Of a DNA stretch of 39,340 bases, positions 1-39,340 are shown in pieces (within the stretch, counting starts at the first letter, position 1; every line of letters starts with the position of its first letter). This DNA comes from Clostridia bacterium. GTDB taxonomy: Bacteria; Bacillota; Clostridia; Christensenellales; CAG-1252. The notes beneath the pieces were generated by a model, which was not told the origin of the DNA, searched no databases, and was given only the letters and a program-made list of their open reading frames with translations. A program made the position numbers and the translations under genes. Location: assembly GCA_024685775.1 (NCBI GenBank), contig JAIKVL010000003.1, forward strand, positions 1 through 39,340, written 5' to 3'.

Positions 1-280
1 CGATGATCGAAGGCTCGCGATACCACCAGATCGGGAAGCCGATCAAGACGGCGTCGTAAGAGGAAAGATCGGTTCTTACTCCGATCTCGGGGCGCGCGGA
101 ACGATCCGCCATTTCGACGCTGCTTCGGGAATTCTTATTCATCCAATTCAAATCCGCTTTCGAGTAAGGGATCTTCGGAGCAATCTCGAAAAGATCCGCG
201 CCGATTGCGTCCGATAGGTTTTCCGCAACGCGTTTCGTTACTCCGCTTGCGCTGAAATAGGCCACTAAAATTTTACGCAT
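1..280 (-). CDS. Flavodoxin family protein (3' end outside the window)
   Basis: Only the first 93 residues lie in the window. They open with a flavodoxin FMN phosphate-binding loop (LVAYFSASGVTKRVAENL, residues 5-22) and continue with ADLFEIAPKIPYSKADLNW and GFPIWWY, the pattern of the short flavodoxin_4 type proteins common in anaerobes. Such proteins bind FMN and carry low-potential electrons in the cytoplasm; the specific partner is unknown. The ATG at 280 follows AAGGAG at good spacing, and a strong promoter sits just upstream (313-341). The gene is transcribed away from the oad operon terminator and so is its own unit. Family assignment is firm; physiological role is open. Confidence 0.9.
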   Translation of the reverse strand, partial: MRKILVAYFSASGVTKRVAENLSDAIGADLFEIAPKIPYSKADLNWMNKNSRSSVEMADRSARPEIGVRTDLSSYDAVLIGFPIWWYREPSII

Positions 281-312
281 ACGCTCTCTCCTTTTCTTCG
301 TTTTCGCGCCTT

Positions 313-341
313 ATTATAGCATAAATCGATCCGAATTTCAA
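313..341 (-). promoter_or_regulatory. Promoter of the flavodoxin gene
   Basis: On the minus strand TTGAAA (336-341) and TATAAT (313-318) are separated by exactly 17 bp, with a TGC extended -10 preceding TATAAT. It lies 33 bp before the start codon at 280. Confidence 0.75.
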
Positions 342-356
342 TCCCCCTCGCCGCGT

Positions 357-385
357 AAAAAAAACGCGCGACACGAAGCCGCGCG
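357..385 (-). terminator. Terminator of the oad operon
   Basis: Read on the minus strand, a CGCGCG stem (380-385 with 365-370) closes a 9-nt loop and is followed by eight T residues. It lies 20 bp past the oadB stop codon and before the flavodoxin promoter. Confidence 0.7.
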
Positions 386-404
386 AAAAACGATTTGCGT
401 TTTA

Positions 405-1607
405 TCAGAAGATCGCGAGAAGGAAGCCCGCCGCGACCGCCGAGCCGATAACGCCGGCGACGTTCGGTCCCATCGCGTGCATCAAAAGGTAGTTATCGGG
501 ATTCCATTTCTTACCTTCGTTATGTGCCACGCGCGCCGCCATGGGAACCGCGGAAACGCCCGCCGCGCCGATAAGCGGATTGATTTTGCCTTTCGTGATG
601 AAGCACATCAGTTTGCCCATAAGGACGCCGCCCGCCGTGGAGAAGCAGAACGCGAGGAGTCCGAGCCCGACGATCTTCAACGTGTCGAAGGTCAAGAAGG
701 TCTCAAACTGCGCCGTCGCGCCGACGGAGATCCCGAGGAACAAGGTAACGATATTCATCAAAGCGTTTTGCGCGGTATCGGAAAGCCTTTCGGTAACGCC
801 GCATTCCTTCAAGAGGTTACCGAACATCAAGCAGCCGAGAAGCGGCGCGACGCTCGGGAGAAGGACGCAGGTAATGATCGTAACCGCGATCGGGAAGATG
901 ATCTTTTCCTTTTTGGAAACCGTGCGGAGCTGATCCATTTTGATCATACGCTCTTTCTTCGTCGTGAGCACGCGCATTATCGGCGGTTGGATCAACGGGA
1001 TCAACGCCATATAGGAATACGCGGCGATCGCGATCGCGCCGAGTCTTTCGGGAGCGAGGGTCTTCGTTACGAAGATCGCGGTCGGACCGTCCGCGCCGCC
1101 GATGATCGCGACGGAAGCCGCGACTTCGCCGGTAAAGCCGACGGTGATCGCAAGGATCAAAGCCATATAGATACCGAGCTGAGCCGCCGCGCCGAGGATC
1201 AATGACTTCGGGTTCGCGAGCATCGGACCGAAATCCGTCATCGCGCCGACGCCGATAAAGATCAAGCAGGGATACAAGCCGGTCTTAACGCCGATATACA
1301 AGACGTCCAAAAGTCCGCCGTGTTGGAGGACGTTCAGATAATCGACGCCGTGTGCGACCGCATCTTCGCCCGTCCACCATTCGGAATGGAAGAGCGCGGC
1401 GGATTCGGTGCTGAGCCCCGGAAGGTTCGTCAAAAGCATACCGAACGCGATACCGACCAAAAGAAGCGGCTCGAATTTTTTTGCGATACCGAGGAAGAGA
1501 AGCCCGCACGCGACGACCAGCATCACCACTTGTTGCCAATGGATCATCGAGTAACCGGATCCCTCCCAAAGGTTTTTCAGAATTTCACCAATGTTTACAG
1601 CACTCAT
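405..1607 (-). CDS. oadB: Oxaloacetate decarboxylase beta subunit, Na+-pumping membrane carboxylyase
   Basis: Integral membrane subunit that decarboxylates carboxybiotin and exports Na+. At 400 residues it has the usual length of the OadB/GcdB/MmdB family. It shows many hydrophobic segments and the family core GGADGPTAIFVTKTLAPERLG, whose Asp is the known essential Na+/proton residue, as well as the paired NPKSLILGAAAQLG and NPLIGAAGVSAVP segments. The reading frame extends upstream to 1670, but the ATG at 1607 (MSAVNIGEIL) has a GAGGGA site and lies just after the biotin carrier gene, so it is preferred. It is the last gene of oadA-oadG-biotin carrier-oadB. The beta subunit alone cannot tell the substrate apart; the carboxyltransferase gene at 2366-3745 points to oxaloacetate. 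Confidence 0.95.
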   Translation of the reverse strand: MSAVNIGEILKNLWEGSGYSMIHWQQVVMLVVACGLLFLGIAKKFEPLLLVGIAFGMLLTNLPGLSTESAALFHSEWWTGEDAVAHGVDYLNVLQHGGLLDVLYIGVKTGLYPCLIFIGVGAMTDFGPMLANPKSLILGAAAQLGIYMALILAITVGFTGEVAASVAIIGGADGPTAIFVTKTLAPERLGAIAIAAYSYMALIPLIQPPIMRVLTTKKERMIKMDQLRTVSKKEKIIFPIAVTIITCVLLPSVAPLLGCLMFGNLLKECGVTERLSDTAQNALMNIVTLFLGISVGATAQFETFLTFDTLKIVGLGLLAFCFSTAGGVLMGKLMCFITKGKINPLIGAAGVSAVPMAARVAHNEGKKWNPDNYLLMHAMGPNVAGVIGSAVAAGFLLAIF

Positions 1608-1614
1608 AGTTCCC

Positions 1615-2001
1615 TCACGCGATCTCGAAAAGGGGCGTTCCGATTTGAACTTGCGTGCCCTTAGGCGCAAGGACGGCGACGAGCGTTCCGTCTTTGGTGG
1701 CGGTGATCTCGTTTTCCATCTTCATCGCTTCGACGAGCATAACGACTTCGCCGGATTTGACCTTATCGCCGACGTTCTTCTTCACCGCGACGACGACGCC
1801 GGGGAGAGGAGAAGGAGTCGCGTTTCCGCTTGCCGCAGCAGCGGGAGCGGCGGGCGCCGCGGGAGCTTGGACAGGAGCCTGAGCGGCGGCGGGAGCAGCC
1901 GCAGGAGCGGAAATTGCGTCATACTCGGAAAGGAGTTCCGCATTGCCCTTTTCCACTTCGACTTCGTATATTTTACCGTTCAATTTAACCTTATATTTCA
2001 T
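1615..2001 (-). CDS. Biotin carboxyl carrier subunit of the decarboxylase
   Basis: A 128-residue protein with an N-terminal beta-rich segment, an Ala/Pro-rich flexible linker (about residues 31-58) and a C-terminal biotinyl domain (63-128). The biotin site EAMKMENE puts the biotinylated lysine at residue 94. It carries CO2 from the carboxyltransferase to the membrane beta subunit. In Klebsiella OadA this domain is fused to the alpha subunit; here it is a separate gene, as in GcdC/MmdC of glutaconyl- and methylmalonyl-CoA decarboxylases and in several clostridial oxaloacetate decarboxylases. It starts 2 nt after oadG ends and is followed closely by oadB. Biotin attachment needs a BirA-type ligase, not seen in this window. 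Confidence 0.95.
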   Translation of the reverse strand: MKYKVKLNGKIYEVEVEKGNAELLSEYDAISAPAAAPAAAQAPVQAPAAPAAPAAAASGNATPSPLPGVVVAVKKNVGDKVKSGEVVMLVEAMKMENEITATKDGTLVAVLAPKGTQVQIGTPLFEIA

Positions 2002-2003
2002 AA

Positions 2004-2363
2004 TTATTTTCCCTCCTCGGTGACTTCTTTGACAGAGATGAATTTGAGTTCGTTCAGGGGCGTTTGCAATTCGTCCGCGACGATCGCCATGATCATTGCC
2101 GCGGTGCGCTCGTCCACGTTATAGAGCTTGATGGCGCCGCTGCTGCCCGGAGCGAGTTCGGGCTCCGAAGCGGGCGCGGGGCTTTCGACTTTACTTTTAT
2201 CCGCCGATTTTTTCCCCTTCCCTTCGAATTTGCGAACGACGAAGGAAAGCAGATAGATAAAGCCCATCAAGATGAACAAAACGCAAATTACGAGGCAGAA
2301 TCCGACAAGCGCCAAAAGCAGACCTTGTGGTACCGTAAATTTGGTTGCGATCAAGCTTCCCAT
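2004..2363 (-). CDS. oadG: Oxaloacetate decarboxylase gamma/delta-type small membrane subunit
   Basis: A 119-residue protein with one N-terminal transmembrane helix (about residues 13-42), a charged Lys/Pro/Glu linker and a short conserved C-terminal part (ERTAAMIMAIVADEL and FISVKEV). This is the layout of OadG/MmdD/GcdD subunits, which assemble the carboxyltransferase onto the membrane beta subunit. An in-frame TTG at 2369 also exists, but GGAGG lies 7 nt before the ATG at 2363 and only 1 nt before the TTG, so ATG is chosen. The gene follows oadA by 2 nt and must be translated from the same message. Confidence 0.85.
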   Translation of the reverse strand: MGSLIATKFTVPQGLLLALVGFCLVICVLFILMGFIYLLSFVVRKFEGKGKKSADKSKVESPAPASEPELAPGSSGAIKLYNVDERTAAMIMAIVADELQTPLNELKFISVKEVTEEGK

Positions 2364-2365
2364 AA

Positions 2366-3745
2366 TCAATCCTCCACCTTTTCAATGGTGTATTTTACTT
2401 GCTTTTCTTCTCTTTCTTTTCTCGCGGCGAAGAACTTCTCTGCGACCTGCGGGAAAGCGATGTAAGAAAGGACGTCTTCATCCGACTTCACGGTTCCGGC
2501 GAGCTCTTTCTTGGTCTTCTCGAAAGCGGGTTCCAAAGTGTCCGCAAAACGGCAAGTGATCGGCTTTTCGTCGCCGAGGACTTTCTTTTTGAGGTCTTCG
2601 TTGATCTTGCCGGGCGCTCTGCCGTACTCACCGCGGAGATAAGCTTTGACTTCTTTGCCGACGTTTACGTATTTTCCGTAAAGGACGTTGCTCGTCGCTT
2701 GCACGCCGACCATTTGGCTCATCGGGGTAACGAGCGGCGGATAACCGAGGTCTTCCCTGACCTTCGGGGTCTCGGCCAAGACTTCTTCCAATCTATCGAG
2801 CGCGTTCTGTTGTTCGAGCTGAGATAAGAGGTTACTGAGCATACCGCCCGGGACCTTGTAGCTCAAAGCGTTCGTGTCGGTGGAAAGAGATTTGGCTTTC
2901 AGCGTTCCGCTCTTGACGAAATCCGCGAAAACGGGTTTGAAGAAATCGTTGATCTTCTTCAAGACGTCGGCGTCGAGATCGACTTCGTAACCGAGTTGTT
3001 TTAAGGCGTAAGCGAGGGTCTCGGTCGCGGGTTGCGACGTTCCGCCCGAGAAAGTGCTCGTCGCAGTGTCGAGGATATCGACGCCCGCTTCGACCGCTTT
3101 CAGCGCGGTCATGTACGCGAGACCGGTCGTGCAGTGCGTGTGAAGGATGACGGGGAGTCCGACTTCGTTTTTCAAAGCGGAAACGAGATCGTAGGCTTCT
3201 TGCGGCCCCATAACGCCCGCCATATCTTTGATGCAGATCGTCGCACAACCCATTTTCTTCATCGTCTTGCCGACTTCGACGAAGTTTTTAAGGGTGTGGA
3301 CGGGGCTCGTCGTGTAACTGATCGCGCCGGACGCGAGCGCGCCGCGCTTGATCGTCTCGTCGACGGCGACTTCGATATTTCTCATATCGTTCAACGCGTC
3401 GAAGATACGAATGATATCGATCCCGTTTGCGACGGAACGCTCGACGAATTTACGAACGACGTCGTCCGGATAATGCTTATAACCGAGAAGGTTTTGCCCT
3501 CTCAAAAGCATTTGCAATTTCGTGTTCGGCATCGCCGCTTTGATTTTGCGGAGCCTTTCCCACGGATCTTCGTTCAAGAAGCGCAAGCAACTGTCAAACG
3601 TCGCGCCGCCCCAACACTCGACCGAATAATATCCGGCTTTATCCATCTCGCCGAGAATACCCTCGAATTTTTCGATGGGAAGTCTCGTCGCAATGAGCGA
3701 TTGGTTCGCGTCGCGAAGTACCGTTTCGGTAAACTGAACTTTCAT
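2366..3745 (-). CDS. oadA: Oxaloacetate decarboxylase alpha subunit, carboxyltransferase (biotin domain separate)
   Basis: Transfers the carboxyl group of oxaloacetate to biotin, forming pyruvate. Its 459 residues contain the HMG-CoA-lyase-like TIM barrel (about 1-270) with DANQSLIATR near the start, CIKDMAG (carrying the metal-site lysine of this family) and the metal-binding HTHCTTG. A conserved PYC/OADA domain follows (about 290-440). The C-terminal biotin domain of the Klebsiella enzyme is missing and supplied by the gene at 1615-2001. The ATG at 3745 follows AGGAGGG. It is the first gene of the operon. The same sequence type is called pyruvate carboxylase subunit B in some archaea; co-location with the membrane beta and gamma subunits favours the decarboxylase. 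Confidence 0.95.
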   Translation of the reverse strand: MKVQFTETVLRDANQSLIATRLPIEKFEGILGEMDKAGYYSVECWGGATFDSCLRFLNEDPWERLRKIKAAMPNTKLQMLLRGQNLLGYKHYPDDVVRKFVERSVANGIDIIRIFDALNDMRNIEVAVDETIKRGALASGAISYTTSPVHTLKNFVEVGKTMKKMGCATICIKDMAGVMGPQEAYDLVSALKNEVGLPVILHTHCTTGLAYMTALKAVEAGVDILDTATSTFSGGTSQPATETLAYALKQLGYEVDLDADVLKKINDFFKPVFADFVKSGTLKAKSLSTDTNALSYKVPGGMLSNLLSQLEQQNALDRLEEVLAETPKVREDLGYPPLVTPMSQMVGVQATSNVLYGKYVNVGKEVKAYLRGEYGRAPGKINEDLKKKVLGDEKPITCRFADTLEPAFEKTKKELAGTVKSDEDVLSYIAFPQVAEKFFAARKEREEKQVKYTIEKVED

Positions 3746-3795
3746 AATCCCTCCTATTGAAAGAGCGGCAAAGCCGCCAAAATTTTCCTTTTAAC

Positions 3796-3824
3796 AGTAT
3801 AGCATTTTACGCGCGCGTGAGCAA
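3796..3824 (-). promoter_or_regulatory. Promoter of the oad operon
   Basis: Minus-strand TTGCTC (3819-3824), 17-bp spacer, TATACT (3796-3801) with a TGC extended -10. A short GCGGC-TTT-GCCGC hairpin lies in the leader around 3761-3777, between promoter and ribosome binding site. Confidence 0.65.
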
Positions 3825-3865
3825 AGCGATTTTACCCAAATACACGCAAAAATTCAAAATTTCGT

Positions 3866-3900
3866 CCATGAAATAAAAAAAACGGGGCGGTTTAACCCAA
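3866..3900 (-). terminator. Possible weak terminator after the ZIP transporter gene
   Basis: Just past the stop codon the minus strand can form a small imperfect GGG/CCC and GGT/ACC stem followed by G and eight T residues. The stem is short and irregular, so this is tentative. Confidence 0.35.
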
Positions 3901-4671
3901 CCCAACGTCCAAAGCCATCATAACGACGAAGCCGACGGCGAATGCGACCGTCGAAATATTCGTGTGCTCCCCTTTTGCGGTCTCGGGGATCAACTCCTCG
4001 ACGACGACGTAAAACATCGCGCCCGCGGCAAACGCCAAAAGATACGGAAGGATCGGAAGAAAGACTTTTGCCGCAAAAATCGTCAAAAGCGCGCCGATCG
4101 GTTCCACGACGCCGGAAAGGACGCCGTATAAGAAGGTCTTTTCCTTTTTCATTCCCTCCGCGCGAAGCGGCATCGAGACGATCGCGCCTTCCGGGAAGTT
4201 TTGGAGCGCGATACCGACGGACATAACGATCGCGCCCGCGAGGCTGATGCTTTCGTTTCCGTAAAGCCAACCCGCGAAAATGACGCCGACGGTCATTCCT
4301 TCGGGAAGATTATGGAGCGCGACGGCGAGGAACATCTTCGTCGTGTTCTTCAATCCGCTCGGGACGCCCTCTTCGCTGTTGTCGTTATGGATATGCGGGA
4401 TCACGATATCCAGCCCGAGAAGGAACAGCATACCGATCAAAAAGCCGATCACCGAAGGAACGAACGCAAACCGCCCGAGCGATTTGGACTCCTCGATCGC
4501 AGGGACGATCAAACTGAAAAACGAAGCGGAAACCATGATCCCCGCGGCAAACGCCGTCAGCCCCTTTTTGAGCTTCGGGTCCATTTCCTTTTTCATAAAA
4601 AAGACGCAAGACGCGCCGAGACACGTTCCCAAAAGCGGTATCAAAATTCCCCAAATCACTTTTCCCCACAT
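3892..4671 (-). CDS. ZIP-family divalent metal transporter (ZupT/GufA-like)
   Basis: A 259-residue membrane protein with about eight hydrophobic segments. It has both ZIP signature helices: one with HNLPEG and one with the matching QNFPEG, which form the binuclear metal site, plus a EELIPE segment in a later helix. A short acidic/His loop (HIHNDNSEE) lies between helices 3 and 4, as in ZIP proteins. It is expected to import Zn2+ or other divalent metals. The open frame runs far upstream to 4971, but GAGGG lies 7 nt before the ATG at 4671 (MWGKVIW) and a promoter is found at 4700-4728, so the upstream extension is rejected. Which metal is carried cannot be told. Confidence 0.92.
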   Translation of the reverse strand: MWGKVIWGILIPLLGTCLGASCVFFMKKEMDPKLKKGLTAFAAGIMVSASFFSLIVPAIEESKSLGRFAFVPSVIGFLIGMLFLLGLDIVIPHIHNDNSEEGVPSGLKNTTKMFLAVALHNLPEGMTVGVIFAGWLYGNESISLAGAIVMSVGIALQNFPEGAIVSMPLRAEGMKKEKTFLYGVLSGVVEPIGALLTIFAAKVFLPILPYLLAFAAGAMFYVVVEELIPETAKGEHTNISTVAFAVGFVVMMALDVGLG

Positions 4672-4699
4672 AAACAATCCCTCAAAAAAAACCGTCCTA

Positions 4700-4728
4700 A
4701 CTATACCATAAGCGTTTTCTTTTGTAAA
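4700..4728 (-). promoter_or_regulatory. Promoter of the ZIP transporter gene
   Basis: Minus-strand TTTACA (4723-4728), 17-bp spacer, TATAGT (4700-4705). The short leader holds a run of eight T residues before the ribosome binding site. No metal-regulator operator was recognised. Confidence 0.65.
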
Positions 4729-4819
4729 CCGAACGATTCCATATTGTTTATTCCGATTTATGCGGGAAAAGACGAAGCTACCGAAAAATGCCGCTCGGAG
4801 GCGGAAATTCCTCTCTTTC

Positions 4820-5224
4820 TCAAACGATATCGAATCGGAAATCTCCTTCTTTGCATTGCTCTTTCGTCTCGACAACGATATAGATTTTTCCCTTTTTGAG
4901 CCCGTCGATCTCAGACGAAATCTCTTCGCCCGCGCGAACGGAAAACAGCTCTTTTTTTCCGTCGCCCGCATCGTAATAGACGACCGCGCTACCCTCTTTC
5001 ATTTTTGCGGAGTATTTCAATTTCTCCGTCGATGCGTTTTTACATTTCAAAGTCAAAACCTTCGTTCCTTCCAGCGACACGAAAGAAATCGAAGAAGAAT
5101 CCGAAGAATTCGTCGTCACGATACCGAGAGCGTTATACGACGAAACGTACTTATCGCAACCCGCAAAACAAAAAAGCGACAAAACCATCGTCGTTACGAC
5201 CATAATCAACAGAGCTTTTCTCAT
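4820..5224 (-). CDS. Small putative lipoprotein, function unknown
   Basis: A 134-residue protein with an N-terminal signal peptide (Arg-Lys, then a hydrophobic run) ending in CFAGC, so Cys23 is the likely lipid-modified residue. The rest is about 110 residues rich in Ser, Lys and Glu with alternating hydrophobic positions, suggesting a small beta-sandwich outside the cell. No family is recognised. The ATG at 5224 follows GGAGG. It lies 52 bp after the HAD phosphatase gene on the same strand and is probably co-transcribed with it, although a functional link is not evident. Confidence 0.75.
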   Translation of the reverse strand: MRKALLIMVVTTMVLSLFCFAGCDKYVSSYNALGIVTTNSSDSSSISFVSLEGTKVLTLKCKNASTEKLKYSAKMKEGSAVVYYDAGDGKKELFSVRAGEEISSEIDGLKKGKIYIVVETKEQCKEGDFRFDIV

Positions 5225-5276
5225 AATAACCTCCGACCCGTTTTAACCGCGCGATGCGTTTCCGAACGAAACGATC

Positions 5277-5927
5277 TCACGGAATATATTTTCTAATATC
5301 GACCGCGCTTTCCGCGAGAAAGGTTGCGCCCGCCTTCGTCAGCTCTTCTTTATCGCCGTATCCGTATAAAACGCCGATCGAATCGATCCCGACCGCGTTT
5401 GCCGCCGAAACGTCGTTCTCCCTGTCGCCGACCATTACGACTTCGGATCGATCCGTGACCCCGAGCCGTTCAAGCGCGTATCGAATCACGTCCGTTTTAG
5501 ACGGGCGAAGGCTGTCCTCCGCCGTCGCGACAAAGTCGAAGTTCTTTTTCAAACCGAAATGATCGAGGACGAGATCCGTCGGGAGCGCGGCTTTGGATGT
5601 GGCGACGGCAAGCGTCTTACCCGCGGCTTTCAAATCCGAAAGTAAGGTTTCGACGCCGAAATAAACGACGTTTTCAAACGCGCCGCCCTTTTCGTTATAA
5701 TACGTCCGATAAAAAGCGATCGCCCGATCCGTTTCCTCGGGAGAATAACCGAGAACGCGACCGAAAGAATCTTTGAGAGGCGGACCGACGAACTTTCGGA
5801 GTTTCGATCGATCCGGGAGTTCCCTGCCCATCTTACGGATCGCATACTCGAATCCATTCATAATCCCCGGCGCGGAATCCGTCAAAGTTCCGTCCAAATC
5901 AAAAAGAACATATCGGTAATTTTTCAA
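5277..5927 (-). CDS. HAD-superfamily hydrolase, phosphoglycolate phosphatase-like
   Basis: A soluble Mg2+-dependent phosphatase of about 216 residues. HAD motif I is FDLDGTLTDS near the N-terminus, motif II is VATSK, the motif III lysine is in RPSKTDV, and motif IV is VMVGDREND. The helical cap between motifs I and II makes it a C1-cap enzyme of the Gph/PgmB type, acting on a small phosphorylated metabolite. The start is uncertain: an ATG at 5948 is in frame but has a poor ribosome site, whereas TTG at 5927 follows AGGGGGG at 7-nt spacing and gives the usual short lead into motif I. The exact substrate is not determined by sequence. Confidence 0.88.
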   Translation of the reverse strand: MKNYRYVLFDLDGTLTDSAPGIMNGFEYAIRKMGRELPDRSKLRKFVGPPLKDSFGRVLGYSPEETDRAIAFYRTYYNEKGGAFENVVYFGVETLLSDLKAAGKTLAVATSKAALPTDLVLDHFGLKKNFDFVATAEDSLRPSKTDVIRYALERLGVTDRSEVVMVGDRENDVSAANAVGIDSIGVLYGYGDKEELTKAGATFLAESAVDIRKYIP

Positions 5928-6068
5928 ATGGCATTCCCCCCTATGCATCTTATCAACATTTCCGAACGACAAAAAAGAGGTCGGTTTATGAAGAAGATAA
6001 AATACATTACGTTCAGATTCATATTCTTCACTTCCGGAATAACCGCAAAGCGGAAAACCGACTTTTTT

Positions 6069-6097
6069 ATGCTATCACAAAGAAGAACCCTTGTCAA
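6069..6097 (-). promoter_or_regulatory. Promoter of the HAD phosphatase gene
   Basis: Minus-strand TTGACA (6092-6097), 17-bp spacer, TAGCAT (6069-6074). The leader to the start codon is about 115-135 nt and contains a CCGC-TTT-GCGG mini-hairpin near 6044-6054. Confidence 0.6.
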
Positions 6098-6190
6098 ACT
6101 TCGATCAGTCGCCGAAACAAAGATCATCAAAACAGCGCACAAATAATTCCGATACAAGGGAACCTGTTTTTTTGTGACACTTGTACCGAC

Positions 6191-6310
6191 GGCGGAAGTG
6201 ATGCAGTTTATTTCACAAACCGTGATGCTTTGCGGTTTTACCGCAAAGTGATGTGATGAGTTCCGCCTCTCGTGCCAATAGCGCACATCACCTTCCGCGA
6301 GAGCGACACA
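6191..6310. repeat. Palindrome-rich element with repeated GTGATG motif
   Basis: A dense block of nested inverted repeats in the 400-nt gap between the HAD gene and the next small gene. GGCGGAA (6191-6197) pairs with TTCCGCC (6261-6267). Inside is a perfect 9-bp hairpin with a TTT loop (6228-6248). GTGATG occurs directly at 6198, 6222, 6248 and 6253, and inverted as CATCAC at 6286. CTCTCG (6267-6272) can pair with CGAGAG (6298-6303). An open frame crosses the block on the minus strand but has no ribosome site and the composition of structured DNA. It may be a small non-autonomous repeat element or a structured RNA. Confidence 0.55.
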
Positions 6311-6361
6311 CATCGTTCAAAAAAAGCGCCTTGCAATATCTATAAACCGAGTTTTATCGAT

Positions 6362-6610
6362 TCAAAACCAATATTCTTTCATCTTTGATAAAAAATCTTT
6401 TGTTATCGGGTACCCGGAACTCTCCCCAATGACAGAGTCAATACCGCAAAACGGGCAAAGAGCCGTCTCCTTTGTTCCTTGAATCCATTCGTTAATTTCA
6501 GCAGGAGCAAATATGGATAAACAGAAAAAGCATCCGCATTTGTTGTCGTGTAAAAGCATAGCTTTATTATTTGTGCAAAAGTGATGTGCTCTGATTATTC
6601 TTTGATCCAT
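6362..6610 (-). CDS. Small cysteine-rich protein, probable zinc-binding, function unknown
   Basis: An 82-residue soluble protein with CGCFFC (residues 25-30) and CPFC (52-55), two knuckles that probably bind one metal ion, followed by GIDSVIGESSGYPIT and an aromatic end (EYWF). This layout resembles a family of small uncharacterised cytoplasmic proteins found in many bacteria, recalled from general knowledge rather than searched. A GTG lies two codons upstream, but the ATG at 6610 has GAGG at proper spacing. The gene sits in an AT-richer stretch with two other small genes. No function is known to me. Confidence 0.75.
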   Translation of the reverse strand: MDQRIIRAHHFCTNNKAMLLHDNKCGCFFCLSIFAPAEINEWIQGTKETALCPFCGIDSVIGESSGYPITKDFLSKMKEYWF

Positions 6611-6673
6611 TTTCACCTCTCTGAATCCCGACTTATCAATTTCTTTATCATAATATTATGGGATAAAAAGTGC

Positions 6674-6717
6674 AAAAGAAACCTCTCTTGCAATGGTAGA
6701 CAAAAGAGATTTCTTTT
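6674..6717 (-). terminator. Hairpin downstream of the four-helix-bundle operon
   Basis: AAAAGAAA (6674-6681) pairs with TTTCTTTT (6710-6717), and TCTCTT (6684-6689) with AAGAGA (6704-6709), with a two-base bulge. It lies about 75 nt past the stop codon at 6791 and before the next gene. A second small hairpin, GCACC-TAAAT-GGTGC, is at 6728-6742. Confidence 0.5.
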
Positions 6718-6790
6718 ATGTATAAGAGCACCTAAATGGTGCAGATTTAAGATAAGAAACCTAAAATGATACATAATAGATACATTCACA

Positions 6791-7165
6791 TTATTCTGTC
6801 AAAAAGTGTTGCTTGTATTCAGGTAATGCTTTGACAGCTTCTAATGTTTCTTCTATGCCGGAGAATAGTGACACGTGACTGCCACCGACCGGTTCCCACA
6901 TTGCCGGAAGTGCTCCGGGTTGGTTGCCTATATACATCCATTCTTCTTCGTCGAATTGGCGAAGTATCTCATAAACATATTTATAATAACCGTGTTTACT
7001 CTTCAAAATAACAAAACGTTTTATATGCTCCGGATTATAAATGACCTGTACGATTTCATCCGTCCAACCGTCAAGACCTTGCTTGAACATTATAGGCACA
7101 ATTTCTTCCCAAGAGCGCATCGGCGTGATATGCCTTGTGATTCGTTTTTTAAATAGATTTTTCAT
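6791..7165 (-). CDS. Hypothetical protein in the islet, function unknown
   Basis: A 124-residue soluble protein with no signal peptide or membrane segment. It begins with a basic stretch (KNLFKKRITRH) and then alternates aromatic and acidic residues (DGWTDEIVQVIYN, GYYKYVYEILRQFDEEEWMYIG), ending EYKQHFLTE. I do not recognise a family. Its ATG overlaps the stop codon of the upstream four-helix-bundle gene by 4 nt (ATGA), so the two are translationally coupled and may act together. Codons are noticeably richer in A and T than in the metabolic genes of the window, consistent with transfer. Confidence 0.7.
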   Translation of the reverse strand: MKNLFKKRITRHITPMRSWEEIVPIMFKQGLDGWTDEIVQVIYNPEHIKRFVILKSKHGYYKYVYEILRQFDEEEWMYIGNQPGALPAMWEPVGGSHVSLFSGIEETLEAVKALPEYKQHFLTE

Positions 7166-7515
7166 TTGTTGTTTTCCTTTGCTGTGTTAACAGAGGAAAC
7201 AAGCATCGCGCGGAGTGATTTACATTTTGATTCAAGGGAATTGTACCGCTCCTCGTTTATGTAATTTGTTTTGAAAAGCAATTCCAGCCAATACCCGGTT
7301 TCGTTCGCTTCTTTCAGCGCAATCTGCATTTTTGATATAAAATCCGCCGTCCCGTGCGCATATTTTGCCTCACGGATATTGGCACCAATGGACGTTCCAC
7401 TCCTACCGATCTGATTTGAGATAATGCTTTCCCTCTGTTCTTTCAAAATTTTTACCAGATTGATAATCAATACGGCAAATTCCATAGATTGCTCTGCAAG
7501 TTTATCGTTTTGCAT
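7162..7515 (-). CDS. Four-helix-bundle protein (23S rRNA intervening-sequence/S23 family)
   Basis: A 117-residue all-helical protein. The pattern (LIINLVKIL, a loop with NQIGRSGTSIGANIREAKYA, FISKMQIALKEANETGYWLELL, then RYNSLESKCKSLRAMLVSSV) matches the four helix bundle protein family first described from 23S rRNA intervening sequences and related in fold to Avd of diversity-generating retroelements. These proteins form basic rings and are thought to bind nucleic acid; the role here is unknown, and neither a reverse transcriptase nor an rRNA gene is in the window. ATG at 7515 follows AAGGTG. A promoter is at 7538-7566, whose -35 touches the hairpin array. The next gene overlaps by 4 nt. Confidence 0.88.
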   Translation of the reverse strand: MQNDKLAEQSMEFAVLIINLVKILKEQRESIISNQIGRSGTSIGANIREAKYAHGTADFISKMQIALKEANETGYWLELLFKTNYINEERYNSLESKCKSLRAMLVSSVNTAKENNK

Positions 7516-7537
7516 GCTTCCATCACCTTCCCAGTAT

Positions 7538-7566
7538 AGTATATCATAACATTGACGTCATGCCAA
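7538..7566 (-). promoter_or_regulatory. Promoter of the four-helix-bundle operon
   Basis: Minus-strand TTGGCA (7561-7566), 17-bp spacer, TATACT (7538-7543). The first base of the hairpin array (ATGAAGC at 7566) is also the last base of this -35 box. Confidence 0.6.
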
Positions 7567-7728
7567 TGAAGCGTTTTCTTCGAAAACATGAAGCGGCGGC
7601 GTTGCCGCCATAAAGCACTTTCTGCGCTCGCATGAAGCGAAGCGCACACGTTCCCCTTTGTGTGCCGAAGGCACGCTTCATAGGGCGAAGCCCTGCTTCA
7701 TTTTTCATGCATCGCAGATGCGCTTCAT
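7566..7728. repeat. Array of short hairpins separated by ATGAAGC, with inverted second half
   Basis: On the plus strand ATGAAGC occurs at 7566, 7588, 7610 (as ATAAAGC) and 7632, an exact 22-nt period. The 15 nt between copies form different hairpins: GTTTTC-TTC-GAAAAC (7573-7587) and GGCGGC-GTT-GCCGCC (7595-7609); the third spacer is degenerate. The right half carries the heptamer inverted (GCTTCAT at 7675, 7695, 7722), each preceded by a hairpin: GTGCC-GAA-GGCAC, AGGGC-GAA-GCCCT and GCATC-GCA-GATGC. A central GCACAC/GTGTGC stem (7644-7665) joins the halves. Stem sequences differ while the architecture is kept, which implies selection on structure. No family name is known to me. Confidence 0.8.
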
Positions 7729-7730
7729 TC

Positions 7731-7768
7731 AAAAAACCGTCTTTTGGAAAACAAAAGACGGTTTTTTT
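7731..7768. terminator. Bidirectional terminator of the tRNA operon
   Basis: A perfect 11-bp stem (7736-7746 with 7752-7762) and a 5-nt loop, with an A run before and a T run after it, so it can stop transcription on either strand. It directly follows the last tRNA of the minus-strand cluster and separates it from the hairpin array. Confidence 0.9.
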
Positions 7769-7770
7769 GT

Positions 7771-7845
7771 TGGCTGGGGTGGCAGGATTTGAACCTACGG
7801 ATGCGAGAGTCAAAGTCTCGTGCCTTACCGCTTGGCGACACCCCA
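7771..7845 (-). tRNA. tRNA-Gln (anticodon TTG)
   Basis: Seven-base-pair acceptor stem TGGGGTG/CACCCCA, anticodon stem CGAGA/TCTCG around loop CTTTGAC (anticodon TTG), T-loop GTTCAAATC, discriminator G and encoded CCA. Last of four tRNAs in the operon. Confidence 0.95.
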
Positions 7846-7859
7846 ACGGGTTATTAAAA

Positions 7860-7937
7860 TGGGGTGAGTAGAGAGATTCGAACTCTCGGCCTCCAGGGCC
7901 ACAACCTGGCGCTCTAACCAGCTGAGCTATACCCACC
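7860..7937 (-). tRNA. tRNA-His (anticodon GTG)
   Basis: Acceptor GTGGGTA/TACTCAC, anticodon stem CCAGG/CCTGG around TTGTGGC (anticodon GTG). The extra 5' G opposite C73, the histidine identity element, is encoded at 7937. CCA is encoded. Confidence 0.95.
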
Positions 7938-7950
7938 ATTTGCCGCGTGC

Positions 7951-8027
7951 TGGCGAGCCAGGAGGGATTCGAACCCCCGACCTACGGCTTAGAAGGCCGT
8001 TGCTCTATCCAACTGAGCTACTGGCCC
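7951..8027 (-). tRNA. tRNA-Arg (anticodon TCT)
   Basis: Acceptor GGGCCAG/CTGGCTC, anticodon stem ACGGC/GCCGT around CTTCTAA (anticodon TCT, reading AGA/AGG), T-loop GTTCGAATC, discriminator G and encoded CCA. Confidence 0.95.
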
Positions 8028-8048
8028 AAATCTACGCCGAGCACGGAA

Positions 8049-8122
8049 TGGAGCGAGTGATGGGAATCGAACCCACACGACCAGCTTGGAAGGCTGGGAT
8101 TCTACCGTTGAACTACACCCGC
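8049..8122 (-). tRNA. tRNA-Gly (anticodon TCC)
   Basis: Acceptor GCGGGTG/CACTCGC, anticodon stem CCAGC/GCTGG around CTTCCAA (anticodon TCC), T-loop GTTCGATTC, discriminator T and encoded CCA. First tRNA of the operon, next to the promoter. Confidence 0.95.
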
Positions 8123-8144
8123 ATAATTAGTAGCAGCGTTTGAT

Positions 8145-8174
8145 ATAATACAATGACAATAAAAGAAATGTCAA
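8145..8174 (-). promoter_or_regulatory. Promoter of the tRNA operon
   Basis: Minus-strand consensus TTGACA (8169-8174), 18-bp AT-rich spacer, TATTAT (8145-8150), 22 bp before the first tRNA. It starts only 7 nt after the phosphoesterase stop codon with no terminator between, so some read-through from the rdgB operon is possible. Confidence 0.8.
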
Positions 8175-8180
8175 CTATAT

Positions 8181-8648
8181 TCAATTAAATTTTACGATTT
8201 CCGCAAAATATTTACCCTTCTCGACCGTGATCCTCGCCGCCGTCGCGCCGCCGCCGTAAGAAGCGGACGCGCTCCCGGGGTTTACGAACAAAACGCCGTC
8301 GAATTCTTCGATCTCCGCTTTATGCGTATGACCGAATAAAACGATATTAATGTCTTCCGATTTCGCTTCTTTCAAAAGCCACAAAAGCCCCGTCTTGACG
8401 TGTTGCTCGTGCCCGTGCGTGATCAGGATGCGGACGCCGTCGAGATCGAGGATCCTCTGCGTAGGCGTGTCGTCCCAAAGGTCGCAATTCCCTCTGACGA
8501 AAATAAATTTTTCGGGGTAAATATACTCGAATCCTCGGATCTTGGACAAGCCGTCACCGAGGAAGATGACGTAATCGCACGTTTCGAATGCCACCGCGAT
8601 CTCACGGTCGCTATCCCCGTGCAGATCGGAAAATACCATGATGTTCAT
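8181..8648 (-). CDS. Metallophosphoesterase, YfcE/MJ0936 type
   Basis: A 155-residue cytoplasmic phosphodiesterase with the full dinuclear metal site of the calcineurin-like fold: FSDLHGD near the N-terminus, FLGDG, RGNCD, THGHEQH and FGHTHKAE. The NPGSAS segment typical of the YfcE group follows. Family members cleave model phosphodiesters; the natural substrate is usually unknown. The start overlaps the stop of rdgB by 4 nt (ATGA), an arrangement that is also common in other Firmicutes, so the two are translationally coupled and may share a housekeeping role in nucleotide metabolism. Confidence 0.92.
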   Translation of the reverse strand: MNIMVFSDLHGDSDREIAVAFETCDYVIFLGDGLSKIRGFEYIYPEKFIFVRGNCDLWDDTPTQRILDLDGVRILITHGHEQHVKTGLLWLLKEAKSEDINIVLFGHTHKAEIEEFDGVLFVNPGSASASYGGGATAARITVEKGKYFAEIVKFN

Positions 8649-9217
8649 AATTTCGCCAACAAATTCTCCAAGGCGCGCGCGCGGTGGCTCACGCCGTTCT
8701 TTTCCTCTTCGGTCGCTTCGCCGAAGGTCTTTTTCAGTTCGTATGAATAGAACAACGGATCGTAGCCGAACCCGCTCTTCCCTTTTCTTTCTTTCAATAT
8801 TTCGCCCTTTACGAAGCCTTCTCCCGCGAAGATTTCCCCGCTCGGATAAAGGAGGACGACGGTCGCCGCGAATTGCGCTTCGCGGTTTTCCTTGCCTTCG
8901 AGGTTTTTCAAAAGAAGATCGTTATTTTGTTCATCAGAAGCGTGTTCGCCGGCATAGCGCGCGGAATAGACGCCGGGCGCGCCGCCGAGCGCGGAGACCA
9001 TAAGTCCGCTATCGTCCGCGAGGACGGCTTTATCGGTAAACGCGGCGACTGCGCGCGCCTTGATCAAGGCGTTTCCCATAAAATCGGGCGCGGTCTCCTC
9101 CGCTTCGCAGACGATACCGAGATCGGAAAGCGAATAGATCGCCTCGAATTTCCCTTTTAAGATCTCGCGGATCTCGCGAACTTTATTCTTGTTATTACTT
9201 GCGATCACGAGTTCCAT
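8645..9217 (-). CDS. rdgB: Non-canonical purine NTP pyrophosphatase (RdgB/HAM1)
   Basis: Hydrolyses ITP, dITP and XTP to monophosphates, keeping deaminated purines out of DNA and RNA. The 190-residue length is typical. It has the N-terminal SNNKNKVREI loop, VLADDSGLMV with the metal-binding acidic residues, GVYSARYAG, the SGFGYDPLF substrate loop and SHRARAL at the end. The gene begins 7 nt after the ABC transporter stop codon and is translationally coupled to the downstream phosphoesterase, so the three genes probably form one transcript from the promoter at 11856-11884. Confidence 0.96.
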   Translation of the reverse strand: MELVIASNNKNKVREIREILKGKFEAIYSLSDLGIVCEAEETAPDFMGNALIKARAVAAFTDKAVLADDSGLMVSALGGAPGVYSARYAGEHASDEQNNDLLLKNLEGKENREAQFAATVVLLYPSGEIFAGEGFVKGEILKERKGKSGFGYDPLFYSYELKKTFGEATEEEKNGVSHRARALENLLAKL

Positions 9218-9224
9218 TTCGTGG

Positions 9225-11825
9225 TTACTCCGTTCTGAGCGCGACGACGGGATCTTTCTTCGCGGCGATCTTCGAGGGGATGAATCCCGCCACGAATGAC
9301 AAGAACATACTGATCACGACGAGGACCACGGCTCCGATGATCGGAAGCGCGGCGATGCCCGACAGCCCCGTCAACGATTTGATGATTATATTGATCGGGA
9401 TATTCAAAAGCACCGTTACGAAGATACCGAATATACCCGACATAAACCCGATCGACAAAGTTTCCGCGTTAAACAAGCGCGAAATATCCCTCTTGCTCGC
9501 GCCGATCGAACGCAGGACGCCGATCTCTTTCGTCCTCTCCAAAACGGAGATATACGTTATGATCCCGATCATAATGGAAGAAACGACGAGGGAAATCGAG
9601 ACGAACGCGATCAAGACGTAGGAAACGGTGTTGATAATCGTGCTGACCGACCCCATAAGGCTCGCGACCATATCGTTATACTTAATCTGCTTATCGGCGC
9701 CCGCCGTCTCGTTATATTCTTTAATGAGAGCGGAAAGCGTCTCCTTTTCGTGGAAACCTTTCGCGTAGATATAGATGGAAGACGGAGTGTCGAGATCGAC
9801 GGCGCCGAGGGTCAAAAGGTTTTGATCCAAGCTTTCTCCTTCCGCGAACGGCGCGCCCGTAAAGACGTTTACTTCGGGGGTTTGCTTTTGCGCGAGCACG
9901 ATCGGCGCTTGCGCGGTCTTTTGAATGACGTACTCGGTAAGATCTTTGTTATACGCGATGACGCCGCCGATGATTGCGGAAGTTACGCCTTCCTTCGGGC
10001 GAACGATACCCGCGATCCGCAAAGTGATCGCCCGATCGAGGACGTTTCGCATATAGTAAGTGTCGTTTTCTTTATTGACCCAATTTCCGTCTTGGTCTTT
10101 ATATTTGTCCGCGCCGAGGACGACTTTGTAGGTCGTCCCGATCAAATCTTCGAAATCGTAAACCGAAGAGGTCAACTGCTCTTTCATCGCGTTCGAGAAG
10201 ACCGATTTGATATCCTTTAATCCGATCGCGCAGAGCAGATAGTCGCTGATCCTGTTATACTTATCGACGGTCAAAACGACTTCGAAGACGTTCCCGTCTT
10301 TTTCTTCGTGCGCTTTCGGGAAGTTTCCTTCCAAAACGTCGTACTGCTCGGCGAGAAGTTCTTTGTTATCGACGAGCTCTTCCCAAATCGAGATCTCGTT
10401 CATCATCGCCTTCATATATTCGTTCATCAAAGCGCTGTTCTCCCCGCCGAATGCGCCCTGCATTTCCGCAGGCATTTCGTAGGGATATAATTGGTCGTTC
10501 TTATAATCCGAATAATTGCTCTTATAGATGCAGAAATTCGTGCTGTAAATATACTTGATCGCGTTCGTAATCGGATCGAAACGATCGCGATTTTGCTCGA
10601 TCCAAGCCTTAAAGGATTTCAGATCGTTTACGTTCATCGCACCCGTCAAACCTTGAAGGAGTTTGGCGAGAACGTCGTGCGAATAGACGCTCTTCTCCGT
10701 CGGATACGCGTTTTTCGTGGACGATTCCCGATTCATGATCTCCGCGAAAGCGTCGGTGGAATAAGAAGTCTCGGTAATGACGACGGGATAGCCCGAGAGC
10801 GTGTCGCGCTCCAAACGGTTGATATAGTTTTGGAATCCGTTGGACAAAGAAAGGATCAAAGCGATCCCGATAATCCCGATACTGCCGGCGAACGCCGTTA
10901 AAAACGTCCTGCCCTTTTTCGTAAACAAATTGCGGAGAGAAAGCGAAAACGCCGTTACGAACGACATACTCGGTTTCTTCGTCTTTACGCGAGCCGCGCG
11001 CTTTCCTTTGAGTGCGGGCGCTTCGGCGGCGACTTCCGCTTCGCTTTTCTCGGTAGGCTCTTCTTTTTCGGCGGTCTCTTCGACTTTTTCTTCTTCCGCG
11101 GAAGCTGTCGAAGCGGTCTCTTCAACGCTCGCTTTTTCGGCGGAAGGATCGAACGGGAAGGTGTCGGAAACCATTTCGCCGTCTTTCAAGCGAATAATGC
11201 GCGAAGAATAGCGTTCCGCAAGCTCGGGGTTATGCGTAACCATAATGACGAGCTTATCTTTGGCTACTTCTTTCAGAAGTTCCATGATTTGGACGCTGGT
11301 CTCGGTGTCGAGCGCGCCGGTCGGCTCGTCCGCGAGAATGATATCGGGATTATTGACGAGCGCTCTCGCGATCGCGACGCGCTGCATCTGACCGCCCGAA
11401 AGCTGGTTCGGACGTTTGCCGAGTTGATCCGCAAGCCCGACTTTTTCGAGCGCCTTTTCCGCGAGGAGCTTCCTTTCCGCCCTCTTTACGCCGGAGAGCG
11501 TCAAAGCGAGTTCTACGTTTCCGAGAACGGTTTGATGCGGGATCAGATTATAGGACTGGAAGACGAACCCGATCGAATGATTCCTGTAATTATCCCAATC
11601 GCGGTCTTTATATTCCTTGGTCGAGACTCCGTTAATGACGAGGTCGCCGCTCGAATAGTGATCCAACCCTCCGATGATATTGAGAAGAGTCGTTTTTCCG
11701 CACCCGGAATGACCGAGAATGGAGACGAATTCGCTTTCGCGAAACGCCATGCTCACTCCTTTGAGCGCGTGAACTTCGGTATCGCCGGACAAATAATTCT
11801 TAACAATATCGATGAGTTGAAGCAT
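9225..11825 (-). CDS. Fused ABC transporter, MacB-type ATPase plus FtsX-like permease
   Basis: An 866-residue protein. Residues 1-225 form the ATPase: Walker A GHSGCGKTT (38-46), signature LSGGQ (142-146), Walker B ILADEP (163-168) and switch His198. A Glu/Ala-rich linker (about 228-285) leads to the first membrane helix (about 306-328), a large extracytoplasmic domain (about 335-735) and three C-terminal helices with the FtsX-type ERTKEIGVLRSIGASKRDI motif. MacB-type exporters are mechanotransmitters rather than classic pumps; in Gram-positives they often handle peptides or envelope stress. ATPase-first fusion resembles MacB, but no MacA partner or adjacent two-component system is seen. Start ATG follows GGAGG. 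Substrate unknown. Confidence 0.92.
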   Translation of the reverse strand: MLQLIDIVKNYLSGDTEVHALKGVSMAFRESEFVSILGHSGCGKTTLLNIIGGLDHYSSGDLVINGVSTKEYKDRDWDNYRNHSIGFVFQSYNLIPHQTVLGNVELALTLSGVKRAERKLLAEKALEKVGLADQLGKRPNQLSGGQMQRVAIARALVNNPDIILADEPTGALDTETSVQIMELLKEVAKDKLVIMVTHNPELAERYSSRIIRLKDGEMVSDTFPFDPSAEKASVEETASTASAEEEKVEETAEKEEPTEKSEAEVAAEAPALKGKRAARVKTKKPSMSFVTAFSLSLRNLFTKKGRTFLTAFAGSIGIIGIALILSLSNGFQNYINRLERDTLSGYPVVITETSYSTDAFAEIMNRESSTKNAYPTEKSVYSHDVLAKLLQGLTGAMNVNDLKSFKAWIEQNRDRFDPITNAIKYIYSTNFCIYKSNYSDYKNDQLYPYEMPAEMQGAFGGENSALMNEYMKAMMNEISIWEELVDNKELLAEQYDVLEGNFPKAHEEKDGNVFEVVLTVDKYNRISDYLLCAIGLKDIKSVFSNAMKEQLTSSVYDFEDLIGTTYKVVLGADKYKDQDGNWVNKENDTYYMRNVLDRAITLRIAGIVRPKEGVTSAIIGGVIAYNKDLTEYVIQKTAQAPIVLAQKQTPEVNVFTGAPFAEGESLDQNLLTLGAVDLDTPSSIYIYAKGFHEKETLSALIKEYNETAGADKQIKYNDMVASLMGSVSTIINTVSYVLIAFVSISLVVSSIMIGIITYISVLERTKEIGVLRSIGASKRDISRLFNAETLSIGFMSGIFGIFVTVLLNIPINIIIKSLTGLSGIAALPIIGAVVLVVISMFLSFVAGFIPSKIAAKKDPVVALRTE

Positions 11826-11855
11826 ACTCTCCTCCGTAAAATATCCATTACTTTT

Positions 11856-11884
11856 AATATATCAATATTAAAATATTAAGTCAA
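11856..11884 (-). promoter_or_regulatory. Promoter of the ABC transporter-rdgB operon
   Basis: Minus-strand TTGACT (11879-11884), 17-bp spacer, TATATT (11856-11861). The spacer is made of short AATATT palindromes. The -35 is preceded by GAAACGT, giving a 12-base sequence shared with the DUF512-der promoter at 15879. Confidence 0.75.
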
Positions 11885-11923
11885 ACGTTTCCGCCTCGTT
11901 TGGCGAATCCGCGCACCCAAGCG

Positions 11924-11947
11924 AAAAAAAGGCTCCGAAGAGCCTTT
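11924..11947 (-). terminator. Terminator of the DUF512-der-aminotransferase operon
   Basis: Minus-strand AAAGGCTC-TTCG-GAGCCTTT hairpin with a stable TTCG loop and a T run. The stem begins inside the stop codon of the aminotransferase gene. Confidence 0.9.
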
Positions 11948-13217
11948 AATCGAGCAATTGTTCGAGAACGACGATCTTCAAAACCGTCATCAAAACGTCC
12001 GTCGCCTTTCGGAGATCCTCGCAGGAAGGATACGTCGGAGCGATGCGGAGATAAGAATCGGTGTCGTCGATATGCAAAGGATGCGACGCGCCCGCGGGAG
12101 TGATCGTCAATCCCGCTTTTTTGCAAAGCGTCCAAACGCGTTTCGCCGTCCCGTTCGGGCATTTCAGGCAAATGAAATAGCCGCCCTTCGGGGCGTTCCA
12201 AGTAACGAGATCGCTGTTGCCGAAATTCTTTTCGAGCGCGTCCAAAACGATCTCGAATTTGGGACGGATCTTCTCGGCTTGCGCTTTCATAATCGTCTTG
12301 ATCTTCGCGACCGATTCGAGATAGAGGAAATGCGCGTATTGCCAGATCTTATTGAAACCGATCGTCTTCCACCCCATCTTTTCTTTGATGGAAGCCATAT
12401 TCTTCGGGGACGCGATCACGACCGCGACGCCGCCGCCCGCAAACGTAATCTTGGACGTCGAAGAGAACATATAGATTCTGTCTTCCGTCCCCGCTTCTCT
12501 CGCGATATCAAAGATATTGACGAGCTCGGGAGCGTCGTCCGAAAGCGTGTGGACGAAATAGGAGTTATCGTAATAAATGCGGAAATCCGGCGCCGCGACT
12601 TTCATTTGCGCAAGGCGTTTTACGACTTCGGGGCTGTACACGACGCCGCTCGGATTGCTGAAACGGGGAACGCACCAAATGCCCTTGATCATCGGATCGG
12701 ATTTAACGAGATCTTCGACGACGCCCATATCGGGACCGTCCTCGTTCATCGGGACGGAGATCATCTCGATCCCGAGTTTTTCGCAGATATTGAAATGGCG
12801 ATCGTAGCCCGGAACGGGGCAAATGAATTTGACTTTTTTATCGAGCTTACACCAAGGCTCGGAAGAAAGGACGCCCGTCAGCATCGAATCGGAGATCATA
12901 TCGTACATCAAATTCAAGCTGCTGTTTCCGCCGACGTAGACGTACTCCGAGGGGACTCCGAAGAGCTCGCCGAAAAGCTGTTTCAGCTCGGGAATTCCGT
13001 CCGAAATACCGTAATTCCTGTAATCGGGACCCTTCGGAAATTTCGTGTTTTCCGAAAGAACCGAGAGAAGCGGCATCGAAAGATCGAGTTGCTCGGCGGC
13101 GGGCTTTCCTCTCGACATATCGAGCGAAAGTTTCTCTTTTTGGATAACGTCGTACCGTTTCTTTTCCGCCGTAAGCTCGTGCTTGATTTCTTCTTTAGAA
13201 AGGGATTCGTATTTCAT
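11946..13217 (-). CDS. PLP-dependent aminotransferase, aspartate aminotransferase type Ic
   Basis: A 423-residue fold-type I aminotransferase. The N-terminal LSLDMSRGKPAAEQLDLS, CPVPGYDRHF, VPRFSNPSG, YYDNSY (cofactor Asp217 and Tyr220) and SSTSKITFAGGG (Schiff-base Lys256) match the Asp_aminotransf family defined in actinobacteria and firmicutes rather than ordinary class I enzymes. It would exchange aspartate and 2-oxoglutarate for oxaloacetate and glutamate. Start ATG follows GGAGG, 12 nt after der. It ends the operon. Oxaloacetate links it by metabolism to the decarboxylase at the left end, but that is only inference. Confidence 0.9.
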   Translation of the reverse strand: MKYESLSKEEIKHELTAEKKRYDVIQKEKLSLDMSRGKPAAEQLDLSMPLLSVLSENTKFPKGPDYRNYGISDGIPELKQLFGELFGVPSEYVYVGGNSSLNLMYDMISDSMLTGVLSSEPWCKLDKKVKFICPVPGYDRHFNICEKLGIEMISVPMNEDGPDMGVVEDLVKSDPMIKGIWCVPRFSNPSGVVYSPEVVKRLAQMKVAAPDFRIYYDNSYFVHTLSDDAPELVNIFDIAREAGTEDRIYMFSSTSKITFAGGGVAVVIASPKNMASIKEKMGWKTIGFNKIWQYAHFLYLESVAKIKTIMKAQAEKIRPKFEIVLDALEKNFGNSDLVTWNAPKGGYFICLKCPNGTAKRVWTLCKKAGLTITPAGASHPLHIDDTDSYLRIAPTYPSCEDLRKATDVLMTVLKIVVLEQLLD

Positions 13218-13229
13218 ACCTGCCTCCGT

Positions 13230-14555
13230 TTATCCATTATACTCGTCTTCGTCCGATTTGTCACGCACAATTAAGCGGATCGGCGTTCCCGAAAAATCAA
13301 ACGATTCGCGTATCCCGTTTTCGAGATAGCGCATATACGAAAAGTGCATCAAAGACGCGTCGTTCACCTTGACGACGAAAGTCGGCGGGCAGACGGACGC
13401 CTGCGTCGCGAAATAGACTTTGAGCCTGCGACCGTTCTTCGTCGGGGGTTCGTTCATCGCGACGAGATTTAAGATCACGTCGTTCACCGTTCCGGTCGCA
13501 ATCCTGTTTCGGGAGCGGGCGCAAACGGCTTTCGCTTCGTCGAGAAGCTTATCCACCCTCTTTCCCGTCAGCGCGGAAACGTAAGTCGGAACGAAATAAT
13601 CCATAAACTTCAATTTCTCTTTGAGATCTTTATTGAACTTTTCGACGGTGTGGGTATCTTTCTCGATCTTATCCCACTTATTCATGACGATGATGCTCGC
13701 CTTTCCTTCTTCGTGGACTTTGCCCGCGATCTTGACGTCCTGCTCGGTCAGCCCTTCTTCCGCGTCCACGACGATAAAGACGACGTCCGCGCGCTTGATC
13801 GCGCCGAATGCGCGAAGGACGCTGTAATACTCCACGTCCTCTTCGACGCTTCTTTTACGGCGAATCCCCGCCGTGTCGATCAGGACGTACGGCTCGCCGT
13901 TATGCTCGAACGGAGTGTCGATCGCGTCGCGCGTCGTTCCCGCGACGTCGCTGACGATCGTCCGCTTGGTCCCGAGGATCCTATTGACGAGAGAACTCTT
14001 GCCCGCGTTCGGTTTGCCGACGACGGCGATTTTGATCGCGGGGTCTTCTTCTTCCTCGTCCACTTTTTTCAGATGGTTACACGCTTCGTCCAAGATATCT
14101 CCGATCCCGATATTATGCTCGGCGGAAAGGACGAAAGGCTCGCCGAGACCGAGCTCGTAAAACTCATAAGCGGTCTCGAAAGGATTATCGAGCTTATTGA
14201 CCGCAAGGACGACGGGCTTGCGCGAAGTCCTGAGCATATCGGCGATCGCGTAATCATCGGGCAAAAGCCCGCCCTTTCCGTCCACGACGAAAATGATCGC
14301 GTCCGCGATCTCGATCGCGGTCTCCGCCTGCGTCCGAATATGCTTCCACATTTGGTCTTCGCTTTTATACTCGATACCGCCCGTGTCGATCACGGTAAAA
14401 TGATAGCCGCACCAAGACGCGTCCGCGTAGATTCTGTCGCGCGTCACGCCCGGCGTGTTATGCGAAATGCTGATCCTTTTTCCGACGATCTTATTGAAGA
14501 GCGTGGATTTTCCTACGTTCGGTCTCCCGACGATCGCAAGCAACGGTTTACTCAT
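13230..14555 (-). CDS. der: Ribosome-associated GTPase Der (EngA)
   Basis: An essential GTPase for late assembly of the large ribosomal subunit. The 441-residue protein has two consecutive G domains: GRPNVGKSTLFN with DTGG and NKLD in the first, and GKPNAGKSSLVN with DTAG and NKWD in the second. A C-terminal KH-like domain (RRLKVYFATQ, IRLIVRDKS) follows. Length and order are typical. Its ATG overlaps the stop codon of the upstream DUF512 gene by 4 nt, a neighbour pair that is widely kept in clostridia. Confidence 0.98.
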   Translation of the reverse strand: MSKPLLAIVGRPNVGKSTLFNKIVGKRISISHNTPGVTRDRIYADASWCGYHFTVIDTGGIEYKSEDQMWKHIRTQAETAIEIADAIIFVVDGKGGLLPDDYAIADMLRTSRKPVVLAVNKLDNPFETAYEFYELGLGEPFVLSAEHNIGIGDILDEACNHLKKVDEEEEDPAIKIAVVGKPNAGKSSLVNRILGTKRTIVSDVAGTTRDAIDTPFEHNGEPYVLIDTAGIRRKRSVEEDVEYYSVLRAFGAIKRADVVFIVVDAEEGLTEQDVKIAGKVHEEGKASIIVMNKWDKIEKDTHTVEKFNKDLKEKLKFMDYFVPTYVSALTGKRVDKLLDEAKAVCARSRNRIATGTVNDVILNLVAMNEPPTKNGRRLKVYFATQASVCPPTFVVKVNDASLMHFSYMRYLENGIRESFDFSGTPIRLIVRDKSDEDEYNG

Positions 14556-15844
14556 TTTTCACCACCTAAAATTTTTATGAATCCCTCGCCGCCCTCCGCG
14601 ACGTGCGCTTTGACGTTCAATCTCTTTTCCAGATCGCAAAGGGTAATTTCATCCAAGAACACGCCGCTGAATTCGCGGAGCATCGTCCTCGGAATAATAA
14701 CGTCTTTTTTCAGTTTGCCCTCGTACTGCTTGATGATATCGCCGCCCGTAACGAGACCGGAAACCGTAACGGTTTCGCCGAAAAAGTCGTTTCGAACGGG
14801 GCAAACGTCGATCTTCACGGGATACTTCTTTTCAAGCTCCCGACAGTACTTTTCGAGAAGCGGCGCGAAGGAAACCCCCGTAACGGCGGAAAACTCCCCT
14901 TTCGGCTCGACGCCGCAGGAAAGCGCGTAATCCGCCGCATTGAAGAAATCCGCGACGAGCCCGACGCCGTTCTCGATTTGATCGAAATCGCCGTAATACT
15001 CGTACGGCGGAAGATCCAAGCCGCCGATGATATACATTTCGTCCGAACAAAAGCAGAAAGGCGCGCCGTTCTTTTCGATCATTTCGGCGTTCAGCTTTTC
15101 CACCGCCGCGACCGTCCTGCGCGCGTTTTCGGGCGAGATCGGAGTCAAGACGGGAAGCCCTTCCCTATGCTTCGTCAGCCCTACGGGGACGACGGCGCAG
15201 GTCTTGACCTGCGGATACAGCTTCGCGAGTTCGGTCAGAGTCAGCATCAGTTCGTCGCCGTCGTTGATCCCTTCCATCATAACGATCTGCGTATGCATGA
15301 CGATCCCCGCTTCCGCGAGCTCTTCCAACACGGAAAAGAGTTCCGCGCTGTGGGGATTTCGACAAATCTTCTTTTTTAGCTCTTTCGTAAAGCAATGAAC
15401 GGAAATGTAAAGCGGCGACAAAGAAAGTCTCTTGATCCGATCGAGTTCTTCGCGGGAAAGGTTGCTCAAAGTGACGTAACTTCCCATTTCGAAACTCATT
15501 CGATAGTCGTCGTCCTTAACGTAAAGAGTCTTTCTCATCCCTTTCGGAAGCTGGCGAACGAAGCAAAACATACAATCGTTTTGACAGGGAATGATATAAT
15601 CGGATTCGGTCATTTCGATCCCGAGAGGATCGGAAGGATCTTTTTCGATCGTCAAAGAGATCGTCTTCCCTCCGCGGGAAAGCGTCACGGGAACGGAAGA
15701 TTCTTCCTCGAAAAAGAGAAGATCGGTCTCATCCACGTACGGATAGCCGCCGATCGACAGGATCTCATCCCCCTTTTTTACGCCGGCTTTTCTCGCAGCT
15801 CCGAAAAAAGCGACTTTTTTAACGATACGCGAATCGTGGTTCAT
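14552..15844 (-). CDS. DUF512 radical-SAM family protein with PDZ-like N-terminus
   Basis: A 430-residue protein. Residues 5-65 form a PDZ-like domain (VKKGDEILSIGG). IIPCQNDCMFCF follows, in which Cys87, Cys91 and Cys94 form the radical-SAM-like cluster motif, and then a TIM-barrel and DUF512 region (about 200-400). The family is conserved next to der in clostridia; its reaction is not established. No clear ribosome binding site precedes the ATG at 15844, a stop codon lies in frame only 9-12 nt upstream, and the predicted -10 is about 13 nt from the ATG. The message may therefore be nearly leaderless. Confidence 0.93.
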   Translation of the reverse strand: MNHDSRIVKKVAFFGAARKAGVKKGDEILSIGGYPYVDETDLLFFEEESSVPVTLSRGGKTISLTIEKDPSDPLGIEMTESDYIIPCQNDCMFCFVRQLPKGMRKTLYVKDDDYRMSFEMGSYVTLSNLSREELDRIKRLSLSPLYISVHCFTKELKKKICRNPHSAELFSVLEELAEAGIVMHTQIVMMEGINDGDELMLTLTELAKLYPQVKTCAVVPVGLTKHREGLPVLTPISPENARRTVAAVEKLNAEMIEKNGAPFCFCSDEMYIIGGLDLPPYEYYGDFDQIENGVGLVADFFNAADYALSCGVEPKGEFSAVTGVSFAPLLEKYCRELEKKYPVKIDVCPVRNDFFGETVTVSGLVTGGDIIKQYEGKLKKDVIIPRTMLREFSGVFLDEITLCDLEKRLNVKAHVAEGGEGFIKILGGEK

Positions 15845-15856
15845 ACTTAGGAATAA

Positions 15857-15884
15857 TTATTATTCATTTAATTAAAAATGTCAA
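15857..15884 (-). promoter_or_regulatory. Promoter of the DUF512-der-aminotransferase operon
   Basis: Minus-strand TTGACA (15879-15884) with TAATAA (15857-15862) at 16 bp or AATAAT at 17 bp. The predicted transcription start falls within about 10 nt of the ATG at 15844. The 12-base GAAACGTTTGAC overlaps the -35, as at 11879. Confidence 0.6.
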
Positions 15885-15941
15885 ACGTTTCTTGGGTATA
15901 CTTCGGCGCGCGCGACGCAAACTAAGAGCCGGGAAGAAAAG

Positions 15942-16637
15942 ATGTTACTCGGAGAAATGTGTTTGCTCGTAGCCGCCGTCCTCGTCATGACGGGGCTTGC
16001 GAAAAAGATAACGGCAAGGCTTTATATCAACGATTTCATCGCGACTTTTTCGATCTTTCTGATCGTCCTTTTGAACGTTCGCGGCGGGATCGGGCTCGGG
16101 CGGGGCTACGCTCTGTATCTCGGCGGCGCGCTATCCGTCCTTCTTTCCTTTTACGCGTTTATTCGCAGGACGGAAAAGCCCTCGGACGCGCTCTTCGGGA
16201 TCATCGGATGCCTGACCGAAGCGGGGATCGCGTTTCTTTATACCTACGTTTTTTCTTCCGTATGGGACGCGGGGATGCTTGCCTTTCTCCTTTCGATCCT
16301 TTCCGGCGTCTGGTGCGCGCTCGTTTCGAAAAGGACGTTCGCTTCTTGCCTTTTCTCGGCGAACGTAGGCGGTTTTATCGGGGTCACGCTCTATTTGATT
16401 TTCGTTAAAAAAGGCGGAGAAATCGGCGGAACGTATACGTTTGCCGTTATGTGGATGAGCGCGATCTTCGGGCTTTTGATCCAGCATCTCCTCGCGCTGA
16501 CGATGCGCGCCGTAAACAGCCCGCGCGCCCAAACCTTTTTCGAAGCGGGAGAAATGCGCGAAAACGAAGAAAAATCCGATGAAAACAAGGAAGATCAGTT
16601 CAAATCGTCGGCGGAAGAAAGGCGCAAAAGATCATAA
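15942..16637 (+). CDS. Uncharacterised multi-pass membrane protein
   Basis: A 231-residue protein with about six or seven hydrophobic segments in the first 195 residues (LLVAAVLVMTGLA, FIATFSIFLIVLLNV, LGGALSVLLSFYAFI and further). A charged, Glu/Lys/Arg-rich cytoplasmic tail of about 35 residues ends it. I do not recognise a family. The ATG at 15942 follows GGGAAG. It diverges from DUF512 and its last 43 nt overlap, tail to tail, the end of the glycosyltransferase-like gene on the other strand. No terminator fits between the two, so they may affect each other's 3' ends. Confidence 0.75.
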   Translation: MLLGEMCLLVAAVLVMTGLAKKITARLYINDFIATFSIFLIVLLNVRGGIGLGRGYALYLGGALSVLLSFYAFIRRTEKPSDALFGIIGCLTEAGIAFLYTYVFSSVWDAGMLAFLLSILSGVWCALVSKRTFASCLFSANVGGFIGVTLYLIFVKKGGEIGGTYTFAVMWMSAIFGLLIQHLLALTMRAVNSPRAQTFFEAGEMRENEEKSDENKEDQFKSSAEERRKRS

Positions 16638-17785
16638 AGCAAAGAGCCGCCGCCATAGGTCTTTTCTTTCAAATAATAGTTCTGCTCTCGGTCGATCATT
16701 TCGACGCGCCTTTCGGGGTCGAGGAGCAATTCTTCCACAGCGGCGTAGGTCTCTTCGGGCGTCTTCGCGGGAGTGACGAGCGCGCTGCTGACGAGATAGC
16801 GGAAAATATCGTGTTCGAGGACGGTGATCCCGTCCAAAAGGACGACGGGGATCTTATTGACGAAAGCGGAGAAAATAAAATGCGTGTCGGGAATGGTGAC
16901 GATGACGTCCGCCGCCGCGAAAATCAAAGAATATTCGAGCGTGGATTTGAAGATGACTTCGATCTCCGATTCCTCCGCGATCTTTTTATAATAGCGACGG
17001 ATCGAACCGTTCCCGTACGTTAAGACCAAAAGCGCGAACTTTCTTCTCTCCGAAAGAAGCCTCGCCACCTTATCCTTGATCGTAGCGGTGCAATAATCCC
17101 CTCCGTTTACGACGATCAAAGGGAGATCGCTCGTCAAACCGAGAGCGTTTCTCGCCTGCAACCTCGAAGAAACGGGGCGTTGATCCTCGGAGTACGGCAT
17201 ACCCGAAATGACGATTTTATCGCGATCCACGCCGAAACGCATCAGCGCGTCGCGAAGCATATCGTTTTCGACCATATAAAGATCCACGCCCGTGCGCACG
17301 AACGCGCCCGATAGGGCAAAATCCGAGACGACGGCGACGATCTTTGTGTCGCTTCCAGTAATTTTTCTCGCGAGCAATGTTAATTTCAGGGAATAGGAAT
17401 TCGTCGCGACGATGATCGCCGGGCGGAAACGATTGATGATATTGACGATTCTTCCGATCGCGCTGTTATGACGCTCGGAAAAAGTCAGTTTACCGATTTC
17501 GCCCGAAGTAACGCGCTCCCGCTCTTCCTTGATGCGTGTCTCGTCGCTCTTTTCGCGGATCTTACTGAACCAACTGACGAAAAAGCGCGCGTTTTTCGCG
17601 GAAAATTTCGCGGTTTTCACACGCCAAAAACGGTTGCCGGCGTTCAAATACCCGACGTCGTCCACCGTTATGATATCGCACTCGGGAAAAGAAGAAGCGA
17701 TCGCTTTGTTCAGAGCGTCGCAGATCAACGTGCTTTTCTGCTTATCGTATAAAATAACGAGATGTTTGTTCCACTTGATGCTCAA
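16595..17785 (-). CDS. Glycosyltransferase-like protein (MGDG synthase/GT28-type fold)
   Basis: A 396-residue soluble protein. The N-terminal part carries IIVATNSYSLKLTLLA and VVSDFALSGAFVRTGVDLYMVEN, followed by FGVDRDKIVISGMP, a layout seen in monogalactosyldiacylglycerol synthase/UgtP-type enzymes. The C-terminal part has LIVVNGGDY, VIFKSTLEYSLIFAAADVIVT and IPVVLLDG, like the nucleotide-sugar domain of GT28 enzymes. It may transfer a sugar to a lipid, but key residues are not conserved enough for certainty. The start is TTG at 17785: it overlaps the U32 stop codon (TTGA) and follows AAGGAG at 6 nt. An in-frame GTG at 17812 lacks such a site. Confidence 0.6.
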   Translation of the reverse strand: MSIKWNKHLVILYDKQKSTLICDALNKAIASSFPECDIITVDDVGYLNAGNRFWRVKTAKFSAKNARFFVSWFSKIREKSDETRIKEERERVTSGEIGKLTFSERHNSAIGRIVNIINRFRPAIIVATNSYSLKLTLLARKITGSDTKIVAVVSDFALSGAFVRTGVDLYMVENDMLRDALMRFGVDRDKIVISGMPYSEDQRPVSSRLQARNALGLTSDLPLIVVNGGDYCTATIKDKVARLLSERRKFALLVLTYGNGSIRRYYKKIAEESEIEVIFKSTLEYSLIFAAADVIVTIPDTHFIFSAFVNKIPVVLLDGITVLEHDIFRYLVSSALVTPAKTPEETYAAVEELLLDPERRVEMIDREQNYYLKEKTYGGGSLLYDLLRLSSADDLN

Positions 17786-19008
17786 GACTTTCTCCTTCTC
17801 AGAATATCCCACGCGGACGCCGGCGTCTCCGATTTTATAAACAGTTTTTGCTGAACGAGGCAGGCATCAAGGACCTTTTCGCCTTCTCCGTCGAACATTT
17901 CTTCGACTTTGATCGCGACGGGATCTTTCCCCGGCGACATCAATTCGAGCGTCTCACCTGCGGCGAATCGATTCCTTTGTTCTATTATAACACACTTTTT
18001 TTCAAAATCATAGCCTAAAACTTTGGCTACGAATTCCGCGCCGCCCTTGGATTGCGAATTATCGTACGCGATCGTGTCCGCACTCCCCTTTCCGCCCCGC
18101 ATAAAACCTTCCGTAAATCCGCGATTGGAGCAAAGGTAGAGTTCTTCGTCCCATTCCTTTTCGCAACGATAGCCGCTCGGATTTTTCATCAAAGCGTCGA
18201 GCGCGCGGCGATAGGCGTCCGTGACGGAAGCGACGTAATACGCGGATTTCATTCTGCCTTCAAGCTTGAAAGAATAGACGCCCGCTTTCGCGAGTTCATC
18301 CAAAAAGGTGATGGTTTTGAGATCGTGGCTGTTCAAAATATACGCGCCGCGTTCGTCCTCATCCAAAGAGAGTTCTCTTTCGCTCCTGCCCTTTTCGTGG
18401 ATGACGTACTCCCATCGGCAGGCTTGCACGCATTCTCCTTTATAATTGTCGCGCCCATTCAGATAATTCGAAAGCAGGCAACGCCCGCTGTAACTGATAC
18501 ACATCGCCCCGTGCGCAAAGCACTCGATCTCGACGGAGGGATCCAGCGAATCGCGGATTCTTTTGATTCGATCCGTCGAAAGTTCTCGCGCGAGGACGAT
18601 CCTCGTAACGCCGAGATCGGCGTAAAACGAAGCGGCGTAAGAATTCAGCGTATTCGCTTGCGTGGAGACGTGAACGTCCAACGAGGGAAATTCTTTTCTC
18701 GCGAGAGAAAGGACGCCGAGATCGGAGACGATGATCGCGTCCGCGCCCGCTTCCGAAAGAAAAGCGAGGTACTCTTTGAGCGCGGGAAAGTCCTCGTCGT
18801 AAGCGAAGCAGTTGACCGTAACGTAGCCTTTCTTCCCTTCCTTATGCAAAAGATCGAGAGCAGCTTTGATCTCGTCTTTTTCGAAGTTGCCGGCATAGGC
18901 GCGAAGCCCGAAATTTTTACCCGAAAAATAAACGGCGTCCGCCCCGAAATGAGAGGCGACGCAGAGTTTTTCCATCGTACCGGCGGGAGAAAGCAGTTCG
19001 GTTTCCAT
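17782..19008 (-). CDS. U32 family protein, TrhP-like (tRNA U34 hydroxylation)
   Basis: A 408-residue protein of the U32 'collagenase-like peptidase' family, now linked in several bacteria to prephenate-dependent hydroxylation of wobble uridine in tRNA (TrhP) or 23S rRNA (RlhA). Features are LLSPAGTMEKL at the N-terminus, DAVYFSGKNFGLRA, VHVSTQANTLNS, the U32 signature ECFAHGAMCISYSGRCLLS, and CVQACRWEY with Cys residues for a likely Fe-S cluster. A beta-barrel-like C-terminal domain follows. Length favours the TrhP group over RlhA, which is longer. It lies 3 nt after RNase J, with a weak ribosome site that suggests coupled translation. Confidence 0.9.
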   Translation of the reverse strand: METELLSPAGTMEKLCVASHFGADAVYFSGKNFGLRAYAGNFEKDEIKAALDLLHKEGKKGYVTVNCFAYDEDFPALKEYLAFLSEAGADAIIVSDLGVLSLARKEFPSLDVHVSTQANTLNSYAASFYADLGVTRIVLARELSTDRIKRIRDSLDPSVEIECFAHGAMCISYSGRCLLSNYLNGRDNYKGECVQACRWEYVIHEKGRSERELSLDEDERGAYILNSHDLKTITFLDELAKAGVYSFKLEGRMKSAYYVASVTDAYRRALDALMKNPSGYRCEKEWDEELYLCSNRGFTEGFMRGGKGSADTIAYDNSQSKGGAEFVAKVLGYDFEKKCVIIEQRNRFAAGETLELMSPGKDPVAIKVEEMFDGEGEKVLDACLVQQKLFIKSETPASAWDILRRRKS

Positions 19009-19011
19009 CGG

Positions 19012-20661
19012 TTATTTTTCCACGACGATCGGGACGATCATAGGCGAAGACTGCGAGGATTGATACAGCATTTTCCGAACCGTCCTGCGGATCGTGGATT
19101 TGACCGCTTCGCGGTTGTCGCTGTTGATATACTTCATATTTTTGAGCGCGCCGACGACCTGCTTTTTCATCTCGGCGATCTCCTCTTCCGAAAGAGCCGC
19201 CATACCGCGCGTTATGATCTCGGGTTGCGCGGGGATCTTTCCGTTTTCGACGCTGACGGTCAAAAGAATAATGATAAAGCCGTCCGCCGAAAGCTGCCTG
19301 CGATCCTTGATTACGGGTTCGAGATCGCCGACCGCGTCGCCGTCCACGTAGGAATTCCCGGCTTTGATGCCGTCCAGTTTTTTGAGTCCGTCTTTCGCGA
19401 CTTCGACGCACCAGCCGAGCTCGGGGATCAAGATATTCTCTTTCGGGATCCCCATCGACTGCGCGATGCCCGCGTGAATCTTCAAATGACGGAATTCGCC
19501 GTGCACGGGAATAAAGAATTTCGGGCGAATCAGAGAAAGCATCATTTTGAGCTCTTCCTGATGCGCGTGTCCCGAAGTGTGGACGTCTTCGATCGCGGCG
19601 TAAATGACTTCCGCGCCGAGACGATACAAACTGTTGATCACGTTATAAATGCTCTTCTCGTTTCCGGGGATCGCGCTCGCGGAGATGATGATCGTGTCTT
19701 TGATCCCGACGGTGATCGAGGGATGCTCGCCCGCCGCCATTCTCGTAAGCGCGCTGACCCTCTCGCCCTGCGACCCCGTGCAAATAATGCAGAGTTTCTC
19801 GGGCGGGATCTTTTTCATCGCCGCTTCGTTTACGATCAAGCTGTCGTCGTAATGCAAAAGTTTCAAGGTCTTCCCGAGTTCGACGACTTTGATGACGCTG
19901 CGCCCGCTGAGGATGACTCTTCTGCCGCTCGCCGCCGCGATGTCGAGGATCTGCTGAATGCGGTGCAGATTCGAAGCGAACGTCGCGACGATGATGCGCC
20001 GACCCGAGTTCGCCGCGAAGATCCTCGAAATGCTTTCGCCGACCTTCTTTTCACTGATCGTGTGCCCCGGGCGCTCCGCGTTCGTGGAATCCGAAAGCAT
20101 CAGTTTTACGCCCTTTTTCCCGAGTTCGGCAAGCGCGTAAAAATCCATTTGCTCGTTATCGATCGGCGTATGGTCGATCTTGAAATCGCCCGTGTGGAAA
20201 ATCATGCCCTGCGGCGTGTCGATCGAAAGCGCGAGCGCGCCCGCGATCGAATGACAGACCTTATAGAAACGAATCTTGAAGCAGTCCACGGAGATCTCCG
20301 TCCCGCTGTCCACCGTCTTCATTTTCGCCTTCAATCCGAATTCTTCGATCTTTCCGCGAATGAGTCCGAGCGTCAAGGTCGATCCGAAAATGACGGGAGA
20401 ATCCAAAACCTGCAAAAGATACGGGATCGCTCCGATATGATCCTCGTGACCATGCGTGCAGAGAATCGCCTTTACCTTTTCCTTATTCTCCACGAGATAG
20501 GAAAAATCGGGGATAACGACGTCCACCCCGAGCATTTCCTCGGACGGGAACGTCAGCCCCGCGTCGATAACGATAATGCTGTCGCCGTATTCGATCACGG
20601 TCATATTCTTGCCGATCTCGCCTACGCCGCCCAAAAATCCGATCTTTAATTTTTTAGCCAT
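19012..20661 (-). CDS. rnj: Ribonuclease J
   Basis: A 549-residue metallo-beta-lactamase/beta-CASP nuclease with combined endonuclease and 5'-3' exonuclease activity, central to mRNA turnover in Firmicutes. The metal site is CTHGHEDHIGAIPY. DSTNAERPGHT, the beta-CASP ATFASNLHRIQQI, CTGSQGE and SGHAHQEELKMM follow. A C-terminal domain of about 100 residues ends in a basic segment. Start ATG at 20661 follows AGGAG. It heads the transcript with the U32 and glycosyltransferase-like genes. Only one paralogue is seen here, so J1 and J2 cannot be distinguished. Confidence 0.97.
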   Translation of the reverse strand: MAKKLKIGFLGGVGEIGKNMTVIEYGDSIIVIDAGLTFPSEEMLGVDVVIPDFSYLVENKEKVKAILCTHGHEDHIGAIPYLLQVLDSPVIFGSTLTLGLIRGKIEEFGLKAKMKTVDSGTEISVDCFKIRFYKVCHSIAGALALSIDTPQGMIFHTGDFKIDHTPIDNEQMDFYALAELGKKGVKLMLSDSTNAERPGHTISEKKVGESISRIFAANSGRRIIVATFASNLHRIQQILDIAAASGRRVILSGRSVIKVVELGKTLKLLHYDDSLIVNEAAMKKIPPEKLCIICTGSQGERVSALTRMAAGEHPSITVGIKDTIIISASAIPGNEKSIYNVINSLYRLGAEVIYAAIEDVHTSGHAHQEELKMMLSLIRPKFFIPVHGEFRHLKIHAGIAQSMGIPKENILIPELGWCVEVAKDGLKKLDGIKAGNSYVDGDAVGDLEPVIKDRRQLSADGFIIILLTVSVENGKIPAQPEIITRGMAALSEEEIAEMKKQVVGALKNMKYINSDNREAVKSTIRRTVRKMLYQSSQSSPMIVPIVVEK

Positions 20662-20709
20662 ACCACTCCTAAAATATAAAAACGCCTTACGCGATTAGTT
20701 GCTTACAGT

Positions 20710-20738
20710 ATTATAGACCATATCTTTTCTTCCGTCAA
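20710..20738 (-). promoter_or_regulatory. Promoter of the RNase J operon
   Basis: Minus-strand TTGACG (20733-20738), exactly 17 bp, TATAAT (20710-20715); among the best consensus matches in the window. The leader is about 42 nt. Confidence 0.85.
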
Positions 20739-20873
20739 GCCGAACCTTGATCGAAAACGGCGAAAAATATCGAAAGGACGAAGATCGAAGAAGATTCGCG
20801 CGAACGAAAACGGAAGCGGCGCGGCGAATAAAAAATCAAGTCGGGATCATACTACGCGCAAAGGAGGAAAGAT

Positions 20874-21575
20874 ATGAAAGCAGTAATTATGGCGGGCGGA
20901 AAAGGAACGCGCCTCGCGCCTTTAACCGACCACACCCCGAAACCCCTTATGCCCATCATCGACAAACCGATCCTGCAATACATCATCGAACTGCTGAAAA
21001 AGCACGGGATCTACGAGATTTCCCTATCGCTCGGCTATATGGCGGGCAAGATCGTGGAGACCTTCGGCAACGGAAAAGACCTCGGCGTCAAACTTCGCTA
21101 TTCGATCGAAAAAGAGCCGCTCGGGACGGCGGGCGGCGTAAAAGCCGCGGCGGAAGGGTTCGACGACGACTTCCTCGTCATTTCGGGCGACGCGTTCACC
21201 GATTTCGATCTTTCCGATCTGATCTCCTTTCATAAAAGCCACGGAAAACTCGTGACGATCGCCGCCGCCGAAGTCAAGGACCCGACCGCGTTCGGCGTCA
21301 TGCTTTTGAACGGCGCGGGGAAAGTCCGCTCTTTTATCGAAAAGCCTCGCGAACCGATCAGCCGCATCGCGTCCACGGGGATCTACGTTATGCGCAACGA
21401 GATCCTGAAAAAGATCCCCGACGGTTTTTGCGATTTCGCGAGAGACGTTTTCCCGAAACTCGCGGGGCAGATCTACGCGAAAGTCATGAACGGCTACTGG
21501 TCGGACATCGGGACGCTTCTATCCTATTACGAGACGAATTATCACGTCGCTTCCGTCTCCGCGGTGACGGTCTGA
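20874..21575 (+). CDS. Sugar-nucleotidyltransferase (NDP-sugar pyrophosphorylase)
   Basis: A 233-residue cytoplasmic enzyme that joins a sugar 1-phosphate to a nucleoside triphosphate. It opens with AVIMAGGKGTRLAPLT (nucleotide-binding GGKGTR at residues 8-13) and PKPLMPI, then has EKEPLGTAGGV and ISGDAFTDFD (metal-binding Asp), FIEKP and STGIYV. It lacks the C-terminal left-handed helix of GlmU-type enzymes, so it resembles ManC-like or RmlA-like short forms and HddC-type proteins. Start ATG follows AGGAGG. The gene is alone between RNase J and serC, ended by a terminator. The sugar is not determinable; envelope glycan synthesis is likely. Confidence 0.9.
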   Translation: MKAVIMAGGKGTRLAPLTDHTPKPLMPIIDKPILQYIIELLKKHGIYEISLSLGYMAGKIVETFGNGKDLGVKLRYSIEKEPLGTAGGVKAAAEGFDDDFLVISGDAFTDFDLSDLISFHKSHGKLVTIAAAEVKDPTAFGVMLLNGAGKVRSFIEKPREPISRIASTGIYVMRNEILKKIPDGFCDFARDVFPKLAGQIYAKVMNGYWSDIGTLLSYYETNYHVASVSAVTV

Positions 21576-21584
21576 ACGCTTTCG

Positions 21585-21610
21585 CTCCCTTTCTCGGAAG
21601 GGAGTTTTTT
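21585..21610 (+). terminator. Terminator of the nucleotidyltransferase gene
   Basis: CTCCCTT (21585-21591) pairs with AAGGGAG (21598-21604), followed by six T residues, 9 bp past the stop codon. Confidence 0.85.
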
Positions 21611-21716
21611 CTTATTTCGAGCCCCGCTCGGAACGAATTTCGAGAGCATAAGTCGCGCTATAAATGCCGATAAACGATTTTTATGGAAAATGTAAACAAA
21701 ACGTTTCGGCGTTTAG

Positions 21717-21745
21717 TTGCCTTTTACCTTGTAAAGAGGTAAAAT
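21717..21745 (+). promoter_or_regulatory. serC-serA promoter with overlapping inverted repeat
   Basis: TTGCCT (21717-21722), 17-bp spacer, TAAAAT (21740-21745). TTTTACC (21722-21728) and GGTAAAA (21738-21744) form a perfect inverted repeat with a 9-bp centre across the spacer and -10, as expected of a repressor operator. AAACGTTT lies just upstream at 21699-21706. Confidence 0.65.
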
Positions 21746-21781
21746 AACAGCGATAAAAAAACTCTAAAAGGAGATTTATAT

Positions 21782-22858
21782 ATGAGAGTTTACAATTTTT
21801 CCGCAGGCCCTTCTATGCTTTTCGAAGACGTTTTGAAGCAAGCGCAAAGTGAGTTTCTGAACTACAACGACAGCGGAATGAGCGTAACCGAAATGAGCCA
21901 CCGCGCCAAAGTTTACGACGCGATCCATACCGAGTGTCTCGCTCTCTTCGCCGAACTTATGAACGTTCCCGAGGATTACCAAGTCCTTCTTCTCCAAGGC
22001 GGCGCGAGTCAACAGTTCGACGCGGTTCCGCTGAACCTCATCTCCGCGACCGGAAAAGCCGATTACGTCGTCACCGGTAACTTTGCGAACCTCGCTTACA
22101 AGCAAGCGAAGAAATACGGCGACATTCGCCTCGCCGCTTCTTCCGAGGATAAGACCTACACCTATATCCCGAAAGTCACGAAGGATTCTTTCAGGAAGGA
22201 CGCGAGCTACGTCCATATCACTTCGAACAACACGATCTTCGGAACGAGATGGAAGGAATTCCCCGAGACCGAGTGCCCGCTCGTCGCGGACGTCAGCAGC
22301 GAAATTTTGAGCCGTGACATCGACGTCAGCAAATTCGGTCTTCTTTACGCCGGCGCGCAAAAGAACATCAGCGCGGCGGGCTTGACCGTCGTCATCGTCA
22401 AAAAGGATCTCATCGGAAAAGAGCTTCCGATCTGCCCGACGATGCTCGCCTACAAGACGCAAGCGGACAAGAACAGCCTTTACAACACCCCGCCGGCATT
22501 CAGCATCTATATCGCGATGCTGACCCTCCGCCACATCAAAGCGATGGGCGGTATCTCCGCGATTAACAAGATCAACGAAGAAAAAGCCGCGATGCTTTAC
22601 GATTTCATCGACAACAGCAAGCTTTATAAGAACTACGTCAACAAAGAAGATCGCTCGATCATGAACGTTCCTTTCGTTACCGGTTCCGAAGAGCTCGACG
22701 CGAAGTTCGTCAAAGAAGCGGCAAACAACGGTCTCGTCTCCATCAAAGGTCACAGACTCGTCGGCGGTATGAGAGCTTCGATTTACAACGCAATGCCCGT
22801 GGAAGGCGTTAAGGCGCTCATCGAGTTCATGAAGAAATTCGAGCTCGAAAACGCATAA
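21782..22858 (+). CDS. serC: Phosphoserine aminotransferase
   Basis: Second step of serine synthesis: converts 3-phosphohydroxypyruvate and glutamate to phosphoserine and 2-oxoglutarate using PLP. The 358-residue protein begins with NFSAGPSMLFEDVL, the family signature, and contains LQGGASQQFDAVPLNL, HITSNNTIFGTRW, VADVSSEILSRDID and AGAQKNISAAG with the PLP lysine at residue 194. HRLVGGMRASIYNAM closes the active site. Start ATG follows AAGGAG. SerA follows after 10 nt. No phosphoserine phosphatase gene is in the window. Confidence 0.98.
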   Translation: MRVYNFSAGPSMLFEDVLKQAQSEFLNYNDSGMSVTEMSHRAKVYDAIHTECLALFAELMNVPEDYQVLLLQGGASQQFDAVPLNLISATGKADYVVTGNFANLAYKQAKKYGDIRLAASSEDKTYTYIPKVTKDSFRKDASYVHITSNNTIFGTRWKEFPETECPLVADVSSEILSRDIDVSKFGLLYAGAQKNISAAGLTVVIVKKDLIGKELPICPTMLAYKTQADKNSLYNTPPAFSIYIAMLTLRHIKAMGGISAINKINEEKAAMLYDFIDNSKLYKNYVNKEDRSIMNVPFVTGSEELDAKFVKEAANNGLVSIKGHRLVGGMRASIYNAMPVEGVKALIEFMKKFELENA

Positions 22859-22868
22859 GGAGAAAACT

Positions 22869-24011
22869 ATGAACGAGATCAAGAAACTGAACCCCATCAG
22901 CGATTTAATTTACGACAATTTGAAAAAAGACGCTTATCGCGTTTCGGACGACGCGGCGGATCCCGTCGGCATCCTCGTTCGCAGCGCGGCGATGCACGAG
23001 TATGAGATCAATCCCTCTCTCGTCGCGGTTGCGCGCGCAGGCGCAGGCGTCAACAATATTCCCCTTCCCAAAATGACGGATAACGGCGTCGTCGTCTTCA
23101 ATACCCCGGGCGCAAACGCGAACGCGGTCAAAGAGCTCGTCGTCCTCGCGCTTCTTCTCTCCTGCCGCGACGTTCTCGGCGGCGTCGCCTTTGCGGGCGG
23201 TTTGAAAGGAAAAGAAGACGCGGCGAAGCAAGTCGAAAGCGGCAAGAAAGCGTTCGTCGGTCCCGAAATTTTCGGAAAGACCCTCGGCGTCATCGGTCTC
23301 GGCGCGATCGGCGCGCTCGTTTCCAAAGCAGCGATCGCTCTCGGAATGAAAGTCGTCGGCTACGATCCCTTCTTCACCGAAGCGAAAGCCAAAGCGATCG
23401 ACGAATCCATCGCCTTTACGACTTCTTTGGACGACATCTACGAAAGCAGCGATTTCATCACGATCCACGTTCCCTTTAACGACGCGACCCGCGGCATGAT
23501 CAATAAAGACGCGATCGCGAAGATGAAGAGCGGCGTGCGCGTCATCAACTGTGCTCGCGCGGAGCTCGTGGACAATGCGGCGATGGTCTCCGCTCTCGAA
23601 GAAGGCAAGGTCAAAAAGTACGTCACCGATTTCCCCGTTCCCGCGGTCATCGGCGTCAGCGATAAGATCATCACGATCCCCCACCTCGGCGCTTCGACTC
23701 CCGAAGCGGAGGATAACTGCGCGGTCATGGCCTCCGCCGAACTCAAAGATTTCATCGAAAACGGCAATATCAAAAACAGCGTGAACTGCCCCGCTCTCAC
23801 CCTCGCCCGCAAAGGCGCGGCGCGCGTCACCCTTCTGACCAAGGAAACGGACGCGGAAGAAAAAGCGGCGAAGATCCTCACCGGTGTTTCTCAAATCGCT
23901 TCCGCGAAACGCGGCGACGTTACCTACGTCATCGCGGACGTCGCCGTCGCTCCCGCTGCCGACGCAGTCGCGTCCCTCGCAAAAGGCGCGCTCAAAGTCA
24001 GAGTTCTTTAA
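22869..24011 (+). CDS. serA: D-3-phosphoglycerate dehydrogenase
   Basis: First step of serine synthesis: NAD-dependent oxidation of 3-phosphoglycerate. The 380-residue protein has the substrate domain with VARAGAGVNNIP and FNTPGANANAVKEL, the Rossmann motif GLGAIG (143-148), VINCARAELVD with the catalytic Arg229, and PHLGAST with His272. The C-terminal part (about 311-380) is a short ACT-like regulatory region, as in compact clostridial SerA, without the extra domain of long forms. The usual ARGG is ARAE here. Placement directly after serC fixes the role. Start ATG follows AAGGAG. Confidence 0.95.
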   Translation: MNEIKKLNPISDLIYDNLKKDAYRVSDDAADPVGILVRSAAMHEYEINPSLVAVARAGAGVNNIPLPKMTDNGVVVFNTPGANANAVKELVVLALLLSCRDVLGGVAFAGGLKGKEDAAKQVESGKKAFVGPEIFGKTLGVIGLGAIGALVSKAAIALGMKVVGYDPFFTEAKAKAIDESIAFTTSLDDIYESSDFITIHVPFNDATRGMINKDAIAKMKSGVRVINCARAELVDNAAMVSALEEGKVKKYVTDFPVPAVIGVSDKIITIPHLGASTPEAEDNCAVMASAELKDFIENGNIKNSVNCPALTLARKGAARVTLLTKETDAEEKAAKILTGVSQIASAKRGDVTYVIADVAVAPAADAVASLAKGALKVRVL

Positions 24012-24029
24012 TCGCGAATATGCAAATGT

Positions 24030-24067
24030 AAAAAAGAAGCGGCGAATTTGATTCGCCGTTTCTTTTT
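24030..24067 (+). terminator. Terminator of serC-serA
   Basis: GGCGAAT-TTG-ATTCGCC (24041-24057) flanked by an A-rich left arm and a T-rich right arm (TTTCTTTTT), so the stem may extend further. It may also act on transcripts from the opposite strand. Confidence 0.88.
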
Positions 24068-24111
24068 ATTCTTTCCTTTTCTTTTTGATTTACCGAACCG
24101 TTGCGCCGATT

Positions 24112-24888
24112 TTAACGATGTCTTCCCTCTTTCTTGTCATACGCGTTATCGATCGCTTCATAGTCGTGAGAGCGCGTCGCGCGATCAATGAACCCCGCCA
24201 CGAGATAGAAAATCGGAACCGTTAAAAAGAGAATCCAATGCGGATGCCAAAAACCGTAAGTAACGCCCAAAAAGCAATAGATCGCCGCGATAAGAGCCGG
24301 GTAGCAAAACGCGGCGACTCTCTTATACGAAACGCAGACGACGACCGAAGCGACGACCGGGATCAGGATAAACAGCGGCCAAGCGCAAAGCCATCCGTTT
24401 CCGAATTTCAGAGTAAAACCGAGGATCAAATACGCGATCGAAGCGAGAAGCGCGAAGCATCCGCCCGCGAACGCGCTCCTGCGATTCGTTTTCAGGCGTT
24501 TCTTTTCGACCGCGTCGCGTTCGTAAACCTTTTCTTCACCCTGCTCGTTTTTGACGAGGATGGTCTTATCCTTGATCTCGACGCGCGCGCCGTCATCCTC
24601 CCAAACGAAAGCATTCTCTTCCGAGGTTTTTCCTTCGCTCTTCGCTTCTTCGACCTTGACGTCTTCGATATTTTTTTCGGGAACGGCGTCTCCGTTTACT
24701 AGCTCGTCCAACGATATATGATACAGGCGCGCGAGCTCGATCAAATTATCGGTATCCGGCGAGCTTTCGCCCCGCTCCCATTTCGAGACCGCCTGCCGCG
24801 AAACGCCGATCGCGTCCGCGAGTTCTTCCTGTGAATAACCGAAGTGTTTTCTCAATTCCACAAATCTGTCGGCTGTTCTTTGATTCAT
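24112..24888 (-). CDS. XRE-family regulator with C-terminal membrane segments
   Basis: A 258-residue protein. Residues 8-62 are a Cro/C1-type helix-turn-helix (GYSQEELADAIGVSRQAVSKWERG). An acidic linker and a small beta-rich stretch (ARVEIKDKTILVKNEQGEEKVYE) follow, then three or four hydrophobic helices (about residues 150-245) and a charged tail. Such HTH-plus-membrane proteins are common in clostridia and presumably sense the envelope. The open frame extends upstream to 24969, but the ATG at 24888 follows AAGGAG and comes right after the promoter, so it is chosen. It diverges from a second XRE regulator across a control region with repeats. Targets unknown. Confidence 0.85.
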   Translation of the reverse strand: MNQRTADRFVELRKHFGYSQEELADAIGVSRQAVSKWERGESSPDTDNLIELARLYHISLDELVNGDAVPEKNIEDVKVEEAKSEGKTSEENAFVWEDDGARVEIKDKTILVKNEQGEEKVYERDAVEKKRLKTNRRSAFAGGCFALLASIAYLILGFTLKFGNGWLCAWPLFILIPVVASVVVCVSYKRVAAFCYPALIAAIYCFLGVTYGFWHPHWILFLTVPIFYLVAGFIDRATRSHDYEAIDNAYDKKEGRHR

Positions 24889-24916
24889 CTGTTTTCTCCT
24901 TGTTTTTGATGATTCC

Positions 24917-24922
24917 ATTATA
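24917..24922 (-). promoter_or_regulatory. Extended -10 promoter of the leftward XRE regulator
   Basis: Minus-strand TGCTATAAT; TATAAT is at 24917-24922, with no good -35 but a TG extension. It lies 29 bp before the ATG. Confidence 0.55.
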
Positions 24923-25088
24923 GCATATTCCGAGGAAACTACCACCGCTTTCACTTTGCTTTTTCGCAACTATCGGTTGCATTTCCGCGATTTCGGGTTA
25001 TTTTTGAGGAAAACAGCCGTGTTTTCGCCGAAATTCATCCACGATCGAAAAAGACTAAAATCCATCCGTACTTCGAAGTTTTCCGAGA

Positions 25089-25197
25089 GTAACGGAGCGA
25101 AATCGCAGAGTAACGACGCGGGTAACGACAGTAAAAACAAAGTAACAAACGAAAAAACGCAAAGTAACGACCGATTTTTCGAGTTATGCGCTATAAT
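25089..25197. promoter_or_regulatory. Five GTAAC direct repeats and a -10 box between divergent XRE genes
   Basis: GTAACG or GTAACA occurs on the plus strand at 25089, 25110, 25122, 25142 and 25164 (steps of 21, 12, 20 and 22 bp), mostly as AGTAACGA. TATAAT at 25192-25197 precedes the rightward gene by 42 bp without a convincing -35. The 350-nt region between the two genes holds no other recognisable gene. The repeats are candidate binding sites for one or both regulators. Confidence 0.5.
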
Positions 25198-25239
25198 ATG
25201 ATCGAAGGCGCCGAAAAAAAACGAAAGGAGAAACCTGCT

Positions 25240-26052
25240 ATGGAGTTTTCGGAAAAACTGAAAAAATATCGAAATGATAAAAACGTCTCGCAGCAACAGC
25301 TCGCAGACGCGATCTTCGTCAGCCGAAGCGCGGTCGCGAAATGGGAAAACGGGCTCGGTCTGCCCTGCAAAGAATCTTTGAATCTTCTTTGCGAATATTT
25401 CGAAGTCGAAGAATCGGAGTTACTGCGCGAGAACGAAAACGAAAGCGTTCAAAAAAATCGAAAGATCTTCAAGTTCAAAAAGCTGCTGATCGTCGCCTGC
25501 GCGGTCATCGGAGTTTTCGTCGCGCTGACGATCACGGGACTGGCGCTGTATTTCAGCGGCGCGCTCGACTCCCGACCGCAATTCCATCCATTTCCGGAGG
25601 ATTATCCGATCATCGAAGTTGATGGCGTGAAAGCCTCGGAGTACACCGTTCTTACGCCCATTCAGACTACGTCGGATGAAGTATTAACCGGCGTCAACGC
25701 TTTTCCCTATGGCGACGACGCGAAAAAGTTGCCGCTCCTTCCCTTCAAAACCGTCTATCCCATTACTTTACCGGACGACGCGGCGATGCTTTCCGTCGAA
25801 TATATGTTTCTAAACGACGATTATTCTCTGATCGAGATCCACGATCTTTCCGCTATCGGCGCGCCGCGTTTCCCGATCGAACCCGCTACGCTTTGGTTCC
25901 GAACGGAAACGTACAACACCGCGACCCTTCGCTCGGAAAAAGGCGACGTAAAAATGAATTTCGTCGATCGGGATTATAATGTCATTATCCTGCAATTCAA
26001 ATACAGCTATCATTGGTACACCGCCGTTTCCTATTTCCGCGTCGAACGCTGA
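25240..26052 (+). CDS. XRE-family regulator with one membrane helix and an extracytoplasmic domain
   Basis: A 270-residue protein. Residues 6-60 are a helix-turn-helix (NVSQQQLADAIFVSRSAVAKWENG), a charged linker follows, then one transmembrane helix (about 80-105, LLIVACAVIGVFVALTITGLALYF) and about 160 residues outside the cell with no recognised family. The arrangement suggests a one-component transmembrane sensor. The frame is open from 25186, but ATG at 25240 follows AAGGAG. It is divergent from another XRE membrane regulator and ends at a bidirectional terminator. Signal and targets unknown. Confidence 0.85.
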   Translation: MEFSEKLKKYRNDKNVSQQQLADAIFVSRSAVAKWENGLGLPCKESLNLLCEYFEVEESELLRENENESVQKNRKIFKFKKLLIVACAVIGVFVALTITGLALYFSGALDSRPQFHPFPEDYPIIEVDGVKASEYTVLTPIQTTSDEVLTGVNAFPYGDDAKKLPLLPFKTVYPITLPDDAAMLSVEYMFLNDDYSLIEIHDLSAIGAPRFPIEPATLWFRTETYNTATLRSEKGDVKMNFVDRDYNVIILQFKYSYHWYTAVSYFRVER

Positions 26053-26065
26053 TCCGCGAACGGAC

Positions 26066-26101
26066 GAAAAAACGCCTGCCGAACGTTCGGCAGGCGTTTT
26101 T
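26066..26101. terminator. Bidirectional terminator between XRE regulator and Ppx/GppA gene
   Basis: A perfect 13-bp stem (AACGCCTGCCGAA with its complement, 26071-26096) with A residues before and T residues after. It can serve both converging genes. Confidence 0.95.
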
Positions 26102-26125
26102 CTTTACGGGATAAAACGAATTCGA

Positions 26126-27646
26126 TCAAAGGATTTCGAGATTCTTTCCGTAAGAGGCTTTGAATTCGTTGCGGCAGTTCAACGCGTCGGAGATTTCGAG
26201 AGAACAATCGGTATGAGATTCGGTGATCGTCTTCATAATGACGCTGTCTCCGAGGACGTCGCAGGTAATGCCCGTGATGATGCCGCTCATACTTCTGTCG
26301 AAGCTTTCGGCGATCTTCAAGATCAAGCCGAGTTTCTTGACAGCCGCCACGTCTTCCTCGGTCAAAAGGCTGTGATACTTCGCCATCTCTTCCATAAGAG
26401 GGACGCCGTCCTTATGCGCGGACGCGACGAACGCCGCCATCACGATCTCCTTATGCGAAAGCCCGTAAATACGACTGTTCAAAATGATATAAGCGGAATG
26501 CTTGTGGTGATCGTAGAACTTGATCGTAGATCCCGCGTCGTGAAGCATCGCGGCGGCGCGAAGCACGCGGACGTACAAACGCGGAAGTTTATGCAGGACT
26601 TTGAGCTGCTTGAAGATCTGCATCGAAAGATCCATAATGTGATGGACGTGATCTTCGTTCAGGTTGAATTGGCGAACGAGGGTGTTTAAGCTGTACCCGA
26701 GGACGTCCGAGATCGGCTTTTCGGAGACGGTCGGAACGGCGTACTTAAACATCGCGCCTTCGCGCATACCCGATCCGCTGATGACGATTTGATCAAACCC
26801 GCAAATATCGAGGATCGGATCGACGATCGCAAGCGCGCTCGGGAAAATATCCGCGCGGAAAGTGCTGAGACCTTTGATCTTCATCGTGCGATCCAACGGA
26901 AGCGTCTTGATCGTGTCGAAGATCGTCTTGAACTCACCCGCCTCGACGTGATACTCGTGCGCGACGTTCAACGGATATTTTTTCAACCTTCTGCTGATTT
27001 TTCCGAGGTTACGAATGGAACCGCCGACGCCGATCAAACGGGTGTCGGGATCCAATTCTTTGAGCCATTCGAGCTCCTCGATATGAGAGCGAACGTACGC
27101 TTCGATCTTCTCCGTCCTTTCTTCGGGGAGAAGATCTTGCCCTTTGAACATATCGGTCAAAGTGACCGCGCCGAACGGAAGCGCCGCTTGCTCCAAGATC
27201 GTCTTCCTGTTGTAATACACGATCTTCGTGCTGCCGCCGCCGATATCGACGATAAGACCTTTCGGAATATCCATCGAGTTGATGACGCCCGTGTAGATGA
27301 ACTGCCCTTCTTCCGCCGCGCTGAGGACGCGCAATTTGATCCCGCAGGTCACGGACACCTCTTCGAGGAAACTCTTTTGGTTTTTCGCGCGACGAACCGC
27401 CGCCGTCGCGTAAGCGAAGATTTTTTCAACGCCGTTCGAATCGCAGAATCTACGGAACATTTGGAGCGTTTTTTTCGTTTGCTCGATCCTTGCGGGGCGC
27501 AAGAATCCGTCCATTTCCATATCCTGCCCGAGCCTGACGTACTCTTTGAGCTCGTCAAACACGTAGAAATAACCGCCTTCCAAGATGTTAACGAGGACGA
27601 GACGCGCCGTGTTCGAACCCAAATCGATGATCGCTATTTTTTCCAT
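26126..27646 (-). CDS. Ppx/GppA-type phosphatase with HD domain
   Basis: A 506-residue protein. The N-terminal ASKHA-fold part (1-310) has IIDLGSNTARLVLV, SAAEEGQFIYTG and VDIGGGSTKIVYY, the two phosphate loops of exopolyphosphatase/pppGpp phosphatases. The C-terminal part has MLHDAGSTIKFYDHHKHSAY, an HD-type motif, as in long Ppx proteins. It would remove phosphate from polyphosphate and/or pppGpp. Two in-frame ATGs exist; the second at 27646 sits 8 nt from GGAG, while the first at 27652 is only 2 nt away, so the second is chosen. It follows rnfB by 45 nt with no terminator, so it is probably the last gene of the rnf transcript. Confidence 0.92.
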   Translation of the reverse strand: MEKIAIIDLGSNTARLVLVNILEGGYFYVFDELKEYVRLGQDMEMDGFLRPARIEQTKKTLQMFRRFCDSNGVEKIFAYATAAVRRAKNQKSFLEEVSVTCGIKLRVLSAAEEGQFIYTGVINSMDIPKGLIVDIGGGSTKIVYYNRKTILEQAALPFGAVTLTDMFKGQDLLPEERTEKIEAYVRSHIEELEWLKELDPDTRLIGVGGSIRNLGKISRRLKKYPLNVAHEYHVEAGEFKTIFDTIKTLPLDRTMKIKGLSTFRADIFPSALAIVDPILDICGFDQIVISGSGMREGAMFKYAVPTVSEKPISDVLGYSLNTLVRQFNLNEDHVHHIMDLSMQIFKQLKVLHKLPRLYVRVLRAAAMLHDAGSTIKFYDHHKHSAYIILNSRIYGLSHKEIVMAAFVASAHKDGVPLMEEMAKYHSLLTEEDVAAVKKLGLILKIAESFDRSMSGIITGITCDVLGDSVIMKTITESHTDCSLEISDALNCRNEFKASYGKNLEIL

Positions 27647-27691
27647 ATCCATTTCTCCTTTCTTGCTCTGACTTTTAACAATTGAACCTGT

Positions 27692-28501
27692 TTATCTGGT
27701 TTTGATACACTTCGAGGGGCATTTCGACGCGCAAACGCCGCACCCCGTGCATTTCGCATAATCGATCACGGCAAGGTTATCGACGACCGTGATCGCGCCG
27801 TTCGGGCAATTCCTCGCGCACAGGCCGCACCCGATACAGCCTGACTTGCAATACGAACGAACTTCTTTTCCTTTCGCGTGATTGGAGCAGGCGACGTACA
27901 CTTTGGCGCGCGCCGGTACCTTTTTGATCAATCCTTTCGGACAGGATTTCGCGCATTTCGAGCAGAGCGTGCAGCGCCGGTCGTTGATCCGCGCGTAGCC
28001 CTTTTCGACGATATCACACGCGTGATGATCGCAATGCTTGACGCAGGTTCCCGCGCCCATACAACCGACGGGACAAGCCTTTCTGCCGCCCGCGAGCATT
28101 TCCATCGAAGCGCAGTCGCCGTAACCGTGATAATCGTATTTATCCTCGCAATCGCTTCCGCCGTTGCAGCAGACGACGAAGGACATCTCTTCCCCCTCGT
28201 TTACCGTTCCGAGGATCGCGGCGATCCGGTCTTTATTCGCCTTGCTCGTCGCGTTGCAGGAAGAAAGATCCGCCTTTCCGTTGCATAAAGCTTCCGCAAA
28301 CGCGCTGCATCCCGCATAGCCGCAACCTCCGCAGTTCGCGCCGGACAAGAGCGATTCGACCTTGACGATCTTTTCATCGCGCTTGACTTCGAGTTTCTTC
28401 CCGAGGAACGCGAGCACGATCGCAAAGATCAACGCTATGACGACAAGCACGAGAGCGGGAATCAAAATCGCAAGATATAATTTCGTAGCCATCAATATCA
28501 T
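27692..28501 (-). CDS. rnfB: Rnf complex subunit B, Fe-S electron carrier
   Basis: A 269-residue subunit with one N-terminal membrane helix (about 9-33) and a cytoplasmic part carrying the iron-sulfur clusters. GANCGGCGYAGC begins the four-Fe cluster motif of the RnfB domain; further down are CTLCSKCAKSCP, CIGCGLCARNCP and CTGCGVCASKCP, ferredoxin-type 4Fe-4S motifs, plus additional Cys pairs. RnfB accepts electrons from reduced ferredoxin. The ATG at 28501 lies 8 nt after GGAGG; a second ATG three codons later is too far. It is the last Rnf gene in the CDGEAB order. Confidence 0.97.
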   Translation of the reverse strand: MILMATKLYLAILIPALVLVVIALIFAIVLAFLGKKLEVKRDEKIVKVESLLSGANCGGCGYAGCSAFAEALCNGKADLSSCNATSKANKDRIAAILGTVNEGEEMSFVVCCNGGSDCEDKYDYHGYGDCASMEMLAGGRKACPVGCMGAGTCVKHCDHHACDIVEKGYARINDRRCTLCSKCAKSCPKGLIKKVPARAKVYVACSNHAKGKEVRSYCKSGCIGCGLCARNCPNGAITVVDNLAVIDYAKCTGCGVCASKCPSKCIKTR

Positions 28502-28514
28502 CTTTCCGCCCTCC

Positions 28515-29099
28515 TTATGAAATCCCGAACATACCCGAGAACGCGCTGAATCCCATACTGAGAAGCGCGGCGGCGATCAAAGTGATCGGGAAACCGCGGA
28601 AGGATTCGGGGACGTTTTTGGGGTTGATCCTCTCGCGCACACCCGCGAGAAGGACGATCGCAAGCGTAAAACCGACGCCCGCAAAGAATCCGTTCAGGAA
28701 GGATTGCAGGAGGTTATACGCCTTTTGAACGTTCAAGATCGCGACGCCGAGAACGGCGCAGTTCGTCGTTATCAAAGGGAGATAGACGCCGAGCGCGCTG
28801 TAAAGCGACGGACTGAATTTTTTGATGACGATCTCGACCGACTGCACGAGCGCGGCGATGATCAAAATAAAGGCGATCGTCTGCATATATTCGAGATGCA
28901 GTTTCAAGAGGACGAACTCGTTCACGATATAGGTAAACACCGACGCGAGCGACATAACGAAGATGACCGCAAAACCCATGCCGAGCGCGGTATTCGTCTT
29001 TTTCGAGACGCCGAGGAAGGGGCAGATCCCGAGGAACTGACTCAAAACGAAGTTATTGACGAAGACGGAACCGACGATGATCGTAAAATACAGATTCAT
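28515..29099 (-). CDS. rnfA: Rnf complex subunit A, integral membrane protein
   Basis: A 194-residue protein with six hydrophobic helices. FVNNFVLSQFLGICPFLGVSKK and LPLITTNCAVLGVAI hold the two conserved half-helix motifs with the cysteines that bind a membrane-embedded Fe-S cluster together with RnfE. The reading frame extends upstream to 29162, but the ATG at 29099 is preceded by GGAGG at 6 nt and comes 1 nt after rnfE, so it is used. RnfA and RnfE are homologous, opposite-facing subunits. Confidence 0.97.
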   Translation of the reverse strand: MNLYFTIIVGSVFVNNFVLSQFLGICPFLGVSKKTNTALGMGFAVIFVMSLASVFTYIVNEFVLLKLHLEYMQTIAFILIIAALVQSVEIVIKKFSPSLYSALGVYLPLITTNCAVLGVAILNVQKAYNLLQSFLNGFFAGVGFTLAIVLLAGVRERINPKNVPESFRGFPITLIAAALLSMGFSAFSGMFGIS

Positions 29100-29100
29100 A

Positions 29101-29751
29101 TCACGCCTCCTTCTCTGGCGAAGCCGCACGCTCCGTCTTTTCGTACTTCCTGTTTTCCGCAAGGCGCGTCAGGAAATTGACGAGCGCCATCAAAGTCCCG
29201 TAGACGAGGAAGCCGCCCGCGGGGAGAATAAAGACCGTCATCGAGACGTTGCCGAGAGACCCGATCGGAAGATTGAAGAACGAGCCTGCGCCGAGCAGTT
29301 CGCGAACGATGCCGATAAAGGTCAGACTCAGCGTAAAGCCGAAGCCCATACCGATTCCGTCGAGCGCGCTGTCCAAAACGGGATTGCAGGAAGCGAAAGC
29401 CTCCGCGCGCGCCAAAATAATGCAGTTAACGACGATAAGCGGCAGGAAAACGCCGAGCGCGTCGTATAACGACGGAAGGAATTTTTGCATAACCATTTGG
29501 ACGACCGTAACGAACGTCGCGATAATGACGACGTACGCGGGAATCCTGACGCGATCGGGGATCACGTTCTTCAAAAGGGAAATCATAACGTTGGAGCATA
29601 AGAGGACGAACGTAACCGCCGCGCCCATCGCAAGACCGTTGATCGCCTGCGTCGTCACGGCGAGGGTCGGACAGGTCCCGAGGACGAGCCTAAACGTCGG
29701 ATTACTCTTAACGACGCCGTTTGTCAAAATGCCGAGTTTTTTGCTTTTCAT
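29101..29751 (-). CDS. rnfE: Rnf complex subunit E, integral membrane protein
   Basis: A 216-residue protein with six hydrophobic helices, paralogous to RnfA. The motifs are NPTFRLVLGTCPTLAVTTQ near the N-terminus and FLPLIVVNCIILARAEAF. With RnfA it forms the core that moves electrons across the membrane. The C-terminal tail is hydrophilic (ENRKYEKTERAASPEKEA), longer than in many homologues. Its start overlaps the stop of rnfG by 4 nt. Confidence 0.97.
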   Translation of the reverse strand: MKSKKLGILTNGVVKSNPTFRLVLGTCPTLAVTTQAINGLAMGAAVTFVLLCSNVMISLLKNVIPDRVRIPAYVVIIATFVTVVQMVMQKFLPSLYDALGVFLPLIVVNCIILARAEAFASCNPVLDSALDGIGMGFGFTLSLTFIGIVRELLGAGSFFNLPIGSLGNVSMTVFILPAGGFLVYGTLMALVNFLTRLAENRKYEKTERAASPEKEA

Positions 29752-30353
29752 TTTGCGCCCCCTTTGAGTATCACCGTTTTATACCATAAAGCCGCGGCGT
29801 TGACGGCGTTCGTTACCGCCGTGCTCGATTTGCTCGCGCCGCTGACCGCTTTGACTTCGCCGCTGCCGGCGGGCGAGGATTTGACGAGCTTGAATCCCTC
29901 GAAATCCGCCGTGATCGGCGCGCCGTAAAACTGCTTGAAATAACTCTCTTCCAACGCTTTGCTTCCGAGACCCGGAGTCTCGTTCGCTTCATATTTCGCG
30001 ATCTTCGCGATCTTGCCGCCCGTGATATTGATCAAGAGTTGCAAGGTGCCTTTATACGCTCCCTCGCCTTCCGCGCAAAGGACGAAAACGTCCGTTACAG
30101 CGGGATCTTTCGGGACGTACACCGCGAAGACATTTCCGCCTTCGAAGCGGATCTCCTGCCCGATTCCCTCTCTCAACGGGAACTTTTTGAGATCGCCGTT
30201 ATAAACCGCCGTCGCTTTCCTCGCGACGAGCTCTTCCGCGTCCACCTTCGTAAAATGATTTACGAGGCCGAGGAGCGCGCCGGCGATTCCCGCGATGACG
30301 ACGAGAACGAGAGCAATCTTAAAAATTTCGTAGCCTATACTTCTCGTTTTCAT
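29748..30353 (-). CDS. rnfG: Rnf complex subunit G, covalent FMN protein
   Basis: A 201-residue subunit with one N-terminal membrane helix (about 10-30) and an extracytoplasmic FMN-binding domain. The ETPGLGSKA loop and the C-terminal AVSGASKSSTAV match the FMN-threonine attachment region (S/TGA-x-x-S-T). FMN would be added by an ApbE-type transferase, which is not in this window. Its start overlaps rnfD and its end overlaps rnfE, each by 4 nt. Confidence 0.95.
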   Translation of the reverse strand: MKTRSIGYEIFKIALVLVVIAGIAGALLGLVNHFTKVDAEELVARKATAVYNGDLKKFPLREGIGQEIRFEGGNVFAVYVPKDPAVTDVFVLCAEGEGAYKGTLQLLINITGGKIAKIAKYEANETPGLGSKALEESYFKQFYGAPITADFEGFKLVKSSPAGSGEVKAVSGASKSSTAVTNAVNAAALWYKTVILKGGAK

Positions 30354-31387
30354 TTCGCGCCTCCTTCTTTCTTCACTTTCACCGCGCCGAACGGACGGGG
30401 CTTGATCGCTTTATCGATCAGCGGAGTGCAGATATTCATCAAAAGGATCGCGAAGGAAACGCCTTCGGGATAGTTGCCGAAGAAACGGATCAAAGACGTG
30501 ATCAAACCGCAACCGAACGCAAAGACGACGAGCCCCCACTTGGTATTCGGCGTGGTCGCGTAATCGGTCGCCATAAAGAAAGCGCCGAGGAACAAACCGC
30601 CCCCGAGGACGGAAGGAAGGATAAACGCGCCCGCGTTTCCTTTCGCCGCGCCGTAGATCAAAGCGAACAAAGCGACCGTCCCGATAAAGGTGACGGGGAC
30701 GCGCCAATCGATGATTCTGCGGACGATCAGATACGCGCCGCCGATCAAGAGCGCAAGCGCGCTCGTTTCGCCGAGCGAACCGCCCGTCTTCCCTAAAAAC
30801 ATCGAAAGAATCGGGAGATCTTTTGCGTATTCGACGCTCGTGCGGAGAGAAGACAGCGGCGTCGCCGTCGTTACCGCGGCGACTTCTTTCAGCCCGTCTT
30901 GCCCTTTCAAAATGCAAGCGAAATACTTAAAGGCTTCGTTATCGCCCCAAACGATCGGTTTTACGAAATGAGTCATAAAGGAAGCCCACGCGAGCAAGAG
31001 GAAAATTCTTCCCGCGATCGCCGGGTTCGCGAAGTTCTTTCCGATCCCGCCGAACAGCATCTTTACGAAGACGATCGCAAACGCGCTTCCGATGATCGGG
31101 ACGTAAAACGGAACGGAAACGGGAAGATTCAAAGCGAGCAAAAGCCCCGTTACCATCGCGGAACAGTCTTTATAAGTCTGCTCTTTCTTTAACGCCAAAT
31201 TGAACAAACACTCCGCGCCGACCGCCGCGCCCATCGAAAGAATTTCGAGAAAAAGCGCGTAAAATCCGAAGAAACAGACGGAAGCGACCACCGCGGGAAC
31301 GAGCGCGATCAAGACTTCGAGCATAATGCCCGAGACCGTGCGTTTATTCGCGATATGCGGAGAGGAAGAAACGATAAAACGACTCAT
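30350..31387 (-). CDS. rnfD: Rnf complex subunit D, membrane flavoprotein
   Basis: A 345-residue membrane protein with about ten hydrophobic helices, homologous to NqrB. It contains MLFGGIGKNFANPAIAGRIFLL, the family core, and TTATPLSSLR, which corresponds to the covalent FMN-threonine site (usually GATPL). It is proposed to form part of the ion-translocating path of Rnf. The start is 1 nt after rnfC, and the C-terminus overlaps rnfG by 4 nt. Confidence 0.96.
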   Translation of the reverse strand: MSRFIVSSSPHIANKRTVSGIMLEVLIALVPAVVASVCFFGFYALFLEILSMGAAVGAECLFNLALKKEQTYKDCSAMVTGLLLALNLPVSVPFYVPIIGSAFAIVFVKMLFGGIGKNFANPAIAGRIFLLLAWASFMTHFVKPIVWGDNEAFKYFACILKGQDGLKEVAAVTTATPLSSLRTSVEYAKDLPILSMFLGKTGGSLGETSALALLIGGAYLIVRRIIDWRVPVTFIGTVALFALIYGAAKGNAGAFILPSVLGGGLFLGAFFMATDYATTPNTKWGLVVFAFGCGLITSLIRFFGNYPEGVSFAILLMNICTPLIDKAIKPRPFGAVKVKKEGGAK

Positions 31388-31388
31388 A

Positions 31389-32681
31389 TCACACCCCCTT
31401 CTCGCGAATCAGCTTTTTCGCGCGACGCATACTTTGAACGAGAGGTCTGGACGCGGGGCAAACGTAAGAACAGCAGCCGCATTCGAGGCAGCTCATCGCG
31501 TGGAGACTCTTCGCCTTCGCCGCGTCCTCTTCTTCGACCGAACGCTCGATAAACATCGGCATCAAGTGCATCGGACAATGCGACGCGCAGGAAGCGCAGT
31601 TGATACAAGCGGAGATCGGCTTGTCCCCGTCGGAAATCTCATCGTCGTTCAAAAAGAGGATCGAAGAAGTTCCTTTCCCTGTGGAAGGAGAAAGATCCGT
31701 TTGGGCAAAGCCCATCATCGGGCCGCCGCTGATGACTTTCATAGTTTCGGGAAGCATACCCGCAAAATCCGCGACGTCTTGATAAGAGACGCCGTTTCTG
31801 ACCCAAAAATTCCCGGGATGCACGCAAGCCTTTCCGGAGATCGTCATCGCGCGCATATAACTCGGTTTTCCGAGCGCGACGGCTTCATAGACCGAAAACG
31901 CGGTATGTACGTTATCCACGACGGCTCCGACGTCCGACGGAAGCGCGCCTTCGGGGACGACTCTGCCGGTCAAAGCGAAGATCAACTGCTTTTCCGCGCC
32001 CTGCGGATATTTGGTCTTCAACGAGCAAACGCGGATCGAATCGGGGGCGACGGCGGAAAGCGACGAAACCGCATCCGGCTTATTATCCTCGACGCCGATA
32101 TACGCGGTTTTTACGCCGAGCGCAGTCATCAAATATTCGACGCCCTTCATAATTTCAGTCGGGCGCTCTAAGCAAAGCCTGTAATCGCAGGTGATATACG
32201 GCTCGCACTCCGCGGCGTTGATGATCAAGACGTCGACGGGAGTTTTCGGAGAAAGCTTAACGTGCGTCGGGAAAGTCGCGCCGCCCATACCGACGATGCC
32301 CGCTTCCTTCACGCGGGTTTTGATCTCGTCCGAAGTCGGATCGGCGAGAGCGGGTAAAAATTCTTCTTCATAAAAACCGTCGTTCTCAATGACGACGTGA
32401 TCGCAAAACGACCCGATCGCGGTGCGCTTCTTTTCGATCGCTTTTACTACGCCGCTTACGGAAGAATAAACGTTTGCGGAAACGAAACTTGACGCTTTCC
32501 CGATCAACGTCCCCGCTTTCACCTTCGAGCCTATCTCCACGACGGGAGTCGCAGGCGCTCCGATATGCTGAGACAAAGGAACGGAAACTTCGGTGGGAGT
32601 CGGAAACTCCGCCAAACGCTTATCTTTTGCGATCTCTTTATTGCCGGCGGGATGAACGCCGCGCTTAAAAGATAGTTTCAA
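31389..32681 (-). CDS. rnfC: Rnf complex subunit C, NADH-binding Fe-S subunit
   Basis: A 430-residue peripheral subunit. The N-terminus GVHPAGNKE is typical, then the flavin/NADH-binding Rossmann-type domain with GMGGATFPTHVKL and INAAECEPYITCDYRL, a SLBB-like segment, and two 4Fe-4S motifs (CINCASCASHCP and CLECGCCSYVCP). Clostridial RnfC lacks the long Ala-rich tail of proteobacterial forms, as here. The only start that fits is TTG at 32681, 13 nt from GGAG; an in-frame stop at 32691-32693 excludes extension. It is the first gene of rnfCDGEAB. Confidence 0.95.
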   Translation of the reverse strand: MKLSFKRGVHPAGNKEIAKDKRLAEFPTPTEVSVPLSQHIGAPATPVVEIGSKVKAGTLIGKASSFVSANVYSSVSGVVKAIEKKRTAIGSFCDHVVIENDGFYEEEFLPALADPTSDEIKTRVKEAGIVGMGGATFPTHVKLSPKTPVDVLIINAAECEPYITCDYRLCLERPTEIMKGVEYLMTALGVKTAYIGVEDNKPDAVSSLSAVAPDSIRVCSLKTKYPQGAEKQLIFALTGRVVPEGALPSDVGAVVDNVHTAFSVYEAVALGKPSYMRAMTISGKACVHPGNFWVRNGVSYQDVADFAGMLPETMKVISGGPMMGFAQTDLSPSTGKGTSSILFLNDDEISDGDKPISACINCASCASHCPMHLMPMFIERSVEEEDAAKAKSLHAMSCLECGCCSYVCPASRPLVQSMRRAKKLIREKGV

Positions 32682-32720
32682 AATATAATGTTAGCTCCTT
32701 ATATAACATAGTTCTTTATA

Positions 32721-32750
32721 AATATATCACGGACCCGCGCGCGTTGTAAA
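32721..32750 (-). promoter_or_regulatory. Probable promoter of the rnf operon
   Basis: Minus-strand TTTACA (32745-32750), 18-bp GC-rich spacer, TATATT (32721-32726). Two copies of an 11-bp direct repeat lie just upstream (32764-32795). Confidence 0.5.
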
Positions 32751-32763
32751 GCCCGAAATATGA

Positions 32764-32795
32764 AATTTTTACAATTTTCGTTAGAATTTTTACAA
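32764..32795. promoter_or_regulatory. Two 11-bp direct repeats upstream of the rnf promoter
   Basis: AATTTTTACAA occurs at 32764-32774 and 32785-32795, exactly 21 bp apart (two helical turns), centred roughly 50-70 bp upstream of the expected rnf transcription start. It may be an activator site or UP-like element. Confidence 0.4.
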
Positions 32796-32842
32796 AAACA
32801 GACAAATGGAATAATAGATTTGTTGAATAATAAAAGGATGCT

Positions 32843-33232
32843 TTATTCTTTACCGCGAAGCCGCTTTACAAGAGCGCAAAAGAGGGAAACCGAACCGAGC
32901 GCGATCAAAAACCATCCGAAAGAATTCCTCCCGAATTTTCCGCCTATCCCACGCAAAAACAAACTCCCCGTAACTGCGCCCGCAAGCGCGGGGATCAAGA
33001 GGAAGAGAGCGTCTTTCAAAGAGACGAGTCCGTTTTTCGAATGGACGATCAGCGCGGCGACGGACATCGGGACGAACGTCACGAGATTCAGCCACGCCGC
33101 AAGCTCCGGATTCATGCCGAGTCCGATCGTCAAAAGAGGGATCAGAAGCGTTCCCCCGCCGAGCCCCATACCTCCGAGGACGCCGCCCGCGACCCCCGCA
33201 AGGAGCAAAAAGAAAGAAGCATCGGGCGTCAT
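32843..33232 (-). CDS. Half-length TSUP (TauE/SafE) permease, second of a pair
   Basis: A 129-residue membrane protein with about four helices. It carries the TSUP half-repeat LLAGVAGGVLGGMGLGGGTLLIPLL and then AAWLNLVTFVPMSVAALIVHSKNGLV. Full TSUP transporters consist of two such halves in one chain of about 250 residues; here each half is a separate gene. The ATG at 33232 overlaps the stop codon of the partner gene (ATGA). The two probably form a heterodimer that moves a small anion such as sulfite, sulfonate or acetate. The substrate cannot be read from sequence. Confidence 0.85.
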   Translation of the reverse strand: MTPDASFFLLLAGVAGGVLGGMGLGGGTLLIPLLTIGLGMNPELAAWLNLVTFVPMSVAALIVHSKNGLVSLKDALFLLIPALAGAVTGSLFLRGIGGKFGRNSFGWFLIALGSVSLFCALVKRLRGKE

Positions 33233-33678
33233 CGGAGAACCGTCCGAACGCCCGCGTAGATCATGATCCCATAGAAAACGACGGTCAATACTTCGGTCGG
33301 GATGCGTTTCAGTAGCGTCGCGCCGATTACACCTCCGAGCAAAACTCCGATCCCGACGAAAGAAGCGGATCCGAAAGAGTACTTTCCGCCGATCGTATAC
33401 AAGACCGCGGAAAGGATCGATAAAGGCAGGACGACGGCGATCGCGGTGGCGTGAGCGGATCTTCTGTCCACCCCGCAAAACGAGGTCAGCGCGGGGACGA
33501 CGAGCATTCCCCCGCCCGCTCCGAACCATCCGTTCAAAAGTCCCGCAGAGAAAGAAAGGACGAAAGCGAAAACGCGCTTGATCGACTTAAAGAAAAACGA
33601 TTCTTCCGGCATATCCGTAGTATGCGCCGAGAGGATTTTCTCAAACGCTCGCAAAAGAAAAACAGAGCTCAAGCCCAT
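33229..33678 (-). CDS. Half-length TSUP (TauE/SafE) permease, first of a pair
   Basis: A membrane protein of up to 149 residues with about four helices. The half-repeat reads FSAGLLNGWFGAGGGMLVVPAL, followed by HATAIAVVLPLSILSAVLYTIGGKYSF and IGVLLGGVIGATLL. The N-terminal 35 residues before the first helix are unusual and the start is uncertain: ATG at 33678 has no good ribosome site, and an ATG at 33612 is an alternative giving 127 residues, close to the partner's size. It is translationally coupled to the second half-gene downstream. Confidence 0.8.
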   Translation of the reverse strand: MGLSSVFLLRAFEKILSAHTTDMPEESFFFKSIKRVFAFVLSFSAGLLNGWFGAGGGMLVVPALTSFCGVDRRSAHATAIAVVLPLSILSAVLYTIGGKYSFGSASFVGIGVLLGGVIGATLLKRIPTEVLTVVFYGIMIYAGVRTVLR

Positions 33679-33771
33679 CCTTTCGCGGGAGATCCTTCGA
33701 ATCGGCCGTCCATCCTCGTCGAGACCGATCTCGCGCGCGAAAATATAATGTAAACTTAATAAAAAAAGTAA

Positions 33772-33800
33772 TTGCTAAAAAGTCTATTATATATTAAAAT
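33772..33800 (+). promoter_or_regulatory. Promoter of the large surface protein gene
   Basis: TTGCTA (33772-33777), 17-bp AT-rich spacer, TAAAAT (33795-33800), about 35 bp before the ATG. The surrounding 100 bp is strongly AT-rich. Confidence 0.65.
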
Positions 33801-33834
33801 AGAAAAGTACAAAATTTTAATCGGAGATGATTAA

Positions 33835-36800
33835 ATGGAAAAGACTACTTTGAAATGGATCCTTACCCTACTCGTCGTCATGCTTTCTTTCGCGATCGTT
33901 CTGACCGCCTTCGCATGTTCGTCCGATAAGAACGTAACCGAAGATGAAAAGAAAGAAAACGATTTCACTTCGCTCGTTACCAACGGCGATTTCGAAACCG
34001 CGACGACCACCAACAAGACAATGCCCTACTCCGTTTCGAGTTGGACCGGTTACACCACTTCCGCAACGAATTCGTCCGAAACGGTTTCCGGTATCATCAA
34101 CGCCGGAAAGAATTACGACAAAGCGAAAGAGAAATGGGACTCGCTCGCCAACCCCTACGGGACGATCACCGACAACAATCTCCTTTTGATCTATAACAAG
34201 ACGGCGAACGTTTACGGCTACACCGCATCCTTCTCCACGGCGACCGCCGCATATTACACGGTTTCCGTCAAAGCGAAGGTCGCGAGCGTGGAAGGAGGCG
34301 GCGCGACGATCCGCGTTTCTTCCGATAACGGTTTCTCCGCCTTCTCCGACGTCACCCCGACGTCCGACTTTACGACCTACACCTTCTATATCGCCGCGCC
34401 CCGCGCCGCGACCGCGTCCGTCACCGTAACGCTTGCGCTCGGTTATTCGGACAAGAAGGTCAAAGGTTACGCCTTCTTTGACGAAGTCGTCGCGAAGAAG
34501 ATTACCTCTTCCGAATATTTCGCCGCAGAAAGCAACACCGAACTCACGAACACGAAGTTCGTCTCCATGACGCAACCCGACGGCGAGTTCAACAACTATA
34601 ACTACGCTTCTTCCAAGCCCTACACGCCGAACGGCTGGGCGACCAAAGACGGCAAAGACGCTCCGACGAGCTATCTGACGAGAGGTATCGTCAACACCGC
34701 CGACGAGAGCTGGGACGCGGATAAATTCGGCGCGAACCCCTCCGTCACCGCGTTCGCCGAAGGCGAAGACAAGAACGTCCTTTTGGTCAAAGCCGCCGCG
34801 AAACCGGACGGCGACACGACCGCTTACACTCCCTCCGCCGCAGGCTATGAATCGAGCGCGAAGATCCTCGTCGATCTCGCTTCCCTGTACGAGCTTTCCG
34901 TCTGGGTCAAATGCGTCGTCGATGAAGACGAAAGCATCACCGATTACAGCAAGAAAGGCGCGATGGTCGTCCTGACCGGCGCGGATACCTATAAGATCGC
35001 GAACATCAACACGACTTCTCAGCCCTTGAATAACGGCTGGGCGAAAGTCGTCTTCTACATCTTCGGCAATCAATTCCGCTCGAAAGAATTCTCGATCGGT
35101 CTTTGGATCGGCGACGATGAAAACAAAGACAACTTCACGCAAGGCATCGCGTATTTCGATAAGCTCGTCCTCAAAAAGATCCAAAACGTGACCGAAGCGA
35201 ATCGCGCTTCCCTCATCTCCGAGTACAACGCGAAGATCGAAAACGCGGATAAATATCAAACCTATCTCAAAGTCGTCGACCTCGTCTCCGTAAACGACAA
35301 CCTCGTCAACAACTGCAACTTCGAAACGCTCGACGCGAACGGACTTCCGACCGGATACGAATTCAAGACCGTCGACAACGTCAGACAAAAAGACGGCGAC
35401 GTGATCGTCAAAGTCATCTCCAAAGCCGAGCTTGACGCCGAGGAATGGACCTCGGAAGCGAAAGCGAAATACGGGATCGACTTCAACCCCTCCTACCCCT
35501 ACGCTCTCGCGCCGGTTTTGATCGTCAACAACACGATCCCGACGGCGTACTCGATGAATATGACCGACTACGTCGAGATCAAACAGAACCTGCATTACAG
35601 ACTTTCCGTTTGGATCAAGACCTTCGGTCTCGGAGCGGAAGACAACGTCTCCGTAAAACTCGTCGATAAAGAAGGCACCGCCGCTTCCAGCTTCTCCGTC
35701 AACACCAAAGATTACGACAACGAGCTTACGAACGATTACGCAGAGTACTCCTTCTATATCCAAGGCGCGAACGCCGACCTTGCGGACGCGGCGACCAACA
35801 GCAAATTCCTGCGCGTCGAGATCTCTTACGGCAGCGGAACGGCGTACGATCCCGCTTCCTATAAGAAAGGCGGATACCTGATCGCGAATATCAATATGGA
35901 GCAGATCACCTACACCGAGTACAACAAAGCTTCGAGCGACACGTATCTGAACACCAAGAGCTTCGCGGAGAACGACGCGACCTTTACGAACGCGAACTTC
36001 AACTCCTATAACCTCTCCAAAACCGAGATCGACCAAGACACGGGTATGGTCAAATACCTCGACGAATTCGGAAACGAAGGTTTCTACACCGGCGTCCTTT
36101 CCGATTGGACGAATAACGTCGACGAATCTTACGGAACTTCCGAGATCGACCAAAAGATCGACAAAGACGGAAACGAAGACAAAGTCAAGGTCAACAACCT
36201 CATCGCGGGCGCGATCAACGTCAACGCGACTGCCGAATACCTTGCGCAGTTCAACCTGACGAAAAACGACATCTTCAACAACTGGGCTTCCTCTTCTTTG
36301 GACGAGACCAAAGCGAAGCCCGTCACCTTCGGATCTCCGAACCTTCTTATGATCACTTCGCGCGGCGCGGCGACGATCTCCCTCGCGGACAGCAGCGTAA
36401 CGAATACCGCGGCGGTCAAGAGCACTTCGATCTCCCTCAGCGCGAACTCTTACTACCTTATGAAGTGCTATGCGAAGGTCTTGAACGGAGCGATCGGCGA
36501 GATCTACCTCACGACGAGTTCCACCGATACCTACGCGCCCTCTTATACCGTCAAAAACACCGACGGTTGGGTCGAGTACGTCTTCGTCGTTAACACCGGT
36601 CTTTCTTCCGTTACCGCTTATTTCGAGATCTATTACGGACAAAAAGGCAACACGACCGCGACGTACAGCGGCACCCTTCTCCTCGACAGCTTCTCCTACG
36701 TCTCTATGACCGAAGACGAATTCAAAGAGGCTTCGGAGAAAGACAGCACCGAAACCGCGAAATTTACGACCGTTACTTTCGACAGCTCTTCCGCGAAAGA

Positions 36801-37875
36801 CACCGCCGTTAAGCCCTCCGGCTTCTCCGGTTCCGGTTCTTCCTCCTCGGGCTACACGAATTCCGACGCGCAGGTGACCGGCGTCATTTCCGAAAATAAC
36901 TTCAAATACACCGACACGGACGGAAAATCCACTCTCGGCATCTATGAAGAAAAGAAAGGAACGGACGAATCCGGTAACGAGACGACCGAAAAAGTCATCA
37001 AAGAAGGCAGCGCGCTTTCCGCGAGCGAGATCTTCACTTCCCAAGGAATGGAAGACGGCGCGACGGTCGGCAACTACCTGCTCATCATCAACAACCGCGA
37101 CGCGAACTACTACACCTATCAATCCTCTTCCCTGACGCTCGACAGCGCGACTTACTATCAATTCTCCGCTTACGTCCGCACGGCGTATCTCGGAGCGGAT
37201 AAGAAAGCGAAAGTCGTCGTCACGGTGGACGATCAAACCTACACGATCCCCGTCAACACGAGCACCTATGCAGGCGACGGGAAAGAGTCGCTCGGCGGCT
37301 GGAAGAAAGTAAACTTCTTCATCAAGAACGAAAAGGATTCTTCCGTCAGCGGCGCATACTTCAAATTCACGCTCGGTGAGAACACCGACGACGGAAAACT
37401 CCAAGGCTACCTCTTCATCGACAACGTCAGCATGGCGAAGATCTCCGAAGACGAGTACAACACCCTGACCGCCCTTTACAGCGATTACGAGAAGGACGAG
37501 AACGGCAACGTCAAGAAGGATGAAAACGGCAAGGAGATCCAAACCGCGGCGAACAAAGAGTTCCGCCTTGCGAACAGCGTCATCGTCCTCGAAAAACCGG
37601 CTGAAACCGACGATAACAAGGACGACGAAAACAAGACCGACGACGGCGACAGGAAGAAGCTCAACACCACCCTGCTTTGGACCTACATCACGTCCATCGC
37701 GATCGCGGCGGTCTTGATCGCGGTCATCGTGGTCTGGCTCGTCAGAAAGTATCGTCCGAAGAAAGGCTCCTCGCCGATCAAGGGCAACGTTTCTTACGAC
37801 AGGAACGCGAAGAAGAAGGACGAGGAAGCTTCCGAATCCAAGTCCGGCACCGCTCGCGACGAATTCAAAGACTAA
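33835..37875 (+). CDS. Large modular surface protein, five carbohydrate-binding-like domains, C-terminal membrane anchor
   Basis: A 1346-residue exported protein. The signal region (1-28) ends TAFAC, which could be an AFA signal peptidase I site or a weak lipobox at Cys28. Five related modules of 180-250 residues follow at about 47-230, 235-460, 489-700, 714-966 and 978-1218. Each starts with an N-x-x-F element (NGDFE, NTKF, NCNFE, NANF, VTFD), has N-LLxI, YY-x-x-S-x-x-K and W-x-x-Y-x-F-I strands, and ends in a FxD-x-V/L-x-x-K-I-T-x-x-EY element, like jelly-roll carbohydrate-binding modules. An acidic stretch, one membrane helix (about 1280-1303) and a 43-residue basic tail close it. No catalytic domain was seen. 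GGAG precedes the ATG. Confidence 0.85.
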   Translation: MEKTTLKWILTLLVVMLSFAIVLTAFACSSDKNVTEDEKKENDFTSLVTNGDFETATTTNKTMPYSVSSWTGYTTSATNSSETVSGIINAGKNYDKAKEKWDSLANPYGTITDNNLLLIYNKTANVYGYTASFSTATAAYYTVSVKAKVASVEGGGATIRVSSDNGFSAFSDVTPTSDFTTYTFYIAAPRAATASVTVTLALGYSDKKVKGYAFFDEVVAKKITSSEYFAAESNTELTNTKFVSMTQPDGEFNNYNYASSKPYTPNGWATKDGKDAPTSYLTRGIVNTADESWDADKFGANPSVTAFAEGEDKNVLLVKAAAKPDGDTTAYTPSAAGYESSAKILVDLASLYELSVWVKCVVDEDESITDYSKKGAMVVLTGADTYKIANINTTSQPLNNGWAKVVFYIFGNQFRSKEFSIGLWIGDDENKDNFTQGIAYFDKLVLKKIQNVTEANRASLISEYNAKIENADKYQTYLKVVDLVSVNDNLVNNCNFETLDANGLPTGYEFKTVDNVRQKDGDVIVKVISKAELDAEEWTSEAKAKYGIDFNPSYPYALAPVLIVNNTIPTAYSMNMTDYVEIKQNLHYRLSVWIKTFGLGAEDNVSVKLVDKEGTAASSFSVNTKDYDNELTNDYAEYSFYIQGANADLADAATNSKFLRVEISYGSGTAYDPASYKKGGYLIANINMEQITYTEYNKASSDTYLNTKSFAENDATFTNANFNSYNLSKTEIDQDTGMVKYLDEFGNEGFYTGVLSDWTNNVDESYGTSEIDQKIDKDGNEDKVKVNNLIAGAINVNATAEYLAQFNLTKNDIFNNWASSSLDETKAKPVTFGSPNLLMITSRGAATISLADSSVTNTAAVKSTSISLSANSYYLMKCYAKVLNGAIGEIYLTTSSTDTYAPSYTVKNTDGWVEYVFVVNTGLSSVTAYFEIYYGQKGNTTATYSGTLLLDSFSYVSMTEDEFKEASEKDSTETAKFTTVTFDSSSAKDTAVKPSGFSGSGSSSSGYTNSDAQVTGVISENNFKYTDTDGKSTLGIYEEKKGTDESGNETTEKVIKEGSALSASEIFTSQGMEDGATVGNYLLIINNRDANYYTYQSSSLTLDSATYYQFSAYVRTAYLGADKKAKVVVTVDDQTYTIPVNTSTYAGDGKESLGGWKKVNFFIKNEKDSSVSGAYFKFTLGENTDDGKLQGYLFIDNVSMAKISEDEYNTLTALYSDYEKDENGNVKKDENGKEIQTAANKEFRLANSVIVLEKPAETDDNKDDENKTDDGDRKKLNTTLLWTYITSIAIAAVLIAVIVVWLVRKYRPKKGSSPIKGNVSYDRNAKKKDEEASESKSGTARDEFKD

Positions 37876-37890
37876 CCCTTTGAAACGACA

Positions 37891-37921
37891 AAAACCCCGT
37901 GTTCACGCACGGGGTTTTTTC
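37891..37921 (+). terminator. Terminator of the large surface protein gene
   Basis: AACCCCGTG (37893-37901) pairs with CACGGGGTT (37908-37916) around a 6-nt loop, followed by a T run, 20 bp past the stop. Confidence 0.92.
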
Positions 37922-37941
37922 TTGTCCGATCATCGCTTATA

Positions 37942-37970
37942 TTTCGACTTGTTTCTCCATATATTATAAC
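37942..37970 (+). promoter_or_regulatory. Weak candidate promoter of the flippase gene
   Basis: TTTCGA (37942-37947), 17-bp spacer, TATAAC (37965-37970), 26 bp before the ATG. Position is right but the -35 is poor. Confidence 0.35.
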
Positions 37971-37995
37971 GCTATCAAATCACACGGGAGAAACT

Positions 37996-39340
37996 ATGCG
38001 ATCCATCCGACGAAGCACGCTCTTTATCATGCTCTTTTCCATTCTGACGCGCCTGACGTCCTTTTTCTTCAAGATCTTTTTGTCAAGAAAAGTCGGCGCG
38101 GAAGTCCTCGGATTATTTCAAATGGCGACCTCGGTTTTCGGGCTATTTTGCACGATTGCTTCTTCGGGCGTGCCTCTGATGCTTTCCCGCAAAACGGCGG
38201 AGCTTTCGGCAGTCGGAAAGAAAGAAAAAGAGATCGCCGCCGCGGTTACGGGAGCCACACTTTTTTCCTTGGGGATCGCCTTTCTTCTGACCCTCGGCGC
38301 GATCCTTTTCCGTGGAAGAATCGCCGCCGCGTTTTCGGACGGACGAAGCGTCAAGATCTTTTACATCATTTTGCCCGCCTTATTCAGCACCGTTCTTTAT
38401 CAAATCTTCCGCGGCTATCTGATGGGGCGCGGGCGATATCTCGAATACAGTTTAACGGAGTTTTCGGAAGAGATCATCAAGATCGTCGTTTGCCTGACCT
38501 TTTTATCGAACGCCTTCGTCATCCTTTCCGAAAGCGTCGCGCTTGCGATCGCGTTTACCGTCACCGATTACGCCGTCCTCGCGATCCTTTTGATCCTGTA
38601 TTTCGCGCGTGGAGGAAGATTCGGGAAGCCCAAGGGAACGAAAGAACTCGTTAAAGCAAGCGCGCCCGTTACCGTTATGCGGATCGCCTCGGGGCTGATC
38701 TCGTCCTTTATCGCGATCGCATTGCCCGCCGCGCTCGTCCGAACGGGCTTAACGGCGGGAGAAGCCGCGGCGGAGTACGGAAGAGCGGTCAGTATGGCGT
38801 TTTCCCTGCTGTTTGCGCCCTTGTCGCTGACGGGAGCGTTATCCGTCGTCATTCTGCCCGAGGCTGCCGCCCTCGCCGCCAAAAACAACTGGAAAGAACT
38901 TCGGACGCGCGTGGACGATTCGATCATCTTCATTTTCATCCTTACCGTCCTGTTTTACGCGCTTTTCATAACGCTCGGCGAAAGCTACGGCTTGATCCTT
39001 TTTAAGGACGCCGGCGCGGGCAAATTCATTTCCGCCGCTTCTGGAATGATGATCCCCGCCGCTTTGTCCGGGCTCATCAACACGACGTTAAATTCGCTCG
39101 GAGAAGAGAAAAAGGTCTTTTTCGCATTCGTGATCGCCGCCGCCCTATTGATCGCCGAGATCTTGATTTTACCGCGTTATATCGGCGTCTACGCGCTCGC
39201 GGTCGGAGAATGCACCTTTAACACGGTCACCTTTATTATGGGATTATGCTTTTTATGGCGCAAAAAGGCTTTTACCGCCAAGATCTTTCGCCCCGCGGTC
39301 GGTTCGATGCTCTTTGCGTTTCCGACCGCATTAATGACGA
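37996..39340 (+). CDS. SpoVB/PST-type polysaccharide or lipid flippase (3' end outside the window)
   Basis: The frame is open from ATG 37996 (after GGGAG) to the end of the window, 448 codons. The protein has about twelve hydrophobic helices. It starts with a basic segment and then STLFIMLFSILTRLTSFFFKIFLSRKVGAEVLGLFQM, the N-terminal pattern of SpoVB and MurJ/PST members of the MOP flippase superfamily, followed by SSGVPLMLSRKTAEL and FRGYLMGRGRY. SpoVB-like proteins move lipid-linked sugars across the membrane during cell-wall or spore-cortex synthesis. The family has about 500-550 residues, so only the last 50-100 are likely missing. Sporulation genes are not otherwise seen. Confidence 0.88.
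   Translation, partial: MRSIRRSTLFIMLFSILTRLTSFFFKIFLSRKVGAEVLGLFQMATSVFGLFCTIASSGVPLMLSRKTAELSAVGKKEKEIAAAVTGATLFSLGIAFLLTLGAILFRGRIAAAFSDGRSVKIFYIILPALFSTVLYQIFRGYLMGRGRYLEYSLTEFSEEIIKIVVCLTFLSNAFVILSESVALAIAFTVTDYAVLAILLILYFARGGRFGKPKGTKELVKASAPVTVMRIASGLISSFIAIALPAALVRTGLTAGEAAAEYGRAVSMAFSLLFAPLSLTGALSVVILPEAAALAAKNNWKELRTRVDDSIIFIFILTVLFYALFITLGESYGLILFKDAGAGKFISAASGMMIPAALSGLINTTLNSLGEEKKVFFAFVIAAALLIAEILILPRYIGVYALAVGECTFNTVTFIMGLCFLWRKKAFTAKIFRPAVGSMLFAFPTALMT

Follow-up and report, generated by a model that had tools for sequence, protein, structure and literature searches.

The window, meaning the whole stretch of 39,340 nucleotides analysed here, carries on its minus strand a succession of features formed, in this order, by a tRNA Gly-Arg-His-Gln cluster, a hairpin (hp0), a heptamer/hairpin array, a predicted promoter, the gene for a four-helix-bundle (4HB) protein and an overlapping ORF without family. 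The tRNA cluster covers positions 7771-8122 (Gln-His-Arg-Gly by increasing coordinate), and the putative element lies directly behind its tRNA-Gln, the candidate host insertion site. Between the 3' end of tRNA-Gln and the first linker of the array, hp0 (7731-7767) is a perfect 16-bp hairpin with a T-run, similar to an intrinsic terminator. The array itself occupies positions 7566-7728, its sense strand being the minus one, shared with the 4HB gene and the tRNAs. Directly after the last linker, the predicted promoter and leader of the 4HB gene (7516-7565, minus strand) consist of TATGATATACTATACT followed by GGAAGGTGATGG, promoter and ATG being likewise placed in relatives. The product of this gene, P0001 (117 aa, 7162-7515, minus strand), matches PF05635 (23S_rRNA_IVP; 98.9 bits for a cut-off of 33.8) and TIGR02436 (107.1 bits for a cut-off of 24), its closest solved relative being 2RLD (E 3.8e-33). 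Its stop codon overlaps the start of P0002 (ATGA), an ORF of 124 aa without family match (6791-7165, minus strand); almost all relatives have another ORF in this position, as though downstream cargo could be exchanged there. Two small minus-strand ORFs without family match, at 6791-7165 and 6362-6616, follow the 4HB gene.

Along the window, ATGAAGC at 7566, 7588 and 7632 and the one-mismatch copy ATAAAGC at 7610 keep an exact 22-nt spacing, and the inverted heptamer GCTTCAT appears at 7675, 7695 and 7722. The 15-nt spacers GTTTTC-TTC-GAAAAC and GGCGGC-GTT-GCCGCC form 6-bp hairpins with 3-nt loops, and the inverted half displays 5-bp hairpins at 7662-7674, 7682-7694 and 7709-7721. The 22-nt period, the heptamer positions, the inverted half and the hairpins described in the initial annotation of this DNA are all reproduced. 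Absent from it were the pairing of the array halves with each other into a ladder, the 16-bp hp0 ahead of the array and behind tRNA-Gln, and both the mobility of the array and its kinship with plain heptamer repeats.

A detector searching for a repeated 6-mer, then its repeated reverse complement, with flush hairpins in the spacers, returned the 7566-7728 array as its single match on the 39-kb window, and 0 matches on 1.32 Mb of dinucleotide-shuffled sequence. When folded as RNA, the 163-nt array strand reaches -69.6 kcal/mol versus -53.3 kcal/mol for shuffled sequences (z -4.2, beating all 200 shuffles), and folding as DNA gives a z of -4.3 against 200 shuffles. Shuffles, together with homologues, rule out chance or a cluster of terminators as the origin of the array. 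In an Rfam 15 search of the window tRNAs alone scored above the gathering score, the array corresponding to no known structured RNA.

Fold of the array and compensatory changes

When 17 ATGAAGC and 18 AGCTAAATT arrays were aligned, one consensus emerged for both classes, in which the linkers pair in a nested manner, the first with the outermost and onward toward the centre. The resulting rungs are of 7-8 bp, with one hairpin per side between rungs, giving a chain of four-way junctions. The window array's own fold reproduces this nested-rung pattern, its rungs being formed on the minus strand by 7722-7728/7566-7572, 7695-7701/7588-7594 and 7675-7681/7610-7616, with an extra heptamer (7632-7638) in the turn of the ladder. 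In the sense orientation, the side hairpins of the left half (7662-7721) are GCATC-TGC-GATGC (7709-7721), AGGGC-TTC-GCCCT (7682-7694) and GTGCC-TTC-GGCAC (7662-7674), and their stems covary in the alignments (helices 2 and 5). Those of the right half (7573-7631), with stems that also covary (helices 6-8), are a degenerate copy of a conserved tandem-G.A hairpin seen in relatives (7617-7631), GGCGGC-AAC-GCCGCC (7595-7609) and GTTTTC-GAA-GAAAAC (7573-7587). The sense strand can, in summary, fold into a ladder of stacked four-way junctions.

Under the fixed structure, pairing holds for 95% of cells in both linker classes, and 23 of 46 and 21 of 46 pairs, respectively, are changed on both sides. 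Compensatory cells amount to 116 and 97 in the two classes versus 35 and 34 in shuffles, none of 500 reaching the observed values, and to at most 23 when the structure is slid. Compensation is confined to the hairpins, and little within-class covariation is seen in the rungs because they are nearly invariant within a class. The stem sequence of the arrays is free and their geometry conserved. Selection on single-strand structure, as initially proposed, is supported by these two-sided stem changes, which keep pairing in two independent linker classes. The strands are moreover not equivalent: G.U pairs exceed A.C ones (38 vs 19, p 0.016), and a hairpin whose internal loop is a tandem sheared G.A is found on the sense strand of 16 of the 52 arrays and on the other strand of none (shuffled mean 1.9). 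This bias in G.U and G.A suggests that the strand functioning in single-stranded form is the sense one.

Relatives of the array and associated genes

Relatives of P0001 were found at no fewer than 80 loci, mainly in Clostridia of the gut and rumen, and in 52 of these 80 homologous loci the detector places an array directly ahead of the 4HB gene, on its upstream side. The linker word differs by clade (ATGAAGC, AGCTAAAT, TGAAAT, TGATAT and others): ATGAAGC is used by close relatives, and in distant ones the architecture is kept with the word switched to AGCTAAAT, TGAAAT or others. Within the window's genus, 4HB genes lie behind arrays with the linkers TGATAT, GTTATAT, CGATAT, TGAATTG and others. 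When mapped on the 4HB tree, the seven linker types require six changes, which is the minimum, the shuffled mean being 27 and none of 200 shuffles being as low. This tracking supports recognition without proving it, since array-gene linkage alone could produce it. A search for ATGAAGC-N-ATGAAGC in genomes of the whole order gave matches that were mostly chance or coding.

At the genome level, a 4HB gene is present in 27 of 29 genomes with AGCTAAATT arrays versus 15 of 51 genomes from the same families that lack arrays (Fisher 2e-8, with phylogeny only partly controlled). Among the former, no 4HB gene was found in G302 and G640, and G347, G605, G463 and G608 contain 4HB genes of other linker types alone, indicating that cognate pairing in trans is not universal. 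The upstream position in 52 of 80 loci, the genome co-occurrence and the linker-tree tracking make the proposed link between array and 4HB gene a strong one. Of the three refuting observations named in the initial annotation, none was made: arrays recur in relatives, their stems show compensatory changes, and they are associated with 4HB genes.

Some relatives show other arrangements. Upstream of the 4HB gene, loci L103, L105, L106, L111 and L112 carry plain TGAATAGTGAATAG / CTATTCACTATTCA arrays, in several of them within a GAAACGCC...GGCGTTTC frame, and such arrays stand midway from plain heptamer repeats to the ladders of hairpins. At L148 (G216:C2), a GTGAAGTT-linked array half of ~130 nt is present as a tandem duplicate with almost identical sequence. 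The 4HB family is related to Avd of diversity-generating retroelements; weak PF05635 matches located ~0.5-1 kb from RVT_1 genes (G451:C19, G355:C7, G395:C9 and G324:C24) are probably Avd, distinct from the array-linked 4HB proteins.

In plasmid records of Treponema, Bernardetia, Planktothrix, Nostoc, Aulosira and Euhalothece, the 4HB gene has plain tandem heptamers on either side, the upstream ones direct and the downstream ones inverted, as in Nostoc sp. C052 (AATTCGT x4 - 4HB - ACGAATT x5). Inverted heptamers scored at or above threshold flank 11 of 14 4HB genes tested (Cyanobacteriota, Spirochaetota and Bacteroidota, together with Monoglobus), these loci not being fully independent (two Planktothrix, several Nostoc), versus 0 of 63 control genes (p 5e-11). 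In a random-block control on three of the same plasmids, 0 of 4500 reached the heptamer threshold. The window form thus resembles a heptamer repeat to which hairpins have been added. Outside the Clostridia ladder form (L261, L266, L260, L264), 4HB genes are often found within defence loci, for example drmD - 4HB - MmeI in Planktothrix, hsdS - 4HB - hsdR in Monoglobus and helicase - 4HB - N6 methylase in Chlorohelix.

Sites, copies and ends of the element

The tRNA cluster is conserved across the window's genus, and the site behind tRNA-Gln is occupied in different ways. It contains no array in three sister genomes (L114, L116 and L126), a TGAAAT array together with a GNAT-like gene but without 4HB in L115 and L117, two TGATAT arrays in L119, and a CATATCA array in L118. 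As judged from this sequence comparison, the arrays are mobile, one and the same tRNA-Gln site being empty or differently filled in sister genomes. A search for AGCTAAATT pairs in 391 Clostridia genomes found them in 32 genomes from 24 of 223 genera, with at most 68 matches each (per-genome array counts being pattern-search matches), and the reversed-pattern control remained near zero. Only four of 22 AGCTAAATT loci with a detected array, some of them cut by contig ends, have an adjacent 4HB gene, and other arrays sit ahead of other cargo genes. Copies within a genome have unrelated flanks and lie behind tRNA tails or directly after a -10 box; more generally, sequence context places array sites behind tRNA or terminator 3' ends or right after a predicted -10 box. 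In L185, four arrays with three linkers stand in tandem behind one tRNA-Arg, the 4HB gene coming after the last one. Copy number appears low in the window's genus, because a 390-kb stretch of one contig of the sister genome G044 contains a single array. Element status, ladder structure and association with 4HB genes are established computationally.

A phage or plasmid origin was rejected, as the plasmid search gave no DNA match and the IMG/VR search no relative. Two 4HB matches occur in unannotated phage-labelled records, accompanied by the same ladders.

Regarding the ends, hp0 stands ahead of most arrays, and its arm often extends into the tRNA 3' (CCA) end or, in some loci, into coding sequence (L108, GGTTATCGCTTT-AAAGCGATAACC, and L086). 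Either insertion prefers the 3' foot of a hairpin, or the 3' arm is copied during insertion. Cargo-free copies share a common right end like TTGCATCTAAATCGTTC, situated ~10 nt behind the last linker. Direct target repeats are convincing in single cases (L220, L189, L213 and L224); an unrestricted test for target-site duplication was not significant (p 0.21), and a position-restricted one, chosen after inspection, gave p 4e-4 (n=11), so that duplication of the target is suggestive only. In the window, searches for the right-end motif and for a tRNA-tail duplication were both negative. Behind tRNA-Gln and its terminator, an inverted tRNA-like fragment (such as AACGGCAGGATTTGAACGAGAGCGTT) is observed in L115, L118, L114 and L126, and in L115 and L118 the tRNA 3' end recurs as a 21-nt direct duplicate ~165 nt further, right before hp0.

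Known systems, proposed reading and alternatives

Tandem heptamer repeats are known as the STRR of cyanobacteria and the TAACTGA repeats of Beggiatoaceae (PMC4679880), and as GGGAATC/GGGGAYT in Xanthomonas and Nostoc, where heptamer repeats occur as convergent inverted pairs able to form stem-loops (PMC4692102). Their mobility has been discussed, and a repeat-binding protein, proposed as a possible mobile element itself, has been called for (PMC4679880). Keyword searches of PMC4679880 and PMC4692102 gave no mention of four-helix-bundle proteins. Within a literature of limited coverage, with few subscription papers or preprints, no paper linking 4HB proteins to heptamer repeats was found, nor one with TIGR02436 together with four helix bundle. 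The family of putative mobile elements to which the array belongs is widespread and, it appears, still undescribed.

The array resembles these repeats in its 7-nt unit, its intergenic location, the frequent inverted pairs and the suspected mobility. It departs from the uninterrupted head-to-tail STRR and other tandem heptamers in having a 15-nt hairpin after each heptamer, with a period of 22, and from plain heptamer repeats in that both of its halves lie upstream of the gene. With the 23S rRNA intervening sequences bearing an S23/IVP ORF it shares the family (PF05635) and an ORF tied to an inverted-repeat structure beside a stable RNA; on the contrary, the arrays are placed behind tRNAs, coding-sequence ends or promoters, in the window never inside an rRNA gene, and are junction ladders that occur in multiple copies without the gene. 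The 4HB protein has in common with Avd a four-helix-bundle fold thought to bind nucleic acid, but unlike a diversity-generating retroelement the window element has no template repeat, variable repeat or reverse transcriptase, the latter being absent from the genome. The combination of a dedicated protein with structured extragenic repeats recalls REPIN-RAYT, although no Y1 transposase of the REPIN-RAYT/IS200-IS605 type is needed (none exists in the window's genome, G000), and the array is much larger, multi-junction and of low copy number in the window's genus. Finally, BOX/ERIC-type modular repeats and MITEs are likewise structured non-coding repeats, of ~170 nt and at many sites, but they differ from the array in its nested linker ladder and in a linker word that switches between clades with the partner protein.

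Considering the sequence evidence altogether, it is rather probable that the array represents the structured core of a small mobile element, with the adjacent 4HB gene as its dedicated nucleic-acid-binding partner. From this we infer binding, the molecule at work (RNA or ssDNA) and the mode of insertion, as follows: (i) a 4HB oligomer would recognise its cognate heptamer as exposed on the single strand in its folded state, be it RNA or ssDNA; (ii) it would guide the copying of the element to new places; (iii) the element would borrow host replication or repair enzymes, because its conserved unit encodes no recombinase or integrase and neither a resident reverse transcriptase nor a Y1 transposase is required; and (iv) downstream cargo genes would ride along. 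A template switch at the folded 3' end would explain hp0, its 3' arm being a copy of the host gene end.

Other explanations have to be weighed against this one. The ladder might be a cis-regulatory RNA, a leader or attenuator for the gene behind it (4HB autoregulation or other cargo), spread by ordinary horizontal transfer only. A promoter or start codon following the array at fixed distance and the G.U and G.A strand bias agree with such a role, as does the -10 box ahead of the array in AGCTAAATT loci, where the array would consequently be transcribed. It is nonetheless unlikely in view of the many copies per genome behind unrelated genes, tandem arrays without intervening genes, arrays that follow tRNA terminators and whose only promoter comes after them, and one site holding different arrays. 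Site-specific cassettes moved by a tyrosine recombinase using tRNA 3' ends, with the array as a folded, integron-like attachment site, would account for different cargo at one site, the 21-nt tRNA-Gln 3'-end duplicate of L115 and L118, and a long tRNA-tail repeat in L224. Many copies, however, lie at non-tRNA sites (promoters and coding-sequence ends), the conserved unit has no integrase and the window no tRNA-tail repeat, which renders this explanation improbable.

For the two remaining candidates, the enzymes concerned are missing from many genomes. The window's genome lacks RVT_1 reverse transcriptase, as do 22 of 29 array genomes with multi-copy ones among them, and this enzyme shows no association with arrays (7 of 29 vs 19 of 49). 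Y1_Tnp is likewise missing in the window's genome, and in 17 others of 42, including the multi-copy G506 and G638. A resident reverse transcriptase or Y1 transposase as required mover was rejected on these grounds. A non-autonomous retroelement, whose ladder RNA would be copied by a reverse transcriptase with the 4HB protein as Avd-like helper and inserted behind terminators like group IIC introns, is accordingly very improbable, despite the kinship of 4HB proteins with Avd, the weak matches beside RVT_1 genes in G451, G355, G395 and G324, the insertion behind terminators and an hp0 reminiscent of a self-primed copy. REP/REPIN-type palindromes moved by a Y1 transposase would also be structured extragenic repeats with a dedicated gene beside some copies, but their architecture differs and Y1-free array genomes exist, unless Y1 was lost after insertion, making this origin scarcely credible.

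Returning to the mobile element with a 4HB partner, a wider proposal can be put forward tentatively, and it may well turn out wrong: S23/IVP/TIGR02436 4HB proteins would be the cognate partners of heptamer repeats in bacteria generally, both together constituting pan-bacterial mobile elements without a transposase of their own that spread by structure-templated copying, and the four-way-junction ladder of Clostridia would be an elaborated version of them. To our knowledge, this four-helix-bundle family, common and structurally solved, has no known function. Its pairing with arrays may account for the as yet unexplained 7-letter repeats found in many bacteria, and the link between 4HB proteins and heptamers makes the function of the former and the origin and binding protein of the latter directly testable, with one small protein versus one short word. 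A stacked ladder of four-way junctions with free arm sequences is in itself uncommon among nucleic-acid architectures. If the mobile element can do without a resident reverse transcriptase and without a Y1 transposase, it would represent a novel mode of DNA movement.
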